A DNA stretch of 64,000 bases from contig JABIVD010000025.1 in the NCBI GenBank assembly GCA_018667335.1, positions 1 to 64,000 of the forward strand. Direction: 5' to 3'. The translations under genes were made by a program, and so were the position numbers. A model generated the notes under the pieces. That model saw only the letters and a list, made by a program, of their open reading frames with translations. It ran no database searches and was not told the origin of the DNA. Positions 1 through 64,000 of this stretch are shown here, in pieces. Within the stretch, counting starts at the first letter, position 1, and each line of letters begins with the position of its first letter. The stretch comes from Rhodospirillaceae bacterium (GTDB taxonomy: Bacteria > Pseudomonadota > Alphaproteobacteria > UBA6615).

Positions 1-317
1 AGGCCCGGCAGAGACATATAGGGGTCGGGTCGGGTGGTCGGGACGAAGATGCTGCAGAACACCCTGTCGCCGACTTTTCGATCGGTGACGTTTTCGCCCA
101 CTGCGGTAATCACACCGGACGGATCGACCCCCATGATGTGCGGGAGGTCCGGCGTATAGGCGTAGGTGTTCTCGCGCAGGAACAGATCGAAGGTGCGGTT
201 GATCGAAACCGCATGCACTTCGACCAGCACATCTTCCGGGCCGATCTCGGGCGTGTCGACATCCTGATAGTTGAGGACTTCGGGGCCCCCGAACCCATTC
301 ATTACAACGGCTTTCAT
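1..317 (-). CDS. MDR-family oxidoreductase (quinone oxidoreductase-like), 3' part outside window
   Basis: Only the N-terminal 105 residues are in the window; the gene runs off the left edge. It begins MKAVVMNGFGGPEVL, the usual first strand of medium-chain dehydrogenase/reductases, with the GroES-like core and a VGDRV motif near residue 83. Around residue 63 the sequence is MGVDPSG, so the His and Glu of the zinc-binding GHE motif are absent; this favours the zinc-independent quinone-oxidoreductase/crotonyl-CoA-reductase branch over classical zinc alcohol dehydrogenases. The start ATG (317-315) has GGAGAG just upstream. It follows the Gfo/Idh gene by 45 bases and probably ends the ABC-transporter operon. 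The NADPH-binding half is not visible, so the subfamily is tentative. Confidence 0.8.
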   Translation of the reverse strand, partial: MKAVVMNGFGGPEVLNYQDVDTPEIGPEDVLVEVHAVSINRTFDLFLRENTYAYTPDLPHIMGVDPSGVITAVGENVTDRKVGDRVFCSIFVPTTRPDPYMSLPG

Positions 318-362
318 TTACTCACTCTCCCTGTCTTCGGATCGGGCTGCGTCGCTGTGCGC

Positions 363-1352
363 TCAGCCGACCTTTTCTTCGACACCGCTCGCGGCGGACT
401 TGATAATGGCTTCCAGCACCGCCACCACATGGATGATCTCGTCCCGCGACACCGGATAGGTCTCCTGGCCCATCGCGGCCGCACCGAAGGCATCCAGTTC
501 AGCGGTCAGCGCATCGCTGTCACGGCCGAAATCATAGGTGAACTGCTCCGGGTCACCCCCCTCTCGCGGGGCAAACTCGAGATTGTCATACATCCGCCCG
601 ATCATACGCGCGGTGGCATCCCGGCCGTAAATCGCCGCATGGAAGTCCGGCCGCGCCGTGACCATGACCGCCAGATAACCGGTCATGCCGCTGGAGAATT
701 TCAAAAGAACCGACGTGGTGTCGTCGATGTCCGCCTCGGCGGCCCGGCGGACCGCCTGGGCGGTGACGCTTTCGACGGTGCCGAACAGGTCGACCATGTT
801 GTCGATCAGATGCACGCCCATCGGGGTCATGCCGCCCGCCGGCCATTCGGAGCGCTGGAACCGCCAGCTGTCCTGGGGCATCACGATCGCCGCGGGTCCG
901 GTCTCGGTCATCTCAACATGTAACAAAGTGCCGAAGGAACCATCTGCGATCTTCTTACGCAGCTCGGCCATCGACGGCACGAAGCGCCGATTGTGAGCCA
1001 CCACAGCCGTCACGCCCGCCGCGTCGGCCGCGTCGAGAACCCTCTCGGCGTCCGCCTTCGACATGGTGAACGGTTTTTCGCTGAGCACATGCTTGCCGGC
1101 CTCGATTGCCATCAGCATCTGTTCCACATGCAGCGAATGGGGCGTGGCCAGAACGACCGCATCCAGATCGGCCTCGGCCAGCATGGCTTCCAGGCCTGTG
1201 TGGAGGGTCATCCCCTTCTCGTCGGCGAATTCGGCGACCTTGTCCGGGTTGCGGACGGCACCCGCGATGATCTCGATGTTCTCTGCGGCCCCCGATGCGT
1301 TGACCAGATTTTGGCCCCACCAGCCCACTCCGACTATTCCTGCTGCGAGCAT
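363..1352 (-). CDS. Gfo/Idh/MocA family NAD(P)-dependent oxidoreductase
   Basis: A 329-residue dehydrogenase of the glucose-fructose oxidoreductase / myo-inositol dehydrogenase family, which oxidises or reduces sugars, inositols, sugar acids and some non-sugar substrates. The N-terminal Rossmann fold shows GIVGVGWWG (residues 5-13). The EKP motif, whose lysine is catalytic in the family, lies at residues 92-94. The C-terminal alpha/beta domain carries MTPMGVHLIDNMVDLFG, the metal-free substrate-binding helix region with the conserved His. Length is normal. It lies 117 bases after the second permease of the ABC importer and before the MDR gene, so it may act on the imported compound or its product (inference). 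Substrate unknown. Confidence 0.88.
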   Translation of the reverse strand: MLAAGIVGVGWWGQNLVNASGAAENIEIIAGAVRNPDKVAEFADEKGMTLHTGLEAMLAEADLDAVVLATPHSLHVEQMLMAIEAGKHVLSEKPFTMSKADAERVLDAADAAGVTAVVAHNRRFVPSMAELRKKIADGSFGTLLHVEMTETGPAAIVMPQDSWRFQRSEWPAGGMTPMGVHLIDNMVDLFGTVESVTAQAVRRAAEADIDDTTSVLLKFSSGMTGYLAVMVTARPDFHAAIYGRDATARMIGRMYDNLEFAPREGGDPEQFTYDFGRDSDALTAELDAFGAAAMGQETYPVSRDEIIHVVAVLEAIIKSAASGVEEKVG

Positions 1353-1469
1353 TTGAACTCTCCTCCGTTCGGGATATTGGCGCGGTTATACGAAACGCGC
1401 ATGCGTCCTGGCCGCAATATTACGGGCTGGCCGGGGTCTTGTCTGCTCCGGATCAACGTTTCCGAGGGG

Positions 1470-2300
1470 TCAATCTGCCTTCGTTTCGCGGCGATACCAG
1501 GGGAAGAAGCGGCGGGTGGCCCAGTTCATCGTAATCTCGAACATCAGGCCGAAGGCCACGAGCGCGAACACGCCGACCACCGCAACGTCATGGTTGAAGT
1601 TGCGTGCGTTGAACAAGACGAACATGCCGACGCCGTCCTGCAACGACACGAAGAATTCCGCGATCACCGCCGCGACGAGTGCGCGCCCCGCTGCCAGCCG
1701 GAAACCGGCAATCAGATAGGGCAAAGACGAAAAAACGGTGATGTCGAACCAGACATACCGCGCCGGCGCCCGATACGCCTTGCAGACTTCGAGATACTCG
1801 GGCGGCACCGACCGGGCGCCATCGCGCACATTGATGACGATCGAGAAAAAGGCGGCAAAGACAACGGTCGCGAGCCGCGCGTCGCCGCCATACCCAAACC
1901 AGATCGTCAGCAGCGGCAACAGCGCGATCATCGGCATCGTGTAAAAACCGCTGACATAGAAATTGAGCGCCCGGTCCAGGACCTTCAAACGCCCCATCGC
2001 GACCCCGACAACGGTGCCGAACACGAGCGCAATCGCGAGCCCCTGAAACACCGCGAACAGCGTGCCTTTCGAAGCAACGAGAAAAACCTTGCTGGTGATC
2101 ACGCTCGGGAAGGCCATCGCCACACCAATTGGCGTGGCGACGAATGCCGGCGCGAACAGCGTGACGCCCACCTGCCAGATCAAGAGGATGACGATCCCGG
2201 CCGTGAGCTTCGCCCGGAACGATGTCCCCCAAAACATATTTGCGAGCAGCGAGCCGACAGGTCTGCTTTCAGCCGGTTGCGTGAGCGCGCCCGTCGTCAT
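1470..2300 (-). CDS. ABC transporter permease (taurine/nitrate/sulfonate type), second copy
   Basis: A 276-residue inner-membrane permease with about six hydrophobic segments and the cytoplasmic EAA-type loop (EYLEVCKAYRAPARYVWFD, followed by the conserved glycine-containing GFRLAAGRAL) that contacts the ATPase. This is the SsuC/TauC type of binding-protein-dependent transport domain. Its start overlaps the stop of the upstream permease gene by 4 bases, so the two are translationally coupled and probably form a heterodimeric pore. It has a longer, soluble N-terminus than its partner. The imported substrate cannot be read from the sequence. Confidence 0.9.
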   Translation of the reverse strand: MTTGALTQPAESRPVGSLLANMFWGTSFRAKLTAGIVILLIWQVGVTLFAPAFVATPIGVAMAFPSVITSKVFLVASKGTLFAVFQGLAIALVFGTVVGVAMGRLKVLDRALNFYVSGFYTMPMIALLPLLTIWFGYGGDARLATVVFAAFFSIVINVRDGARSVPPEYLEVCKAYRAPARYVWFDITVFSSLPYLIAGFRLAAGRALVAAVIAEFFVSLQDGVGMFVLFNARNFNHDVAVVGVFALVAFGLMFEITMNWATRRFFPWYRRETKAD

Positions 2301-3109
2301 CGATCAAGCCCCCGCCAGGCGGAAAATTTCTGTTCGAAGACACCGGCAATTTTCATGAAGGTGATGCCAAGCCCGGTGATCACGAGGATCGTCGCCAGCA
2401 CACCGGCCATATCGAAGTTGCGTGACGCGGTCTGAAGTTCCTCACCCAGCCCGCTGGTCGACAGAAAAAACTCTGCCGCGACCATGCCCACCAATGCGCG
2501 CCCCGCCGCCTGCCGGATGCCGGTCAACGCGTAAGGCAATGTGTAGGGGATGAGAATATCGGTCCAGATCGCGAGCTCGCTGGAGCGGAAGGATTTGGCC
2601 ACTTCGAGCAGCTCGGGTTTGACGCTGCGCGCGCCTTCGAGCGTGTTGTAGAGGATCGGGAAAAACGCAAACAGATAGACCACCAGCACCTTGGGCCAGA
2701 AGTCAAAGCCGAGAATCGACAGGATGAACGGGATCAACGCGATCATCGGCGTGACGTAGAGCATCAGAATGTAGGATTCGAGCGCCACGCGGAGCATCAC
2801 CAACCGCGCCAGAATAATGCCAAACGGCAACGCGACTGCCAGCGCAAGGCCGAACCCTGTCGCGAATAGCTGGATCGACTGCACCAGCGACAGCAGATAT
2901 TCCTCGTCGTCGAACAGATAGCGTCCTAGGCGCGGCAGTGTACCGGGATGGTCGACGCCGTCGCCGATCAGCGGCGCCATGATCGCCTGGTTGAACTGCA
3001 GGCCGACGATCTCCCAGATCACGCCGCCGATCAGCAGCGCAAGTAAGACCGTCCCCCACCGGACATAGGGCCGGTCGGAATTCACGAATGTCAGCACACG
3101 ATCCATCAA
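2297..3109 (-). CDS. ABC transporter permease (taurine/nitrate/sulfonate type), first copy
   Basis: A 270-residue integral membrane permease of the SsuC/TauC kind. It has a hydrophobic N-terminal segment (WGTVLLALLIGGVIWEIVG), a family-typical EAA loop (PELLEVAKSFRSSELAIWTD) and the following GIRQAAGRALVG helix. Between the N-terminal segment and the core is a soluble stretch (about residues 50-85) that is rich in acidic and Gly/Pro residues and probably periplasmic. It follows the substrate-binding-protein gene by 52 bases that hold a strong hairpin, and overlaps the next permease by 4 bases. Having two different permeases suggests a heterodimeric importer. Confidence 0.9.
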   Translation of the reverse strand: MMDRVLTFVNSDRPYVRWGTVLLALLIGGVIWEIVGLQFNQAIMAPLIGDGVDHPGTLPRLGRYLFDDEEYLLSLVQSIQLFATGFGLALAVALPFGIILARLVMLRVALESYILMLYVTPMIALIPFILSILGFDFWPKVLVVYLFAFFPILYNTLEGARSVKPELLEVAKSFRSSELAIWTDILIPYTLPYALTGIRQAAGRALVGMVAAEFFLSTSGLGEELQTASRNFDMAGVLATILVITGLGITFMKIAGVFEQKFSAWRGLDR

Positions 3110-3128
3110 GCGATCCGCAAAAGGACCG

Positions 3129-3152
3129 GGGCGGCCATCCCAGGCCGCCCCG
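3129..3152 (-). terminator. Intercistronic hairpin after the binding-protein gene
   Basis: A perfect 9-bp G/C stem (GGGGCGGCC at 3129-3137 pairing with GGCCGCCCC at 3144-3152, 6-base loop) lies 9 bases after the stop of the binding-protein gene and before the first permease. On the minus strand it is followed by a short, interrupted T-rich run (GGTCCTTTT). In ABC operons such hairpins often cause partial termination or protect the upstream mRNA, giving excess binding protein. The sequence supports the hairpin; the role is inferred. Confidence 0.6.
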
Positions 3153-3161
3153 TCCGTTTCG

Positions 3162-4229
3162 TCAGTTGGTCTTGGCGATCAGCGCCAATGCGTCCTGCAC
3201 GATCGAATTGTCGGTCAGGTCGCCATAGGCCACGGGGGTCTTGGCAGGGTTGATCCCGGCCTTGCCCTTGGTGCGTTTGCCGACGCCGGTCTGGATGGCG
3301 ATGGCTTTCTCGATGCGCTTCTGATCGAGCCCGGCCGTATTCTTCGGCCAGTAGTTGAGATTGGTGAAGAGCTCGAGGGCCTTGATCGAATCTTCGGGGC
3401 TACGGCCCGTCGGCGCGGCGATCTTGGAGATCTCTTCCCACTTGCTCTTGTCGTAGAGCAGGTTCATCGCCTCGATATGCGCGGCGGCCAAACGAACCAG
3501 CGCATCACGGCGTTCGGCGACCACCTTGTCGTTCGTGACGATCACCGCGTAGTGGCTACCCGGCGAGGTCTCTTCTACACGGGCCACGATGGTGACCTTC
3601 TTGCCGCTTTCCCGCTCAATGACCGGGATATCGTCACTGTGGAGCACGCCCAGCTTGAGCTGACCGGATACCATGGCGGCGCCGACATTGGTGCTCAGGT
3701 TCACCGTCTGCACGTCTTTGTCCGGAATCAACTTGCAAGGGCGAACCATGTTGGCGAGTTGAATCCAGCGCGCGCCACGCGGGCTGTCGACGCCAACCGC
3801 CTGGCCCTTGACGGCCTCGCAGCTGTTGATCGCCGGGTCCATCGAACCGAGCATCCAGTCGTTAACTTCCATGCCACTGATCACCTTGAGCGGCACACCG
3901 GCGTTCGAGACCATGACCGTCACCGGCGGGGTCGGTGCCATCGCCACGTCCACATTGCCGGAAACGACGGCGCGTGCAGCACCCACGCCCGAGTTCATCG
4001 GACGGAGTTCGACGTCGACGCCATACTTGTCATAGAGGCCCATATCGCGGGCGACATAGGTGTAGACGCTCCCGAAGATCGGCGGGACGCCCGGCAGCGC
4101 GAGGACCAGCTTCTGCTTGTCCTGTGCGATAGCCTCGCCCGACGGCAATGCCGCCGAAGCCATCATGCCGACCGCTATGGCTGTCGCCGCGAGAGGCTTG
4201 GTGAACTTGATTTGTGAAAGAAGTGACAT
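3162..4229 (-). CDS. ABC transporter substrate-binding protein, NMT1/THI5-like
   Basis: A 355-residue periplasmic solute-binding protein. Residues 1-36 form a Sec signal peptide (KPLAATAIAVGMMASAALP core, predicted cleavage after AIAQ). The mature protein shows the features of NMT1/THI5-like and SsuA/TauA proteins: GLYDKYGVDVELRPM followed by GAARAVVSGNVDVAMAP, and a central VKGQAVGVDSPRG segment. Family members bind sulfonates, taurine, nitrate, pyrimidine precursors or aromatic acids; the ligand here is unknown. It sits between the ATPase gene (55 bases upstream) and the two permeases, so all four transporter parts are present. The lysine-rich C-terminal segment (KRTKGKAG) is slightly unusual. 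Confidence 0.9.
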   Translation of the reverse strand: MSLLSQIKFTKPLAATAIAVGMMASAALPSGEAIAQDKQKLVLALPGVPPIFGSVYTYVARDMGLYDKYGVDVELRPMNSGVGAARAVVSGNVDVAMAPTPPVTVMVSNAGVPLKVISGMEVNDWMLGSMDPAINSCEAVKGQAVGVDSPRGARWIQLANMVRPCKLIPDKDVQTVNLSTNVGAAMVSGQLKLGVLHSDDIPVIERESGKKVTIVARVEETSPGSHYAVIVTNDKVVAERRDALVRLAAAHIEAMNLLYDKSKWEEISKIAAPTGRSPEDSIKALELFTNLNYWPKNTAGLDQKRIEKAIAIQTGVGKRTKGKAGINPAKTPVAYGDLTDNSIVQDALALIAKTN

Positions 4230-4284
4230 CCGTTATCTCCCTGTTCAGTGATCGTTGTGAGGTTTGGAAGCTCTTCCCGGCTTC

Positions 4285-5088
4285 TCAGTTCAATTCAAAT
4301 TCGGCGGCGCGGACCTCGTCCATAAGGGTGTTCCAGACGTGCTCGCGATATTCCGCAAAACGAGGATGGGACAGAGTTGAGCGGTCGCGCGGCGCGGGCA
4401 AGTCCACGTCGATGACTTCGAAGACGCTGCTAGGCCGCCCCTTCAGGACAACCACGCGATCCCCCATCAACACGGCTTCCTCGATCGAGTGGGTGACAAA
4501 CACCATCGTCATCGGGCGCATGCCCCATATCTTGAGGAGCTCGAACTGCAAAATCTCGCGGGTCTGGGCGTCCACCGCCGCGAACGGCTCGTCCATCAGC
4601 AACACACTCGGCTCCATCGTCAGGGCGCGCGCCAGCCCGCAGCGCTGCTGCATCCCGCCCGAGAGCTGATAGGGATAGGCGTCCTCGAACCCCTTGAGTC
4701 CGACGAGATCGGTGTAATAGGGAACCTTCTCGGCGATTTCCGCCCGCGGCGCACCGGCCAGCTTCAGACCATAACCCACATTGTGGCGGACCGTTTTCCA
4801 CGGAAACAGGCCGAAATGCTGGAACACCATCGACACGCCTTCACGTGGCTGGGTGATCAGATCACCCTCGATGCGGATCTCGCCTTCGTTAACAGGAAGC
4901 AGGCCATCGATGCAGCGCAGCAGGGTTGTCTTGCCGCAACCTGACGGGCCCACAATCGTGACGATCTCGCGTTCACGAAACTCGAGATTGATGTCCTTGA
5001 ACACCTGGAGATCGCCATAGCGTTTGCCAACGCCATTGATCTCGATGCGGGACGACTGAGCGTCCGCTGCGGCTGTTGCTGCGTTCAT
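4285..5088 (-). CDS. ABC transporter ATP-binding protein (SsuB/TauB/NrtD type)
   Basis: The 267-residue cytoplasmic ATPase energises the importer encoded downstream. Walker A is GPSGCGKTT (residues 47-55), the Q-loop is VFQHFGLFPW near 88-97, the ABC signature is LSGGMQQR (142-149), Walker B is VLLMDEP (162-168) and the switch histidine is H200 (FVTHS). The QHFGLFPWKTV stretch is characteristic of nitrate/sulfonate/taurine importers. It is the first gene of the transporter operon, followed by binding protein, permease, permease, Gfo/Idh dehydrogenase and MDR oxidoreductase. Confidence 0.93.
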   Translation of the reverse strand: MNAATAAADAQSSRIEINGVGKRYGDLQVFKDINLEFREREIVTIVGPSGCGKTTLLRCIDGLLPVNEGEIRIEGDLITQPREGVSMVFQHFGLFPWKTVRHNVGYGLKLAGAPRAEIAEKVPYYTDLVGLKGFEDAYPYQLSGGMQQRCGLARALTMEPSVLLMDEPFAAVDAQTREILQFELLKIWGMRPMTMVFVTHSIEEAVLMGDRVVVLKGRPSSVFEVIDVDLPAPRDRSTLSHPRFAEYREHVWNTLMDEVRAAEFELN

Positions 5089-5213
5089 CCTGCCCTGACG
5101 TATTACGTTTTTATCGTTGGTTCGAGCCTATCATGTAAGCGGCGCAGGGCATATATAGGATTTCGGCGCTCGACGGCCGGGCGGGATCACTCTCGCGTGA
5201 TCACCGGCAATGC

Positions 5214-6014
5214 CTACTTTCCCCGCCATTGCGGCGGACGTTTCTCGAGAAACGCGGCAATGCCTTCCTTCGTATCTTCGGTATCGAATGCCTCGGGAAT
5301 GACGCCTTCCACATGCGCGTAGGCGTCGGCGCGGTCGAGGTCATACTGCGCATGAAAGGAGCGCTTGCCGCGTGATACGGCCGCAGAGGATTTGGATGCG
5401 ATCGTCGCAGACAACGCGCCGACCGCCGCATCGAGCTCATCATCGGGCACGACCCTGTTCACGAGCCCCATGCGCAACGCGTCCTCCGATGGGTAAAGCT
5501 CCCCGGTCAGCAACATCTCCAACGCATGCTTGCGCGAGACCGCGCGGCTCAATGCCACCTGCGGCGTGTAGCACCAGAAGCCGATATTGACGCCCGGCGT
5601 CGCGAACCGCGCCGACTGGGCAGCCACCGCCAGGTCGCAGCTCGCCATGAGTTCACAGCCAGACGCCGTGGCCGTGCCGTGCACCTTGGCAATCACCGGC
5701 TGCGGCAGGTCGACAATTGCCTGCATCATCGCGTTGCATGCCGCGTTCGACGCGCGCTTCTCGTCCCCGGTCTTCGTCGCAATGGATTCCTTGAGGTCAT
5801 GCCCGGTGCAGAAATGCTTCCCGTTCGCGGCCAGCACAACGACCCGCACATCCGCGTCGTCCGCGATCTGCCGGAGCGTCGTGGAGAGGGCATCGACCAG
5901 CGCGTGGGACAGGCTGTTTCCTGAACCCGGTCGGTTCAGAGTCAGGGTCGCAACGCCGTCGGCGTCAGCGCGCAACAGGATCTGTTCATCACTGGGTGAC
6001 TGGGGCTGTGCCAT
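5214..6014 (-). CDS. Crotonase-superfamily protein, ECHDC3-like enoyl-CoA hydratase/isomerase
   Basis: A 266-residue crotonase-fold protein. The oxyanion-hole segments are KHFCTGHDLKE (near residue 88) and GTATASGCELMASCDLA. It keeps the glutamate of the GCEL motif (equivalent to Glu144 of rat crotonase). The second catalytic Glu (equivalent to Glu164) is replaced by Gly in ATPGVNIGFW. That pattern, with the following TPQVALSRAVSRKHALEML, resembles the ECHDC3 subgroup, whose reaction is not well defined. It stands 125 bases upstream of the ABC operon and is divergent from the beta-hydroxyacid dehydrogenase pair. Confidence 0.87.
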   Translation of the reverse strand: MAQPQSPSDEQILLRADADGVATLTLNRPGSGNSLSHALVDALSTTLRQIADDADVRVVVLAANGKHFCTGHDLKESIATKTGDEKRASNAACNAMMQAIVDLPQPVIAKVHGTATASGCELMASCDLAVAAQSARFATPGVNIGFWCYTPQVALSRAVSRKHALEMLLTGELYPSEDALRMGLVNRVVPDDELDAAVGALSATIASKSSAAVSRGKRSFHAQYDLDRADAYAHVEGVIPEAFDTEDTKEGIAAFLEKRPPQWRGK

Positions 6015-6137
6015 CGCTTGTCTCCTTCATGTTCCTGAACTGCTGAAGTGTAGGCGGCCCTGGGGCCAGCCGCTATAGTCGGCACAACACGGCGATGCGC
6101 CCGGCATCGCGGGAAAGCATTATTGGGGAGAAGAAAC

Positions 6138-7067
6138 ATGGCATTGCGCGTCGGTGTAATTGGTCTCGGTATCATGGGCGGCGCATTCGCCGCCAATCTG
6201 GTCAAGGCCGGCTTTCAGGTGACCGGATACGATCCGGTCAAATCCAAGCTGAATGCGCTGGTGAAGGCCGGCGGCAAGGCGGGCAAGAGCGCCGCCGATG
6301 TGGCGCGCAAATCCGATGTGGTGATCACTTCGCTCACCTCGCCGGCTATCCTCGACGCGGTCGTCTCGGGCAAGGACGGCATCCTCGCCGGCGCCCGCAA
6401 GGGCATGATCCTGATCGAGACCTCGACCCTCGACATTGCCGACAAGACCCGCGTGCAGTCCGCCCTCGCCAAGAAGGGTGCCAGCATGATGGATTGCCCG
6501 GTCAGCGGCGCGGGCCAACAGGCCGCGTCGGGCCAGATCACCATCATGGCCAGCGGCACGAAAACGGACTTCAACAAGGTCCGCAGCGTGTTCGAGGCCT
6601 TCACGATGATCCAGTATCATGTTGGCCCGTTCGGCAACGGCATGAAACTGAAGCTGCTGATCAACATGCTGATCAGCGTCCATGGCGCGGCCTTCGCTGA
6701 AGCGATCACGCTCGCCCGCCTGTCGGGGATCGACCTCGATGTGTTTGCCGATGTGCTGACGCGCTCGGCCGGCAACTCCCGGGTGATCGAGTATCGCGGC
6801 CCGCTGATGCTTGCCGACGATTACAACAATCCGAAAACCAAGACCGCCGACCTGACGGTGATGATCAAGGACAACAACCTGATCGAGCAGTACGCGAAGG
6901 ACTTCAGCGCACCGGTCCCGGTCTTCCAGGCCAGCATGTTCACGACCTACGCGGCGCTGGCCCAGGGCCTCGGCCAGGAAGACCCCGGTGTGGTCACCCG
7001 CGTCTACGAGCAGATGGCCGGTATCCCGCGCAAGAAGCGCGCACCCGCCAAGCGCAAGAAAAAGTAA
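6138..7067 (+). CDS. NAD(P)-dependent beta-hydroxyacid dehydrogenase (HIBADH family)
   Basis: A 309-residue relative of 3-hydroxyisobutyrate, tartronate-semialdehyde and 6-phosphogluconate dehydrogenases. It has the Rossmann motif GVIGLGIMGG near the N-terminus, the substrate-binding signature MDCPVSGAGQQAASGQ and the catalytic-lysine segment GNGMKLKLLINM. The ATG at 6138 is chosen because GGGGAG lies 8 bases upstream; an in-frame TTG at 6123 would add five residues without a good ribosome site. The C-terminus is a basic tail (KKRAPAKRKKK). Its stop codon overlaps the start of the next gene (TAATG), so the two paralogues are co-translated and may act as a pair. Substrate unknown. Confidence 0.88.
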   Translation: MALRVGVIGLGIMGGAFAANLVKAGFQVTGYDPVKSKLNALVKAGGKAGKSAADVARKSDVVITSLTSPAILDAVVSGKDGILAGARKGMILIETSTLDIADKTRVQSALAKKGASMMDCPVSGAGQQAASGQITIMASGTKTDFNKVRSVFEAFTMIQYHVGPFGNGMKLKLLINMLISVHGAAFAEAITLARLSGIDLDVFADVLTRSAGNSRVIEYRGPLMLADDYNNPKTKTADLTVMIKDNNLIEQYAKDFSAPVPVFQASMFTTYAALAQGLGQEDPGVVTRVYEQMAGIPRKKRAPAKRKKK

Positions 7068-7966
7068 TGGCGCTGACAGCCGGAATTATCGGCCTCGGGA
7101 ATATCGGCTGTGGTGTTGCGGCGAACCTCGCCGCCGCCGGACATCATGTCATCGGCTATGACCTCGACCCGGAACGGATCACCGCGGCGAGCGCAGAAGC
7201 GGGCGTCGACGCGGCCGACGTCGCGGCGCGCACCGACCTCGTCGTGCTGGCCGTCGCCACGCTCCCCGCATGGCGCGCCACACTGGCCGCGATCTCCGCC
7301 AGCGGCCGCCGTGGACTGGTGGTGGTCGACCTCTGCACCTTCCCGATCGAGGAAAAAGTCGACGCGCATGATGAGCTGGCGCGCGCCGGGATCGACCTCC
7401 TCGATTGCCCGGTCAGCGGCGCACGTCCCCAAGCTCTGTCAGGTGATCTCGCAATGCTGGTCAGCGGCAGCGAAGATGCGTTTGCGCGGGTTCAGCCCGC
7501 CCTTGAGAGCTTCTGCCGCAGCGTTATCCATGTCGGCGCATTCGGGGAGTCGGCGAAGTTCAAATACATCCTCAATCTGATCATCTCGATCCACAACATG
7601 GCCTGCGCGGAAGCCTTCCTGCTGGCCCGCAAGGCCGGCGTGGATCTGGAACTGATGACGGAAGCGGTGATGCAGAGCGCCGCCTACTCGAAGATATTCG
7701 AGGTCCGGGCAGAGAAGTGGATCACCGGCGACTATGACGACCCGACCGCCGAACTCGCGATCCAGCTCAAGGACAAGGACGTCATTCGCGACTTCGCCGC
7801 CGGGCTGAACTGCCCGACGCCCATGTTCGACGCGACCATGCCCTACTACATCGCCGCGGCGTCCCAGGGCCGCCAGAAGCAGGACGCCGCCTCGATACTC
7901 GCGGTGCTCGAACATATGGCGGGCATCCCGCGCGACGAGCCGCCAGTGGCGAAAGACGGAGACTAA
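7067..7966 (+). CDS. NAD(P)-dependent beta-hydroxyacid dehydrogenase (HIBADH family), paralogue
   Basis: A 299-residue member of the same family as the gene before it, whose stop codon it overlaps. Motifs are GIIGLGNIGCG (NAD(P) binding), LDCPVSGARPQALSG (substrate binding) and GESAKFKYILNL with the catalytic lysine. The two proteins are clearly related but well diverged, so this is an old duplication or a pair with distinct substrates or a heteromeric enzyme. It lacks the basic tail of its neighbour. Next is a 141-base gap before two small lipoprotein genes. Confidence 0.87.
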   Translation: MALTAGIIGLGNIGCGVAANLAAAGHHVIGYDLDPERITAASAEAGVDAADVAARTDLVVLAVATLPAWRATLAAISASGRRGLVVVDLCTFPIEEKVDAHDELARAGIDLLDCPVSGARPQALSGDLAMLVSGSEDAFARVQPALESFCRSVIHVGAFGESAKFKYILNLIISIHNMACAEAFLLARKAGVDLELMTEAVMQSAAYSKIFEVRAEKWITGDYDDPTAELAIQLKDKDVIRDFAAGLNCPTPMFDATMPYYIAAASQGRQKQDAASILAVLEHMAGIPRDEPPVAKDGD

Positions 7967-8107
7967 ACTTCCCCCGGGCACCGGTGTCCAGATAGCCTGC
8001 CTCTGCAGTTGAACCATCACGCACAAATGTCGTGTGCAAGAAGCGATAGTTTCCTCCCCAGGTTGTCGGCATAATTGGCCATCATTTTGCGATTCATGGG
8101 GGACAAT

Positions 8108-8524
8108 ATGTTTAACAAATATGCTCTGCTTGTCGTCGGCTGCATGGTTTTAAGCGCCTGCGCAGCCACCCGCTCATCGTCGACGGTCACGGAACCCGGC
8201 GTGAAGCAGGAGTCGACGCTTGATCTCCCCAAGGAAGTCACGAGCGACCGGCCAGAAACAGATCCTGCGAAGATCATCCTGACCAAGGACGACATCACCG
8301 ACCGCAAGTATGAAATCATCGGCGACATCAAGGCGACTGTCAGCAAGACGACGATCTTCAACTCGGACCCCACTCCCGAGAAGGTCGACGAAGAGCTGCG
8401 TGAAGAAGCCGCCGAACTCGGCGCGGACGCGGTAATCCTGATCCGTTACGGGACGGTCGGCGTTTCGGTGTTCAGCTGGGGGTCTCTCAGTGGACAGGGC
8501 CGCGCAATCTACTTTGTGCAATAG
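8108..8524 (+). CDS. Small predicted lipoprotein, unknown function
   Basis: A 138-residue predicted lipoprotein. The signal sequence MFNKYALLVVGCMVLSAC ends in a lipobox LSAC, so Cys18 is the expected lipidated residue. Start ATG 8108 follows GGGGGACA; an upstream in-frame ATG (8075) would bury the signal sequence and is rejected. The mature part is Ser/Thr-rich, then has a compact domain (DRKYEIIGDIKA, then EELREEAAELGADAVILIRYG) resembling small heavy-metal-binding / YbjQ-like domains in which an alpha helix precedes an ADAVI strand; this similarity is only suggestive. The next lipoprotein starts two bases after its stop. Confidence 0.75.
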   Translation: MFNKYALLVVGCMVLSACAATRSSSTVTEPGVKQESTLDLPKEVTSDRPETDPAKIILTKDDITDRKYEIIGDIKATVSKTTIFNSDPTPEKVDEELREEAAELGADAVILIRYGTVGVSVFSWGSLSGQGRAIYFVQ

Positions 8525-8525
8525 C

Positions 8526-8906
8526 ATGCGCTATGCACTCCTCGTCGCCGGCGCCGTACTGCTTTCGGCCTGCGCCAGATCAGCCCCGGATCTACCTCCC
8601 GACTATGGCTCGGTGAGTTCTCAGGCGAAGCTCTCTGCCGACCAATTCACGGCCGAGGATCTACGCCTGACGTGCAAGGGCATCTCGGCAGAGCGGGAGA
8701 CGATCACGGCAGAAGCCGGAAGACTCACCGGCGTGATCAAAGGGAACAGGCAGCACAATCAGGTCGCCGGGTATCTTGGTGGGCTGTTCCTGTTCCCTCT
8801 CATCGCAGCCAAGGAAAATCCCGACGAGAAACGGCGGCTCGATGCCATTCAGGGGCGTTGGGACACGCTCATCGCGCTGCAGCGCTTTAAAACCTGCTCA
8901 ACCTAG
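8526..8906 (+). CDS. Small predicted lipoprotein, unknown function
   Basis: A 126-residue predicted lipoprotein with signal MRYALLVAGAVLLSAC (lipobox LSAC, Cys16). It starts one base after the stop codon of the preceding lipoprotein, so the two are almost certainly co-transcribed and coupled. The mature region has a stretch starting SADQFTAEDLRLTCKG, a charged helix, then a hydrophobic glycine-rich segment (VAGYLGGLFLFPLIAAKE), followed by a helix with EKRRLDAIQGRWDTLIAL. The pattern resembles small outer-membrane lipoproteins with a glycine-zipper-like hairpin, but I recognise no family. Confidence 0.7.
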   Translation: MRYALLVAGAVLLSACARSAPDLPPDYGSVSSQAKLSADQFTAEDLRLTCKGISAERETITAEAGRLTGVIKGNRQHNQVAGYLGGLFLFPLIAAKENPDEKRRLDAIQGRWDTLIALQRFKTCST

Positions 8907-8919
8907 ACGCGGACGAAGA

Positions 8920-9384
8920 CTATACCCAACGACGGACCTGCGTTTTGTAGGACAGGTAGTCGTCGCCGAATTTCGCCTCGAGGAACACTTCCTCGCGGGC
9001 GATCACCATCCGGTCGATAACCAGCACCGCGATCACCGTTGCTGCGAGGACCCACACCCGATCGGCAGTGATCGCCACGCCGATACATCCGAGCGTCATC
9101 GCCACATAGATCGGGTTGCGTGACATCCCATAGAGACCATGGGAGATCACCTTCGTCGTCGGGCGTTCATGCAGCGGACTGGTGCCCGCGCGAGACAACT
9201 CCCAGGCGGACATCAGGACCAGCACGATCGCCAGCACGATGATCGGCAACCCGACCACCAGCTGGGTCTCGAGTGAAAGTCCACGCACCGGGATCAACCA
9301 GTCGATCCCGAACCCCGCCAATATTCCGGCCAGATAGACCAGCGGCGGCAGCGGCACATGCTCGCGATCCGCATCTTCGCTCAT
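8920..9384 (-). CDS. Isoprenylcysteine carboxyl methyltransferase-like membrane protein
   Basis: A 154-residue integral membrane protein with about four hydrophobic segments. The C-terminal half has the ICMT/PEMT-type signature HGLYGMSRNPIYVAM (near residues 82-96), followed by EEVFLEAKFGDDYLSYKTQVRRWV, the SAM-binding region of the family. Bacterial members are mostly of unknown substrate. The ATG at 9384 fits the small size of the family; a longer reading into the upstream gene is unlikely. It lies 11 bases after the stop of the metallo-beta-lactamase-fold gene and is convergent with the lipoprotein pair. Confidence 0.8.
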   Translation of the reverse strand: MSEDADREHVPLPPLVYLAGILAGFGIDWLIPVRGLSLETQLVVGLPIIVLAIVLVLMSAWELSRAGTSPLHERPTTKVISHGLYGMSRNPIYVAMTLGCIGVAITADRVWVLAATVIAVLVIDRMVIAREEVFLEAKFGDDYLSYKTQVRRWV

Positions 9385-9395
9385 ATGCGAACCGT

Positions 9396-10250
9396 CTACT
9401 TCGTGAGAGCTGCGTGCATCACACGCAGGAAACGCTCGGGGTTCAGGAACCCGCCACCCCACTGGTCATCCAGCGCCGCCAGCGGCTTTGCCACGACGAT
9501 GTCCTCGACGGACTTGCCGTCGGCGATCAACGGACGAATACCGTCGCGCGCCTTGATCAGCATCTCACGATAGGCGACCAGGTCGGCGCGATTGCCGACC
9601 GGCCCATGCCCCGGAACGATGACCGTGTCGTCATCGGCGAGTGCGAGGACGGTATCGATCGCCGCAAATACGCCCTCGACCGAGCCGCCCGACCTGGCAT
9701 CGATGAACGGGTAGAAGCCGTTGAAGAACGTGTCGCCCATATGGATGACGTCGGCTTCCTGGAAATGGATCATCGCATCGCCGTCGGTGTGGGCGTTGGA
9801 CGTGTGGAACACGCGCACGGTCTGGCCGTTCATGTGGAACGTGGTGGCGTCGTTGAACGTGACGACGGGCAGCGATGCCGCAGGCGCATTGGCGCTGAGC
9901 AGGCGCGCACGCACATTGTCATGGGCGAAGATCAGCACGCCTGATTTTCCGAGATTCTCATTTCCGCCGGTGTGGTCGCCATGGAAATGCGTGTTCAACA
10001 GGAAACGCACCGGCTGGTCGGTGACAGTCTTGATCTGGTCGAGGATGGCCCCGGTTGCAGGGGCGAACTGGTCGTCGATCATGAAGACACCGTCAGCACC
10101 CACCGAGACTCCGATATTGCCGCCCTGCCCGCGGATCACGTGGATGCCGTCGGCAACGCTGGAAATCTCTTGCGCGCTCGCAAGCCCGGGCAGCGCCATC
10201 GCCGCAAGCGTGGACGCGCCGATGAGCGCCCGTTTCAGGCCTTTGTTCAT
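9396..10250 (-). CDS. Exported metallo-beta-lactamase-fold hydrolase
   Basis: A 284-residue periplasmic protein. Residues 1-27 are a Sec signal peptide ending GLASAQ. The mature protein has the MBL fold with the zinc motif HFHGDH (88-93), a downstream HTDGDAMIHF segment, GDTFFNG and a C-terminal VPGHGP, supplying ligands for a two-metal site. It resembles the SoxH/quinoprotein-relay-associated branch of exported MBL hydrolases rather than true beta-lactamases; the substrate is unknown. It is divergent from the selenocysteine-type GST gene, with 158 bases between them. Confidence 0.88.
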   Translation of the reverse strand: MNKGLKRALIGASTLAAMALPGLASAQEISSVADGIHVIRGQGGNIGVSVGADGVFMIDDQFAPATGAILDQIKTVTDQPVRFLLNTHFHGDHTGGNENLGKSGVLIFAHDNVRARLLSANAPAASLPVVTFNDATTFHMNGQTVRVFHTSNAHTDGDAMIHFQEADVIHMGDTFFNGFYPFIDARSGGSVEGVFAAIDTVLALADDDTVIVPGHGPVGNRADLVAYREMLIKARDGIRPLIADGKSVEDIVVAKPLAALDDQWGGGFLNPERFLRVMHAALTK

Positions 10251-10408
10251 GGTCTTCTCCCGCAGGTTGCTGTTGGGGTAAAACTAGCTGCGGGGCGCGG
10301 TGCGGACAATTGCCTGACCGCTCACAACATCGTCAGAGGCGGCGTAGAGGCGTTTTGACCCCCGTCCGCCACAGTCCTATGATCGGGGCCTGTCTTGAGA
10401 GGAAAATC

Positions 10409-11101
10409 ATGACCACCAAATATCATCTGATCAGTTCGTTCACCTGACCATGGGTCCAGCGCGCCGTGATCCTTTTGCGCGCCAAAGATGTCGAGTTCGA
10501 TGTCACCTACGTCAATCTCCGGGAGAAGCCCGACTGGTTCCTCGAAATCTCGCCCCATGGCAAGGTTCCTGTCCTGAAGGTCGGTGACGACATTCTGTTC
10601 GAATCCAGCGCCATCGCCGAGTTTCTCGACGAAATGGTCCCGCCGCGGCTCCACCCGGAAGACCCGATCGCGCGCGCCAAGAACCGTGCATGGACGGATT
10701 TCACGCCGACTTTCGCGGGCGCCTTGAGCAAGATCCACTACGCCAAGACCCGCGAAGACATGGAAGCCGCGGTTGCCGACGCACCAACGGTCCTCACCAA
10801 GGTCGAGGCGGCGCTCGCCGGTCGCGGCAACAACGGGCCGTTCTTCAACGGGCCGGACATGTCACTGGTGGATGCGGCCTACGCGCCCTTCCTGCAGCGC
10901 TACCTGCTGATCGACGAAGGTCTGAAGAACGACGTTCTGAAAGACTTCCCGCTGATCCGTGCCTGGGCCGAGACGCTCATGGCCGACGAACGGGTGACCG
11001 GCGCCGTGCCGGACAATTTCGAGGACGAGTTCATCGGCAACCTGCATCGCCGCGATTTGTATGCGCGGGAATTCTTCGACAACACGATCGCCGCCGAATA
11101 A
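10409..11101 (+). CDS. Glutathione S-transferase family protein with in-frame TGA at the active-site position (probable selenoprotein)
   Basis: Reading from ATG 10409 (GAGAGGAAAATC just upstream) gives MTTKYHLISSFT, then TGA at codon 13 (10445-10447), then PWVQRAVILLRAKDVEF in the same frame, and the frame stays open to 11101 (230 residues). The TGA falls exactly where Cys is expected in the CPWxQR/CPxxxR motif of omega/beta-like GSTs and glutaredoxins. The thioredoxin-like domain continues with GKVPVLKVGD and ESSAIAEFLDE, followed by an all-helical C-terminal domain. Restart at GTG 10466 would delete the first strand and the active site. A hairpin suited to a bacterial SECIS follows the TGA. 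Alternatives are a true nonsense mutation or a sequencing error for TGC. Selenocysteine machinery is not in this window. It is followed 31 bases later by a YCII-domain gene. Confidence 0.8.
10452..10482 (+). promoter_or_regulatory. Candidate bacterial SECIS hairpin
   Basis: Just after the TGA codon a 6-bp G/C stem can form between GCGCGC at 10459-10464 and GCGCGC at 10477-10482, with a 12-base loop beginning CG. There are 17 bases between TGA and the loop, and G is the second loop base; this agrees with the general bacterial SECIS layout as I recall it (short stem, G among the first two loop bases, loop about 16-37 bases from UGA). A competing 5-bp helix (10452-10456 with 10468-10472, including one G-U pair) overlaps it. 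SelB binding is inferred, not shown. Confidence 0.5.
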
Positions 11102-11132
11102 CCCCTGCCAACGAGCAAAGGACGGGACAAAC

Positions 11133-11840
11133 ATGGCCAAGGATCCGTCCAACCCCGTTGAAAATCCGGGTGGCTACCGGCCCGACGACCCGCGATACGG
11201 GCTTTCGGGTCAGGCGCTGCAGGATTACTACCTGTCGCAACCGCCGCAGTGGTTCATCCGCTCCATGTACGCGCCCGACGCACTCGACCGGCGCGCGCAG
11301 GCGATGGCAGAGCATCTCGCCTATCAGCAGAAATTTCGCGACAAGGTCCACTTCGCCGGGCCGCTCCTGAGCGACGACGGGTCCGCCCCCCTCGGCACCA
11401 TGGCCATTATCGAGATGCCCGACCGGGCCGCCGCCGAGGCTTACGTGGCCGGTGACGGCTTCGCCAGGGCCGGCATGCTGGAGCCGCCGACGATCACACG
11501 CTTCGTCTCGAGCAAACGCCTGAAGCATTTCGACCGGGCCCCGGATCCAGACCTGCAGCTGTTCGTGTGCGAATGCCTCGACGGGCCCGATGCCGCGACC
11601 CTGCGGCCACAAACCGCCGCCGACCATCACGCCTATCAGGGCTCGATCATCGACCGCTACATGGCCCACGGGCCCCTGCGGGGCGACGACGGCGTCGCGC
11701 TGCTCGGCAGCCTCTTTCTCATTGAAGTCGCCGACCGAAACACCGCGGAGCTCCTGGTCGCCAACGAACCGATGACCGCAGGCGGCGTGTTCGGCGCGGT
11801 CAACATCCACCGCTGGCGCCTCGGGAAGTCGCTCTCCTAG
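11133..11840 (+). CDS. Protein with two YCII-related domains
   Basis: A 235-residue soluble protein built of two YciI-like ferredoxin-fold repeats. The first spans roughly residues 40-120 (FIRSMYAPDALDRR, then HFAGPLLSDDGSAPLGTMAIIEM); the second spans about 135-230 (LFVCECLDG, then YMAHGPLRGDDGVALLGSLFLIEV). In each, the conserved HxxxGPL plus D-G-x-x-G-S/T pattern is visible. YCII proteins are small dimeric enzymes or binding proteins related to muconolactone isomerase and EthD; a fused pair mimics the dimer. The N-terminus is an extended Pro-rich segment. Start ATG 11133 follows AAAGGACGGGAC. It lies between the GST and the PanE-like reductase and is probably co-transcribed with both. Confidence 0.82.
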   Translation: MAKDPSNPVENPGGYRPDDPRYGLSGQALQDYYLSQPPQWFIRSMYAPDALDRRAQAMAEHLAYQQKFRDKVHFAGPLLSDDGSAPLGTMAIIEMPDRAAAEAYVAGDGFARAGMLEPPTITRFVSSKRLKHFDRAPDPDLQLFVCECLDGPDAATLRPQTAADHHAYQGSIIDRYMAHGPLRGDDGVALLGSLFLIEVADRNTAELLVANEPMTAGGVFGAVNIHRWRLGKSLS

Positions 11841-11844
11841 ACCC

Positions 11845-12873
11845 ATGACCAAACGCATCGCCATTATGGGTTCCGGCGCCAACGGCAGCGCGATCGGTGC
11901 CGACCTCGTCCGCGCCGGGCTCGACGTGAAGCTGATCGACCAGTGGCCGGCCCATGTGGAGGCCATGCGCGCGAACGGCGTCACCATCCGGCTGCCGGAC
12001 GAAACCATCACCACGCCGGTCGACGCCTATCATCTGTGCGACATCGCGACCTTCACCGAGCCGTTCGATGTGGTCCTGATGCTGTTCAAGGCCTACGACA
12101 CGCGCTGGGCGGCCGAACTCATCAAGCCCCATCTGGCCGAGGACGGACTCCTCATCGGGGTGCAGAACGGCATGACCACCGAGACCATTTCCGACGTCGT
12201 CGGACCCGAACGCACGCTGGGCTGCGTCATCGAGTTGGCGTCAGAACTGGCCGAGCCCGGGGTCGTGATCCGGCGCTCACCGCCCGAACAGGGGTCCTGG
12301 TTCGCGCTGGGCAGCGTCGATCCCGCCACGGCCGGGCGCGAAGTTGAAATCGCAGACATACTGAAACATGTCGGCGTGGTCGAAATCTCTCCCGATATCC
12401 TTTCGTCGAAGTGGATGAAGCTGGTCATGAACTCGATGACGCTGGCGACGGCGGCACTGCTGGGCTCGGGACTGAACGAATCCTACGCAATCCCCGGCAT
12501 GCGCGATCTGATGCTCAAGGCCGGTGGCGAGGCGCTGGCGGCCGGTGCGGCGCAGGATCACAAGCCGGTGCCCATCGTGGGCCTGGAACAGTCGGAAATC
12601 GAGAACACCAACCACCTGCTCGAAGTACTGATCGAGAAGCTGGAATCCTTCACTCTGCCCAACACACCGACGACCGTCCTGCAGGATCATACCAAGGGCC
12701 GCATGAGCGAGACCGACGGCATCAACGGACTGGTCGCCGAGATTCTCGCCGAGGCCGGACAGGCCGCACCCGCCAGTGCGGCCATCGCCGAGGTGACACG
12801 CCAAATCCACGCCGGAGAGATAGAGCCTGGCCCGTCCAACATGGATTTGATCCGCAAGCTTGTTGCGATCTGA
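11845..12873 (+). CDS. Ketopantoate reductase (PanE/ApbA) family oxidoreductase
   Basis: A 342-residue member of the 2-dehydropantoate 2-reductase family. The NADP-binding motif MGSGANGSAIGAD covers residues 8-20, and the C-terminal helical domain contains the conserved lysine segment SKWMKLVMNSMT and the late TKGRMSETDGINGLV motif. True PanE (pantothenate synthesis) is about 300 residues; this one is longer and sits in a catabolic context (GST, YCII protein), so it probably acts on another 2-oxo acid or lactone (inference). It begins 4 bases after the YCII gene. Confidence 0.83.
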   Translation: MTKRIAIMGSGANGSAIGADLVRAGLDVKLIDQWPAHVEAMRANGVTIRLPDETITTPVDAYHLCDIATFTEPFDVVLMLFKAYDTRWAAELIKPHLAEDGLLIGVQNGMTTETISDVVGPERTLGCVIELASELAEPGVVIRRSPPEQGSWFALGSVDPATAGREVEIADILKHVGVVEISPDILSSKWMKLVMNSMTLATAALLGSGLNESYAIPGMRDLMLKAGGEALAAGAAQDHKPVPIVGLEQSEIENTNHLLEVLIEKLESFTLPNTPTTVLQDHTKGRMSETDGINGLVAEILAEAGQAAPASAAIAEVTRQIHAGEIEPGPSNMDLIRKLVAI

Positions 12874-12898
12874 CGACCGGACGCCCTTCCATTTCCTT

Positions 12899-12994
12899 CG
12901 TCATGCGCGGACTTGATCCGCGCATCTAAAGCAGCGTTTCAAGAGATGCCCGGGTCAAGCCCGGGCATGACGGTTGTGGGTTCCCCGGCATGAC
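12899..12994. repeat. REP-like palindrome pair
   Basis: Two G/C-rich hairpins lie in the intergenic region after the PanE-like gene: ATGCGCGGA / TCCGCGCAT (12903-12911 and 12917-12925, loop CTTGA) and ATGCCCGGG / CCCGGGCAT (12946-12954 and 12960-12968, loop TCAAG). The loops are in opposite orientation, as in paired REP/BIME units, and a truncated third unit (CCCCGGCATGACG) follows. Such elements are scattered in many alphaproteobacterial genomes between convergent genes. I saw no second copy in the window. Confidence 0.75.
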
Positions 12995-13011
12995 GACCCG
13001 AAAACAGGCAA

Positions 13012-13866
13012 TCAGCCGAAGGTCGTCCGGCCCTTCATCGCCAGCATGCCTTCGCCGTTCGCAATCCAGACATCGATGGCGGAATCGCCTTCAGCTTCCG
13101 TGGCGGGACGGCCGCACACCGTGAAGGCCTCGGTATCGAAAACCGGACGGTGCCCGCGGAACTCGAAGCCGGAAATCGGTCGCTCGGGCCGGGAACGCCC
13201 CGCCAGGCCGACCATGAGGGTCGCGAGCAGCGGTCCATGCACCACCAGACCGCCATACCCCTCGACGTCCATGGCGTAGTCCCGGTCATAATGGATGCGA
13301 TGGCCGTTGAAGGTCAGCGCCGAATAGCGAAACAGCAGGGTTGGATCCGGTTCGACCGCCTCGGTCCACGCCGCGTCATCCGGTGCCGGCTCACCCGGCC
13401 GGGCCGACGCGCCCGCGCCTGTATCCTCGCGGTAGACGATGTCGTGCTCATCGACGATGGCGAGCCCCGCGCCGCCCGAGATTTCGTGGCGCACCGTCAC
13501 GAAGACCAACCGGCCCGAACGACCTGTCTTCTCGGTCACGTTTTCGATCGTCGAAACACGTGTCGCCGGCTCACCGAGGCGCAGGACACCCGGAAAAGAA
13601 ACCCGGCTGCCAGCCCACATGCGCCGGGCCGGGCCGACAGGCGGCAGGAACTCGCCGAGCGCGAGATGACCGTCGCGGCCCAACCCGGATCGGGGTGCGA
13701 TATCCCAGAAGTAGAGCCAATGCCAGAGCGGTGGCAACGCATCGCCGTCCGCGAGTATTTCGCCCGCGTCGTCGAGTGTTGCTCGCAGGGAAACCGCACG
13801 TTCCGTGCCGATCGTATCGCGGCGCGTCTCGGTGCGGCCGACCCAGGCCTGCAGGTCACCACTCAT
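13012..13866 (-). CDS. MaoC/HTD2-type acyl-CoA hydratase (mesaconyl-C4-CoA/itaconyl-CoA hydratase-like)
   Basis: A 284-residue double-hotdog protein: an N-terminal FAS1-dehydratase-like domain (residues 1 to about 140, including PPLWHWLYFWDIAPRSGLGRDGH) and a C-terminal MaoC domain with FRYSALTFNGHRIHYDRDYA. In the MaoC domain the Asp/Asn-His hydratase site is represented by NGHRIHYD, and GGLVVHGPLLATLMVGL is the following signature. This arrangement is that of mesaconyl-C4-CoA hydratase and related itaconyl/citramalyl-CoA enzymes. Its gene precedes nothing co-directional except the REP region, and it lies 27 bases downstream of the Gfo/Idh gene. Confidence 0.83.
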   Translation of the reverse strand: MSGDLQAWVGRTETRRDTIGTERAVSLRATLDDAGEILADGDALPPLWHWLYFWDIAPRSGLGRDGHLALGEFLPPVGPARRMWAGSRVSFPGVLRLGEPATRVSTIENVTEKTGRSGRLVFVTVRHEISGGAGLAIVDEHDIVYREDTGAGASARPGEPAPDDAAWTEAVEPDPTLLFRYSALTFNGHRIHYDRDYAMDVEGYGGLVVHGPLLATLMVGLAGRSRPERPISGFEFRGHRPVFDTEAFTVCGRPATEAEGDSAIDVWIANGEGMLAMKGRTTFG

Positions 13867-13893
13867 CGCAAGCTCCCGCGTTGCGCCGTCAAA

Positions 13894-15033
13894 CTAGGCT
13901 TCCAGCCCTTCCATCAACTCTTCCGGCGATATCGGCAGCTTCACTTCCTTGCCGGTTTTCGCAGACAGATCCATCGCCATGGTCAGCATCAGGTTGCGAT
14001 GGCCCTCGGCCGCCGTGGCATGGGGCGTAGGCTTCTTGTTGTAGATGCGCTGGAACCAGGTGTTGGTCTCCTCGCGCATCGGGCCCCACAACTCGCCGCC
14101 ATGGGTGTCACCCGGCGGGAAGCTTGTCATGAATTCCACGCTGCGCTTGGCCTCGATGGTCAGGCCGTCGGGCTGATAGGCGGGGCCCTGTGCGTGGTGG
14201 TCGGAGGCGAAGACGACATCGCGATGGGTGTCCTCGATGTCGATTATGCCCTCGGTACCGACGATGCCGATCTCGAGCCCATACACCGCTCCCGGCCAGA
14301 CCTTGGGCAGCGCCCAGCAAATATTCATCGAGAACATCGAACCATCTGCCATATGGAAGATCCCGAAGGTCGCGTCCTTGATGCCCAGTTCGTCGTGCAA
14401 AATCTTGTCCGTCGACTTGGCGTAGACCGAGACGGGATTACCCGCCTCGCCCATGAGCCAGAAGGCCATATCCAGGCTGTGCGTGCCCGACACGACCATC
14501 GGCGACAGGAACCGGCGGTCCTGGGTCAGTCGCGTCTCACCCGTCGGGGCCATGCGGTTCATGAACGCACGCACGACCGCGGCCGTGAAGTCGCCGATCT
14601 GCCCCGTCTCGATCCGCTCCTTGACCGCGAGGAAGCGGCGACGGAATCGCTGGGTGTAACCAACCACCGCATCCACACCCGCCGCCTCGATGGCTGCAAG
14701 TATCTGGGCAGATTCACGCGCATCGGTCGCCAGCGGTTTCTCGATGAACAGCATGTGCCCCTGCTCGACAGCGGCCAGGGTGGGCTCCACATGGGCCCAG
14801 GTTGAGGTCGCGATGATCACGGCGTCAACTTCGGGGCGCGCGATCAGCTCGCGGAAGTCGTTGGTGGTGAAATCCGCATCGATATCCTTGCCGAGCTGAT
14901 TCATGACTTTCTCGTTCACATCGCTCAGGCCGATCCAGCCGATGCCCGGAAAGTCCCGCGCGAGCGTCGCGCGCATCCGCCCGACCACACCACATCCCAC
15001 GACCGCCAGGCCGAGCTGTTTCTTTTCTGCCAT
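13894..15033 (-). CDS. Gfo/Idh/MocA family oxidoreductase
   Basis: A 379-residue dehydrogenase with Rossmann motif VVGCGVVGRM (residues 11-20), the EKP motif (FIEKPLATDA, near residue 101) and the C-terminal segment with GTHSLDMAFWLMGEAGNPVSV, which holds the conserved substrate-binding His. A YTQRFRRRFLAVKE segment corresponds to the NRRF-type helix. I chose ATG 15033 because GAGGAATGGGAA precedes it; the longer frame adds an unconvincing hydrophobic leader. The gene is co-directional with the MaoC hydratase and may form a two-gene unit with it. Inositol-, glucose- or N-acyl-sugar-like substrates are all possible. Confidence 0.85.
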   Translation of the reverse strand: MAEKKQLGLAVVGCGVVGRMRATLARDFPGIGWIGLSDVNEKVMNQLGKDIDADFTTNDFRELIARPEVDAVIIATSTWAHVEPTLAAVEQGHMLFIEKPLATDARESAQILAAIEAAGVDAVVGYTQRFRRRFLAVKERIETGQIGDFTAAVVRAFMNRMAPTGETRLTQDRRFLSPMVVSGTHSLDMAFWLMGEAGNPVSVYAKSTDKILHDELGIKDATFGIFHMADGSMFSMNICWALPKVWPGAVYGLEIGIVGTEGIIDIEDTHRDVVFASDHHAQGPAYQPDGLTIEAKRSVEFMTSFPPGDTHGGELWGPMREETNTWFQRIYNKKPTPHATAAEGHRNLMLTMAMDLSAKTGKEVKLPISPEELMEGLEA

Positions 15034-15072
15034 TTCCCATTCCTCAAAAAATAGAATTGATAACAAACGCGC

Positions 15073-15705
15073 TTAGAAAGTCGTTTTTCCGCCTTCGCGC
15101 GTCAAACTGTCCACGATGATTTTGGACACGAACTCCATCAGGAGAGCTCGGTCGCCCGTGAGGGGCTTACAACTGATGGTCCCCAACCAGGCAACACGCC
15201 CCGTGGCGCGGTCGCGCAATTCGACCTTTGCATCGATCTCCTGGTCGACCCCGGTGCGGGTCCCTCGGCCGGTTGTGTCGCCCCGGATCGTGTCGCGAAG
15301 CTCCGAAACGCCAATCTCGGATCCGGGATCCGTGGACCTTCGGGTATCGCTCCCGAACCGGTCGCCGCTCGATCGCGGCACCAGTCCCAGGAAATTCGAC
15401 TGGGATTCGAAACTGAAAACCAGTTGGCCGTCTTTGCCCGTCCCCCGACCTGATTTTTGCAGCGTCGCCAGGAAAATTTTGCGGAATTTCAGCGCCTCGT
15501 CGGTTTTGTCGAAGATATCGACCCAGAACCGAGGACCGGTCGGCACATTCCCGAGCACGAACGTCGAGATTTCACCTTCACAGACCGGGGCATCGAATCC
15601 CGGCTGGGCCTGGCGTTGTGCCAATGCCAGATGCTGCCCGGGCATCGCGATATACGCACTGAGCGCCAACGCTGCACCGAGCAAACCCTTGTTCAACTTA
15701 CGCAT
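15073..15705 (-). CDS. Exported protein of unknown function
   Basis: A 210-residue protein with an N-terminal signal peptide (KGLLGAALALSAYIAMPG core, probable cleavage after LALA near residue 29). The mature part has no family I recognise. It contains FVLGNVPTGPRFWVDIFDKTDE, an Arg/Ser/Asp-rich low-complexity middle (SSGDRFGSDTRRSTDPGSE and GDTTGRGTRTG), then a strand-rich end with DAKVELRDRATGRVAWLG. Two cysteines (about residues 43 and 183) could form a disulfide. It lies 39 bases upstream of the Gfo/Idh start but is unlikely to be functionally linked. Confidence 0.7.
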   Translation of the reverse strand: MRKLNKGLLGAALALSAYIAMPGQHLALAQRQAQPGFDAPVCEGEISTFVLGNVPTGPRFWVDIFDKTDEALKFRKIFLATLQKSGRGTGKDGQLVFSFESQSNFLGLVPRSSGDRFGSDTRRSTDPGSEIGVSELRDTIRGDTTGRGTRTGVDQEIDAKVELRDRATGRVAWLGTISCKPLTGDRALLMEFVSKIIVDSLTREGGKTTF

Positions 15706-15769
15706 TGCGTGACCTTTTCGTTCCGTGTGCGAACTCGGGCAGTCTACAGGGATTTATCCGCGCGCCCAA

Positions 15770-16714
15770 TCAATCCCCCGGGCTGGGGTCGACCGTCGAC
15801 GCGTTGGGATCAACCCGGCGCGGCACGCGCCGCACTTCCTTGCGTGCCAGCAACGTCGTGCCGACCACAATCACCCCGGCCCCCGCCCAGGTCCAGGGGC
15901 TCGGAAATTCGGCAAACAACACCAGGCTGATCAGCGCCGCCCAGATCATGCGGGTAAACATGGCGGGCTCGACCAGGCTCATATCGGCCAACTTGTAGGC
16001 CTGCACGAACAGGAGATGCCCGATGGTTCCAAACACACCGATCATGGCGAGGAACAGGAGCTGAAACGGTGTCGGCGTCTGCCAGACGAAAAATGCGGGC
16101 ACAGCGGTGATCGGGATCGCCAGGATCGTCATATAGGCGACGATCGTGGTGGGGCTGTCGTGGCGGGTCAGAATTTTAGCGATCAGCTTGGAATTGGAGA
16201 CCATGACGGCCGAGAACAAAACCAGCCAGACCCCCGAGCTGATTTCCGTAAATCCCGGTCGCACGACGATCAGACCGCCGGCGACCGCCAGGAAGATTCC
16301 CAGCCAGCGCATCGGCCCCACATGCTCACCGAGGAAGACCATCGCAAGGATCGCGACGAAGACCGGGCCGATCAGGCTGACGGCGGTCGCGTCGCCGACA
16401 GGCATGAGGGTGAGTGCCGTGAACCAGGACAGCATGGACACCGTATTCAGGAAAGAGCGGCCGATATGCCAGGACAGCTTCTGCGTGCGCAGAACGCCAA
16501 CCCCGGAACGGATGAAGAAGGGGATGAAGACGAGGAGACCGAATGCGACCCGGAAGAAGACCACCTCGAAAGAATGAAGCCCCTCGGTCAGAGTCACAAA
16601 GCGGATCGTATTGTGCATGGCAGCGAAAAACGCGCTCGCCAGCACCACCAACAGGAGACCGCGGACCGGGGCCGGAATCGCCGCGATCCTTTCATTCAGG
16701 GCTGCCAGCGTCAT
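15770..16714 (-). CDS. EamA/DMT-family transporter
   Basis: A 314-residue inner-membrane protein with ten hydrophobic segments arranged as two EamA repeats. The first repeat includes LLLVVLASAFFAAMHNTIRF and ALTLMPVGDATAVSLIGPVFVAI; the second includes VEPAMFTRMIWAALISLVLF. The drug/metabolite transporter superfamily exports amino acids, metabolites or drugs; the substrate cannot be predicted here. Its start is 15 bases after the stop of the large molybdenum hydroxylase gene, so it is likely co-transcribed with it. Confidence 0.87.
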   Translation of the reverse strand: MTLAALNERIAAIPAPVRGLLLVVLASAFFAAMHNTIRFVTLTEGLHSFEVVFFRVAFGLLVFIPFFIRSGVGVLRTQKLSWHIGRSFLNTVSMLSWFTALTLMPVGDATAVSLIGPVFVAILAMVFLGEHVGPMRWLGIFLAVAGGLIVVRPGFTEISSGVWLVLFSAVMVSNSKLIAKILTRHDSPTTIVAYMTILAIPITAVPAFFVWQTPTPFQLLFLAMIGVFGTIGHLLFVQAYKLADMSLVEPAMFTRMIWAALISLVLFAEFPSPWTWAGAGVIVVGTTLLARKEVRRVPRRVDPNASTVDPSPGD

Positions 16715-16729
16715 GCCGCCGGACCGAAA

Positions 16730-19063
16730 CTATCCATGAATGGCGCGCCAGACCTTCTCGGGTGTCGCCGGCATGTCGATATTGTTCACCCCATACTCGG
16801 CCAAGGCATCCGCCATTGCGTTCATCACGGCCGGCAGCGCGCCGCTGACGCCCGCCTCGCCTGCACCCTTGGCGCCCAGGATATTGGTCTTCGCCGGGAC
16901 CGGATGCTCGTCGAAGGCAATATCCGGCACCTGATCGGCGCGCGGCAATGCGTAGTCCATATACGAGCCCGTGATGAGCTGGCCGTCATCGTCATAGACG
17001 ACGTCCTCCATCAGGGCCTGACCGATCCCCTGCACCACCCCGCCATGCACCTGTCCGGCGGCCAGCAGCGGATTGATAACATTGCCGAAATCATCGACGA
17101 CCGTGTACTTCACGACATCGGTTTCACCGGTCTGCGGGTCAATCTCGATTTCCGTCACATGCACGCCATTCGGGAAGGACGACGGCGCGGTGTCGTGCAC
17201 CAGATCGACATCGAGGCTATCGGGCAAACCTTCGGCCCCGCCCAGTTCGCGGGTCTTCCCGGCCAGTTCCAGAATTCCGATCGACCGATCGGTCCCCGAA
17301 ATGCGGAACTCGCCATCGGCGAACTCGATATCCTCGATCGCAGCCTCGAGCACGTGGCTTGCGACGGTTTTGCCCTTCTCGATGACCGCCGCGGCGGCCT
17401 CATAGAACGCGCCACCTGCGGCAATGACCGATCGTGATCCGCCGGTGCCGCCACCCACAAGAAGTTCGTCGGAATCGCCCTGCAGCAGGTCGAACTTGTC
17501 GAAGGGGATGCCCAGCCGGGCGCTGACGATCTGCGCATAGGTGGCGCGATGGCCCTGGCCATAGTCGAGGGTGCCCGAAACCATCAGGACCCGGTCGTCG
17601 TCGCCAAAGCGCAGCCCGCCATTCTCCTTGCCCGCCGGTGCCGTCACTTCCAGATATGCGCAAACACCGAGGCCGCGCTTCATACCGCGGGCTTCGGACT
17701 CCGCCTTGCGGGCGTCGAAACCGGCCCAGTCGGAGGCGGCGAGCGCCTTGTCGAGCATCGGTTCGAAGTCACCACTGTCGTAAACCTGACCACTGGCCGC
17801 CGTGTAGGGCATGGCCGAGGGCGGCACGAGATTGCGCCGGCGCAGCTCGATGCGGTCGATGCCCATATCCCGGGCCGCCGTATCCACGAGGCGCTCCATG
17901 ATGAAATTGCCCTCGGGGCGCCCCGCGCCGCGGTACGCACCGACATAGACCGTGTTCGTGAACACGCATTTCATGTTCACGTCGATCGCGGCGGTGCCGT
18001 ACATGCAGGGCAGGTTCTTGGCAATGTTGACGGACTGGGCGAGCGGCCCCGTCCCCGTCAGATACCCGCCCATGTCTGCAAGGCCGTGAACGCGCGCCGC
18101 TAGAAACTTGCCGTCCGCATCAAGTGCGAGCTCGGCGTCGAACTGGCTGGCGCGGCCCTGATGGTCCGATACGCAGCTCTCACTGCGGTCGGCTGTCCAT
18201 TTGACAGGCCGTCCGAGCTGTTGTGCCGCCAGCATAATGACCGGGTATTCGTGATAGGGCATCGACTTCATGCCGAACGAGCCGCCGACTTCACCCGTGA
18301 TCACGCGAATCTTCTCGGGCGCACAATTCATGATGGCGTTTGCGAGAATATTCCGCATGCCCATGACGCCCTGGGAGCAGACATAGAGCAGATAACGGTC
18401 CGCATCGCTGTCATAGTCGGCAACCGCGGCGCGCGGCTCCATCGCCGACACGATGCAGCGATTGTTGACCAGATGCAGCCGCGCGACATGCGCGGCCCCA
18501 TCGAAAGCGGCCGCCGTCGCGTCGGCGTCGCCCATCTGGAAGTCCAGACAGACATTGCCTGCGGCTTCGCCATGAAGCTGCGGGGCGCCTTCGGACACGG
18601 CGGCGACGAGATCCGTTACCGCCGGCAACGCCTTGATGTCGAGTTCCACGAGCTCGGCCGCGTCGCGCGCCTGCGCCATGCTCTCGGCGATCACCGCCAC
18701 AATCGGCTCACCGATATGGCGGACCCGCCCCGTCGCCAGGAGCGGCCGGTTGGGTTTGATCAGCGCAGAGCCATCACGGCTTTTAACCGGAAGATTGTTC
18801 GGCAAGCTGCCAAGACCCGCGGTCTCGATGTCTTCATGGGTGAGAACCGCAAGCACGCCCGGCGCGGATTTCGCGGCCGAGACATCCAGCTTGGTGATTT
18901 CGCCATGTCCCACAGGGGACCGCAGGAACACCGCATACGCCTGCCCGTCGAGGTTCCGGTCGTCGGTGTAGACGCCGCCGCCACGCAACAATCGCGGATC
19001 CTCGGTACGGGCAACGGGTTGGCTGACGGCATACGGGCCGGTACCGAAAATCGTGTCTTCCAC
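16730..19063 (-). CDS. Xanthine dehydrogenase family molybdopterin-binding subunit (CoxL-like)
   Basis: A 777-residue molybdenum hydroxylase large subunit. The N-terminal a/b-hammerhead domain starts with VARTEDPRLLRGGGVYTDD, followed by the molybdenum-cofactor motifs GGSFGMK (260-266) and AYRGAGR (376-382). The latter is the form-II/CoxL-like active-site loop; form-I CO dehydrogenases have AYxCSFR. The C-terminal GAKGAGEAGVSG contains the catalytic Glu of the family. Such enzymes hydroxylate N-heterocycles, aldehydes or purines, and normally need an FAD subunit and a 2Fe-2S subunit; neither is encoded nearby. It is followed by an EamA transporter and preceded by an unlinked LLM pair. Confidence 0.9.
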   Translation of the reverse strand: MEDTIFGTGPYAVSQPVARTEDPRLLRGGGVYTDDRNLDGQAYAVFLRSPVGHGEITKLDVSAAKSAPGVLAVLTHEDIETAGLGSLPNNLPVKSRDGSALIKPNRPLLATGRVRHIGEPIVAVIAESMAQARDAAELVELDIKALPAVTDLVAAVSEGAPQLHGEAAGNVCLDFQMGDADATAAAFDGAAHVARLHLVNNRCIVSAMEPRAAVADYDSDADRYLLYVCSQGVMGMRNILANAIMNCAPEKIRVITGEVGGSFGMKSMPYHEYPVIMLAAQQLGRPVKWTADRSESCVSDHQGRASQFDAELALDADGKFLAARVHGLADMGGYLTGTGPLAQSVNIAKNLPCMYGTAAIDVNMKCVFTNTVYVGAYRGAGRPEGNFIMERLVDTAARDMGIDRIELRRRNLVPPSAMPYTAASGQVYDSGDFEPMLDKALAASDWAGFDARKAESEARGMKRGLGVCAYLEVTAPAGKENGGLRFGDDDRVLMVSGTLDYGQGHRATYAQIVSARLGIPFDKFDLLQGDSDELLVGGGTGGSRSVIAAGGAFYEAAAAVIEKGKTVASHVLEAAIEDIEFADGEFRISGTDRSIGILELAGKTRELGGAEGLPDSLDVDLVHDTAPSSFPNGVHVTEIEIDPQTGETDVVKYTVVDDFGNVINPLLAAGQVHGGVVQGIGQALMEDVVYDDDGQLITGSYMDYALPRADQVPDIAFDEHPVPAKTNILGAKGAGEAGVSGALPAVMNAMADALAEYGVNNIDMPATPEKVWRAIHG

Positions 19064-19205
19064 GGGACGTGTTTCCCCTCACAAAATGATATGCCCGTTC
19101 GAACGACAGACACGCGATCATAGCGGTCCTGTCACCAGCGTCCTACGCAAACGCCGGGCCGCAGCCCATAACTTACTGCACAGCGTGGCCGATACGCGGT
19201 GTTGC

Positions 19206-20255
19206 CTACTCCGCCGCCTTCACAGCGTCGTCGTCGCGATCAGCGAAGTGCGGCATCACCTCTTCGGCAAACTGTTCCAGGGCCTCAAAATTGCCGCTCA
19301 GGTCGTGCAGCGCCACGTCGCGCACCCCGATCTCGTAAAGTCGCTCGATCCGTTCGATCATCTCCTCGGAACTGCCGATGATCGCGCCGGCCTCGGATGT
19401 CTCGGTCGGATCGCCACGATTCTTGTGCCGTGCGGCGGGAACGAAGGTCTTCGACTGGAACCGCGGATCGGTGGCGAGCACCTGCACCTCGGTCAGGAAT
19501 TTGCCGCGCAGGACATGCGCCTCGGCGCGCGCCGCATCGTCATTCGCGACCATCATCCCCCGCGTCACCGCGATCCGGTAGGGATCGAACTCTTCACCCA
19601 TCTTGTCGAGCTCGTCACGATAGAAATTCACGCTTTCTGCAATGGCCTCGAAGGACGGAACCTGTGCGAGCAGCAGGTTGTAGCCGTTGCGCGCGGCACC
19701 GCGGATGGAGCCTTCACTGGCGGCACCCACCCACATCGGCGGATGGGGCTTCTGGACCACCGGCGGCTCGACGATGATGTCATTGAACGTGTAGCGGTCG
19801 GACTTGTAGGACCAGCGCTCGGTCTCGGTGAAGGCGCGACGTATGAAATTGATCGATTCCTCGAAGATCTCCTGGCCATCGGCCATCTCGAGGCCGAACC
19901 CGTGATACTCGTTCGCCCGGTACCCGCGGCCGACGCCGAAGTCGTAGCGCCCGCGGGACAGCTGGTCGATGGTCGCGACCTGCTCGGCAAGCAGCACCGG
20001 ATTGTGCCAGGGCACCACCACGACCGCGCTTCCGAGGCGTATTTTCGACGTGATGCCCGCAAGATAGGAGATGTAATTGAGTGTCGCGGAGAGTTGGGAA
20101 AAGCCGGTGAAATGATGCTCAACCAACCATGCGCTGCTGTACCCGAGCCGCTCTGCTGCCTGAATATATTCGCCATATTCGTGATAGCCGAGGGCCGCCT
20201 CGGTGATCACTTCCCCGGGCACCGCCTGCGCGCCGCCAAACAAGCCAAACTTCAT
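19206..20255 (-). CDS. LLM-class flavin-dependent monooxygenase (luciferase-like), paralogue A
   Basis: A 349-residue bacterial-luciferase-family protein. Signature segments are EYGEYIQAAERLGYSSAW with VEHHFTGFSQ, TSKIRLGSAVVVVPWHNPV and RGRYDFGVGRGYRANEY; the last is part of the flavin-phosphate site. Start ATG 20255 is preferred over the adjacent ATG 20258 because GGAGGG is 5 bases away and it matches the paralogue. Flavin monooxygenases of this group use reduced FMN (sometimes F420) supplied by a separate reductase to oxidise sulfonates, amides, pyrimidines or chelators. It is the second gene of a tandem pair with 36 bases between the two. Confidence 0.87.
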   Translation of the reverse strand: MKFGLFGGAQAVPGEVITEAALGYHEYGEYIQAAERLGYSSAWLVEHHFTGFSQLSATLNYISYLAGITSKIRLGSAVVVVPWHNPVLLAEQVATIDQLSRGRYDFGVGRGYRANEYHGFGLEMADGQEIFEESINFIRRAFTETERWSYKSDRYTFNDIIVEPPVVQKPHPPMWVGAASEGSIRGAARNGYNLLLAQVPSFEAIAESVNFYRDELDKMGEEFDPYRIAVTRGMMVANDDAARAEAHVLRGKFLTEVQVLATDPRFQSKTFVPAARHKNRGDPTETSEAGAIIGSSEEMIERIERLYEIGVRDVALHDLSGNFEALEQFAEEVMPHFADRDDDAVKAAE

Positions 20256-20291
20256 CATAACCCTCCGCTGCCTGCCGGGTTCGGCAGGCCT

Positions 20292-21344
20292 CTATTCCGC
20301 TGCCGCGACCACCGCATCGTCCTTGTCGACAAAATGCGGCATGACCTCTTCGGCGAACTGTTGCAAACCCTCGAAGCTACCGCTGAGATCGTGCAGCAGG
20401 ATGTTCCGAACGCCGAGATCGTAAAGCTTCTGAACGCGCTCACCCATTTCGTCCGAATTGCCGAGCACGGCGCCATTCTCGGAAACCGAATCCGTGCCGC
20501 CGCTGCTGCCATCATCGTTCTCGACGGGATTGAACGCCTTTGCCTGATACCTCTTGTCCGTGGACAGGACCTGCACCTCGGTAATGAACTTGCCGCGCAG
20601 GATATGCGCATCCTTCCGTTCATCATCATTATTGGCAACCATCATGCCGCGCGTAACGCCGATGCGATACGGATCGAAATCCTTGCCCATCTTCTCAAGC
20701 TCGTCGCGATACTGCTGAACCCGCTTTCCGATGCCCTCGAAGGGTGTCATCTGATCTAGCAGAAGGTTGAACCCGTTGCGCGCCGCGGCACGAATGGATT
20801 TCTCGCTGCCGGCCCCCACCCACATGGGCGGATGTGGCTGCTGCACCACCGGTGGCTCGACGATGATGTCGTTGAACGTCCAGCTGTCGGAGGCGTATGA
20901 CCAGCGCTCGGTTTCGGTAAACGCCCGCCGCATAAAAGCGATCGATTCCTGGAAGATGTCCTCGGCATCGGACATGTCGATCCCGAAGCCGTTGAACTCG
21001 TTGGCGCGATAGCCGCGGCCGATGCCAAAATCATAGCGTCCCTTGGACAGCTGATCGATCGTCGCGACCTGTTCGGCGAGCAGAACCGGGTTATGCCAGG
21101 GCACCACGACGACCGCGCTACCAAGTCGTATTTTAGAAGTAATTCCAGATAGATAAGATATGTAGTTGAGAGTTGCTGAGAGCTGAGAAAAGCCGGTGAA
21201 ATGATGCTCTACCAGCCAGGCGCTCTCGTATCCGAGCTTCTCTGCTGTCTGGATATACTCCCCATACTCGTGGTAGCCGAGCGCCGCTTCCGTCACGACT
21301 TCTCCCGGCACGGCTTGCGCACCGCCAAACAGTCCAAATTTCAT
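20292..21344 (-). CDS. LLM-class flavin-dependent monooxygenase (luciferase-like), paralogue B
   Basis: A 350-residue paralogue of the next gene downstream; the two proteins are near-identical over long blocks (for example AWLVEHHFTGFSQLSATLN) and differ mainly in a variable loop around residues 265-290 (VENDDGSSGGTDS here). Start ATG 21344 follows GGGAGAATTT. The gene is divergent from the LysR regulator, with an AT-rich palindrome between them, so it is the likely target. Codons at 21120-21190 are much more A/T-rich than in the paralogue although they encode almost the same residues. A dimer of the two paralogues, as in LuxAB, is possible but unproven. Confidence 0.87.
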   Translation of the reverse strand: MKFGLFGGAQAVPGEVVTEAALGYHEYGEYIQTAEKLGYESAWLVEHHFTGFSQLSATLNYISYLSGITSKIRLGSAVVVVPWHNPVLLAEQVATIDQLSKGRYDFGIGRGYRANEFNGFGIDMSDAEDIFQESIAFMRRAFTETERWSYASDSWTFNDIIVEPPVVQQPHPPMWVGAGSEKSIRAAARNGFNLLLDQMTPFEGIGKRVQQYRDELEKMGKDFDPYRIGVTRGMMVANNDDERKDAHILRGKFITEVQVLSTDKRYQAKAFNPVENDDGSSGGTDSVSENGAVLGNSDEMGERVQKLYDLGVRNILLHDLSGSFEGLQQFAEEVMPHFVDKDDAVVAAAE

Positions 21345-21422
21345 GAAATTCTCCCGGTCGGGCACTTCCGCGCCCCTGCCCCACTCTGTCTTCAGACTAG
21401 CAGTCGCCACCTAACGCGAATA

Positions 21423-21442
21423 ATTATATGTAATAATATAAT
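21423..21442. promoter_or_regulatory. LysR-type operator candidate between LLM pair and LysR gene
   Basis: A perfect inverted repeat, ATTATAT (21423-21429) - GTAATA - ATATAAT (21436-21442), lies in the 140-base divergent promoter region. It contains the T-N11-A core typical of LysR-regulator boxes and sits 42 bases before the regulator start. The surrounding DNA is far more A/T-rich than the rest of the window. Binding by the adjacent LysR protein is inferred. Confidence 0.6.
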
Positions 21443-21484
21443 GCATAAGTTTTTCTAATTAGGAATCCGAGGCCCGAGGCATCA

Positions 21485-22417
21485 ATGAATTTTCGGCAAG
21501 TGGAATATTTCGTCGCCGTGTTCGAGGAAGGCAGCTTCAGCCGAGGCGCGGTCAGAGCGAAATGCACCCAGTCGGGTCTGAGCCAGCAAATTCGCAACCT
21601 CGAGAATAGTTTGGGCCTTACCCTGTTTGAGCGAACACCCCAGGGTGTGAAACCGACCGTCGCCGGGCGGCGTTACTATGAACGTTGTATCCCGATCCTC
21701 AGATCGGTTCGTGCCACAGAAGATGATATGCGCGAACTCCAGGGAAATCTTTCCGGAAGCGTGAACGCCGGCCTCATCCCCTCACTCACCAAGGGCGCGC
21801 TCGCCCATGTCCTGACGGCGTTCACCGCTGAGAACCCCAATGTCGACGTTCATATCGTCGAGGCCTACAGCCAGCCTCTCACCGAACACGTGCTTTCCGG
21901 GGCTCTCGACTTCGCCATCGTGCCGGTGATGCCGCCGGCAGATATCCCGGGATTGTCGCGACGTGTGATCCATCGCGAGAAAGAGCTATTGCTATCGGGT
22001 CCCGCGCTTGGCTTGCAAGATGTACAACCGATACGGCTTCGCGACATTGCAGGCATGAAACTGGTCCTGCCGTCGCCCGAAAACAGCCGCCGCCCCTATC
22101 TTGAGAACCAGATGATCAGCGCAGGCGTCACGCCCGGTCGAATCATGGATCTGGACGGCATGACCGGTACGCTGGAGTTTGTCGCTGAATCCGACTGGGC
22201 GACGATTCTCCCGGTGACCAACTGCATCGGCGAACTGGGTCGCGGCCGGCTCGTGCTTTCGCCCATCATCACCCCGGAAATCGAGTTCGAGTTCATCCTG
22301 ATCGAACCTTCGAGCAGGCCACTCAGCCCGGCCGCTCAGTCATTCGTCGGCGGAATTGAGGCCGCACTCGAAGACATCGACCGCCAATGGCAAAACATCC
22401 GCAAGTCGCGCGGATAG
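21485..22417 (+). CDS. LysR-family transcriptional regulator
   Basis: A 310-residue regulator. Residues 1-60 form the winged helix-turn-helix (FRQVEYFVAVFEEGSFSRGA, then SGLSQQIRNLENSLGLTLFER), followed by a linker helix and a periplasmic-binding-protein-like effector domain (GSVNAGLIPSLTKGALAHVL begins it). The NAC/Cbl/GcvA-like ending does not point to a specific inducer. It is divergent from the LLM monooxygenase pair and probably controls it together with its own gene. It is convergent with the MalG-type permease gene, the two stop codons being 4 bases apart with a short GATAG-TTGG-CTATC hairpin across the junction. Confidence 0.9.
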   Translation: MNFRQVEYFVAVFEEGSFSRGAVRAKCTQSGLSQQIRNLENSLGLTLFERTPQGVKPTVAGRRYYERCIPILRSVRATEDDMRELQGNLSGSVNAGLIPSLTKGALAHVLTAFTAENPNVDVHIVEAYSQPLTEHVLSGALDFAIVPVMPPADIPGLSRRVIHREKELLLSGPALGLQDVQPIRLRDIAGMKLVLPSPENSRRPYLENQMISAGVTPGRIMDLDGMTGTLEFVAESDWATILPVTNCIGELGRGRLVLSPIITPEIEFEFILIEPSSRPLSPAAQSFVGGIEAALEDIDRQWQNIRKSRG

Positions 22418-22421
22418 TTGG

Positions 22422-23303
22422 CTATCGCCGGACGAAACCGAAACTCAATCCCCGAACCAGATGTTTGCGGATTAGCAATCCGATGACAATGAGAGGCAGG
22501 GTCGCGCCCACGGACAATGCCGCCTGAAATCCGTTGGCGCCGCCATTTCCTGCCCATCGATTGAGGTGAACCGGCAGGGTCGAAACATCGGTCTTCGACA
22601 GGATCAGGGCAAAGAAATACTCACTCCAGTTCAGGATGAAGAGAAACAGGAATGTCGCGGCCAGTCCGGAGCGCAACATAGGCAGGACGATCTCCCAAAT
22701 TATCCGCCATCGGCTGGCGCCGAGCATTTCCGCCGCATATTCGATTTCACGCGGCAAATCATCGACGAAGCTCTTCATGACCAGCATCGCATAGGGGACC
22801 GTGATCAGGGTGTAGAGCATGATCAGCCCGATAATCGTGTCTTCGATTCCCAAAGCCGAAAACCATAGAAAAACGGGGGCTGCGACGACGAATGGCGGGA
22901 TCATGCGCAGCATCAGAAAGTACAACAGCTGGGAATCGGTCAGAATCCTGTACCGCGAGGCGCCATAGGCGACGACCGCCCCGAACACGGTGGCCACGGT
23001 CGAAGATATCAGCGCGATGGTGAAGGTGTTGACCAGCGCGCCCCACGGCCCGATCACCTCGGGCCCGTCCCACGGGGTCCCGATCCCCGTCGCGAAGTCA
23101 TTCACCCAGACCTGGACATAGTTGAACAGGGTCGGCTCGGATGGCCACCAAACCGCAGGTCGGGCGTTCCAGTCTTGCGGCGGCTTGAACGATGTCGCAA
23201 CGATCCAGAACAGTGGAAACACGACGATCGCCAGCCATGACAGCAACAAGCCATGGCGTATCACGGGATGCATCCCGCGCCGCCGCCGTCTGGAAGTCCC
23301 CAA
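22422..23303 (-). CDS. ABC transporter permease, MalG/carbohydrate type, without neighbouring partners
   Basis: A 293-residue inner-membrane permease of the carbohydrate-uptake CUT1 class. It has the N-terminal segment HGLLLSWLAIVVFPLFWIVATSFK, the periplasmic loop with FNYVQVWVN, and the EAA loop EYAAEMLGASRWRIIWEIVLPMLRSGLA. No partner permease, ATPase or binding protein is encoded within at least 15 kb on either side, so it is an orphan or has partners elsewhere. The start may be internal (MHPVIRHG, ATG at 23273), since the first ten residues (MGTSRRRRRG) are very basic. It follows the LVIVD gene by 12 bases. Confidence 0.82.
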   Translation of the reverse strand: MGTSRRRRRGMHPVIRHGLLLSWLAIVVFPLFWIVATSFKPPQDWNARPAVWWPSEPTLFNYVQVWVNDFATGIGTPWDGPEVIGPWGALVNTFTIALISSTVATVFGAVVAYGASRYRILTDSQLLYFLMLRMIPPFVVAAPVFLWFSALGIEDTIIGLIMLYTLITVPYAMLVMKSFVDDLPREIEYAAEMLGASRWRIIWEIVLPMLRSGLAATFLFLFILNWSEYFFALILSKTDVSTLPVHLNRWAGNGGANGFQAALSVGATLPLIVIGLLIRKHLVRGLSFGFVRR

Positions 23304-23315
23304 AGTGCTACCGGA

Positions 23316-24545
23316 TCAGGGGTTCAGGCCGTCGTAACGCAGCACATAGATCCCGTGGTTCTTGTCCGACACGAAGATGTTGCCCCGTGCATCGACAATC
23401 ACGTCCTCGCTCTGCGCAACAAGCTTCGAGGCCGGCAGCAAGCCGCGACGCTCGAGCGGATCGGGCGGCAGGAAGTAACCCACTTCACGCGGCTGCTCGG
23501 CATTTGAGATGTCGTAGACCCGCAATCCGGCGTTGAAATAGGTCAGGAAGCAAAGATCCTCACCCTGATAGAGGATGTCCTGATACTGGGGCTGGTGCTG
23601 GTTGTGCGGCCCGAACCGGCCACCGCGCGCGCAGAAGGTCGCATAGGGCGCCTCAGGCGGTGGCACCGGCAGCGGGAACAGCGACATCAGGCGCGGGTTG
23701 GCTTTGTCGCTGACATCAACGATGCCCGCATAGCCCAGTGGTTCCTCGCAATTCTCCTTGATCGCCTCGGAATTGACGATCACCAGTTCGCGCTCCAGGA
23801 GCGGCACCGCGGTGTGAACGGCGATGAAAGTCTGGAAAGGCGGTGAGAACGGCAAATCCCCAACCAGCGTCGGGTTGGTTTTGTCGGAAATATCGAGCAC
23901 AACGAATCCACCGGCGCTGTAGGGCAAATAGGCCAGATCGCCCTTCACATAGGCGCCGCCGTGCAGCATCGTTCCGGGTGCCGCACCGCCCTCGCCGCCG
24001 CCGACATGCTGGCCTTCCATCCACCAACGCCCGACCTCAACCGGGTTGCGGGGGTCGTCGATATCGACGATCTGGAGGATATTTCCTTCATACCCTTCGG
24101 GCAGGCCCGTCGCGTACACATAGCGCCCACCATCATAGTAGTTCCGATGGGTGCCATAGCCGCCGGTCTTCCAGTGACTCAACTGTTCAGGATTCTCCGG
24201 ATCGGTCAGATCCCAAAGCAGGAACCCCTCACCCCAGGGCTGGCCGTCGATATGGCCCCAGCCGTCCATGATCTTTTCCTGGGACGTGATGAGCATGTTG
24301 TCGGCAACCTGCACCTGAAGGGTCCAGGTGTTGGGGGGGCCTTCGATGTAGCGCACGAAGCGCGGGTTCGCGGGATCCGTAACTTCGATGATCGAAAAGC
24401 CGGAGCACCAGAACTGGCCTACATAGAGGAACCAGCGATCCCCGGACTTGTGCAGCGCCAGCTTGAATCCCGGGCGGCCGTCAACATCGTCATACCCGAT
24501 GACGTCGATGTTCGAAGTGTAACTATCACCTGGTGGAAAATTCAT
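23316..24545 (-). CDS. LVIVD-repeat beta-propeller protein
   Basis: A 409-residue soluble protein made of LVIVD-type repeats, which form a beta-propeller. Repeats are visible as GFSIIEVTDPANPRFVRYIEG, LLWDLTDPENPEQLSHW, LQIVDIDDPRNPVEVGRW, FVVLDISDKTNPTLVGDL, AGIVDVSDKANPRLMSLF and LRVYDISNAEQPREVGYF, each with the D-x-x-N/D-P-x-x turn. No signal peptide is visible with the ATG at 24545 (GGGGAGCAGG upstream). Its function is unknown; such propellers are usually surface or scaffold proteins. It lies directly upstream of the orphan permease gene. Confidence 0.82.
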   Translation of the reverse strand: MNFPPGDSYTSNIDVIGYDDVDGRPGFKLALHKSGDRWFLYVGQFWCSGFSIIEVTDPANPRFVRYIEGPPNTWTLQVQVADNMLITSQEKIMDGWGHIDGQPWGEGFLLWDLTDPENPEQLSHWKTGGYGTHRNYYDGGRYVYATGLPEGYEGNILQIVDIDDPRNPVEVGRWWMEGQHVGGGEGGAAPGTMLHGGAYVKGDLAYLPYSAGGFVVLDISDKTNPTLVGDLPFSPPFQTFIAVHTAVPLLERELVIVNSEAIKENCEEPLGYAGIVDVSDKANPRLMSLFPLPVPPPEAPYATFCARGGRFGPHNQHQPQYQDILYQGEDLCFLTYFNAGLRVYDISNAEQPREVGYFLPPDPLERRGLLPASKLVAQSEDVIVDARGNIFVSDKNHGIYVLRYDGLNP

Positions 24546-24644
24546 CCTGCTCCCCTTCACCACGCCTGTTTCGGCGTTGTCGTTGTTTGAAAGTGAAGCT
24601 TAGGGACTTTGGCAAATCGCTGTAAAGCGGGATGACCAATCGAA

Positions 24645-25067
24645 CTAGGTGATCGGCCCGCCACGAAGTCTCGAGATTGCACACAACAGGGCGAGTTGCA
24701 GATCGCGCAGACTGCCGCCAAGACGCACACTGCCGCGGACATACAGGTCCAGCGCCCTCGCGTCCGTTCCGATCGCCTCGTCGAGGCTGATATCCACTTC
24801 GCCTGCAACGAGAACCGGCAATTGTGGGCCCGCGACAGATATCACCGCGATGACCCGACGCGCCTGCATATCCCCGGGATGTAACACCGCCAGCACCGCA
24901 GAGGGTTTGAATGTCCGACATGCATCGTTCAACGCGTCGGGATGGGACACGGTTTCAATGGGAAGGCGCATATCATCCGCAGCATCGATCGCCCGCATGC
25001 ATGAAGATGGTTGCTCGTCAAAGTAGAGCAGCCGCGCGGCGGACTGCTTAGTACTTCGATCCAACAT
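24645..25067 (-). CDS. Degenerate response-regulator-like receiver domain protein
   Basis: A 140-residue protein with the length and hydrophobic strand pattern of a CheY-like receiver: RLLYFDEQPSSCMRAI, then ACRTFKPSAVLAVLHPGD, VIAVISVAGPQLPVLVAGEVD and a C-terminal SLRDLQLALLCAISRL helix. The position of the phosphoacceptor Asp appears to hold a non-acidic residue (SAVLAVL instead of xxxxxDL) and the conserved C-terminal Lys is not obvious. It resembles receiver remnants found in front of or near EAL proteins, but there is none here. Family assignment is tentative. It is divergent from the GntR regulator. Confidence 0.6.
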   Translation of the reverse strand: MLDRSTKQSAARLLYFDEQPSSCMRAIDAADDMRLPIETVSHPDALNDACRTFKPSAVLAVLHPGDMQARRVIAVISVAGPQLPVLVAGEVDISLDEAIGTDARALDLYVRGSVRLGGSLRDLQLALLCAISRLRGGPIT

Positions 25068-25217
25068 CTGTACCCTCCTGCATTCTGCAAGCCACTTTCA
25101 GGAGGTTGTGAGTATAAGTGATTCTATTTTTACGTGTATTTTGTATTGCCAGACACGCACTCACAAAATCTGCCACAGGTGTGCGGATTTATCGGACGGT
25201 CTATAGTTTTCCTCAGC

Positions 25218-25967
25218 ATGAGTGATCTCAACACCAACGACGGCCGCCCGTTATATCAAGTCATCGCGGACGAACTGCGCACCCGAATTGTGCGCGGCGA
25301 ATACGCGCTCGGCGCCATGCTGCCGACAGAGAAAGACCTGCTGACGCATTATGGAGTGAGCCGCCACACGGTACGCGCGGCACTTCAACAATTGCGCGAA
25401 CAGGGTTTTGTCTCCATGCGCCGGGGATCTGGCACACGGGTTGTGTCGACATCCCCGGGGGCGACCTATGTCCAGTCGGTCAGCACGCTCTCGGAATTGC
25501 TGCAGTATCCAGACACGACCTTTGAACTTGCGGACATGGGAACCGTCACGCTTGCGCATGCGCAAGCCGCGCGTCTTTCGCTGACAGCCGGCAGCACATG
25601 GTTCAGAATTTCCGGGCTTCGCCGCTCGGACGTCAGCCGCGCGCCGATCTGCTGGCAGGAAATTTATGTGCTACCGGAGTTCGAGAACACCGCGCGGCGC
25701 GTGCTGACGGAGCATGGACCGGTGCACAAGATCATCGAGAGTGCGCATAGTGAGGTGATCGCCAACGCGCAGCTCGAGATGTTCGCCAGCCGTATCGACG
25801 CCAGCCTCGCTGCGCGCCTGGAAGTGGAACCGGACACCGCGGCGATGACGATCAACCGCCGTTACACGAGCCAGGACGGACGCGTGTTCGAGACGACCAT
25901 CAGCATCCACCCGGAAGACCGGTTCGTTTATTCGCTCGAACTTTCGCGGGACTGGAACACCAGTTAG
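25218..25967 (+). CDS. GntR-family transcriptional regulator, HutC/FarR (UTRA) subfamily
   Basis: A 249-residue regulator with an N-terminal winged helix (residues 12-76: PLYQVIADELRTRIVRGEYA, TEKDLLTHYGVSRHTVRAAL, then the GSGTRV wing) and a C-terminal UTRA effector domain from about residue 95. UTRA regulators sense small metabolites such as histidine-pathway intermediates, fatty acids or amino sugars. The ATG at 25218 is used because the longer frame from 25134 adds an implausible 28-residue leader. It is convergent with the enolase-superfamily gene (9 bases between) and may govern the catabolic block that follows. Confidence 0.88.
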   Translation: MSDLNTNDGRPLYQVIADELRTRIVRGEYALGAMLPTEKDLLTHYGVSRHTVRAALQQLREQGFVSMRRGSGTRVVSTSPGATYVQSVSTLSELLQYPDTTFELADMGTVTLAHAQAARLSLTAGSTWFRISGLRRSDVSRAPICWQEIYVLPEFENTARRVLTEHGPVHKIIESAHSEVIANAQLEMFASRIDASLAARLEVEPDTAAMTINRRYTSQDGRVFETTISIHPEDRFVYSLELSRDWNTS

Positions 25968-25976
25968 ACGGATCGC

Positions 25977-27074
25977 CTAGCGGGCAAACTCGGCCAGCGC
26001 GTCCTCGTCGACCTCGACACCCAGTCCGGCACCGGTTGGGACATTCGCCTTGCCGTCGATCACCTGCACCGGGTTTCGCGCGATGTCCGTCTTCAGAAAC
26101 TGGCAGGTGCAGCTGGTTCCCCATTCGATCGACGGCGCCGCCGCACCGAGATGCAATACCGCCGCACTTGAAATGCTGGTTTCGGCGATCTTGCCCGCGA
26201 GATTGACGTGCATCCCCAGTTCATCGAACAGTTTCGTTGCCTGATGGGCACGCGTCACGCCACCCAGCTTGATCATCTTGATGCTGCCACCCTGCGCGGC
26301 ACCCATCGCGTGATGCTTTCGCACATCATCGAAGCTGTGCAGACCCTCGTCGGCCCCGATCGGGCACGCCGAAGCGGCCGCAATCGCTGCCATGCTCTCG
26401 ACGTCATGTCCCATCACGGGTTGCTCGAGGAAATCGAGAGCCTCGCTCGCTCCTGCGGCAAACTCAAGCGCCTCCGCACGGGTCCAGCCCTGATTGCAGT
26501 CGGCGGACAGCTGCACGCCGCCATTCACCGCCTTGCGGATGGCCAGGGTGCGCTCGATATCCTGCTCGACCGGCTTGCCGCCGACCTTGATCTTCATATG
26601 GGTCACACCCGCAGCGGCGCGCTCTCCGGCTTCGGCCACATCCACTTCGATGTTGCCCGTTGCCAGCATGGACAGGACAGGTACGACTGTCCGGTGTACG
26701 TCGCCCAGCAGCTCTGCAACCGTCTTCTGTTGCGCTTTGCCGGCGAGGTCGTAACACGCCATCTCGATCACGCTTTTGGCGCTGGCATTGCCATACATCC
26801 GCCAGTCCATCTCGTTGAGGTTTTCCTCGAACGCGGACGGATCGCGTCCTTCCATGAACGGCGTCAGAAACTTGATGGCCGCGACAATGCTCTCGATGGT
26901 TTCGCCGGTCATGGACGGAGACGAAGACGCCTCGCCCCAACCGACCAGCCCGTCATCGGTTTCGATGCGCGCGAAAACATTTTCCGAAGTGGAGATTTCA
27001 ACACCCGACATCTTGAACGGCCGGACGAGCGGCAAGTCTGCCGCGATGGTTTCGATTTTCGTGATCTTCATCAT
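25977..27074 (-). CDS. Enolase-superfamily enzyme, mandelate racemase/muconate lactonizing type
   Basis: A 365-residue enzyme with the MLE-type active site: KIKVGGKP (the KxK motif, near residues 165-167), Asp in LSADCNQGW, Glu in DFLEQPV, Asp in IGADEGLHS, and Lys in IKMIKLGG. Those Asp-Glu-Asp residues bind the divalent metal. The lid domain covers roughly the first 120 residues. The family includes muconate cycloisomerase, dipeptide epimerases, N-succinylamino-acid racemases and sugar-acid dehydratases; the KxK plus K pattern fits the MLE branch, and substrate is open. It lies 38 bases downstream of the hydroxyacyl-CoA dehydrogenase gene and is probably in the same operon. Confidence 0.88.
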   Translation of the reverse strand: MMKITKIETIAADLPLVRPFKMSGVEISTSENVFARIETDDGLVGWGEASSSPSMTGETIESIVAAIKFLTPFMEGRDPSAFEENLNEMDWRMYGNASAKSVIEMACYDLAGKAQQKTVAELLGDVHRTVVPVLSMLATGNIEVDVAEAGERAAAGVTHMKIKVGGKPVEQDIERTLAIRKAVNGGVQLSADCNQGWTRAEALEFAAGASEALDFLEQPVMGHDVESMAAIAAASACPIGADEGLHSFDDVRKHHAMGAAQGGSIKMIKLGGVTRAHQATKLFDELGMHVNLAGKIAETSISSAAVLHLGAAAPSIEWGTSCTCQFLKTDIARNPVQVIDGKANVPTGAGLGVEVDEDALAEFAR

Positions 27075-27112
27075 GTGTCTCCGTTCGGTTCTTTACCCGG
27101 GCTTGGTCCGGC

Positions 27113-28042
27113 TTAGCGGCCGCGTTTCAACTCGCGCGTCTTTGGCTTCGTACCTGGCGCGTATTCCGAAAGCTCATCATCAAGGAATTTCGAGAGTTTG
27201 CGCAAGCGTTCTGATGACTGCTTGCGAACGAGATCCACGTCGCAACCGTCCCAATCATAGAATCCCTCGCCGGCCGACAACCCGACTTCGCCGCGCGCCA
27301 CCATGTCCTGGATCAGCGGATTGGGCGTGTCCACCGGATGCAATTCAGGCACGATCGAGCTTTGCGCCAGGGCGTGAATCTCGAGGCCCGAGGTGTCTTT
27401 CTGTTCGATCAGACCATTCAGACACATGCGCGGCGCCAGCATCTTGCGGGCCGCCATATCGATGTCTTCCGGGGTCGCGACGCCTTCCTCGACGAGATAG
27501 TAGGCCTCGTGGAGAATGATGTGCTGCAGGCGGTTGATCAGGAACCCGACGATCGGCTTGTAGAGTGTGACGATCTCCTTGCCCGTACGGCGCACGGCAT
27601 CGGCGACCGCATCGACGATTTCGGCGGGTGCGCCCGGTCCCGCCATGACTTCGGCGACAGCCGTCGTATCGGCAGGCATGAAGTAATGTACGCCGGTAAA
27701 CAGCTGCGGCTTCGCCAGAGGCGCGGCCAAGGTGTCCAGCGACATGCCCGATGTGCCGGTGGCGATGATCACATCATCGTCGGGCCAGGCCGCCTCGACG
27801 CCCGCGAACACCTGCTGCTTGATTGTCACATCCTCCGGCACGAATTCGATCACCAGGTCCGGCGCTGCGGCGGGAAAGTCGGCCGTTGCCGTCACACCGG
27901 GCGGCAAATCGTCGAGCTCCGCCGCGCGGCTGCTCTTGACCATGGTGTCGAAGCCAGCGGCTGCGAATGTCGCCGACACCCCTCTCCCCATCACGCCGTA
28001 ACCGATGATCAGGACAGACTGGATTGGTGTTTTGCCGTTCAT
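27113..28042 (-). CDS. 3-hydroxyacyl-CoA dehydrogenase family protein
   Basis: A 309-residue NAD-dependent dehydrogenase. The Rossmann motif is LIIGYGVMGRG near residue 11, followed by ATGTSGMSLDTLA and the catalytic-His segment GVHYFMPADTTAVAEVM. The C-terminal dimerisation domain has GFLINRLQHIILHEAYYLVEEG. It resembles short monofunctional HADs such as 3-hydroxybutyryl-CoA dehydrogenase and L-carnitine dehydrogenase. The C-terminus is highly basic (KPKTRELKRGR). ATG 28042 is preferred; a longer frame would extend into the divergent promoter. The gene is divergent from the MenB/BadI-like crotonase gene, and a palindrome lies between them. Confidence 0.86.
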   Translation of the reverse strand: MNGKTPIQSVLIIGYGVMGRGVSATFAAAGFDTMVKSSRAAELDDLPPGVTATADFPAAAPDLVIEFVPEDVTIKQQVFAGVEAAWPDDDVIIATGTSGMSLDTLAAPLAKPQLFTGVHYFMPADTTAVAEVMAGPGAPAEIVDAVADAVRRTGKEIVTLYKPIVGFLINRLQHIILHEAYYLVEEGVATPEDIDMAARKMLAPRMCLNGLIEQKDTSGLEIHALAQSSIVPELHPVDTPNPLIQDMVARGEVGLSAGEGFYDWDGCDVDLVRKQSSERLRKLSKFLDDELSEYAPGTKPKTRELKRGR

Positions 28043-28122
28043 AGTGATCCGTTTCGCCGAATAGTTTCCACACGACAAGCCAGCGGGTTCACATACCGGA
28101 ACGCTGCGATTGTCGACATTCG

Positions 28123-28143
28123 CCGGACTGTATATATGTCCGG
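28123..28143. promoter_or_regulatory. Operator-like palindrome in divergent promoter region
   Basis: The inverted repeat CCGGAC (28123-28128) - 9 bases (TGTATATAT) - GTCCGG (28138-28143) lies 97 bases before the crotonase start and 80 bases from the hydroxyacyl-CoA dehydrogenase start. The A/T core inside G/C arms is typical of a repressor operator. The nearby GntR protein is a possible binder, but the recognition sequence is not known. Confidence 0.5.
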
Positions 28144-28240
28144 ACAAACCGGCCAGTACTGCGGTGTGCATACATCCTTCGTTGCACTCGCTGTCCTGAC
28201 AGCTTAGGGAATCAAGAACGGATATTTAGGGGAGCCAACC

Positions 28241-29116
28241 ATGTCCAATACGCCCACATCGGATGACTTCGAAGACATCCTCTTCGAAGTGAAAGACAAC
28301 GTCGCCTGGGTTACCATCAACCGGCCGGAAGCGCGCAACGCCTTTCGTGAGCACACGCTGGATGAGCTGGTCGAAGCGCTGAAATCCACCCGCAACGACG
28401 CTTCCATCGCCTGCGCGGTCGTGACCGGCGCCGGCGACCAGTCCTTCTCAGCGGGCGGCGACTTCGGCGCCATGATGAAGCTGAACTGGACCAACGCCTA
28501 TCACTGGAACGACCGCATGCTCGCGACCGCGATGACGATCCGCGGCCTGCCGATCCCGGTCATTGCCATGGTGAATGGCTGGTGCATGGGTGGCGGACAT
28601 GAGCTGGCGCTGTGGTGCGACATGGTCATCGCCTCCGACCGCGCCAATTTTGGCCAATCCGGCGCGAAAGTCGGCGCCTGCCCGACCGTTGGTGCCACCC
28701 AGTACATTCCGCGCATCATCGGCGAGCGGCTGGCCCGCGAGATGATCTTCCTGGCCCGCACATTCACGGCACAGGAAGCCGTCGATATCGGCCTGATCAA
28801 CAAAGTCGTGCCGCATGACGATCTCCGCGCCGAGACCGACAAATGGTGCGAGACCATCAAGAGCCATAGCGGTCAGACCCTCCGCATGACCAAGAAGTCT
28901 CTCAACCATGAGTCGGACCAGCTCTACGCGTCTTGGCAGCACGGCATGGAATTGCTGGCGCATGTCTGGGGCAGCGAAGAGTCGATCGAGGGCATGCAAG
29001 CCTTCCTCGACAAGCGCAAGCCGGACTTCATGAAGTTCCGCATGAAGAACAAGGAAATCGTCGATCAGTATCTCGACGATCTGGACAATAACCGCAACCA
29101 GCTCAAGCCTGGCTGA
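28241..29116 (+). CDS. Crotonase-superfamily enzyme, MenB/BadI-like
   Basis: A 291-residue crotonase-fold enzyme. Oxyanion-hole segments are DQSFSAGGDFGAM and NGWCMGGGHELALWCDM, where the Glu equivalent to crotonase Glu144 is present. The second catalytic position reads FGQSGAKVGAC; this FGQ-x-G-x-K-x-G pattern is that of naphthoyl-CoA synthase (MenB) and 2-ketocyclohexanecarboxyl-CoA hydrolase (BadI), which form or cleave carbon-carbon bonds, rather than of simple hydratases. The ATG at 28241 follows TAGGGGAG. A CaiB-type CoA transferase starts 9 bases later. A ring-opening role on a cyclic CoA thioester is a reasonable guess. Confidence 0.85.
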   Translation: MSNTPTSDDFEDILFEVKDNVAWVTINRPEARNAFREHTLDELVEALKSTRNDASIACAVVTGAGDQSFSAGGDFGAMMKLNWTNAYHWNDRMLATAMTIRGLPIPVIAMVNGWCMGGGHELALWCDMVIASDRANFGQSGAKVGACPTVGATQYIPRIIGERLAREMIFLARTFTAQEAVDIGLINKVVPHDDLRAETDKWCETIKSHSGQTLRMTKKSLNHESDQLYASWQHGMELLAHVWGSEESIEGMQAFLDKRKPDFMKFRMKNKEIVDQYLDDLDNNRNQLKPG

Positions 29117-29125
29117 GCAAGAACC

Positions 29126-30328
29126 ATGACCGAAACTGCCGCTCCCGGCGCGCTCGACGGAATCCGGGTCATCGATTTGACCCGGGTTCTCGCCGGGCCC
29201 TTCTGCGCCATGCTTCTGGGCGACATGGGCGCCGACGTGATCAAGGTCGAGCAGCCCGGCCGCGGTGACGATACCCGTGCCTGGGGCCCTCCGTTCGTCG
29301 GCGAGGAATCCGCCTACTATCTGGGCGTGAACCGCAACAAGCGCGGCATCACGCTCAACCTGAAGGAAGCCGCGGCGCGCGAAGTCCTGGCGGAGCTTTT
29401 GTCAGACGCAGATGTCGTCATCGACAATTTCAAGCTCGGTACGCTGGCGCGGTTCGGCTTCGACGCCGCCTGGTACGAAGAGAACGCACCCCAGATCATC
29501 CGGGCTTCAATCCTCGGCTATGGCTCAACCGGCCCGCGGGCCGGCCTACCCGGTTACGACTTTCTCCTGCAGGCCGAGAGCGGCCTAATGAGTATCACCG
29601 GCGAGGCCGACGGCGATCCGATGAAGCTGGGTGTCGCCATCGTCGATATCGGCACGGGCATGTACGCCCTCTCGTCAATCCTGGCGGCGCTACAGGCGCG
29701 GCACCGCACCGGCAAGGGCCAGTATGTCGAGGTCTCGCTTTACGACACCGGCGTTTCGCTGTTGGCCAATGTGGCGGCGAATTTCCTGGCCTCGGGCAAT
29801 CCCGCCGGTCGTTATGGAAACGGGCACCCGAACATCGTGCCCTACAACGCCTACCCGACACGCGACGGCATGATCGCACTTTCGATCGGCAATGACGGCC
29901 AGTTCCGGACATTCTGCGAGACGGTCGGCAAGCCTGAATGGGCGGACGATGAGAAATTCGCGCGCAACCGGGACCGGGTCGAGAACCGTGGCGCCTGCGA
30001 TGGCATGATCTCGGATCTGTTCCGCACCAACGACACCGACAATTGGATCGAGAAGCTCCTGGCCGCCAAGGTTTCCTGCGCGCCCATCAATACGGTCGAG
30101 CAGGCGCTGACGGCGGATCACACGATCGCGCGGGAACTCGTGACCGAGGCCGAACACTCGACTGAGGGTCTTATTGCGCTCCCCGGCATCCCGTTCCGCT
30201 TCTCCGATACCGCGGCCTCTGTGCGTCGTGCGCCGCCCGTCCTGGGTGAGCACACAGAAGAGGTCCTCACGGCATTGGGAAAATCGGAAGACGAGATCGC
30301 CGCCCTGCGAGAAACCGGAGCCATCTAA
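29126..30328 (+). CDS. CaiB/BaiF (family III) CoA-transferase
   Basis: A 400-residue CoA transferase. The start carries the classic segment IDLTRVLAGPFCAMLLGDMGADVIKVE (read in two halves around residues 16-42), and the catalytic Asp174 lies in VDIGTG. The RGKG-type CoA-binding region is RHRTGKGQYVEVSLYDTG. Family III enzymes exchange CoA between acids (oxalate, carnitine, succinylbenzylate, mesaconate and others), so this enzyme probably activates the substrate of the operon as a thioester. It follows the MenB/BadI-like gene closely. Confidence 0.92.
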   Translation: MTETAAPGALDGIRVIDLTRVLAGPFCAMLLGDMGADVIKVEQPGRGDDTRAWGPPFVGEESAYYLGVNRNKRGITLNLKEAAAREVLAELLSDADVVIDNFKLGTLARFGFDAAWYEENAPQIIRASILGYGSTGPRAGLPGYDFLLQAESGLMSITGEADGDPMKLGVAIVDIGTGMYALSSILAALQARHRTGKGQYVEVSLYDTGVSLLANVAANFLASGNPAGRYGNGHPNIVPYNAYPTRDGMIALSIGNDGQFRTFCETVGKPEWADDEKFARNRDRVENRGACDGMISDLFRTNDTDNWIEKLLAAKVSCAPINTVEQALTADHTIARELVTEAEHSTEGLIALPGIPFRFSDTAASVRRAPPVLGEHTEEVLTALGKSEDEIAALRETGAI

Positions 30329-30439
30329 ACGGCCCCATCCGTGAACTTTTGTCGCAAGTGACATTCACCTGCGACGGATGCGCGACGATTTGCGCTGTGA
30401 GACACTTCGCGCGCACCAGAACCGTTAAGGGAAATCACA

Positions 30440-31249
30440 ATGGCCGAAAGAATCGACGTCGGACGACTGACACTCAATGTGGATCAGATGGGTGACGGAC
30501 CGCCGTTCATTTTCATTCCCGGCCTGGTCGGCGTGATGAATTCCTGGGACTACCAGCGCAAGATTTTCTCGGATCGCTATCGCTGTATCTCGTTCGACCA
30601 TCGCGGTTCGGGTGACAGCGATTTCCCCGGCCCCGACGGCTACTCGACCCAGCACATCGCAGACGACGTCATCGCGCTGATGGACACGCTGGGCATCGAG
30701 AAGGCCCACGTGCTGGGCACCTCGACCGGCGGCGCCATCCTGCAGAACCTGGCGATCGACCACCCCGACCGGTTCCGCTGCTGCATCTTCTCGAACACCT
30801 GGACCAAGGCCGACGAGTATATCCGTCGGGTGCAGACCGCGCGCCGTGAGATCGCCCTGGCCGAGGGCAAGGAGGCATATGTGCGGGTCAGTTCCCTGTT
30901 CACCAACGGCTGCATGCAGTTCCGTCATAACCTCGACAAGGTCATGGAGCTGGAGAAACGCTCACTCGAGACCATCGCCGAGCCGGAGATTCTGGCCGCG
31001 CGCATCGACATGACACTGAACCATGACCGCCTGGACGAAATCACAAAGATCAAGAACCCGTCCCTGATCGTCGGCACCCGCGACGATGCGACCGTCCCCT
31101 TCTACTTCTCCGAAGACCTGCATGAGGCGATCGAGGGGTCGGAACTCGTTCTCGTCGAGGAAGGTGGCCATTATTCGTATCGCCGCCATCCCGAAGAATG
31201 GGCCGGAATCGTTGGCCCATTCCTCGCGAAGTGGGAAGACAAAATCTGA
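30440..31249 (+). CDS. Alpha/beta hydrolase
   Basis: A 269-residue soluble hydrolase. The nucleophile is Ser95 in GTSTG, the acid is Asp215 or 216 (TRDDATVP) and the catalytic His is 244 (GGHYSY). The N-terminal strands and the SFDHRGSGDSD segment resemble 3-oxoadipate enol-lactonase-like enzymes and C-C hydrolases (MhpC type), which share GxSxGG. It is separated from the CaiB gene by 111 bases that contain a GTCGCA...TGCGAC repeat, and its stop overlaps the next start (ATGA), so hydrolase and Gfo/Idh genes are coupled. Confidence 0.88.
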   Translation: MAERIDVGRLTLNVDQMGDGPPFIFIPGLVGVMNSWDYQRKIFSDRYRCISFDHRGSGDSDFPGPDGYSTQHIADDVIALMDTLGIEKAHVLGTSTGGAILQNLAIDHPDRFRCCIFSNTWTKADEYIRRVQTARREIALAEGKEAYVRVSSLFTNGCMQFRHNLDKVMELEKRSLETIAEPEILAARIDMTLNHDRLDEITKIKNPSLIVGTRDDATVPFYFSEDLHEAIEGSELVLVEEGGHYSYRRHPEEWAGIVGPFLAKWEDKI

Positions 31250-32241
31250 TGCGGGTCGGCATCGTTGGAATTGGTTGGTGGTCGGATGTCCTGGCCGGGG
31301 TTATTGCGAAGACCGACAAGCTCGATCTCCGCGCCTGCTACACGCGCAGCGAAGAGAAAGCGGCCGCATTCGCAACCAAGTTCGACTGCGAAGCGATGCC
31401 GTCCTATGAGGCGATGCTGGCGCTCGATGATCTCGACGGGGTCATTCTGACAACACCGAATTCCGCACATCGCCCCGGCACCGAAGCTGCAGCTGCTGCG
31501 GGCAAGCATATCTTCGTCGAGAAACCCGTTTCGAACTCGATTGCCGATGGCCGCGCGATGATCGCGGCCTGTGAAGCGGCGGGCGTTGTTCTGGCCGTCG
31601 GGCATTCGTACCGCCGCAATGGCGCGCTGCGATACCTCAAACACCTGATCGACAGCGGGGAGCTTGGCCGCGTCAGCCTCGCAGAAGGCGTGTTCTCCAA
31701 CGACAACGGCCTGAAGCTCAAGCCCGGTGCCTGGCGCACGGACCCCGCGGAAATTCCCGGCGGCTGCCTGATGCAGATCGGCATCCATCAGATCGACAAC
31801 CTGCTCTATCTGCTGGGCGATGCCGGAGAGGTCACGGCCTATTTCAACCGTCTCGAGACGGAGCCCGAGATCGAGGACGTCACCGCCCTGCTCATGCAGT
31901 TCAAATCCGGCGCCGTCGGCTATGTCGCAGCCGATTACATTTCGCCACGCCGGTTTACGCTCGTGATCCACGGCACCAAGGCCAACGCGTTCTTTGATAT
32001 GGACAATGATGGCCTGCGCATCCAGCGCACCGGCGAAACAGCGCCCTCACCCGTCGCGTACACGCCCGCCGATCACCTGCTCGTCGAGCTGGAAGACTTC
32101 GCGGATGCCGCGTCCGAGGGCCGCAAACCCGAAGTCGATGGGCAAGACGGGCTGTTCCCTCTCGCCGTCGTGCTCGCGGCTGCGAAGTCGTCAAACGAAC
32201 GCCGCTCGGTGCCCCTGGCGGAAATTCTGGGTGACGACTAG
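31249..32241 (+). CDS. Gfo/Idh/MocA family oxidoreductase
   Basis: A 330-residue NAD(P)-dependent dehydrogenase. The Rossmann motif is GIVGIGWW (residues 4-11), EKP is at residues 91-93 and GGCLMQIGIHQIDNLLYLLG carries the conserved His of the substrate pocket. The start codon overlaps the stop of the alpha/beta hydrolase gene, indicating translational coupling. Its 3' end overlaps the convergent Ldh-type dehydrogenase by 4 bases. It is the third Gfo/Idh/MocA gene of the window and is similar in length to the one at 0.4-1.4 kb (GVGWWG and GIGWW match), suggesting those two are closer paralogues. Confidence 0.87.
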   Translation: MRVGIVGIGWWSDVLAGVIAKTDKLDLRACYTRSEEKAAAFATKFDCEAMPSYEAMLALDDLDGVILTTPNSAHRPGTEAAAAAGKHIFVEKPVSNSIADGRAMIAACEAAGVVLAVGHSYRRNGALRYLKHLIDSGELGRVSLAEGVFSNDNGLKLKPGAWRTDPAEIPGGCLMQIGIHQIDNLLYLLGDAGEVTAYFNRLETEPEIEDVTALLMQFKSGAVGYVAADYISPRRFTLVIHGTKANAFFDMDNDGLRIQRTGETAPSPVAYTPADHLLVELEDFADAASEGRKPEVDGQDGLFPLAVVLAAAKSSNERRSVPLAEILGDD

Positions 32242-33323
32242 GCCAGTCCGGCAATCTCCAGCGCCCTTGAACGATCAAGGCCGAGCTTCTCTCCCGCCTC
32301 CAGCAGCAACACCCATGTCCCCTCGGGTATGAAGATGCCATTCGCACCGCGCTCCTTGCGGGCGATGCGCTCTGGGTCACCCGGCACCAGCACAGGTTTC
32401 TCCGGATCGGCGGGGCGCGCGCTCTTCGTGTAGTCGACCATCGCGTCGACTTCCCGGGCGATCGCATTCGCATCCCCGAGCCGGTGCGGATCCATGATGA
32501 TCATGGTCATCGTATTGATGATCCCGTCGAGGCGCTCATTGCCGGGCTGGATCGTGCCGCCACCAGACAGCGCGCCGGACATCAATTCGGCCATGAGGCA
32601 CAGCGCATAGCCCTTATGCTCGGCAAACGGCTGCAACGCGCCGAGCGGATCGTTGAACATGACCCCCGGGTCACTGCTGGGCTGCCCTTCACTGTCGATC
32701 AGCCATTCTTCGGGTACGGTTTTGCCGGAATCATTTGCGACGCGAACTTTCCCCATGGCGACGACGCTGGTCGCCATATCGAGAATGATGGGTTCCTCGG
32801 GGTTGGACGTCGGCATCGCCATGGTGATCGGGTTGGTCCCGAACCGGGATTCAGCACCACGGAACGGCGCCACCATCGTGTGATGATCGGTGACGTTGGT
32901 GAAATGGATCGAGACGAAACCAGCTGCCGCGATCATCTCCGCATAGGTGCCGACACGTCCGATATGGTGAGAGTTCTTAAGCGTGGCAACGCAGATTCCG
33001 ATGGCCCGCGCACGTGTGATCGCATGTTCCGTGACTTCGGCCGCAACGCTCTGGCCGTATCCCTTCTGCCCGTCATACTGCAGAAAGACGCCTTCATCGA
33101 GATAGCGTTTCGCCGAAACATTCGGCACGAGGAGCCCACGCTGCAGATTGTTCACATAGGCCTGGAATATGCCCACGCCGTGGCTGTCATGACCTGACAG
33201 GTTCGCGCCGACGAGATGCTCGGACACAATCCGGCACTCGTCTTCGTGGCTACCGCCAAGGCGGACCATTTCGGATATCAGCGCCGTCAATTCTGCGGCG
33301 CGCACAGTTACATCACCGGACAC
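32238..33323 (-). CDS. Ldh-family (malate/L-lactate/ureidoglycolate-type) NAD(P)-dependent dehydrogenase
   Basis: A 361-residue member of the LDH2/MDH oxidoreductase family, which has a fold distinct from classical Rossmann dehydrogenases. The catalytic His lies in NLSGHDSHGVGIFQAY near residue 55; other family landmarks are NSHHIGRVGTYAE and FGTNPITMAMPTSN followed by ILDMATSVVAMGK. Known members act on ureidoglycolate, sulfolactate, malate, 2,3-diketogulonate and piperideine carboxylates. It follows the SDR gene by about 100 bases on the same strand. Substrate unknown. Confidence 0.9.
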   Translation of the reverse strand: MSGDVTVRAAELTALISEMVRLGGSHEDECRIVSEHLVGANLSGHDSHGVGIFQAYVNNLQRGLLVPNVSAKRYLDEGVFLQYDGQKGYGQSVAAEVTEHAITRARAIGICVATLKNSHHIGRVGTYAEMIAAAGFVSIHFTNVTDHHTMVAPFRGAESRFGTNPITMAMPTSNPEEPIILDMATSVVAMGKVRVANDSGKTVPEEWLIDSEGQPSSDPGVMFNDPLGALQPFAEHKGYALCLMAELMSGALSGGGTIQPGNERLDGIINTMTMIIMDPHRLGDANAIAREVDAMVDYTKSARPADPEKPVLVPGDPERIARKERGANGIFIPEGTWVLLLEAGEKLGLDRSRALEIAGLA

Positions 33324-33423
33324 AGAAGCCCCCTCAGAAATAAATTCGCGCGGAAGCTAACCGATCGGACGCCGATGGTCATCACCCCATGCAGATACAA
33401 TGGATGAAAGTGGGAACCGCGAC

Positions 33424-34215
33424 CTAAACGACCGGCGAACGCCCACCATCCACATTGATGGCAGTACCGGTCACATAAGACCCCGCATCGGAGACGAGGA
33501 AACAGGCGATATTGGCAAATTCCTCTGCCTCGCCCGCCCGGCCCAGCGGAATCCCGGCGCCGCGACCGGCCATATACTCCTCGTATGTTTTGTCTGGCGC
33601 CTGCACCTGATGCCGCCGCTCATGCTGGCCCGACTTAATCAGCCCGACGAGCAGTGCGTTCACGAGGATATTGTCCGGCGCGCCCTCGCCCGCCATCACC
33701 TTGGTCAAGGCCATTCCGGCTGCGCGTGACACGGATGTCGGGGCGCTTCCCGCGCCCGGCGCCTTCCCGCTGACCGCCAGCACGTTGATGATCCGTCCCC
33801 ACTTGCGCGCGGCCATGCCCGGCATCGCAAGTCGGCCCAGCCGAATGGCCGCAAACAGCTTGAGGTCAAGATCGGCTTGCCAACGTTCATCATCGCATTC
33901 CAGAAATGGACCGATGGCATGCTGGCCGGCATTGTTCACCAGAATATCCACGGCACCGAAGCTGTCAGTCACCGACTGCCACATCCTGGCGATCTGGCCC
34001 GTGTCGGTCACATCGCAGGGGAAAGCCTCGACCTTCACCTTGTTGCCGCCGACCGCCGACATAATCTCCTGGCGCCCCGCCTCCAAATTGTCTGCCGAGC
34101 GCGAAACCATCGCAACGTTTGCACCCGATTCTGCGAACTTTCGCGCCATCGCCAAACCGAGCCCTTCGCTCGCGCCGGTTATCAGTGCGGTCCGTCCGTC
34201 GAGACGTACATCCAT
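33424..34215 (-). CDS. SDR-family protein with degenerate catalytic YxxxK
   Basis: A 263-residue short-chain dehydrogenase/reductase. The cofactor motif TGASEGLG (13-20) and the NNAG motif (VNNAGQHAIG) are intact, and INVDGGRSPVV closes the fold. The catalytic region reads PTSVSRAAGMALTK, where canonical SDRs have YSASKAA; Tyr and Lys of YxxxK appear to be replaced by Thr and Arg. Similar proteins exist in proteobacteria, but I cannot say whether they are active reductases. Start ATG 34215 follows GGAGAGTGGC. It is divergent from the molybdoenzyme gene. Confidence 0.85.
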   Translation of the reverse strand: MDVRLDGRTALITGASEGLGLAMARKFAESGANVAMVSRSADNLEAGRQEIMSAVGGNKVKVEAFPCDVTDTGQIARMWQSVTDSFGAVDILVNNAGQHAIGPFLECDDERWQADLDLKLFAAIRLGRLAMPGMAARKWGRIINVLAVSGKAPGAGSAPTSVSRAAGMALTKVMAGEGAPDNILVNALLVGLIKSGQHERRHQVQAPDKTYEEYMAGRGAGIPLGRAGEAEEFANIACFLVSDAGSYVTGTAINVDGGRSPVV

Positions 34216-34227
34216 GCCACTCTCCTG

Positions 34228-34247
34228 AATTGAATTCCTGATCAATT
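34228..34247. promoter_or_regulatory. Operator-like inverted repeat between SDR and molybdoenzyme genes
   Basis: AATTGA (34228-34233) and TCAATT (34242-34247) form a perfect inverted repeat with an 8-base spacer in the 104-base divergent region. The spacing is 2 bases too wide for a standard FNR/FixK box. A regulator cannot be named. Confidence 0.35.
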
Positions 34248-34319
34248 GTACGCTCTCTCTCACGCTTTGACAGACCCTCACTTCCATGGGCAATCTCGCG
34301 GGGCACCAAGGACAACAGC

Positions 34320-36632
34320 ATGACGAAAACCCTTCGCAGACATTCCTCCCACTGGGGCGCATTCACGGCGGAAGTCGATGAAGGCAGAATTGTCGGCGTG
34401 CGACCCTTTGAAAAGGATCCCGACCCCTCGCCGCTCATCAGCTCCATGCCCGACGCGGTCTATGACGAGAGCCGTGTTGCACAACCGATGATCCGAAAAG
34501 GCTGGCTTGACCATGGGCCGGGCGGCAATCGTGCGCAGCGCGGCGCCGAGCCGTTCGTCGCCGTTCCCTGGGACGAGGCGCTGGATATCGTTGCTGCCGA
34601 AGTGGGCCGGGTTCGTGGCGAGCACGGGAACAGCGCAATTTTTGGCGGCTCTTACGGCTGGTCGAGCGCCGGGCGCTTCCATCATGCCAAGACCCAGTTG
34701 CACCGCTACCTGAACACGATCGGGGGCTTCACGGCGCAAAAACACACCTATTCGATCGCTGCCGGGTACGCGATTCTGCCGCATATTCTAGGCTCTGCTC
34801 GCGCGGCTATGACCGACTACACGAGCTGGGATTCGATCGCCGCCAACACCGAGCTTATGGTCGCGTTCGGTGGTGTGCCGCTTAAGAACATGCAGGTCCT
34901 GTCCGGCGGTCCCGCGGAACATATCTCCGGGCCGTCGCTCAAGGCTGCGGTCGAGGCAGGCGTGGAAATCGTCAACGTCTCACCGATCCGGGATGATGTC
35001 GCGGCGCATCTTGGCGCGACGTGGCTCGCCGTGCGCCCCAATACCGACGTCGCCCTGATGCTCGCGCTGGCACACACGCTTGAGACGGAAGGGCTGGCAG
35101 ACCAGCAGTTTCTTACCCGTTACTGCGTTGGGTATGAAAAGTTTCTGCCCTACCTTCTGGGCTCGGATGATGGCATCGCCAAGGACGCCGACTGGGCGGC
35201 ACCGATCTGCGACATCGACGCCGACACCATTCGCCAACTCGCGCGGCGCATGGCCACGAAGCGAACTTTCATCAACACCAATTGGTCTCTGCAGCGCGGC
35301 GAGCATGGCGAACAGCCGTTCTGGATGACCGTGACGCTCGCTGCGATGCTGGGTGGCATCGGCCTTCCCGGGCGCGGACTGGGATTCGGCTATGGCAGCA
35401 TGGGCAATACCGGCAACCCACGACGCCCCGCACCCACCCCGTCCCTCTCGACCGGCGACAATCCATGCTCTGAATGGATTCCCGTCGCGCGCATTTCGGA
35501 CATGTTGCTCAATCCCGGCAGCAGCTACGAGTTCGACGGGGAGACCCGCACCTACCCCGACATCCGCCTTGTCTACTGGTGCGGCGGCAATCCGTTCCAT
35601 CACCATCAGGACCTGAACCGACTTGTACAGGCATGGCAGCGCCCCGAGACCATTATCATCAACGAACCATGGTGGACGGCCACCGCCAAATTCTCCGACA
35701 TCGTGTTGCCATCAACGACAACGTTGGAGCGCAACGATATCGGTGCGACTTCGAAGGATCGCTTCATCATGGCGATGGATCAGACCATCGATCCCGTCGG
35801 CGAGGCGCGGAACGACTTCGATATATTCAGCGGGCTCGCTCACCGCGCGGGGACCAGAGAGACCTTCACCGAGGGCCGTGACGAGGCCGAGTGGCTGCGC
35901 CATCTCTATGACCGCGCACGCCAGCAGGCGGCGGAGCAGGACCTGACCCTGCCGTCATTCGATGAGTTCTGGCTGACTGGTCATGTGGAAACGCCACGCG
36001 CTGAAAAGCCGATTGTGATGCTCGAATCATTTCGTGCAGACCCCGAGGGCGCTCCGCTGAATTCGCCATCGGGGAAGATTCAAATCTTCTCGGATGTGGT
36101 CGACGGGTTCGGATACGACGATTGCCCCGGCCACGCGGTCTGGCGCGAACCAACCGAATGGCTGGGCGCGGAAACGGCGAAAACCTATCCGTTGCACATG
36201 ATCTCCAACCAACCGCGCACGCGCCTGCACGGCCAGTTGGACAATGGGCGTGTCAGCCGGGACAGCAAGATCCATGAACGCGAACCCGTATGGATTCATC
36301 CGGTCGATGCAGAAGCACGCGGGATTTCTGATGGCGACGTCGTGCGCGTTTTCAATACACGTGGTGCCGCATTGGCCGGCGTTCTCGTCACCGAGGAGGT
36401 TCGCCCGGGGGTAATCCAGTTTGCCACCGGTGCCTGGTACGATCCGGCGGAACCCGGCGCAGAGAAAAGCCTCGACAAACACGGCAATCCAAACGTCCTG
36501 ACGCGCGATGTCGGCACGTCGAGGCTTGGACAAGGCCCAAGTGCACATAGCGCACTTGTGGATGTCGCGCGCTTTGAGGACGAGTTGCCAACGGTAACGG
36601 CCCACAAGCCGCCGCAAATCGTAACGCGCTGA
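34320..36632 (+). CDS. Molybdopterin oxidoreductase, biotin-sulfoxide-reductase (BisC)/DMSO-reductase type
   Basis: A 770-residue bis-MGD molybdoenzyme. No N-terminal 4Fe-4S Cys motif and no twin-arginine signal are seen, so it is probably cytoplasmic like BisC. GGSYGWSSAGRFHHAKTQ contains the serine that coordinates molybdenum in DMSO/TMAO/biotin-sulfoxide reductases. Other landmarks are GGNPFHHHQD (cofactor contact) and the C-terminal molydopterin-dinucleotide-binding domain (ISNQPRTRLHGQLDNG, then VWIHPVDAEARGISDGDVV). It could reduce S- or N-oxides. No electron-donor subunit or membrane anchor is encoded nearby. Confidence 0.9.
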   Translation: MTKTLRRHSSHWGAFTAEVDEGRIVGVRPFEKDPDPSPLISSMPDAVYDESRVAQPMIRKGWLDHGPGGNRAQRGAEPFVAVPWDEALDIVAAEVGRVRGEHGNSAIFGGSYGWSSAGRFHHAKTQLHRYLNTIGGFTAQKHTYSIAAGYAILPHILGSARAAMTDYTSWDSIAANTELMVAFGGVPLKNMQVLSGGPAEHISGPSLKAAVEAGVEIVNVSPIRDDVAAHLGATWLAVRPNTDVALMLALAHTLETEGLADQQFLTRYCVGYEKFLPYLLGSDDGIAKDADWAAPICDIDADTIRQLARRMATKRTFINTNWSLQRGEHGEQPFWMTVTLAAMLGGIGLPGRGLGFGYGSMGNTGNPRRPAPTPSLSTGDNPCSEWIPVARISDMLLNPGSSYEFDGETRTYPDIRLVYWCGGNPFHHHQDLNRLVQAWQRPETIIINEPWWTATAKFSDIVLPSTTTLERNDIGATSKDRFIMAMDQTIDPVGEARNDFDIFSGLAHRAGTRETFTEGRDEAEWLRHLYDRARQQAAEQDLTLPSFDEFWLTGHVETPRAEKPIVMLESFRADPEGAPLNSPSGKIQIFSDVVDGFGYDDCPGHAVWREPTEWLGAETAKTYPLHMISNQPRTRLHGQLDNGRVSRDSKIHEREPVWIHPVDAEARGISDGDVVRVFNTRGAALAGVLVTEEVRPGVIQFATGAWYDPAEPGAEKSLDKHGNPNVLTRDVGTSRLGQGPSAHSALVDVARFEDELPTVTAHKPPQIVTR

Positions 36633-36746
36633 TGCGTGCCCGGTATGGTGGTCAGAGCCCCCCTCTCGGTTGCACACAATAGTGGCGTTGAAACCAAGAG
36701 TGGATGGGGGCTAGGCTTTGGTGTCCCACCAATTCGGAGAGCGTAG

Positions 36747-39659
36747 ATGTCGCTCGACATGCTTGGTTCCATGAACGATGCCGGCGCGGCCATATGGGTC
36801 GCGTTGATCCTGTTCGTCGCTCTTTTGATCGGCGTCGCCGTTGCGTTGCACAGGATCAACCGGCTCAAGGGCCGGCTCCGGCCTTATCTACATACGTTCG
36901 AGACCGCGTCGGTCGGAATGACCCATCTGACACTGGACGGGCGATGGATTCGCGTGAACCAGAAAATGGCAGAAATTACGGGGTATCCGATCGACGAACT
37001 CATACAGCTGACGTTCGAGGACATCTCACTCCCAGAAGACATCGCCAGAAATGCCGAGATGAACGCGAAGCTGGTCGCGGGCGAAATCGATTCCTATTCG
37101 ATGGAAAAACGATACCGGCGCAAGGACGGCCAGATCATCTGGGTGAAAACCACGCCCGCGTTGGCTCGCCGGAGCGATGGGTCCCCGCACTATTTCAACA
37201 CGGTGATCGAAGATATCGACGCGTTGAAACGCTCACAATTGGCACTCCAGGCAAGCGAGGCGCGATTCCGGGCGTTCTGGGACAATAGTCCGTTCAATCA
37301 ATCGATTAAGGACACGCTGGGAAATCTTCAGGAGATCAACCAAACCTATCGGCGAACATTCGGCATTCCGGATTCCGCGGTCGCCGGTCAGTCACTCAGT
37401 GTTACCCACGACGCGGCCTGGGCCCCACAGGTGGACGAATTCGACCGTGAAGTCTTGCGCACGCAGACAACACGGACCGCAGACATCACAGTTCCGGGCA
37501 AGGACGGCGAGGACATCATTATCCGGGTCACCAAATTCCCGGTCTTTGATTCCAACAATGAAGTGGCTGGTGTCGGCGGCGTTTCTTATGACATCACCAG
37601 CCAGGTCCGCGCCGCGCAGGAAATACGCGAACGAGAAGAGCGGTTTAGGGCGACCTTCGATCAGGCCGCGGTGGGAATCGCGCATCTCTCGTTTGAGGGG
37701 CAGTGGCTTCGGATCAACGCGCGGTATTGCGAGATTGTTGGGTACACGGAGTCCGAACTGCGCAAACTGTCATTCCGGGACATCACGCACCCCGACGATC
37801 TGTCGGATGACCTCGATGACCGCTCTGGTCTGATCGCCGGCACCAACGACGCCTACACGCGGGAGAAGCGCTACATTCGAAAGGATGGCAGCCCGGTCTG
37901 GGTTGCCGTGACGGCCTCGAAGACTGATCAATCGGGTTCCCAGGAGCCCTATTTGATCGTTGTCATCGAAGACATCACGAATCGAAAGGATACGGAACTC
38001 GCCCTCGCCGCGCGGGCTGAACAGCAAGCAGCGATCATGGATATCGGGCAACGCGCCTTGAGCGAACCCGACCTCGACCTGTTGTTGAACCGGACGGCCA
38101 ACGTCATCACAAAAATCATGGGTGTCGATTTTTGCCTGATTTCCCAGCGCGAACGCGCAGGGTCTGCATTCAGCATCATCGCGGCCAGTGATACGGGCCG
38201 CAAATATATCGGTTGGCCCGTCGAGCCACGCATTCGGCATCTCAAAACAGTTTTCGAAGCGGCGGCGCTGACGCCTGTGATTTTTCACAGAGGAGACCCG
38301 GAGAGCCCCGACGTTACCAGCCCGATCATGGAGGACATAGGCACGGTCTCGGCCGCGAGTGTGATCATCGCCGGCGAAGACAACACCCCGCGCGGCATCC
38401 TCATCATTCACAACCGGACACGGCGCGAATTTACGCAAGACGAAGTCACTTTCCTCCAAACCGTGGCCAACATCCTGTCGGCAGCAATCTCACGGGACCT
38501 CATCGCTTCCGATCTGGCAGAGCGCGAAGAGATGCTCGACACCGTACTTGAAAATGCCGCTGACGCGATCATCGTCGCGGATGCGCGCGGCGACATCATC
38601 ATGGCGAACCGCGCGAGCGAAGACATATTTGGTTTCGATCACGCAGCCATTGTTCGCATGAATCTCCGCGATCTGGTGCCGATCACCTATCAATCCGCGT
38701 CCGGCAATTCCGATGCTGGTCCTCGACCACAATTTTCGACGCGCGAGATGATCGGCATTCACCAGGATCAATCCAGAATACCGATCGAAGTGGCGATGAC
38801 CCAGTTCGAGAGCCCACACGGTACGATGCACATCTCTCTGGTCCGCGACATCACGGAGCAGAAGTCTCTGCAGTCGCAGCTGACCCAGGCATCGAAACTC
38901 GCCACCGTCGGCGAGATGGCAGCCGGAATCGCACATGAATTGAACCAACCCCTGAACATCATGCGGATGGCCGCCGACAATGTGTTGATCCGGGCGGACG
39001 CAGGCACGGCCGATTTGAGCTATGCGCAAGAGAATCTGGAGCTCATTAGCGAACAGGCCGGGCGTATGGGGAAAATCATCCTGCACATGCGGGTATTCAG
39101 TCGCCAGGACACATCGGACTTCGCACCATTCAATCCTGGTCGCGCAGTCCGAAATTCCTGCGAGATGATGCGAGGCCAGCTCGAGCTGGAAAGTATCGCT
39201 CTGGACATTCAGCTACCCCAGGACAATCACGCCGTGCTCGGCAGCGAGTCTCAACTAGAGCAGGTATTGATCAACATGATTACCAATGCCCGGGATTCCA
39301 TCCGTGAAACGTCGCCTGTCGGCGACGGTCCCGAGGTGGTCGGATCGATCAGTGTGGAACTGAGAGAGGACACGGAGGACGCGGTGGTCTGCATTCGCGT
39401 TCGCGATACCGGTGGTGGTATTCCGGATACGACACTTGAGCGAATATTTGACCCATTCTTCACCACGAAGGAGGTGGGTATCGGAACCGGACTAGGTCTT
39501 TCCGTCAGCTATGGAATCGTCAATGCCATGGGGGGCACGATCGTCGCCCAGAACGTGGATGGCGGCTGTGAGTTCATGGTGGAACTGCCCATCACGCAGG
39601 AAGAGGAAGACGCGTTCGCGACAGCGCTACCTACGCTGCAAGCCCAAGAGCCTCGATAA
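36747..39659 (+). CDS. Membrane-bound PAS/GAF sensor histidine kinase
   Basis: A 970-residue kinase. One membrane segment (residues 15-35) and almost no periplasmic part precede PAS domains at roughly 45-160, 165-280 and 290-410 (each ends in a PAC-type segment such as [13 protein letters not shown]), a GAF domain (about 425-590), another PAS domain (about 595-715), HisKA with His730 ([13 protein letters not shown]), and HATPase ([41 protein letters not shown]). The last features are of the NtrB/FixL/DctB-like class, so the input is probably intracellular (redox, oxygen or ligand). It converges on a single-domain receiver gene whose 3' end overlaps by 29 bases, a probable partner. Confidence 0.92.
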
Positions 39660-40038
39660 CGAAACGGCGCAAGACGCGCAGCGGCAACGGCTTCTCGATA
39701 ATGGTGAAGACATTCGGCCGCCGCTTGTAGGCTGCCTCGAGGGACATCGGATCTCCCGTCATCAGGATAATCTTCATCTCACCGCCACGGTTGGACAGCT
39801 CATCGACCGTTGTCACACCGTCCATGACCGGCATTCGAATATCCATGATGATTAGGCTCGGCACCTGATCATCAATGATCTCCAGCGCTTCAGCGCCGTT
39901 TCCGGCTTGAAAAATGACGACGTCCAGGTCGGACAAACAATCGACCAACTGGTTGCGTTGGAGTTCCTCGTCATCGACGATGAGGACGGCGCGTCGACGC
40001 GATGCATCTGTTGGGTTGTGTTCGTGTAACAAGGCCAT
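39631..40038 (-). CDS. Stand-alone response regulator receiver domain
   Basis: A 135-residue CheY-like protein. It has the acidic pair in VLIVDDEELQRN, the phosphoacceptor Asp in LIIMDIRMPVMDG, the Thr/Ser switch in IILMTGDP and the Lys in IIEKPLP. There is no output domain, so it works through protein contact or phosphotransfer. ATG 40038 is preferred (AGG 8 bases upstream); a GTG three codons earlier would have too short a spacing. Its last 29 bases overlap the end of the convergent kinase gene. An A/T-rich 155-base upstream region probably holds its promoter. Confidence 0.88.
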   Translation of the reverse strand: MALLHEHNPTDASRRRAVLIVDDEELQRNQLVDCLSDLDVVIFQAGNGAEALEIIDDQVPSLIIMDIRMPVMDGVTTVDELSNRGGEMKIILMTGDPMSLEAAYKRRPNVFTIIEKPLPLRVLRRFVIEALGLAA

Positions 40039-40192
40039 TCCGCTCACCTTTTAGTGTCGTTAAACCTGCACTAAACCCCCATAGATAGAACTACAGTGTT
40101 ATCTCACCCCGAATAAAGAGAATTGTGTAGTTCTGAACCGATGACAGGCGAAATATCGCAAAAATGGTATAATCGTGTTCAAATTCAAATAG

Positions 40193-40729
<537 letters not shown>

Positions 40730-41632
40730 CTAGGCGACGGCACCCACTTGGCGGAAATCGTAGCCCGTGTCAGCGGCGAATGCGTCAATCAGGCGAGTCG
40801 TAATGGGCCCAGGGATATCAAATTTGGGTGCAAAACCGTCAACGGATGAGACCGGCGTCGCGCAGATCGCGCTCGAGGTAATGAAACACTCCTCCGCCTG
40901 TGCCACGTCGTACATCGTGAAAAGCTTCTCCTCCAGAGGGATTTCCAGACGCTCGCACAGCTCAAACAGAACCTTTCGCGTCACCCCCTCGAGGATGTTG
41001 CGCTCTGGCGCGGTCCAGACAACGCCATCGCGCACGAGGAAAAAATTCGCCACAGAGGTTTCGGCTATGTTCCCGTTCAGATCGAGCATCAGCGGCAGGG
41101 AACCCCGGGTCGCCGCATCCAGTTCGGCAAGGATCTGATTCATCTTGCTCGTCACCTTGGCGCGGGTCTCCACACATTCCGGTGGATTGCGGCGCACGGA
41201 CGAGACTGTGAGCGTCACCCCCTCTGCATAATTGCGCGCGATCGCGGACGTATCGACCGGGCGGAAGAAAATCATGACCGTCCCCGGCCCGGCCGCATGC
41301 ACACGCATCGACGGCGTATCCTCACCGCGTGTTATCCAGTGGCCGACGCGATACATCGCATTCGCCCCGAGCCGGTCCTGGTTGGCGGCCAGCAGTTTTT
41401 CAGTCGCTGCCGTCATCTCGGCCGGGGTCATACCGGGGTCAATCCGCACATAGCGAAGCGAGCGATACAGGCGATCGATGTGATCATCGAGCCGGTACAT
41501 CTCACCCCCGAAACAGGGGGTAACCTCGTAGATTCCGTCGCCCCAAAGAAATCCGCGATCAAAGGGCGAAATGCGCGCATCCGCCGTCTCGACGATGTCG
41601 CCGTTGAGATAAATCAGGGGTTCTGTGGTCAT
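40730..41632 (-). CDS. Class IV aminotransferase (D-amino-acid / branched-chain type)
   Basis: A 300-residue PLP enzyme of fold type IV. It shows YLNGDIVETADARISPFDRGFLWGDGIYEV at the start (in two halves), the probable Schiff-base Lys159 (TRAKVTSKMNQILA), and LDLNGNIAETSVANFFLV (the E-x-(2)-NxF phosphate-site motif). Family members transfer amino groups from branched-chain or D-amino acids or lyse aminodeoxychorismate. ATG 41632 has GGAGAAGTTCCG upstream; the longer frame is rejected. It is the gene before 3-hydroxyanthranilate dioxygenase and probably co-transcribed with it. Confidence 0.87.
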   Translation of the reverse strand: MTTEPLIYLNGDIVETADARISPFDRGFLWGDGIYEVTPCFGGEMYRLDDHIDRLYRSLRYVRIDPGMTPAEMTAATEKLLAANQDRLGANAMYRVGHWITRGEDTPSMRVHAAGPGTVMIFFRPVDTSAIARNYAEGVTLTVSSVRRNPPECVETRAKVTSKMNQILAELDAATRGSLPLMLDLNGNIAETSVANFFLVRDGVVWTAPERNILEGVTRKVLFELCERLEIPLEEKLFTMYDVAQAEECFITSSAICATPVSSVDGFAPKFDIPGPITTRLIDAFAADTGYDFRQVGAVA

Positions 41633-41749
41633 CGGAACTTCTCCTCGCCGTCGCACTCAAGTTTCACAGCCCACGGAAGCACAAATCGCATGGCAGCACC
41701 AAGAAGGAAGGCGCGTAAAGTGTTCGAAACAAGCAATAGGGACGCTGGG

Positions 41750-42652
41750 ATGGACACGAAGCGTGAAATTCTGGGAATTGCGATCGTCGTGGGCGTCAGC
41801 ATTTGCTTCGCATTTTCAAATACGCTCGCCGGCCTGTCGTACCGGAGCGGTGCAGATCCCTTTTCCGTATCGACCGTACGGTTCGTCCTGCCGTCCTTGA
41901 TACTGATCGGCCTTCTCCGCGCAGCTGGCAAACCGATCCTGATGCCGCGTCGTGACGGCATGATTGGTATTGGCCTCGGCATCGTCACGGCGATCTATGC
42001 CTGGTCCCTCCTCTCAGCGATTGAGGTCCTGCCAGTCCCTCTCGCCGTGCTGATCTTTTTTCTGTTTCCGCTCTTCACGTCGCTCATCGTCGCCGTTTTC
42101 GGATGGGAGCGGCTGACCCGCGTAACCGTGATCGCGGGACTGGTCGCGTTTGGCGGACTCGCCCTCGCGCTCGGCGTCACATGGTCCGGGCTTGAACTGA
42201 TCGGTATTGTGTTCGGCCTGATCGCCGCATTCGGCCTGGCGATTGTCTCGGTGGTCAGCAGCCGCATCATGCGGAATAGCGATCATCGCCAAGTCACCCT
42301 CTACCTCGTCGCGACAGCGGCAATTACGTTCGCCGTGATCGCGTTGGTGCGAGGTGAATTCCTGCTGCCTCAAACCACAACAGGTTGGTGGGCATTCGCC
42401 GGAACAAACATTCTGTTTGCCATCGCCATGATCGGGTTCTTCATCGGCATCTCGATGATCGGCCCCGTCAAAACAACACTATTCTCCTACCTTGAGCCTC
42501 TCGCGACCATTGCCGCCGCGTTCATGTTGCTGGGACAAAGCCTCGAAACAGTGCAATTTGTCGGCGCACTCGTCGTTATCTTCGCCTTGCTATACGCGGG
42601 TTGGGCAGGCCTTAGACAACAACGTTTGAGACTGTCCGGAACCCGGAATTAG
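41750..42652 (+). CDS. EamA/DMT-family transporter
   Basis: A 300-residue membrane protein with ten hydrophobic segments in two EamA repeats (GIAIVVGVSICFAFSNTLAGL starts the first; GTNILFAIAMIGFFIGISMIGPVKT lies in the second, followed by FSYLEPLATIAAAFMLLGQ). It may export amino acids or related metabolites. ATG 41750 is preferred to the ATG at 41690, because the latter adds a highly basic leader. The gene is opposite in direction to all its neighbours, lying between the aminotransferase/dioxygenase pair and the RutC-like gene. Confidence 0.83.
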   Translation: MDTKREILGIAIVVGVSICFAFSNTLAGLSYRSGADPFSVSTVRFVLPSLILIGLLRAAGKPILMPRRDGMIGIGLGIVTAIYAWSLLSAIEVLPVPLAVLIFFLFPLFTSLIVAVFGWERLTRVTVIAGLVAFGGLALALGVTWSGLELIGIVFGLIAAFGLAIVSVVSSRIMRNSDHRQVTLYLVATAAITFAVIALVRGEFLLPQTTTGWWAFAGTNILFAIAMIGFFIGISMIGPVKTTLFSYLEPLATIAAAFMLLGQSLETVQFVGALVVIFALLYAGWAGLRQQRLRLSGTRN

Positions 42653-42667
42653 CCCCGAAATTCGGGA

Positions 42668-43051
42668 CTAGCCAATGTGCGCAGTCGAAGAAATCTCGAC
42701 CAGGAACTCCGGCTTCACCAATTCTGCCTTGATGCAGTAGCGTGCCGGAGGGTTGTCCCCGAAATACTCGCGATACACCTCGTTCATGCCGGCATAGTCG
42801 GCGAGATCGGCGAGGAAAATCTGGTTGAACGCCACATCTGCGAGCGTTCCGCCGCCCGCCTCGACGACACCGCGGACGGCCTCGATCACGTGGCGGGTCT
42901 GCGCCTTGATATCACCCGTCCCCACCGTGTTCCCTTCGGAATCCATGGCAAGTATGCCGGACACGTAGATCGTATTTCCGGTGCGGACGCCCGGCGAATA
43001 CGGGGCCAACGGCGGGGCTGAACCTGCGGGAATAATTGCTTCGTGAGCCAT
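42668..43051 (-). CDS. RidA/YjgF-family deaminase, RutC-like
   Basis: A 127-residue member of the RidA superfamily. It matches RutC, the 3-aminoacrylate deaminase of the pyrimidine Rut pathway, through most of its length: IIPAGSAPPLAPYSPGV, then KAQTRHVIEAVRGVVEAGGGTLADV, and PARYCIKAELVKPEFLVEI, which includes the conserved imine/enamine-binding Arg. RidA proteins hydrolyse reactive enamines or imines to ketoacids and ammonia. It is 24 bases downstream of a RutD-like hydrolase, as in rut operons, but rutA and rutB are absent from this locus. Confidence 0.88.
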   Translation of the reverse strand: MAHEAIIPAGSAPPLAPYSPGVRTGNTIYVSGILAMDSEGNTVGTGDIKAQTRHVIEAVRGVVEAGGGTLADVAFNQIFLADLADYAGMNEVYREYFGDNPPARYCIKAELVKPEFLVEISSTAHIG

Positions 43052-43075
43052 CTCGGCCTCCTTTAGATTTGGGAA

Positions 43076-43861
43076 CTAACGCGCGAAAAAATCCGCGACA
43101 ATCTTGTTGAACTCATCCGGAACCGTCCGTGAGCAGGCATGCCCGCCATAGTCGAGCAGGCTGTATTCGGCGCCCGGGATTGCTTCAGCCAACGCTGCCG
43201 AGAAATAGGCCGGCGTCTGGTGGTCATCGCGCGCGCAGAAAACGAGGGTCGGCACATCGATGTCTGAAAGCTGATGGCGTCGATCGAATGCCTGCACGGC
43301 CTCGATGCGGCTGGTCATGACCGGAACCGGCGCCAGCATGGCAACCTGCGCCGCCTGCTGCTTCTCCAGGAGCTCGGAGTTCTCTGCAATCCAGTCCGGC
43401 GGATAGAGCATCAGGCTTGTCATATCGCCGTAGAGCTCTGCTCCCTGTTTTTCCAGAATGGATCGCCGGACGCGCCAGACCTTGGATCGATATGCATCGC
43501 CATGGGTGGTGCTGGCATAGATCACCAGTTTGCGGAGGCGTTCGGGGTTTTCGATGGCCATGATCTGCCCGATATTGCCGCCGGTCGAGTGCCCGAGATA
43601 GTCGAGGGTCTCGAAATCCAGGGCATCGAGCAGCGCCAGGAGATCGTCGCGCAACTGTTCGATCCCGGTCACGGGTTCATGGCTGGTGCGGCCGGTTCCA
43701 CGCTGGTCGTAAGAAATAACGGTGTTGGTCCGAGAAAAAAACGCGACCTGCTCGGCCCAGTAATTTGCGGTTCCACCCATGCCAGCCACGAGCAAGAGAG
43801 GCGGGCCGTCACCCTGAACATCGTAGTACTGGGTGATTCCGTTGGCCTCGACCTGCGCCAT
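43076..43861 (-). CDS. Alpha/beta hydrolase, RutD-like
   Basis: A 261-residue hydrolase resembling RutD (aminoacrylate hydrolase): VAGMGGTANYWAEQ, SYDQRGTGRTS, LYPPDWIAEN, and the C-terminal YGGHACSRTVPDEFN. The nucleophile is Ser92 (GHSTGG; RutD has a comparable turn), the acid is Asp in CARDDHQTP and the catalytic His is in GGHAC. Start ATG 43861 has GGCGGAGATATGTG before it. It precedes the RutC-like gene by 24 bases and follows a cupin gene by 40 bases. In the Rut pathway RutD speeds removal of aminoacrylate or its product; the actual substrate here is open. Confidence 0.86.
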   Translation of the reverse strand: MAQVEANGITQYYDVQGDGPPLLLVAGMGGTANYWAEQVAFFSRTNTVISYDQRGTGRTSHEPVTGIEQLRDDLLALLDALDFETLDYLGHSTGGNIGQIMAIENPERLRKLVIYASTTHGDAYRSKVWRVRRSILEKQGAELYGDMTSLMLYPPDWIAENSELLEKQQAAQVAMLAPVPVMTSRIEAVQAFDRRHQLSDIDVPTLVFCARDDHQTPAYFSAALAEAIPGAEYSLLDYGGHACSRTVPDEFNKIVADFFAR

Positions 43862-43901
43862 CACATATCTCCGCCTCTGGTCGGTTCAAGCACGCCGGAA
43901 A

Positions 43902-44474
43902 TCAGGACTGCGGCGGATCGAACGGCATGATCTCACCAAAGGCATCGGCAACCTTCGCGCCATACTCCTTGGTCACACGATCCTTGACCGAATGGGGCAT
44001 CGTCACATCGTCGCGCTCAACGGGACCGGTGAGAATTGTGAGTTGGACCGCGTCCCCCTCACCCACATTGTTGAACTCCCGATAGACGCCAGGTGGGCAG
44101 GAAAACACATCCCACTGGTTCAGCACCCGCTTGTGCTCGATGGGTTCGCCGACCCGATATTCGATCGAGCCCTGCAGCACCATGAACGTCTCATAGGTTT
44201 CATTATGGTCATGCAGGCAGGGACCTTGCCCCGGTGGCATGACGGAGATGAACATGGTGGTTCCGTTCGCACCCATGATGGGTGCGCGATCACCAAACGG
44301 GCTCTTCGTATCCTCGAGAATCACCGCCATGATCTTGCGGGCGAAGAAAATTTCCCAAGCATCCTGCGGCACCCAGTCAAGATCATCGGTCGTCGACATC
44401 GGCTCGAGCTCGTCGAAACGCGCAATGCGCGCGTCCATCTCTTCGGCCGTCGGCGTGAATAGTTTGGTTGGCAT
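43902..44474 (-). CDS. Cupin-domain protein
   Basis: A 190-residue single-cupin protein. The metal motif is PPGQGPCLHDHNETYETFMVLQGSIEY (residues about 100-126), equivalent to GX5HXHX3,4EX6G, followed by the second motif in QWDVFSCPPGVYREFNN. The first 60 residues are an acidic extension without a recognised domain (PTAEEMDARIARFDELEP). Cupins of this type include oxygenases, isomerases and decarboxylases. The position directly before RutD- and RutC-like genes, near 3-hydroxyanthranilate dioxygenase, suggests an enzyme of the same route. Confidence 0.8.
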   Translation of the reverse strand: MPTKLFTPTAEEMDARIARFDELEPMSTTDDLDWVPQDAWEIFFARKIMAVILEDTKSPFGDRAPIMGANGTTMFISVMPPGQGPCLHDHNETYETFMVLQGSIEYRVGEPIEHKRVLNQWDVFSCPPGVYREFNNVGEGDAVQLTILTGPVERDDVTMPHSVKDRVTKEYGAKVADAFGEIMPFDPPQS

Positions 44475-44534
44475 GTCTCCGCTCCCTCATTCCGTTCCAG
44501 ACAGATAGAGATTAGCGGAGAATCCGCCCCCTCA

Positions 44535-45401
44535 CTAGGCCGGGAAATAGACGTCCAGCCAGCCCTTCACCGCATCGCGCGCACGCGTGCTGTCCAGCGA
44601 AAACGGGAAATGATCGACATCAGAAGCCAGGATCAGGTCACATGGCTGTTTGGCATGAGCGAAGAGCTGCAGGGACTGATCGGTCGGTGTCACGGAATCA
44701 TCCGCAGCGTGGAAAAGAAGGACCGGTCGAGGAGAGATGTCCGCGATCACATCGTTCGCCCGGAAATCATACATGCTCTGCGCCGTCTCGGCCGGGAACT
44801 CCATCAACACATTCTTGCCCATATGGCCGCGCAGATGCTCAGGGATCGGAACGATGTCCCAGCGCCCCACCATCAGCGACTTACCAGTCTTTTCCCGGTG
44901 GGCCTTACCCTCGGTCAGAATATTCTGGAACTGCGCCCATTCCTCGTCGGAGGCATGCTGCAGGCGGAACTTGCTCTCGCCATCTCCCCAACCGCATGAC
45001 GAGATAACCGCGGCGATCCGCTTGTCCACGCCGCCGGCATAGACCGCAACGGCGGCCCCGAAACTGTGCCCGATCACCCCGATACGATCCGCATCCACGT
45101 AGGACTGCTCTGCGAACCAGGTCACGGCGTTCTTCACATCCTCGACCTGGTCATCGCACATCACCCATCCGGTCTCACCCTCGCTGTCGCCGCAGCTGCG
45201 GAAATCGAACCGCATGACGACATAGCCCCAGTCACACAGCATGTTGGACAGGATCTCCGGCGTGGACCCGTCCTTGCCGGTCCCGAACCCATGCAGGACC
45301 AGAAACGCCGGCCGCGAGTCACCCGGCGCCAGATCCGCTGGCGTGTGGACGACCCCTGCGAGCGTCAGCCCGTCAGATTTGAATGAGACATTCTGTTCCA
45401 T
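44535..45401 (-). CDS. Alpha/beta hydrolase (dienelactone-hydrolase/acyl-peptidase-like)
   Basis: A 288-residue hydrolase. The catalytic Ser is in GVIGHSFGAAVAVY, the acid is in LFHAADDSVTP and the His is in VDHFPF close to the C-terminus. DFRSCGDSEGETG corresponds to the RG.G.S turn. This type includes serine aminopeptidase/S33-like esterases. ATG 45401 is preceded by GAGGGAAACG; a longer frame adds a basic leader and is rejected. The gene is 60 bases upstream of the cupin and probably begins the cupin/rutD/rutC-like transcription unit. Confidence 0.83.
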   Translation of the reverse strand: MEQNVSFKSDGLTLAGVVHTPADLAPGDSRPAFLVLHGFGTGKDGSTPEILSNMLCDWGYVVMRFDFRSCGDSEGETGWVMCDDQVEDVKNAVTWFAEQSYVDADRIGVIGHSFGAAVAVYAGGVDKRIAAVISSCGWGDGESKFRLQHASDEEWAQFQNILTEGKAHREKTGKSLMVGRWDIVPIPEHLRGHMGKNVLMEFPAETAQSMYDFRANDVIADISPRPVLLFHAADDSVTPTDQSLQLFAHAKQPCDLILASDVDHFPFSLDSTRARDAVKGWLDVYFPA

Positions 45402-45578
45402 TTTTCGTTTCCCTCTAAGCTTTCGCGCTTTCGTCCACGCGCCCATCAAACTCATCTAAATCCATCATCACCCGGCACGACGGGATCATCAACGCGCGGC
45501 TGGTGATCGCTTCCTTGCGACATGGTCGCAATTCCTCTTCAAAGATTTATAGCAAGCGACACACGCCTTCCCGCAATG

Positions 45579-45606
45579 AAAAACCCGCCGCTGGTGTCGC
45601 GGCGGG
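45579..45606 (-). terminator. Rho-independent terminator after the GlsB-like gene
   Basis: On the minus strand CCCGCCGC (45606-45599) pairs with GCGGCGGG (45591-45584) around a 7-base loop, then a run of five T (45583-45579). It lies 25 bases after the stop of the small membrane-protein gene and is a textbook intrinsic terminator. Confidence 0.85.
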
Positions 45607-45630
45607 CTATCACAAAATACGTCTGCGGTA

Positions 45631-45888
45631 TCAGGATCTCCTGGCCACGACCACACGGAAAAGGATCAGCAAAACGACTGCACCGATCACGGCAACGATG
45701 ATGCTGCCGAGGTTCACGCCATCGACGCCACCAACTCCAATCAAGCTGCCGACAAAGCCGCCGACCACACCACCGACGATACCGACGATGATGGTCACAA
45801 TGATCCCGCCCGGGTCATTGCCCGGAACGACAAATTTGGCGATCAAGCCTGCAATCAGACCGAGTACAATCCAGGATATAAAATCCAT
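45631..45888 (-). CDS. GlsB/YeaQ/YmgE-family small membrane protein
   Basis: An 85-residue very hydrophobic protein with three predicted membrane segments and glycine-rich motifs: ISWIVLGLIAGLIAKFVVPG, PGGIIVTIIVGIVGGVVGGFVG and SIIVAVIGAVVLLILF. This pattern is the transglycosylase-associated / GlsB-YmgE family, small inner-membrane proteins induced by stress in several bacteria. The length is usual. A single-gene unit: it has its own strong terminator and is divergent from the cytochrome c gene. Confidence 0.9.
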   Translation of the reverse strand: MDFISWIVLGLIAGLIAKFVVPGNDPGGIIVTIIVGIVGGVVGGFVGSLIGVGGVDGVNLGSIIVAVIGAVVLLILFRVVVARRS

Positions 45889-46007
45889 CGAGCAATTCTC
45901 CTTAGCCCCTGCGCCCCGTATGGCACGAAGCAGGAAACTTAGGATTCGCGCTCGACTCGCGTCAAAGCGTGAACGCGCGCCATACTCCCGAGACGCGCCC
46001 GGAATTG

Positions 46008-46021
46008 TTGATCTGCCTCAA
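46008..46021. promoter_or_regulatory. FNR/FixK-like box upstream of cytochrome c gene
   Basis: TTGAT-CTGC-CTCAA matches the 14-base consensus TTGAT-N4-ATCAA with a single mismatch. It lies 63 bases before the cytochrome c start, a normal distance for activation. It parallels the perfect box before ccoN, so both may respond to the same oxygen regulator. Confidence 0.5.
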
Positions 46022-46084
46022 CAGCGTGTCCCGAACCAAAGCACATACTACGGTCGGAATCAGGGTCGGGAGACATCCAGTCCA

Positions 46085-46435
46085 ATGGACAATATCTACA
46101 TCGTCAGGCTCCTTCGCTTCACCGGATCGCTGTTGCTCGCAGCTCTGATGATCGCACCTGCAGTCGCCCAGGACTTAAGAGGCGACGCCGATGCCGGCGC
46201 TGCGTTTGCGCAGCGCGAGTGCGCCGCCTGTCATGTCGTTGGTGGAGATTGGCCGGCCAACCCACGTAGTCCGGCACCCTCTTTTGAAAGCATCGCAGGC
46301 GAACCGTCCGCAACGCCTCTCAGCCTGCGGGTATTTCTGAGCACACCACACCGCAACATGCCCAACCTGATCCTGAGCGAGCGGGAAATGGACGACGTGA
46401 TTGCCTATATCGTTGCTTTGCGCGGACAGCGGTAG
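46085..46435 (+). CDS. Class I cytochrome c, small periplasmic
   Basis: A 116-residue exported monohaem cytochrome. Residues 1-29 are a signal peptide ending APAVAQ. The haem motif is CAACH (46-50) and the probable axial Met is in HRNMPNLILS near residue 90. The DVIAYIVALRG ending is the usual C-terminal helix. The start ATG 46085 has GGGAGA about 15 bases upstream, a loose match. Proteins of this kind carry electrons to terminal oxidases; the neighbouring cbb3 cluster and FNR-like box suggest it supplies electrons under low oxygen. Gene direction is convergent to ccoS. Confidence 0.87.
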   Translation: MDNIYIVRLLRFTGSLLLAALMIAPAVAQDLRGDADAGAAFAQRECAACHVVGGDWPANPRSPAPSFESIAGEPSATPLSLRVFLSTPHRNMPNLILSEREMDDVIAYIVALRGQR

Positions 46436-46444
46436 CGCGCAGAG

Positions 46445-46621
46445 CTACTTTTCCTGCGAGACGTCCAGCAACTCTTCGTCCGGCTCTTCATCGATCAGGA
46501 TGCGGCGTGCCGCCCCTTCCAGGTCGTCATACTGACCGGAGCGAATCGACCAGATGAAACCTGCGAGCCCCAGGCCGCCGAGCAGCAATGCAACCGGAAT
46601 AAGGATCGCGATTATGTTCAT
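46445..46621 (-). CDS. ccoS: cbb3 oxidase assembly protein CcoS
   Basis: A 58-residue protein starting MNIIAILIPVALLLGGLGL with one membrane helix, then WSIRSGQYDDLEGAARRIL, the conserved CcoS/FixS motif, and an acidic tail. CcoS is needed for cofactor insertion into cbb3 oxidase. The start overlaps the stop of ccoI by 4 bases (46618-46621), showing translational coupling. It is the last gene of the ccoNOQP-GHIS run. Confidence 0.9.
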   Translation of the reverse strand: MNIIAILIPVALLLGGLGLAGFIWSIRSGQYDDLEGAARRILIDEEPDEELLDVSQEK

Positions 46622-48852
46622 TTCCCACCGTCCGCATACTCACGCTTCAGACGCAGCGCGTTCGTCGTCACCAGCAACGAAGAGGACGACATCGCGACTG
46701 CCGCGACCAATGGCGTGACAAAACCCGCCATGGCGAATGGCACCGCGATCGCGTTGTAGACGATCGCCAGCCCGATATTCTGCATGGTCAAACGGTTGGC
46801 GCGCCGGCCCACCTCCAACGCTGTGGCCACAGGCGCAAGGAGATCTCCCTGGAACACCAGATCAGCCTGTATCTGACTGACATCAGCCGCCGCCGCAGGC
46901 GACATGGACGCATAAGCGGCCGCCAGCGCAGGCGCGTCGTTCAGACCGTCTCCGACCATCAGAACGTGCCGCCCGTTTGCTTCCAACTCCCGCAACCGCG
47001 CGACCTTCTCTGTGGGCGACACGCCGCCGCGCCGTTGGGATATCCCAAGAGCCTCGCCTATGCGATCCACGACCTCGCGACGATCCCCCGACAGGAGTTC
47101 AACCTGAAAACCACGTGCCATGAGCGTGTCGACGGTCCGAGCCGCATCCGGGCGCACATCGTCGTCAAAGGTGAACCCGGCGACGGGTACGCCATCACGG
47201 GACAGCCAGAGTTCCGAGCCTCTTCCCATCACGGGACGGTCTGCCGCGCCACACCAGCCACGACGACCAAGCCGCCAGGTTGATCCATCGATGGTCGCGG
47301 TGACACCGCATCCGGGAACCTCGCGCGCATCTGCCGGTGGCCTGCCCGCGCCAAATGCGCGAAGAACGGCGCGGGAAAGCGGATGTTGGCTGGCGGCCGC
47401 CAGTTGCATGGCGACAGTACGATCGGCATCGGAAATTTCGTCGCCATTGGTCAGAACGGCGCGTCCCATGGTCAGGGTCCCCGTCTTGTCGAAAACGATT
47501 GTATCGACGGCGGCAAGTCGCTCCAGGGCGTCGCCGGACCGCAAAAGAATGCCGCGCTTAAGCAGACGTCCACTGGCAACCACTTGTACGACGGGCACTG
47601 CCAGTCCAAGCGCACAGGGACAGGTGATAATGAGCACCGCCACGGCGTGCAGGAGCGCCACCTGCCAGCCGACAAAACTGAAGAGAACCCAACCGGCAAA
47701 TGTCGCTGCAGCCAGGATATGGACAGCCGGCGCGTACCAACGGGCGACCCGGTCGGCAAGGCGCACAAAACGGGCCCGGCCTTGCTCTGCGTCCTCGATC
47801 AATCGGACGATTTCAGCCAGCAGTGTGTCGTCCCCGATCCGCCCGACGCTGACCGCCACGGAGGCGATCAGGTTCATGGTCCCGGCGAAGACCGACACGC
47901 CCCGTGCGGCCGCTTGCGGCAGAGACTCACCCGTCACCAGGCTCGCATCTATTTCGGTCTGACCACGTGTGATCTCGCCATCGACAGGAAAGCGCTCGCC
48001 CGGTGCGACGCGCACGATCATCCCCGGCACCAAATCCTCAACGGCAACATAAGACACAGACCCGTTTTCGGTTTCGACCAGCGCGGACGTCGCGCGCAAC
48101 AAAAGCAGGCGCTCGGCCGAACGCCGCGCCTCGGCCCGCGCACGCAGATCGAGATACCGGCCGACCAGCAGGAAAAACAGCAAGGTGATCGAGGCATCAA
48201 AATAGGCATGGACCCCGCCGCCGATCGTTTCTATCAGGCTCACGGTCGCGGCCAGGATCACTGCCAGGGAAATCGGCACGTCCATGTTCGTGTGACCACC
48301 GCGCAATGCCGCCAGCGCCGAGCGGAAGAACGGCCGCCCCGAATAGGCGATCGCGGGAAGCGCGATCAGGGCCGATAGCCAATGGAGGAAGTCCCGGGTC
48401 GAGGCATCCATGTCCGACCAGAGACCTGCCCACACCGAAATCGACAGGAGCATGACGTTCGCGGCCGCGAAACCAGCAACGCCCATTGCGCGCAGCAGGG
48501 CCTTGCTCTCTTCCGATCCCTGGGACGCCAGTATCTCGGGATCGAACGGAATAGCCCCGTAACCGAGGCCTTCGACCGTATCGACGATCACCCGTGCCGC
48601 ATCCGCCTCGCCGCGCCAACGCACATACAGGCGGCGCGTGGAGAAATTGACCCGCGCCTCGGTCACGTCTTCGCGGGCGCCCAATGTGCGCTCGATACGG
48701 GCGATACAATTGGCGCAGTGAACGCCCTCGACCAGCAAGTTCAAGGCATGCTCGTCTGCTCCAACAGGGACGGCACGCAACGCATGACCATTGGGCACAG
48801 GCGCGGCACTCCGCTGCCTGCCGACAGGCGGATGGATCGTTACTTCGACCAT
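46618..48852 (-). CDS. ccoI: Copper-translocating P1B-type ATPase CcoI/FixI
   Basis: A 744-residue P-type ATPase that supplies copper for cbb3 oxidase assembly. Domain order: an N-terminal metal-binding HMA domain with CANC (46-49), membrane helices, an actuator loop with VTGESLP, the metal-transport motif Cys411-Pro-Cys413 (TCPCAL), the phosphorylated Asp455 in DKTGT, and GDGLNDAPAL in the hinge. The single HMA domain and short length are typical of FixI. It follows ccoH with a 13-base overlap (48840-48852). Confidence 0.95.
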   Translation of the reverse strand: MVEVTIHPPVGRQRSAAPVPNGHALRAVPVGADEHALNLLVEGVHCANCIARIERTLGAREDVTEARVNFSTRRLYVRWRGEADAARVIVDTVEGLGYGAIPFDPEILASQGSEESKALLRAMGVAGFAAANVMLLSISVWAGLWSDMDASTRDFLHWLSALIALPAIAYSGRPFFRSALAALRGGHTNMDVPISLAVILAATVSLIETIGGGVHAYFDASITLLFFLLVGRYLDLRARAEARRSAERLLLLRATSALVETENGSVSYVAVEDLVPGMIVRVAPGERFPVDGEITRGQTEIDASLVTGESLPQAAARGVSVFAGTMNLIASVAVSVGRIGDDTLLAEIVRLIEDAEQGRARFVRLADRVARWYAPAVHILAAATFAGWVLFSFVGWQVALLHAVAVLIITCPCALGLAVPVVQVVASGRLLKRGILLRSGDALERLAAVDTIVFDKTGTLTMGRAVLTNGDEISDADRTVAMQLAAASQHPLSRAVLRAFGAGRPPADAREVPGCGVTATIDGSTWRLGRRGWCGAADRPVMGRGSELWLSRDGVPVAGFTFDDDVRPDAARTVDTLMARGFQVELLSGDRREVVDRIGEALGISQRRGGVSPTEKVARLRELEANGRHVLMVGDGLNDAPALAAAYASMSPAAAADVSQIQADLVFQGDLLAPVATALEVGRRANRLTMQNIGLAIVYNAIAVPFAMAGFVTPLVAAVAMSSSSLLVTTNALRLKREYADGGK

Positions 48853-49331
48853 ATGCGTGTCTCAACGAGATAGGACAGCGCACCGGGGCGCCTGACCTCG
48901 ATCCGGACATCCCATTGACCAGGAATCGGTGGAGCAACGTCAGCCACATACCGGCCCGTTCCGTCGCTTTGGAGAATCGCGGCGAAATCGATGCCTTCAG
49001 TCACCGGACGCCGGAAAGAGACAGTGACATTACGTGCGAGCACCGGCAGGCCATCCGCGGACGTCAGCGCAAAGACCAGACGCCCTTCGCCCGGACCAAC
49101 GGATATATATTCAGTCTCGGCTGTCCAACCGAGCAAACGTTGGCCATCGGCGCGGGCGAGCTCATCATTGAAGGCGACCCCCTTGCGATAGGCGTCCTCG
49201 GTCGAAAGTCCGGTCCAGGTATCTCGCGCGACCCAAAAGAAGATGCCATTGACGAGGAAGACCACGCCAAAGAACGCTAAGAAACTCAGCAGCACCGTCC
49301 GGCCGGTTATCTTGCGCTCACGCCGGCTCAC
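48840..49331 (-). CDS. ccoH: FixH/CcoH family cbb3 assembly protein
   Basis: A 163-residue protein with one N-terminal membrane helix (residues about 12-33, TVLLSFLAFFGVVFLVNGIFFWV) and a periplasmic domain. The family motifs DTWTGLSTEDAYRKGVAFND and PIPGQWDVRIEV, with a YLVETRIW ending, are present. CcoH is needed for stable cbb3 assembly. Its start overlaps the stop of ccoG by 4 bases. Confidence 0.93.
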   Translation of the reverse strand: MSRRERKITGRTVLLSFLAFFGVVFLVNGIFFWVARDTWTGLSTEDAYRKGVAFNDELARADGQRLLGWTAETEYISVGPGEGRLVFALTSADGLPVLARNVTVSFRRPVTEGIDFAAILQSDGTGRYVADVAPPIPGQWDVRIEVRRPGALSYLVETRIWSK

Positions 49332-50791
49332 CGCGACGGCCCCTTGAATCTACTATCCGTGCGGGCGACGTCCCCGGAACCGGTGTCGGTCACAACGAAC
49401 TCGAGATCACGCGACGGCACCACACGGTCGCGCGACACCGTTACAAACACATGGAAGGCGTCGATTGTGTCCGGCCCGACCGTGAAGACCGGCAGGCCGT
49501 CGTCACCGCCCACGCGGCTGATATCCGCCCCGTTCAGGCCGACAACCGAGAGTTCAAACTGGCGATTCTCGTGTTTCTTGTTGGTGATCTTGATGGTGTA
49601 GGCATTGCGCACAGAGCCATCCGACATGGTCGTAAACAAAGGACTGCGCTCATGCTGCACGCTCACATCGACGATCGGGCGCGAGGCGAGCGCATAGACC
49701 ATGATCGCCGCCACCAGGATGATCATGCCGGAATAGAGGAACGTACGGCCGCGAAAGAGCTTAAATTTCGGCGTTTCGCCACGGGCGGCCTCGTCCGCCA
49801 TGTTGAGTGTGCCGTAGGAAATAAGGTTGGGCGGTCGCCCGACCTTGTCCATCACTTCGTTGCACGCATCGATGCACAACGCACAGGAAATGCACTCGAG
49901 CTGCAGGCCATCACGAATGTCGATACCCATCGGGCAAACCGCAACGCACTGGTTGCAATCCACGCAATCGCCGCGGCCTTCCCAGCTCTGGTTGGCCTTA
50001 TGGGAGCCGCGCGGCTCACCACGTGAGGCGTCAAAATTGACGATCAGGGTTTCTTCGTCGGCGAGCGCCGCCTGAATGCGCGGCCAGGGGCACATATACG
50101 TGCAGACCGCCTCGCGCGCGTGTCCGCCAAACAGATAGGTGAACACGGTCAAAAGACCGATCCACACATACGTCGGCATCGCCGCTTCCAAATTCACAAG
50201 TTTAACGGCGAGGCCGGGCGCGTCTGCGAAATAGAACACCCAGGCACCGCCGGTCGCCACGGCAATCAGAAGCCACGAGACATGCTTGCTGACCTTCCGG
50301 CCGATCTTCGCCATACCCCAGGACGCGCGATCGAGCCGCATGCGCGCATTCCGGTCTCCCTCCCAGAAGCGTTCCACAGCAACGAAAAGGTCGGTCCAGA
50401 CCGTCTGCGGGCAGGCATACCCACACCAGGCGCGCCCCACGGTTGCGGCGGTGAGAAACAGCCCCATGGCGGCCAGGATCAGCAGGCCGGTGATGAAGAA
50501 CACCTCCTGCGGCCATATTTCGATGAAGAAGAAGTAGAATCGCCGGGCCGGCAGATCGAGCAACACCGCCTGATCGGGTGCGTTGACACCACGGTCCCAG
50601 CGCAACCATGGCGTCACATAGTAGATCGTCAGGGTAATCGCCATGAGGATCCACTTGAACCGCCGGAAACTACCCCGCGCCCGCTTCGGATATATCTTCG
50701 AACGCTTCTTGTGGAGTGCGCGGCGGCCCTTCTTGTTGACCGGCTGGACGTCGACGGTTTCGACAGGTGGCGTGAGAGCCGCATCGGTCAT
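49328..50791 (-). CDS. ccoG: CcoG/FixG, cbb3 oxidase accessory protein (cupric reductase-like)
   Basis: A 487-residue membrane iron-sulfur protein. Membrane segments lie around residues 45-60, 80-115, 170-190 and 205-225. CGYACPQTVW is the conserved Cys pair in the membrane region, and two ferredoxin-like 4Fe-4S motifs follow: CVDCNQCVAVCP and CISCALCIDAC. The C-terminal part is a periplasmic Ig-like domain (beginning with SRPIVDVSVQHERSPL). CcoG is thought to reduce Cu(II) for CcoI. It starts 3 bases after the ccoP stop. Confidence 0.94.
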   Translation of the reverse strand: MTDAALTPPVETVDVQPVNKKGRRALHKKRSKIYPKRARGSFRRFKWILMAITLTIYYVTPWLRWDRGVNAPDQAVLLDLPARRFYFFFIEIWPQEVFFITGLLILAAMGLFLTAATVGRAWCGYACPQTVWTDLFVAVERFWEGDRNARMRLDRASWGMAKIGRKVSKHVSWLLIAVATGGAWVFYFADAPGLAVKLVNLEAAMPTYVWIGLLTVFTYLFGGHAREAVCTYMCPWPRIQAALADEETLIVNFDASRGEPRGSHKANQSWEGRGDCVDCNQCVAVCPMGIDIRDGLQLECISCALCIDACNEVMDKVGRPPNLISYGTLNMADEAARGETPKFKLFRGRTFLYSGMIILVAAIMVYALASRPIVDVSVQHERSPLFTTMSDGSVRNAYTIKITNKKHENRQFELSVVGLNGADISRVGGDDGLPVFTVGPDTIDAFHVFVTVSRDRVVPSRDLEFVVTDTGSGDVARTDSRFKGPSR

Positions 50792-50794
50792 GAG

Positions 50795-51661
50795 CTACTC
50801 TCCGCCTCCCAGGGCGTGCACATAGGTCGCCAGCTGCTTGCGGGTAACCTCGTCCAACTTGTCTTCCCACGCCGGCATGACGCCGTTCCGGGCCAACGAC
50901 ACAGTGCGCCGGATTTCGTCGCGAGAGCCGCCGTAGAGCCAGATCGCATCGGCCAGGTTCGGCGCACCGAGCTCTCGGTTGCCCTTGCCGCTTTCCTGAT
51001 GGCACGAGGAGCATTGCTCGCGGAACACCGTCTGCCCGCGCGCTGCCGCATCCCGCTCATGAGACTGGTCGGAAATCTTCAATACATACTCGACCACGTT
51101 CGATACCTCTTCGCGGGTCAGCAATTCGTCCGCGAGGAACGCCGGCATCTGGTTGAACCGGGTGTCGGGATGATCGGACCGGATGCCGACACGGATCGTA
51201 TCCAATATCTCGGCCGGCTTGCCGCCCCAGATCCAGGCATCGTCGTTCAGATTGGGAAAACCCGGTGCACCCGCACCACCCGCGCCGTGACACTGCGAGC
51301 AGTTCACGGAGAATGCGGATTTGCCGCCCGCGACTGCAAAGTCGAACAGATCAGGTATATCCCGGATTTCCTCCAGGCTTGATTGCTCGATCCGGTCCCG
51401 AAACGCGCTCTGATCTGCACGCGCCTCTTCGATGTCCGCGCGAACCGCCGCACGTTGCGAGTAGCCCAGGACACCCTTTGTGTAATCATTCACAAGCGGG
51501 ATTGAGGGCATGGCGATCATAAACGCGATCCCCCAAGCGATGGTCACGTAGAACGTATAGAGCCACCAGCGCGGGATCGGAGAGTTGAGCTCCTTGATGC
51601 CGTCCCACTCATGGCCGGTGGTCTGCTGTCCCGTCACTTCATCAATTTCATGCTCGGTCAC
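50795..51661 (-). CDS. ccoP: cbb3 cytochrome oxidase subunit III CcoP (dihaem)
   Basis: A 288-residue membrane-anchored dihaem cytochrome. An N-terminal soluble stretch precedes the anchor helix (residues about 32-53, WWLYTFYVTIAWGIAFMIAM). Haem motifs are CSQCH (121-125) and CSSCH (217-221); MPAFL and MPAWEDKL hold probable axial Met residues. The start is GTG at 51661 with AAGGAGGA nearby, inside the end of ccoQ. It passes electrons from CcoO and soluble donors to CcoN. Confidence 0.95.
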   Translation of the reverse strand: MTEHEIDEVTGQQTTGHEWDGIKELNSPIPRWWLYTFYVTIAWGIAFMIAMPSIPLVNDYTKGVLGYSQRAAVRADIEEARADQSAFRDRIEQSSLEEIRDIPDLFDFAVAGGKSAFSVNCSQCHGAGGAGAPGFPNLNDDAWIWGGKPAEILDTIRVGIRSDHPDTRFNQMPAFLADELLTREEVSNVVEYVLKISDQSHERDAAARGQTVFREQCSSCHQESGKGNRELGAPNLADAIWLYGGSRDEIRRTVSLARNGVMPAWEDKLDEVTRKQLATYVHALGGGE

Positions 51662-51665
51662 GGGA

Positions 51666-51815
51666 TCAGTCCTCCTTCAACGGAATATTGGCGGCTTCGC
51701 GGAACTTCTCTGCGTTCCGCGGCCACAACACAAAAGCAAGTACGACAGCAAACAGGACGACGAAATAAATCAGGCCGCCTGTCTTGGCCAAGCCGGCGAT
51801 GGTCTCGTAGGTCAT
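51666..51815 (-). CDS. ccoQ: cbb3 oxidase subunit IV CcoQ
   Basis: A 49-residue protein: MTYETIAGLAKTGGL, one membrane helix (IYFVVLFAVVLAFVLWP) and a polar tail (RNAEKFREAANIPLKED). This is the small CcoQ/FixQ subunit that stabilises CcoP within the complex. It starts 9 bases after the ccoO stop and ends 4 bases before ccoP. Confidence 0.93.
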   Translation of the reverse strand: MTYETIAGLAKTGGLIYFVVLFAVVLAFVLWPRNAEKFREAANIPLKED

Positions 51816-51824
51816 CGCGCCCTC

Positions 51825-52550
51825 CTACCGGCTGTTCGCTGCGGCGTCGAAGCTGTCGAAATCGACTAGCGTGCCGAGCATCTGCATGTAGGCAATGAGC
51901 GCATCCAGTTCGGTCACCTTGCCAGGTTCGCCGTCGAACACCCTCGCCTGGGCCTTCGGGTACCGGGCCAGCAAAGCATCGACATCACCCTCATCCGGGT
52001 TCGCCTGCGCCTCGACATCAGCAACTGCATTCTCGATCATCTCATCCGTGTAGGGCACTCCCACAGTTCGGTTGGTCTCCAGATGTCCGGCCATATTTTC
52101 ATAGTCCAGACGTTTGGTCGCGAGGAACGGATAGCCGGGCATGACGGACTCCGGCACGATCGAACGCGGGTCGATCATGTGGGTCACATGCCACTCGTCG
52201 GAGTAGCGTCCCCCGACGCGCGCCAGATCGGGCCCGGTGCGTTTTGATCCCCACTGGAACGGATGGTCGTACATCGATTCCGCCGCCAGGCTGTAGTGGC
52301 CATAGCGCTCAACCTCATCACGCAACGAACGTATCTGCTGGCTGTGACAGGCATAACAACCCTCGCGGATGTAGATATTCCGACCCGCGAGCTCGAGTGG
52401 CGAATAGGGCCGCACGCCGCGCACCTTCTCGACCGTAGTGTCGAGCCAATAGAGCGGCGCGATTTCCACCAGGCCTCCGATCGAAACGACGACGAGGATA
52501 CCGATGACCAGGAAGATCGAGTTCTTCTCGAAAAAGGAATGCTTGAACAT
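51825..52550 (-). CDS. ccoO: cbb3 cytochrome oxidase subunit II CcoO (monohaem)
   Basis: A 241-residue membrane-anchored monohaem cytochrome. The N-terminal helix is [21 protein letters not shown], followed by [10 protein letters not shown]-like sequence ([14 protein letters not shown]) with haem motif CYACH (65-69). [15 protein letters not shown] and [19 protein letters not shown] are the family signatures, the latter holding the axial Met. It lies 9 bases downstream of ccoN. Confidence 0.96.
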
Positions 52551-52559
52551 GTTCGTCTC

Positions 52560-54170
52560 CTAGGCCCGCGCCGCGGCCGTACCGGCCATGGGCGCTTCAG
52601 CTCGCACCTCACCCCGGATCGTTCGCCAGAGGTTGTAGATCATCACCAGCATCCCGATGACGAACAGGAGGCCGCCAACCGCGCGGATCACGTAGAACGG
52701 ATGCATCGCCTCGACGGTCTCGATGAACGAGAACTCGAGGAAGCCGAGATTGTCATAGGCACGCCACATCAGGCCCTGGAGGATTCCCGACACCCACATC
52801 GCGGTGATGTAGAGGACGATCCCGATCGAAGAAACCCAGAAGTGAACGTTAACCAGCCGCAGCGAATACAGCCGCGCCTGGCCCCACAGCGGCGGCACGA
52901 CGAAGTAGATCGCAGCGAAGCTGATATAGGCGACCCAGCCAAGCGCACCGGAATGCACATGACCGATGGTCCAGTCGGTGTAGTGGCTCAGCGCGTTCAC
53001 CGTTCGAATGGCCATCAATGGCCCCTCGAAGGTGCTCATGCCGTAGAAGGCCAGGGACACCACCATGAACCGGATCAGCGGATCAGTGCGGATCTTGTCC
53101 CAGGCACCCGACAGGGTCATCAGGCCGTTCACCATGCCGCCCCATGACGGCATCCAGAGCATGACCGAGAACACCATTCCGAGCGTCTGCGCCCAGTCCG
53201 GCAACGCCGTGAAATGCAGGTGATGCGGTCCGGCCCAGATGTAGAGGAAGATCAGCGACCAGAAATGGATGATCGACAGCCGGTACGAGAAGATAGGCCG
53301 CCCCGCCTGCTTGGGCAGGAAGTAATACATAATTCCCAGGAAACCGGCCGTCAGGAAGAAACCCACGGCGTTATGAGCGTACCACCACTGGGTCAATGCG
53401 TCCTGTACCCCGGACCAGGCGATATAGCTCTTGGACCCCATCAGGCTGACCGGAACCGTCGCATTGTTCACCAGATGCACCATCGCCACGGTGACGATGA
53501 ACGCGAGGAAAAACCAGTTCGCGACATAAATATGCGGTTCGCGGCGCTTCCAGATCGTCGCCAGGAAGACCAGCAGATAGGTCACCCAGACGATTGTCAG
53601 CCACAGATCCACATACCATTCGGGCTCCGCATACTCCTTGGATTGCGTGATCCCGAGCAAATAACCCGTGGCCGCTAGGACGATGAACAGCTGGTAACCC
53701 CAGAAAATGAACCAGGGTGCCAGATCACCGGCCAGTCGTGCGCGGCATGTACGCTGCACGACATAGAAGGACGACATGATCAGGACGTTGCCGCCGAAGG
53801 CGAAAATCACCGCCGAGGTGTGCAGCGGGCGTAAGCGACCGAAGTTCAGCCACGCTGTGTCGAAGTTGAGAACCGGAAAAGCCAGCTGCAGGGCGAGTGT
53901 CAAACCAACAAGGAATCCCACAAGTCCCCAGAAGACCGACGCGATCGCGCCAGCGCGAACAACGCTGTCGTTGTAGTCGATTGTGTCCGGGCCGCCGGCG
54001 AGGCTGACCTTGGGTTCGTATATCCTGTTGATCAGGAAGAACACGGCGAGAATTGCCGCGCCGGCAAAGAGCATCGCGTGTATGCGCATACCCTCGTCTG
54101 CCGCCCCTCCCGCAACGCCCAAACCCAGCATTGCCGCAACCCCGAGCCCAAAGAGTGCAAGTCCGTTCAT
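52560..54170 (-). CDS. ccoN: cbb3 cytochrome oxidase catalytic subunit I CcoN
   Basis: A 536-residue haem-copper oxidase subunit with about 14 membrane helices. [14 protein letters not shown] includes the low-spin haem His, [15 protein letters not shown] the copper His and the cross-linked Tyr region, and [14 protein letters not shown] further copper ligands; [12 protein letters not shown] lies in the haem-b3 region. It reduces oxygen with high affinity at low oxygen. ATG 54170 has GGGGACGACACA upstream; the longer frame is rejected because it reads into the promoter region. First gene of the cluster, with an FNR/FixK box 87 bases upstream. Confidence 0.97.
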
Positions 54171-54256
54171 TGTGTCGTCCCCAAATGCATACAGCGTCAA
54201 ACCGGCCAACAGCCCGGCCTCCACACTGCTTGTTGCAGGCGTGAAGCCGCGCCGTT

Positions 54257-54270
54257 TTGACGTATGTCAA
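54257..54270. promoter_or_regulatory. FNR/FixK-type box (anaerobox) upstream of ccoN
   Basis: TTGAC-GTAT-GTCAA is a perfect palindrome matching the CRP/FNR-family consensus TTGA(T/C)-N4-(A/G)TCAA. It is 87 bases before the ccoN ATG, fitting activation at about -40 of the transcript. cbb3 operons are typically controlled by FixK, FnrL or Anr through such sites. Confidence 0.8.
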
Positions 54271-54341
54271 TTGACCACCAAAGTTAGGTTAAATGCCGAC
54301 CCGAGGCCGCCAATCCGATCAGCCGGGAATTCGTAACCTGC

Positions 54342-55286
54342 CTAATTGGCGGCTTCGAAGTTCTCGATGAAGTCGTCCGGAACCGCGGGGCCCCAAAGCG
54401 AGAATGCTCGCTCTTCGGGCCAATCGCGCACCTCCCAGTCATAGTCGGCCGGTATGTAGTCGATGTCGGAAAAGAACTCGATCAGCCCGTTCCACGGATC
54501 GCGCAGATAGTGAAAAAAGTTCGATCCGACGACATGGCGCCCGAAGCCCCAGTTGCTGCTGTGGCCCTTATCGATCATGCGTAACGCATTCAGATTGAGT
54601 TGATCGACGTTCGCCATCTCGAAGCTGGCATGGTGCAGCCCGGGGGCGTCTGATTTCGCGAGCGCAATGACGTGATGGTCGCTGCCACCTGCGAGATGCA
54701 TGAACGCCACACCCGGCCCGATTCGGTCCGACACACGCATGCCAAGCAAGCGGGTGTAGAAGTCGATCTTCTTCTCCACATCGGTCGTGAACTGGAGCAC
54801 ATGGCCCAGACGGCGGGGATTGATCTCGACTTCGTCCCGGAAAACCGGCGCGGCGCGCGGGCCCGGGCGATCGAAATGTCCCGGCGTGTTCGTCGGCCAT
54901 CCATCCTGCCCGGCAACCGCGTCAGGGCCACCGCGCGAAGGCGCTGCATCAGCGACCTTGATGTTGACGTAGATCCCGTCCGGATCCTTCACCCACAGCC
55001 CGTCATCCGGGCTCTCGCTGGGCGCGTCCATCAGGGTGCAACCATCCGCTTCGAGCCGGAGCTTGATCTCCGCGAGCCCCTCCTCGGTCGCTCCGAAGCA
55101 AACATGATGAAGTTTCTTGCGATCTCCCTGGATCAGGCGAATCTGGTCCTGGTCGCGTCCGACGCAGCGAACGGCACCCATGCCGTCGCGTTCAAATGTA
55201 TCCAAACCCGCGTCTCCATAGAACGACACACCGGTCGCAATATCGGGCACGGTCAATCCTATGTGCTGAAGGTTTGTCACGGTCAT
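54342..55286 (-). CDS. VOC-family extradiol-type dioxygenase (catechol 2,3-dioxygenase-like)
   Basis: A 314-residue protein with two vicinal-oxygen-chelate domains. The first begins LQHIGLTVPDIATGVSFY; the catalytic second domain begins RRLGHVLQFTTDVEKKIDFY. Likely iron ligands are the His in RLGHV, the His in GLHHASFEM and the Glu in GLIEFF; the DDGLWVKDPDGIYVNI segment closes domain 1. Extradiol dioxygenases open catechols next to the hydroxyl groups. ATG 55286 has GGAGGCCGCC just upstream. It stands alone, divergent from the next hydrolase gene. Confidence 0.85.
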   Translation of the reverse strand: MTVTNLQHIGLTVPDIATGVSFYGDAGLDTFERDGMGAVRCVGRDQDQIRLIQGDRKKLHHVCFGATEEGLAEIKLRLEADGCTLMDAPSESPDDGLWVKDPDGIYVNIKVADAAPSRGGPDAVAGQDGWPTNTPGHFDRPGPRAAPVFRDEVEINPRRLGHVLQFTTDVEKKIDFYTRLLGMRVSDRIGPGVAFMHLAGGSDHHVIALAKSDAPGLHHASFEMANVDQLNLNALRMIDKGHSSNWGFGRHVVGSNFFHYLRDPWNGLIEFFSDIDYIPADYDWEVRDWPEERAFSLWGPAVPDDFIENFEAAN

Positions 55287-55472
55287 GGCGGCCTCCCAAT
55301 CCATACGGCGAAGTACGGGACAATGGCAGCGCGCCCAAGGCGATGGCATTGATCCAGGTCAACGCCACGTTCCAGCCGCTTCGATTCGTCTTTCCGGTCA
55401 CACGCCGTGAATACTCGTGTAGATATTGGCTCCGATGAACCCTCTTACGCACAGACCAACCAGAGCCGCCCC

Positions 55473-56108
55473 ATGAAAGCCGTCATCATCCCCGTCACCG
55501 CGTTCCAGCAGAACTGCTCGGTTCTGTGGTGTACCGAAACCAACAAGGCGGCCGTGGTCGATCCCGGCGGCGAGATCGAGCGGATCAATGCCGCGATCGA
55601 AGAGCAGAATGTCGAGGTCGAGAAGATCCTGCTGACCCATGGTCATATCGATCACGCGGGCGCCGCAGCCGATCTATCCGAACAGCTCGGGGTGCCCATC
55701 GAAGGGCCGCATATCGAGGACAAGTTCTGGATCGAACAGCTCGCCGAACAGGGGGCGCGCTTCGGCGTCGAGGCCGGCAGGCCCTTTACCCCTTCACGCT
55801 GGCTCGATCAGGACGACAGCGTGACCGTCGGGAACCTGACATTCGAGGTCCGCTTCTGCCCGGGGCACACCCCCGGTCACATCATCTTCTTCGAGCCGGT
55901 CTCGCGCATCGCCTTCGTCGGCGACGTCCTGTTCCAGGGTTCGATCGGACGCACGGACTTCCCGGGCGGCGACCATGACGCGTTGCTCAATTCGATCCGT
56001 GAACAGCTCTGGCCGCTGGGCGACGACGTGACGTTCGTGCCGGGCCACGGGTCCGCCTCGACCCTGGGCCATGAACGCGAAACCAATCCCTTCGTGCGCG
56101 AGACCTGA
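55473..56108 (+). CDS. Glyoxalase-II-like metallo-beta-lactamase-fold hydrolase (YcbL type)
   Basis: A 211-residue cytoplasmic MBL-fold protein. Zinc ligands are in HGHIDH (56-61), the CPGHTPGH segment, FVGDVLF and VPGHG near the end. FQQNCSVLWC near the N-terminus is typical of the YcbL/type-I glyoxalase II branch, which hydrolyses thioesters such as S-lactoylglutathione. ATG 55473 is preferred; the longer frame adds a Ser/Gln-rich leader. The gene is convergent with a Cys-rich unknown, 6 bases between stops. Confidence 0.86.
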   Translation: MKAVIIPVTAFQQNCSVLWCTETNKAAVVDPGGEIERINAAIEEQNVEVEKILLTHGHIDHAGAAADLSEQLGVPIEGPHIEDKFWIEQLAEQGARFGVEAGRPFTPSRWLDQDDSVTVGNLTFEVRFCPGHTPGHIIFFEPVSRIAFVGDVLFQGSIGRTDFPGGDHDALLNSIREQLWPLGDDVTFVPGHGSASTLGHERETNPFVRET

Positions 56109-56114
56109 ACCCGG

Positions 56115-57047
56115 CTAGCGATTCTGCGTGATCGGCTCCGTCCGCGGTGTGAAGAAGTTGGGCAACTCGCTCTCCTTCAGGCCCTCATACAGGCAGTGTT
56201 TTTTCGGATGCGCCTCATACTGCTCGTCCGGTGATGCATCGATACTCGGGGTTGTCGGGATGCAACCCTCGCAATAGGCCTTGAGGGTTCGCAGGGGCGG
56301 TTCGCCCTTGATCGATTCATAGAGCTCAACCGCGGCGTCGATCTTTTCCTTCTCTGCCTCGGCGACCAGCACAATCGAACCCTCCGAGCCCATGGCACCG
56401 CCGCCACCGACATGGGTGACATCCTCGATACCTAACAAAATCTGCAGCGCCTGCACCTCGGTGATGACCGTCCCGTTGGTCACCGGCATCATCCCGGTCC
56501 GCTGACCGGCGTGATAGTAGAACGTGTCCTGTCCCATATGGCGGGCCGCCTCGATCACCGACGGAATCAGTTTTTCCAGTCCGATCGGAATGATCAGGTG
56601 CCCACCACGCGCCGCCATAATCCCCATCGCGAACCCGATCGTGCCGCAGCCCGGATGGGCGCAGAACACACCGGCATTAAACTCGGTATCGACGGCGTTG
56701 CCGCCCTTGATGAACACGCTCGTGTCGTCGAAATTCTTGAGCATCTCGTCCATGCGCGGCGCCGGCGGCGTCAACGCGCCGTTCACCAGGTGAATGATCG
56801 GCGGCTTTTCCTCGGGCTGGGTCTGGCACAGCACATTGTTGATCACCTGGCCCGACAGGTAGAACTCCTTGTTGGGCACTTCGCCCATCACTTCTTCGGC
56901 GACGAACACGTTGGTGGAACCATGGGCGATGATCATCTCGCCGCTCTTGTGGGCGTTCTGCACGACCGGCATGGCGGCGACGGCCTTGCCGATAATCCGG
57001 CGGCCTTCCCAGGGGGTGAACACAAACGACGCGCGTACTTTGCTCAT
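56115..57047 (-). CDS. Conserved-looking protein of unknown function with Cys motifs
   Basis: A 310-residue soluble protein that I cannot place. Features: an N-terminal FTPWEGRRIIGKAVAAMP, a Gly/Thr turn GEMIIAHGSTN, the Asp/Asn-containing IKGGNAVDTEFNAGVFC, the Cys motif CAHPGCGTIGFAMG, GIEDVTHVGGGGAMGSEG, and C-terminal YCEGCIPTTP with HPKKHC. Seven or so cysteines, several in pairs, suggest metal or iron-sulfur binding, and GGGGAMGSEG could bind a phosphate. ATG 57047 has AGGAAATCGAA upstream. It is divergent from a HIBADH-like gene and convergent with the MBL gene; neither context identifies the role. Confidence 0.72.
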   Translation of the reverse strand: MSKVRASFVFTPWEGRRIIGKAVAAMPVVQNAHKSGEMIIAHGSTNVFVAEEVMGEVPNKEFYLSGQVINNVLCQTQPEEKPPIIHLVNGALTPPAPRMDEMLKNFDDTSVFIKGGNAVDTEFNAGVFCAHPGCGTIGFAMGIMAARGGHLIIPIGLEKLIPSVIEAARHMGQDTFYYHAGQRTGMMPVTNGTVITEVQALQILLGIEDVTHVGGGGAMGSEGSIVLVAEAEKEKIDAAVELYESIKGEPPLRTLKAYCEGCIPTTPSIDASPDEQYEAHPKKHCLYEGLKESELPNFFTPRTEPITQNR

Positions 57048-57222
57048 TTCGATTTCCTGCAGGCGATTGGTGCGGCCGACATTGGCCATTCGTTGCCACC
57101 ATTAATATCACGAATTGATGGCGGTATTCCGCCCCCGACACTTCCCTCCCATTCCCCGAGCGCGTAACGTCGCTGTCTCATCACCACCGTAGACTTCGCG
57201 TCTTCATCACGGAGAATTTGCA

Positions 57223-58137
57223 ATGAAAATCGGTCTTTGCGGCACCGGAAATATGGGTGCTGCCATGGGCGCATTGCTCATGGAAAAAAAGCACAAACTC
57301 ACGGTCTGGAACCGGACGACGCGGCGTACGAAGCCGCTTGTCGATGCCGGCGCAGCCCGCGCAGAAACACCCGCAGACCTGTTCGAAGGCAACGACGTGG
57401 TGATCAGCATCACCATCGACGACAAGGCCGTAAAATCCATTTATGAGGGCCGCGGCGGCCTGCTGTCCGGCAACCTCAAGGGCAAGCTCGTGATCGAGAT
57501 GAGCACGCTCATGCCCGAGACGACACGCCGGCTGGAGAAGCAGGTGAAGGCGGCCGGCGGCGCATTCGTCGAATGCCCGGTCGGCGGATCGACGGCACCC
57601 GCGCGTTCCGGAAACCTGATCGGCATGGCCGGCAGCACGCCCGCGGCGTTCAAGCGCGCCAAGCCGATTCTGGATCAGCTCTGCCGCCGGGTGGACCGGG
57701 TCGGTACGGTCGGTGCCGGTACCACGATGAAGCTTGCGATCAACCTGCCACTCCTGGCGTATTGGGAGGCACTCGGAGAGGCGCTCGCCCTGACTCAAAC
57801 CGCAGGCATCAAACGCGAACTGGCTGCCGATATCCTGGCGGATTCGAGCGGCGCGGCGAAAGTTGCCCCGGCGCGCCTGCCCTGGATCATTGATGCGATC
57901 GGCGGAAAGTTCCCCAAGGTCGCGCCGTTCGAGATGACCGGCGGCGCCAAGGATGCAGCGCAGATGGTCGCCCTCGCGCGCGCCAACGGGTTCGACGTCC
58001 CCGTGATTGATGCCACGCGCAAGGCCTACAAGGAAGCAGCCACGGGCGCATGGGGTTCGCGAGATTTCGCGTTGCTATCGGCCTGGCGCGTCGCGCAGAG
58101 CAAGAAACGGAAGCCGGCAAAGAAGAAGGCCAAGTAG
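57223..58137 (+). CDS. NAD(P)-dependent beta-hydroxyacid dehydrogenase (HIBADH family)
   Basis: A 304-residue dehydrogenase. CGTGNMGAAMG near the N-terminus is the NAD(P)-binding loop, FVECPVGGSTAPARSG the substrate-binding signature and GTTMKLAINLPLL the segment with the catalytic Lys. The C-terminus is basic (KKRKPAKKKAK), as in the gene at 6.1 kb. It is the third beta-hydroxyacid dehydrogenase of the window. A run of CCCCCGGGGG follows the stop at about 58153-58162. Substrate unknown. Confidence 0.86.
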   Translation: MKIGLCGTGNMGAAMGALLMEKKHKLTVWNRTTRRTKPLVDAGAARAETPADLFEGNDVVISITIDDKAVKSIYEGRGGLLSGNLKGKLVIEMSTLMPETTRRLEKQVKAAGGAFVECPVGGSTAPARSGNLIGMAGSTPAAFKRAKPILDQLCRRVDRVGTVGAGTTMKLAINLPLLAYWEALGEALALTQTAGIKRELAADILADSSGAAKVAPARLPWIIDAIGGKFPKVAPFEMTGGAKDAAQMVALARANGFDVPVIDATRKAYKEAATGAWGSRDFALLSAWRVAQSKKRKPAKKKAK

Positions 58138-58222
58138 CGGCGTTGATTTATCCCCCCGGGGGCATATTTCACGGACGGACCCAGCCACAAATCAATCGAC
58201 CCAGATCGAAACGAGACGGAAC

Positions 58223-59107
58223 ATGACCGCCCCCGCCGAGAACGTGATCGAACATGTGATCAAGCCGCGCACGCGTGATCTTGGCGGCTTCACCGTGGCG
58301 CGGGTGCTGCCCTACGCCAAGCGGCGCACGGTGGGTCCTTTCATCTTCTTCGACCGCATGGGCCCAGCGGAATTTCCGCCCGGCGAAGGGATCGATGTGC
58401 GCCCTCACCCCCATATCGGGCTGGCGACCGTCACCTATCTGTTCGACGGGGAGATCATGCATCGCGACGATCTCGGCTTCGAGCAACCCATCCGCCCGGG
58501 CGACGTGAACTGGATGACCGCGGGCCGGGGCATCGTGCATTCCGAACGCACCCGCGACGAAATTCGCGACACCGATACAACTATGTTCGGGATTCAGTCC
58601 TGGATCGCGCTGCCGAAGGACCAGGAAGAAAGCGACCCGGGTTTCTTCCACCACCCCGCCGCGACCTTGCCGGAAATTTCCCGCGATGGTGTAGAGATGC
58701 GGCTGATCGCCGGCACCGCCTATGGCGAAACCTCACCGGTCGTGACCGCATCGCCGATGTTCTATCTCGACGTCCGAATGGATGCGGGCGCCAGCCTCAA
58801 GGTGACCGACGAATATGCAGAACGTGCGGTCTACATCGTCGAGGGCAGCATCTCCATCAATGGCGAGACCCACAGTGAAAACGAAATGTTGGTCCTCGCC
58901 TCCGACACACACGTGACGGTCGAGGCCCGGGAGGCATCGCGGGTTATGCTGCTGGGTGGCGCGCCGATCGACGGCGAGCGTCACATCTGGTGGAACTTCG
59001 TATCGAGCTCGAAAGAACGCATCGAGCAAGCAAAGGCCGACTGGAAGGAAGGCCGGTTCGGCAAGATTGCGGGTGACGACGAATTCATCCCGCTGCCGGA
59101 GAAATAG
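58223..59107 (+). CDS. Pirin family protein
   Basis: A 294-residue bicupin protein. The N-terminal cupin keeps the iron site of pirins: H62, H64, H106 and E108 (RPHPHIGLATVTYLFDGE and GRGIVHSE). The C-terminal domain has MFYLDVRMDAGASLKV and the closing HIWWNFVSSSKERIEQAKADW segment. Bacterial pirins include quercetin 2,3-dioxygenases and regulators of pyruvate metabolism. ATG 58223 has GAGACGGAAC upstream. It lies 4 bases before pdxA. Confidence 0.9.
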   Translation: MTAPAENVIEHVIKPRTRDLGGFTVARVLPYAKRRTVGPFIFFDRMGPAEFPPGEGIDVRPHPHIGLATVTYLFDGEIMHRDDLGFEQPIRPGDVNWMTAGRGIVHSERTRDEIRDTDTTMFGIQSWIALPKDQEESDPGFFHHPAATLPEISRDGVEMRLIAGTAYGETSPVVTASPMFYLDVRMDAGASLKVTDEYAERAVYIVEGSISINGETHSENEMLVLASDTHVTVEAREASRVMLLGGAPIDGERHIWWNFVSSSKERIEQAKADWKEGRFGKIAGDDEFIPLPEK

Positions 59108-59111
59108 ACGC

Positions 59112-60092
59112 ATGTCTGACATCCCCATCGTCATCACCATGGGCGACCCCGCCGGGGTCGGGCCGGAGGTCATCTGCAAGGCGCTTTCGGCGTTGCCGAA
59201 AACGGACCGGGCAGGCATCGCGGTGATCGGTTCGCGCGTGGTTCTGGAGCGCGCCGACGCGCTGTGCAAAACCGATCTAAGCTTCGGTGACAGCGGCGAC
59301 AACGGCACTATTCAACTGATTGATATGCTCACTGAAGGGGTGGCCGATGCCCCGACCGCAACGGTCTCTGCTGCCGGCGGGAATGCCGCCTACACCTACA
59401 TCGTTCGCGCCGCAGAGATGGCCCTGGCGGGCGACGCCGGGTGCATCGTCACCGCGCCCATCAACAAGGCTTCCCTGAATGCTGCGGGGCATCACTATGA
59501 CGGCCACACGGGCCTGCTCAGTCATCTGGCCGGCGGCATCAAGCCGTTCATGCTGCTGTCGTCACCGACCCTGTCGACGATCCATGTCTCGGCCCACGTC
59601 TCCATGACGGATTCGATCCGCCGCTGCACGAAGGACAACGTCCTCGACGTCATCCGCGCCGGCAACGGCCATTTCAAACGGCTCGGGATCGCAAAGCCAC
59701 GCATCGCCGTGGCCGGACTGAACCCCCATTGCGGTGAGGACGGGCTGTTCGGAGAGGAAGACGACCGGGAAGTCGCGCCCGCGGTCGCCGCAGCGCAGGC
59801 CGAGGGCATCGACGCGACGGGGCCACTCTCCGGCGACACGGTCTTCGCGCGGGCCAACCAGGGCGAGTTCGACCTGGTCGTCGCCCAGTATCACGATCAG
59901 GGCCATGCGACGGTGAAACTCATCGCCTTCGACACGGCGATCAACGTGACAGTTGGGTTGCCGTTCGACCGTTGCTCGGTCGATCACGGCACGGCGTTCG
60001 ACATCGCCTGGACCGGCAAGGCCGACCACACCAACATGCTCGCCGCGATCGACTACGGTCGACGGCTGACGACATCACAAAGCTCAACTTAA
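59112..60092 (+). CDS. pdxA: 4-hydroxythreonine-4-phosphate dehydrogenase family protein (PdxA/PdxA2)
   Basis: A 326-residue metal-dependent NAD(P) dehydrogenase. MGDPAGVGPEV at residues 10-20 is the family start; metal-binding His segments are HYDGHTGLLSHLAGG, HVSAHVSMTDSI and QYHDQGHATVKL, and SVDHGTAFDIAW closes the active site. PdxA acts in pyridoxal-phosphate synthesis; the PdxA2 branch oxidises D-threonate or D-erythronate phosphate in sugar-acid catabolism. Length fits both. The context (after pirin, no pdxJ or rsmA/ksgA) does not decide between them. Confidence 0.88.
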   Translation: MSDIPIVITMGDPAGVGPEVICKALSALPKTDRAGIAVIGSRVVLERADALCKTDLSFGDSGDNGTIQLIDMLTEGVADAPTATVSAAGGNAAYTYIVRAAEMALAGDAGCIVTAPINKASLNAAGHHYDGHTGLLSHLAGGIKPFMLLSSPTLSTIHVSAHVSMTDSIRRCTKDNVLDVIRAGNGHFKRLGIAKPRIAVAGLNPHCGEDGLFGEEDDREVAPAVAAAQAEGIDATGPLSGDTVFARANQGEFDLVVAQYHDQGHATVKLIAFDTAINVTVGLPFDRCSVDHGTAFDIAWTGKADHTNMLAAIDYGRRLTTSQSST

Positions 60093-60097
60093 ACAGA

Positions 60098-61591
60098 TCA
60101 CCCCACGAAACGGTTCACCGCATAATCCTGTGCGGCAAACCCTGCGCAGAACGGGCCAACATGGACCGCGAGGCTCTCGACCCGTTCACGCGCCGCCGCA
60201 CGTGCCGGTTCCTGACGCGCGACCGCCGCCTCGACATCGGCGCGCAGCTTGTCCATGTCGACCGTCAAAATGCGACCACCCTCGACGACCATGCGCCCAT
60301 CGATCATCACCTCGCGGACGCCACCGCTGTTCTCGGCGAAGACGATCTGGTTCACCGGCGCGTTGAGGGGCAAATAGGTAATCGTTCCCAGATCAAGCAT
60401 CACAATGTCAGCCTTGTAACCCGGCGCCAGACGGCCGATTTCGCCCTCCCAGCCGAGCGCACGGGCACCCGCCTCTGTCGCCATCTCCAGCGCCTGGGCG
60501 CTCTCCAGCCATTGTTCATAGTCGGGACCCTGAACCCGCGACAGGGTACAAGCGAGACGCGTCGCCTCGAACATGTTCAGCGAATCGGCGCAGGTGCAGG
60601 TGTCGGTCCCGATTGCGACATTGATGCCCGCCTCGCGCATGGCGACGGTAGCCGCCACACCCGAACCGAGCCGCAGATTGCTCATAGGATTGTGGGATAC
60701 CGACACACCCCGGTCGGCCAGCAGGCGCATATCATCGCGAGTTAGCCAGATCGCATGCGCGGCGACGAGGTTGGGGCCGAGAACGCCCTGATCGTCGAGG
60801 AATGCCGCGAGGCTCTTGCCATAGAGCTTCTGGCTCGCCACGGCCTGTACCTTGGATTCCGCCAGATGGGTTTGAATGAGGGCGCCGTATTCACGGGCCA
60901 AGTCGCGGCACGCGTGCCAGAAAGCCTCGTCGCAGTGATGGGGAATGGTCGGCCCGAGCGCCAGCTTCACCCGCGCCGGGTCATGGGGCCAGTGATGCAG
61001 GGCATCCCGACAAATCTCGATCGATGTCGATCCGGGACCGGCCTGCAGACTGTCCGCGAGGGCCCGCATATCCTCGGGCAACACATCGTAGAGACCCGGG
61101 ATGGCCTGCCACAGGCCCCGCGTGGACATCATGGGCGCAACAACAGCGCGCATGCCCACATCCATGTAGGCCTGGCCGGCGGCCTCGAGGCCCTCACGCG
61201 ACGGTGCAGGTCCTTCTGCAAACATATCGAGGCAGGCCGTGCAGCCACCGAGCACAAGCTCGCAGGCCGTCAGCATCGCCGCGAGATACTTGTCTTCCTG
61301 AGTGAAACCGGCTCCTGTCCAGGGATGAGCATTGAGCAGGAGCTCAAGGGTCCACCGGTCGCCCATGCCTTTGGCGAGGCTCGAATTTCCGTGGGTGTGA
61401 CCGTTCACGAGACCGGGCATGAGCATCCGGTCGGATGCATCGATCTCGACCGCCCCATCCGGCGCCGCCAGCCCGGCGGCGCCAATCGCGGAAATCGTAT
61501 TACCCTCGACTAGAATGTCGGCGAATTCGGCCGTGCGCGCGGCGATATCAAGCAGCCGCCCACCCCGGATGATTTGGAAACCTTCGGACAT
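60098..61591 (-). CDS. Amidohydrolase, ATZ/TRZ/MtaD type
   Basis: A 497-residue metal-dependent deaminase or chlorohydrolase. The metal motif is H65-x-H67 (NGHTHGNSS), further ligands are in IQTHLAES (His), AAHAIWLTRDD, VSHNPMSNLRLGSGVA and IGTDTC (Asp). The GTD.C.C.DSLNMFEATRLA segment is like that of the TRZ/ATZ/SAH-deaminase branch. Typical substrates are S-adenosylhomocysteine, methylthioadenosine, triazines or 8-oxoguanine. ATG 61591 replaces a longer frame that begins in the intergenic region. It is convergent with pdxA, 5 bases apart. Confidence 0.88.
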   Translation of the reverse strand: MSEGFQIIRGGRLLDIAARTAEFADILVEGNTISAIGAAGLAAPDGAVEIDASDRMLMPGLVNGHTHGNSSLAKGMGDRWTLELLLNAHPWTGAGFTQEDKYLAAMLTACELVLGGCTACLDMFAEGPAPSREGLEAAGQAYMDVGMRAVVAPMMSTRGLWQAIPGLYDVLPEDMRALADSLQAGPGSTSIEICRDALHHWPHDPARVKLALGPTIPHHCDEAFWHACRDLAREYGALIQTHLAESKVQAVASQKLYGKSLAAFLDDQGVLGPNLVAAHAIWLTRDDMRLLADRGVSVSHNPMSNLRLGSGVAATVAMREAGINVAIGTDTCTCADSLNMFEATRLACTLSRVQGPDYEQWLESAQALEMATEAGARALGWEGEIGRLAPGYKADIVMLDLGTITYLPLNAPVNQIVFAENSGGVREVMIDGRMVVEGGRILTVDMDKLRADVEAAVARQEPARAAARERVESLAVHVGPFCAGFAAQDYAVNRFVG

Positions 61592-61641
61592 GGTCGATGC
61601 GCTCCTGTTGAACACGACAAGGAACACATCATAGCGCGAAA

Positions 61642-62910
61642 TCAGTCGTCGATGATGCCCGCCGGTCCCTTCTGGGCATCCGAAAGACCGCTCGGCATGC
61701 CGATGCGCTCGGGTAGATTGAAGCCACCCTGCATCTGCGCGACATAGGGGCCGACGCCGCCATGCTCGGGCACCAGGATTTCCTTCTGGTGATCGTCGGC
61801 AATCTTCCCGGCGAAGACGTCATTGATCCAGTCGGCCAGGAACCCATAGAAGTCGATGCCACCAAAATTCGGGCGGTTGCGCGGGCTGTGGAAGTCGTTC
61901 TCGATTACCCACAGCTCCTTGGGGGCCGGGACCTTTTCGTAGATCGGCAACACGGTCTCGAGCGGCGCCAACGGGTCATACTCACCGGTCACTTGCAGCG
62001 CCGGACAGGTCACATTGGCCGCGACATCGTCGAGCACCATCTTCGAGGCGAATTCATCGAACTCGTCCTCGTCATGGATGCCCGCCATGTACATGAACAC
62101 CTGTTTGAAGCGCGGCGAGGCCTGCTCGAAGATCGCGGTCTTGGGGCCGTAGCATGCCGCCGCCGTGGCGACCGCCTTGACCCGCTTGTCCAGCGCCGCG
62201 AGACGCATGCCCCAGTAGGAGCCCATCGAGAAGCCCGAGACGCCGATCCGGTCGGGATCGACTTCCGGGCGCGTGCACAGATAATCGATCGCGGCGGAAC
62301 CGGCGCGCTCGTAATTATCCAGCGTAACCCTGATTTTGCGGATGTTGCTCGTGCCCTGCCCCGGCCCGTCCAGATGCAGGCAATTCAGGCCACGATTGAC
62401 GAACGGATGATTGAGCGCGTCGACGAAGGCTTCCTTGGTCATGTCCATGCCGGGGCAGAACACGACGGTCGGGGCCTTCTCGGCACCGGGCACCAGGTGC
62501 AGCACGGCCTGGATGTAATTTCCCTCGAACGGAATCTCGACCCGCTCGATCGGGTGGGACGCATGCTCCATCACCTTGTCGAAACATTTGAGCAGCATGT
62601 CGTGCAGGTAGATCTTTTCGGGATTGTCGTCCTCGAAGATCGTGTGCTGGGCCTCGCGATAATGCTCACTCGCGACCCAGTAAAGTTCGGCAGCAGTCTG
62701 TGTGTGGCCGGCCTTCTCCGCCTCCTCGGCGATTGCCACAACGTGGCGGGCATGCTTGTCCACGACCCTGTGAATCTGCGCGTAGGACTTTACCTCCGGC
62801 GGAATAACCCGGTTGTCATAGGCAAAATTCTGGACCCGGCCCGTGGTCTTGATGACCCAGTCCAGCATCCACTGCTGATTGTCACGACGGCGTTCGGTCT
62901 TTTTCGACAT
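61642..62910 (-). CDS. Alpha/beta hydrolase with large N-terminal domain (2,6-dihydroxypseudooxynicotine-hydrolase-like)
   Basis: A 422-residue hydrolase with a helical N-terminal domain of about 120 residues and a C-terminal alpha/beta-hydrolase domain. The nucleophile Ser228 is in GFSMG, the acid is in TGEYDPLAP and the His is in ENDFHSPRN. This layout matches the FrsA / 2,6-dihydroxypseudooxynicotine hydrolase branch, which cleaves carbon-carbon bonds next to a ketone. Start ATG 62910 follows GGGGGGAATAA. Last residues (GMPSGLSDAQKGPAGIID) are an unstructured tail. The substrate is inferred only by family. Confidence 0.84.
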   Translation of the reverse strand: MSKKTERRRDNQQWMLDWVIKTTGRVQNFAYDNRVIPPEVKSYAQIHRVVDKHARHVVAIAEEAEKAGHTQTAAELYWVASEHYREAQHTIFEDDNPEKIYLHDMLLKCFDKVMEHASHPIERVEIPFEGNYIQAVLHLVPGAEKAPTVVFCPGMDMTKEAFVDALNHPFVNRGLNCLHLDGPGQGTSNIRKIRVTLDNYERAGSAAIDYLCTRPEVDPDRIGVSGFSMGSYWGMRLAALDKRVKAVATAAACYGPKTAIFEQASPRFKQVFMYMAGIHDEDEFDEFASKMVLDDVAANVTCPALQVTGEYDPLAPLETVLPIYEKVPAPKELWVIENDFHSPRNRPNFGGIDFYGFLADWINDVFAGKIADDHQKEILVPEHGGVGPYVAQMQGGFNLPERIGMPSGLSDAQKGPAGIIDD

Positions 62911-63047
62911 TTTATTCCCCCCATTTTCTCCACCGGCGGCTCTTGTGCGGCGAATTCCTACATGCCTCTATACAACGGCAATGCTGGTCTGCACAGGCAT
63001 TCGCGTGCCACCCAATTACCGACTTTCCCGACCGGTTTCCTCACGAA

Positions 63048-64000
63048 ATGCCCGCTTCCCGCAACATCAAACTGGTCTTCATTCTGGCCCTGGTCTCCGG
63101 GCTCGGGCCGATCACGATTCATGTGATCCTGCCGGTTTTGCCGGAAATCCAGCGGGTGTTCGCCGCCAGCAGCGCCGTCACCCAGCTCACCCTCACGCTC
63201 GGGGTCGTCGCCATGGCGATTTCGACCATCGGCTATGGGCCGGCGGCAGACACGTTCGGCCGCAAGCCGGTGTTGGTGTTCGGTCTGGTGCTGTTCATCA
63301 TCGGCAGTGCCATCTGCATATGGTCGCCGAGCATCGAAGTGCTGATCCTCGGACGCATCGTGCAGGCTATCGGCGGGGCCGCAGGCATGGTGGTCGCCCG
63401 CGCCACCATTCGCGACATGTTCAGCCGCGAGGATTCCGCCCGCATGATCGGCCAGGTCATGTCGGTCGTGGTCATTTCACCGATCCTCTCCCCGGTCATC
63501 GGCGGCTTCATCGTCCAGTTCGCCGGCTGGCAGTATGTCTTCATCCTGACGACGGTCATGGGCGCAATCACCCTGATCTTCGCACTCCCGAATATTCGCG
63601 AAACCCGCGTCGCAAATGCCCAGACCAGCTCGCTCGCGCAGACCTTTCGTGCCTTCCCCGCCCTGCTCCGCACACCGTCCTTCATCGGCTACGCCGGGTA
63701 TGCAGGCTGCGGGATGGGAATGTTCATGGTGGTCGCAGGCGGCGTGCCCTTCCTGATGGCGGACCTGTTCGGCCGTTCGCCATCGGCCTTCGGCCTCTTC
63801 TTCATGTTCATGAGTGCGAGCTTTCTGGTCGGCACCCTGATCAGCTCGCGGGTCACCGTCCGGATCGGACTCGACAGGATGGTGCGCATCGGCAGCACCG
63901 GCGCCATGGTCTTCTCGCTGTTTATCCCGGCACTCTTCCTCGCGGGATTGGAATCGCCATGGGCCATTTTCGTTCCCGCATTTTTCGTGGGGCTCTTCCA
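63048..64000 (+). CDS. MFS multidrug transporter, Bcr/CflA-type (3' part outside window)
   Basis: The first 317 residues of a 12-helix major-facilitator transporter are visible, open to the window end. LPVLPEIQRVFAASSAV starts helix 1, YGPAADTFGRKPVLVFG is the loop 2-3 motif A (GPxSDxxGRRP-like), RIVQAIGGAAGMVVARATIRDMF is the Bcr/CflA-type helix-4 signature, and SPILSPVIGGFIVQF is motif C (antiporter motif) in helix 5. Such proteins export drugs, sulfonamides or cysteine by proton antiport. ATG 63048 has only a weak ribosome site; ends beyond the window. Confidence 0.87.
   Translation, partial: MPASRNIKLVFILALVSGLGPITIHVILPVLPEIQRVFAASSAVTQLTLTLGVVAMAISTIGYGPAADTFGRKPVLVFGLVLFIIGSAICIWSPSIEVLILGRIVQAIGGAAGMVVARATIRDMFSREDSARMIGQVMSVVVISPILSPVIGGFIVQFAGWQYVFILTTVMGAITLIFALPNIRETRVANAQTSSLAQTFRAFPALLRTPSFIGYAGYAGCGMGMFMVVAGGVPFLMADLFGRSPSAFGLFFMFMSASFLVGTLISSRVTVRIGLDRMVRIGSTGAMVFSLFIPALFLAGLESPWAIFVPAFFVGLF

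Follow-up and report, generated by a model that had tools for sequence, protein, structure and literature searches.

In the stretch of Rhodospirillaceae DNA analysed here (64,000 nucleotides from a marine alphaproteobacterium, referred to below as the window), a glutathione S-transferase (GST) gene carries a TGA triplet where the codon of the catalytic cysteine is expected. Is this triplet a stop, or does it encode selenocysteine (Sec)? We regard it as almost certain that the gene codes for a selenoprotein, namely an omega/DHAR-like GST (Sec-GST) with Sec as catalytic residue 13 in the motif UPWVQR. The TGA is conserved, the genome contains the Sec decoding machinery, Cys and Sec replace each other among relatives, the RNA after UGA is constrained and the predicted fold is that of a GST; Sec insertion itself, SelB binding, the reaction and the substrate are steps that we infer. 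The features discussed are collected in Table 1.

Table 1. Features of the Sec-GST locus (positions in the window) and related genes located elsewhere in the genome (G000, contig C5; L016, a 20-kb stretch of that contig; L087)
Feature	Position	Strand	Details
Probable ribosome binding site of ATG 10409	10397..10402	+	purine-rich GAGAGG
Sec-GST coding sequence	10409..11101	+	230 residues, U = residue 13, stop TAA included
In-frame TGA (UGA), probable Sec codon	10445..10447	+	codon 13; catalytic-Cys position
Putative bacterial SECIS	10459..10482	+	stem 10459-10464/10477-10482, loop 10465-10476 starting CGUGA
Gene with two YCII domains	11133..11840	+	31 bases 3' of Sec-GST stop
SelD fused to pyridine-nucleotide-disulphide oxidoreductase	L016:16185-18416		743 aa; Cys, not Sec, in CGGCGAK motif
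PrdB-like gene with in-frame TGA	L016:18480-19712 (G000:C5:166482-167711)	minus	VLVPV-U-PQC; adjoins selD
SelW-like gene with in-frame TGA	around L087 1492-1707 (G000:C5:207046-207261)		CKIU; TGA kept in 14/24 family genomes
Cys-containing GST paralogue	G000:C5:167956-168516	minus	36% identity; adjoins PrdB-like gene and selD

The initial annotation described an ATG with a ribosome binding site, twelve codons, an in-frame TGA followed by PWVQR and 217 open codons, and expected standard gene calling to truncate the gene at GTG 10466. The 10409-11101 frame bears this out. The purine-rich run is located 6 bases 5' of the ATG, and comparable runs precede the ATG of the orthologues. The TGA is followed by CCA TGG GTC CAG CGC (P-W-V-Q-R) and the frame then stays open up to TAA 11099-11101. 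In the read-through protein, Pfam recognises GST_N_2 (residues 12-75, 1.8e-18) and GST_C_2 (residues 118-188, 2.2e-9). The standard-code ORF obtained in this frame is 10466-11101, which starts with GTG and lacks the active site; automatic annotation would thus cut the enzyme just past it.

Orthologues were collected from genomes of the same family, from a scan of genome contigs and from 385 genomes of the class. After removal of duplicates, the set comprised 37 distinct sequences with TGA at codon 13 (this gene included) and 10 with a Cys codon at that position (TGC in nine, TGT in one). The other 36 TGA sequences are 57-92% identical to the one in the window. Within the family a full-length orthologue was found in 16 of 24 genomes, counting the source genome, and all 16 have TGA at codon 13. 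No residue other than Sec (TGA) or Cys occurs at position 13 among the 37 and 10 orthologues, the outcome that the alignment of homologues had been expected to give for a selenoprotein. Since the same TGA is kept in independent genomes, a sequencing or read error, which had been named as a possible cause, does not account for it.

The hairpin after the TGA also formed part of the initial reading. Its geometry stands: a short stem of 6 bp (GCGCGC/GCGCGC), G as the second loop base and 17 bases from TGA to the loop. As evidence it proved weak, as its stability does not exceed that of shuffles (z -0.93) and the centroid fold has a 12-base loop; the minimum free energy (MFE) structure reaches an 8-nt loop solely through a single G-U pair. 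The bacterial SECIS model of PMC13188914 places the apical loop 16-37 nt after UGA and asks for a G among its first two bases and an MFE of <= -7.5 kcal/mol, and the hairpin, with 17 nt, G in the second place and -13.6 kcal/mol over 46 nt, falls within these bounds. The model also sets the apical loop at 3-9 nt and its stem at 4-16 bp (PMC13188914); here the 6-bp stem is in range, and the loop is longer than this in the centroid, inside it in the MFE structure and 7 nt in some orthologues. No SECIS match was found by Rfam at Sec-GST, and the RNAalifold consensus of the TGA set folds poorly. Among 33 distinct orthologous sequences only one compensatory pair was seen (L056, G-C to A-U), and this covariation is not significant (33 of 500 shuffles match it).

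Constraint on the codons tells more. The TGA set has 93 conserved columns; among their sense codons, synonymous constraint is strongest at V20 (z 13.8), R18 (z 10.6) and A19 (z 10.5), whose codons CGC GCC GTG (10460-10468) form the 5' stem and the start of the loop. Among the 37 TGA orthologues, V20 is GTG in 35, R18 is CGC in 33 and A19 is GCC in 35; in L063 and L065, GTC replaces GTG in the loop. In the Cys set, R18 is CGC in six, CGG in three and CGT in one, and residue 20, where it is Val, is GTC in four and GTG in one; A19 and V20 are too variable in residue there for the same constraint filter.

Two further genes of this genome carry in-frame TGAs, both at known Sec positions (UxxC of PrdB and CxxU of SelW). 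The standard code splits the PrdB-like gene into two ORFs; its TGA is kept among relatives in the family, several genomes of which have a second copy. Although the protein families are unrelated, GCGCGCCGUGA is found at +12 to +22 after UGA in both Sec-GST and the PrdB-like gene, and GCGCGCCGUG is kept in nearly all PrdB-like relatives of the family. The SelW-like gene has CCGUGC somewhat farther from UGA, again with a CGUG loop. Of all TGA triplets that the window contains, 5.2% are followed by CGTG at +15 to +23, and a scan of the window for TGA followed by CGTG gave 12 candidates, GST included, the others being unlike known proteins by eye. The fold of the hairpin is weak evidence, and the conservation of the loop codons together with the loop motif common to the PrdB-like gene is better evidence.

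Two questions about the signal itself follow, both compatible with a selenoprotein. The element seen by SelB could be a smaller or different fold presenting the CGUGA loop, as in L078 (AAGGGC-CGUGAUU-GCCCUU), instead of the 6-bp/12-base hairpin. We hold this to be a serious contender that falls somewhat short of an even chance. Constraint on the loop codons far exceeds the support for stem pairing, some orthologues have a 7-base loop with the same start, and 5-base CGUGN loops occur in several PrdB-like and SelW-like sequences; against it, most of the 33 distinct sequences can form all six base pairs, although R-A coded twice favours such pairing regardless and the Cys sequences also pair in part. 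As to the motif, the sequences suggest that C-G-U-G may be the loop signal for SelB of this lineage. Little resemblance is usually expected among bacterial SECIS elements. We nevertheless lean slightly towards a SECIS loop C-G-U-G-N that is specific to this lineage, recognised by SelB and common to the unrelated Sec-GST, PrdB-like and SelW-like genes, two of which have the identical undecamer at an identical offset. If so, a common signal in this alphaproteobacterial family would be searchable and could reveal further missed selenoproteins.

Whatever the shape of the signal, the TGA could in principle be a real stop, which would make the locus a pseudogene or leave translation only from GTG 10466, with no catalytic residue. 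ORF calling with the standard code does yield precisely 10466-11101, but we consider this reading very improbable, since 37 orthologues down to 57% identity keep the TGA with the remaining frame intact. Furthermore, differences between orthologues in the codons 5' of the TGA are mostly at third positions (2492 vs 870 and 466), as is typical of coding sequence, while farther upstream they are equal over the three positions. This indicates that the codons ahead of UGA are translated, in frame with the rest. GTG 10466 was also considered as the true start and rejected, as no sense codon in the TGA set is under stronger constraint than this one and coding constraint extends 5' of the TGA.

A selenoprotein implied an organism with selA, selB, selC and selD, and the genome supports this. 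Within 13 kb it holds selA (584 bits), selB (466 bits), tRNA-Sec (selC, 71 bits, anticodon TCA) and an adjoining oxidoreductase-selD fusion. The SelD domain of the latter scores 289 bits, which is above its cut-off, and it does not reach the cut-off of the fusion model labelled 'not SelD'. UGA 10445 would be decoded by tRNA-Sec delivered by SelB, which would recognise an element just 3' of the UGA with the loop C-G-U-G-A, and Sec-tRNA would be made by SelA and the SelD fusion. Formate dehydrogenase was considered as the purpose of the Sec system, but nothing scored above the cut-off and no internal stop was seen. Decoding of the UGA to an amino acid other than Sec, be it Trp or Cys by way of a suppressor tRNA or through general reassignment of UGA, is formally conceivable, Sec insertion being deduced, but is just as improbable as a real stop, as no evidence was found in its favour and it has to face the complete Sec system, the invariable replacement by Cys in relatives and the two further in-frame TGAs at known Sec positions.

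The distribution of selB follows the residue at position 13 among near relatives. Of the 37 genomes that carry a TGA orthologue, 35 have selB; one of the two negative genomes is only 77% complete and the other has no completeness figure. None of the five genomes with near Cys orthologues (L053, L054, L058, L059, L062) has selB, while genomes of the distant Cys clade (L067, L080-L083; 44-50% identity) do carry it. Fisher p is 2.5e-5 for Sec versus near Cys and, with the distant clade added, 0.003 for Sec versus all Cys, kinship being ignored in both comparisons. In the tree, the Sec sequences group with the five near Cys ones (strong support, 100/99), apart from the distant Cys clade. The near Cys sequences fall within this group and two changes suffice, though the inner branches are weak. 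With the distant Cys clade taken as outgroup, the tree reads as one gain of Sec followed by one return to Cys alongside the absence of selB, the number and direction of changes being weakly supported.

Three records labelled Gammaproteobacteria (L057, L061, L068) contain Sec-GST with an intact SECIS loop, and their selB match is confined to model positions 1 to 344-361. Horizontal transfer or a wrong label is possible for these records, and so is a divergent C-terminal part of SelB. No near relative of Sec-GST was found on plasmids, and its relatives on viral contigs are distant only, so it looks unlike a mobile-element gene.

The structure predicted by AlphaFold with 31 homologues (pLDDT 93.4, pTM 0.90) has residue 13 immediately before helix 14-25. 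Foldseek ranks human GSTO1 (TM about 0.75-0.80) and plant tau GSTs highest; by sequence, the relatives of solved structure that score best include Leishmania TDR1, pyrimidodiazepine synthase and GSTO1, and DHARs rank lower. In the alignments residue 13 falls on the catalytic Cys of these relatives, in GSTO1 on Cys32 of CPFAER (pairwise alignment; the C32S mutant is entry 3vln), so the TGA was rightly placed at the active-site Cys of the GST motif, here of the form CPxxQR. Sec-GST has the GST fold and, with Sec for Cys, CPxxxR at the start of helix 1, as is characteristic of the omega/DHAR-like class. It resembles omega GST, dehydroascorbate reductases and TDR1 in predicted fold, CPxxxR motif and nucleophile at the start of helix 1, and differs from GSTO1 in being bacterial and having Sec for Cys, at about 23-26% identity in structural alignments; the likeness is one of sequence and predicted fold. 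Omega and DHAR GSTs transfer thiols and reduce dehydroascorbate, with a mixed disulphide between enzyme and glutathione as the intermediate. By analogy, a selenol at residue 13 suggests a reductase. Placed at the start of helix 1, it would carry out glutathione-dependent reduction of thiols or dehydroascorbate via selenenyl-glutathione, as opposed to classical conjugation.

Sec-containing GST-like proteins were reported from Sargasso Sea data in 2005 (four sequences; PMC1088965) and from GOS data in 2008 (twelve sequences; PMC2398784), in agreement with the initial annotation, which placed such proteins in marine metagenomes. Sec-GST is therefore a new and unusually well-supported member of a known selenoprotein family and is not a new kind. 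The family is also listed in PMC9312934 and PMC13188914, and its published representatives include PPR62222.1 and MEK9676863.1. As in the family (COG0625 / PF13409; PMC1088965, PMC2398784), which was first found in marine samples, there is UGA for the conserved Cys in the GST N-terminal domain, a bacterial SECIS-like element and widespread Cys homologues; here we found UGA at the catalytic Cys of this domain, Cys homologues as well as UGA in other organisms, and all four sel genes. This likeness is one of domain, UGA position and gene content. To the published proteins the present case adds the context of a whole genome, 37 orthologues and a Sec/Cys tree, so that a family hitherto represented mainly by short metagenome reads now has genomes, machinery, gene neighbours and a tree.

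The gene with two YCII domains adjoins Sec-GST at 15 of 16 loci read in the family, which makes an operon probable; its product possibly acts in the same pathway. A ketopantoate-reductase-like gene comes next after it in nine of the 16 and was not found in the DNA examined for the remaining loci, and outside the family the neighbours of Sec-GST differ. Counterparts of the Cys-containing GST paralogue are located near selB in many genomes of the family.
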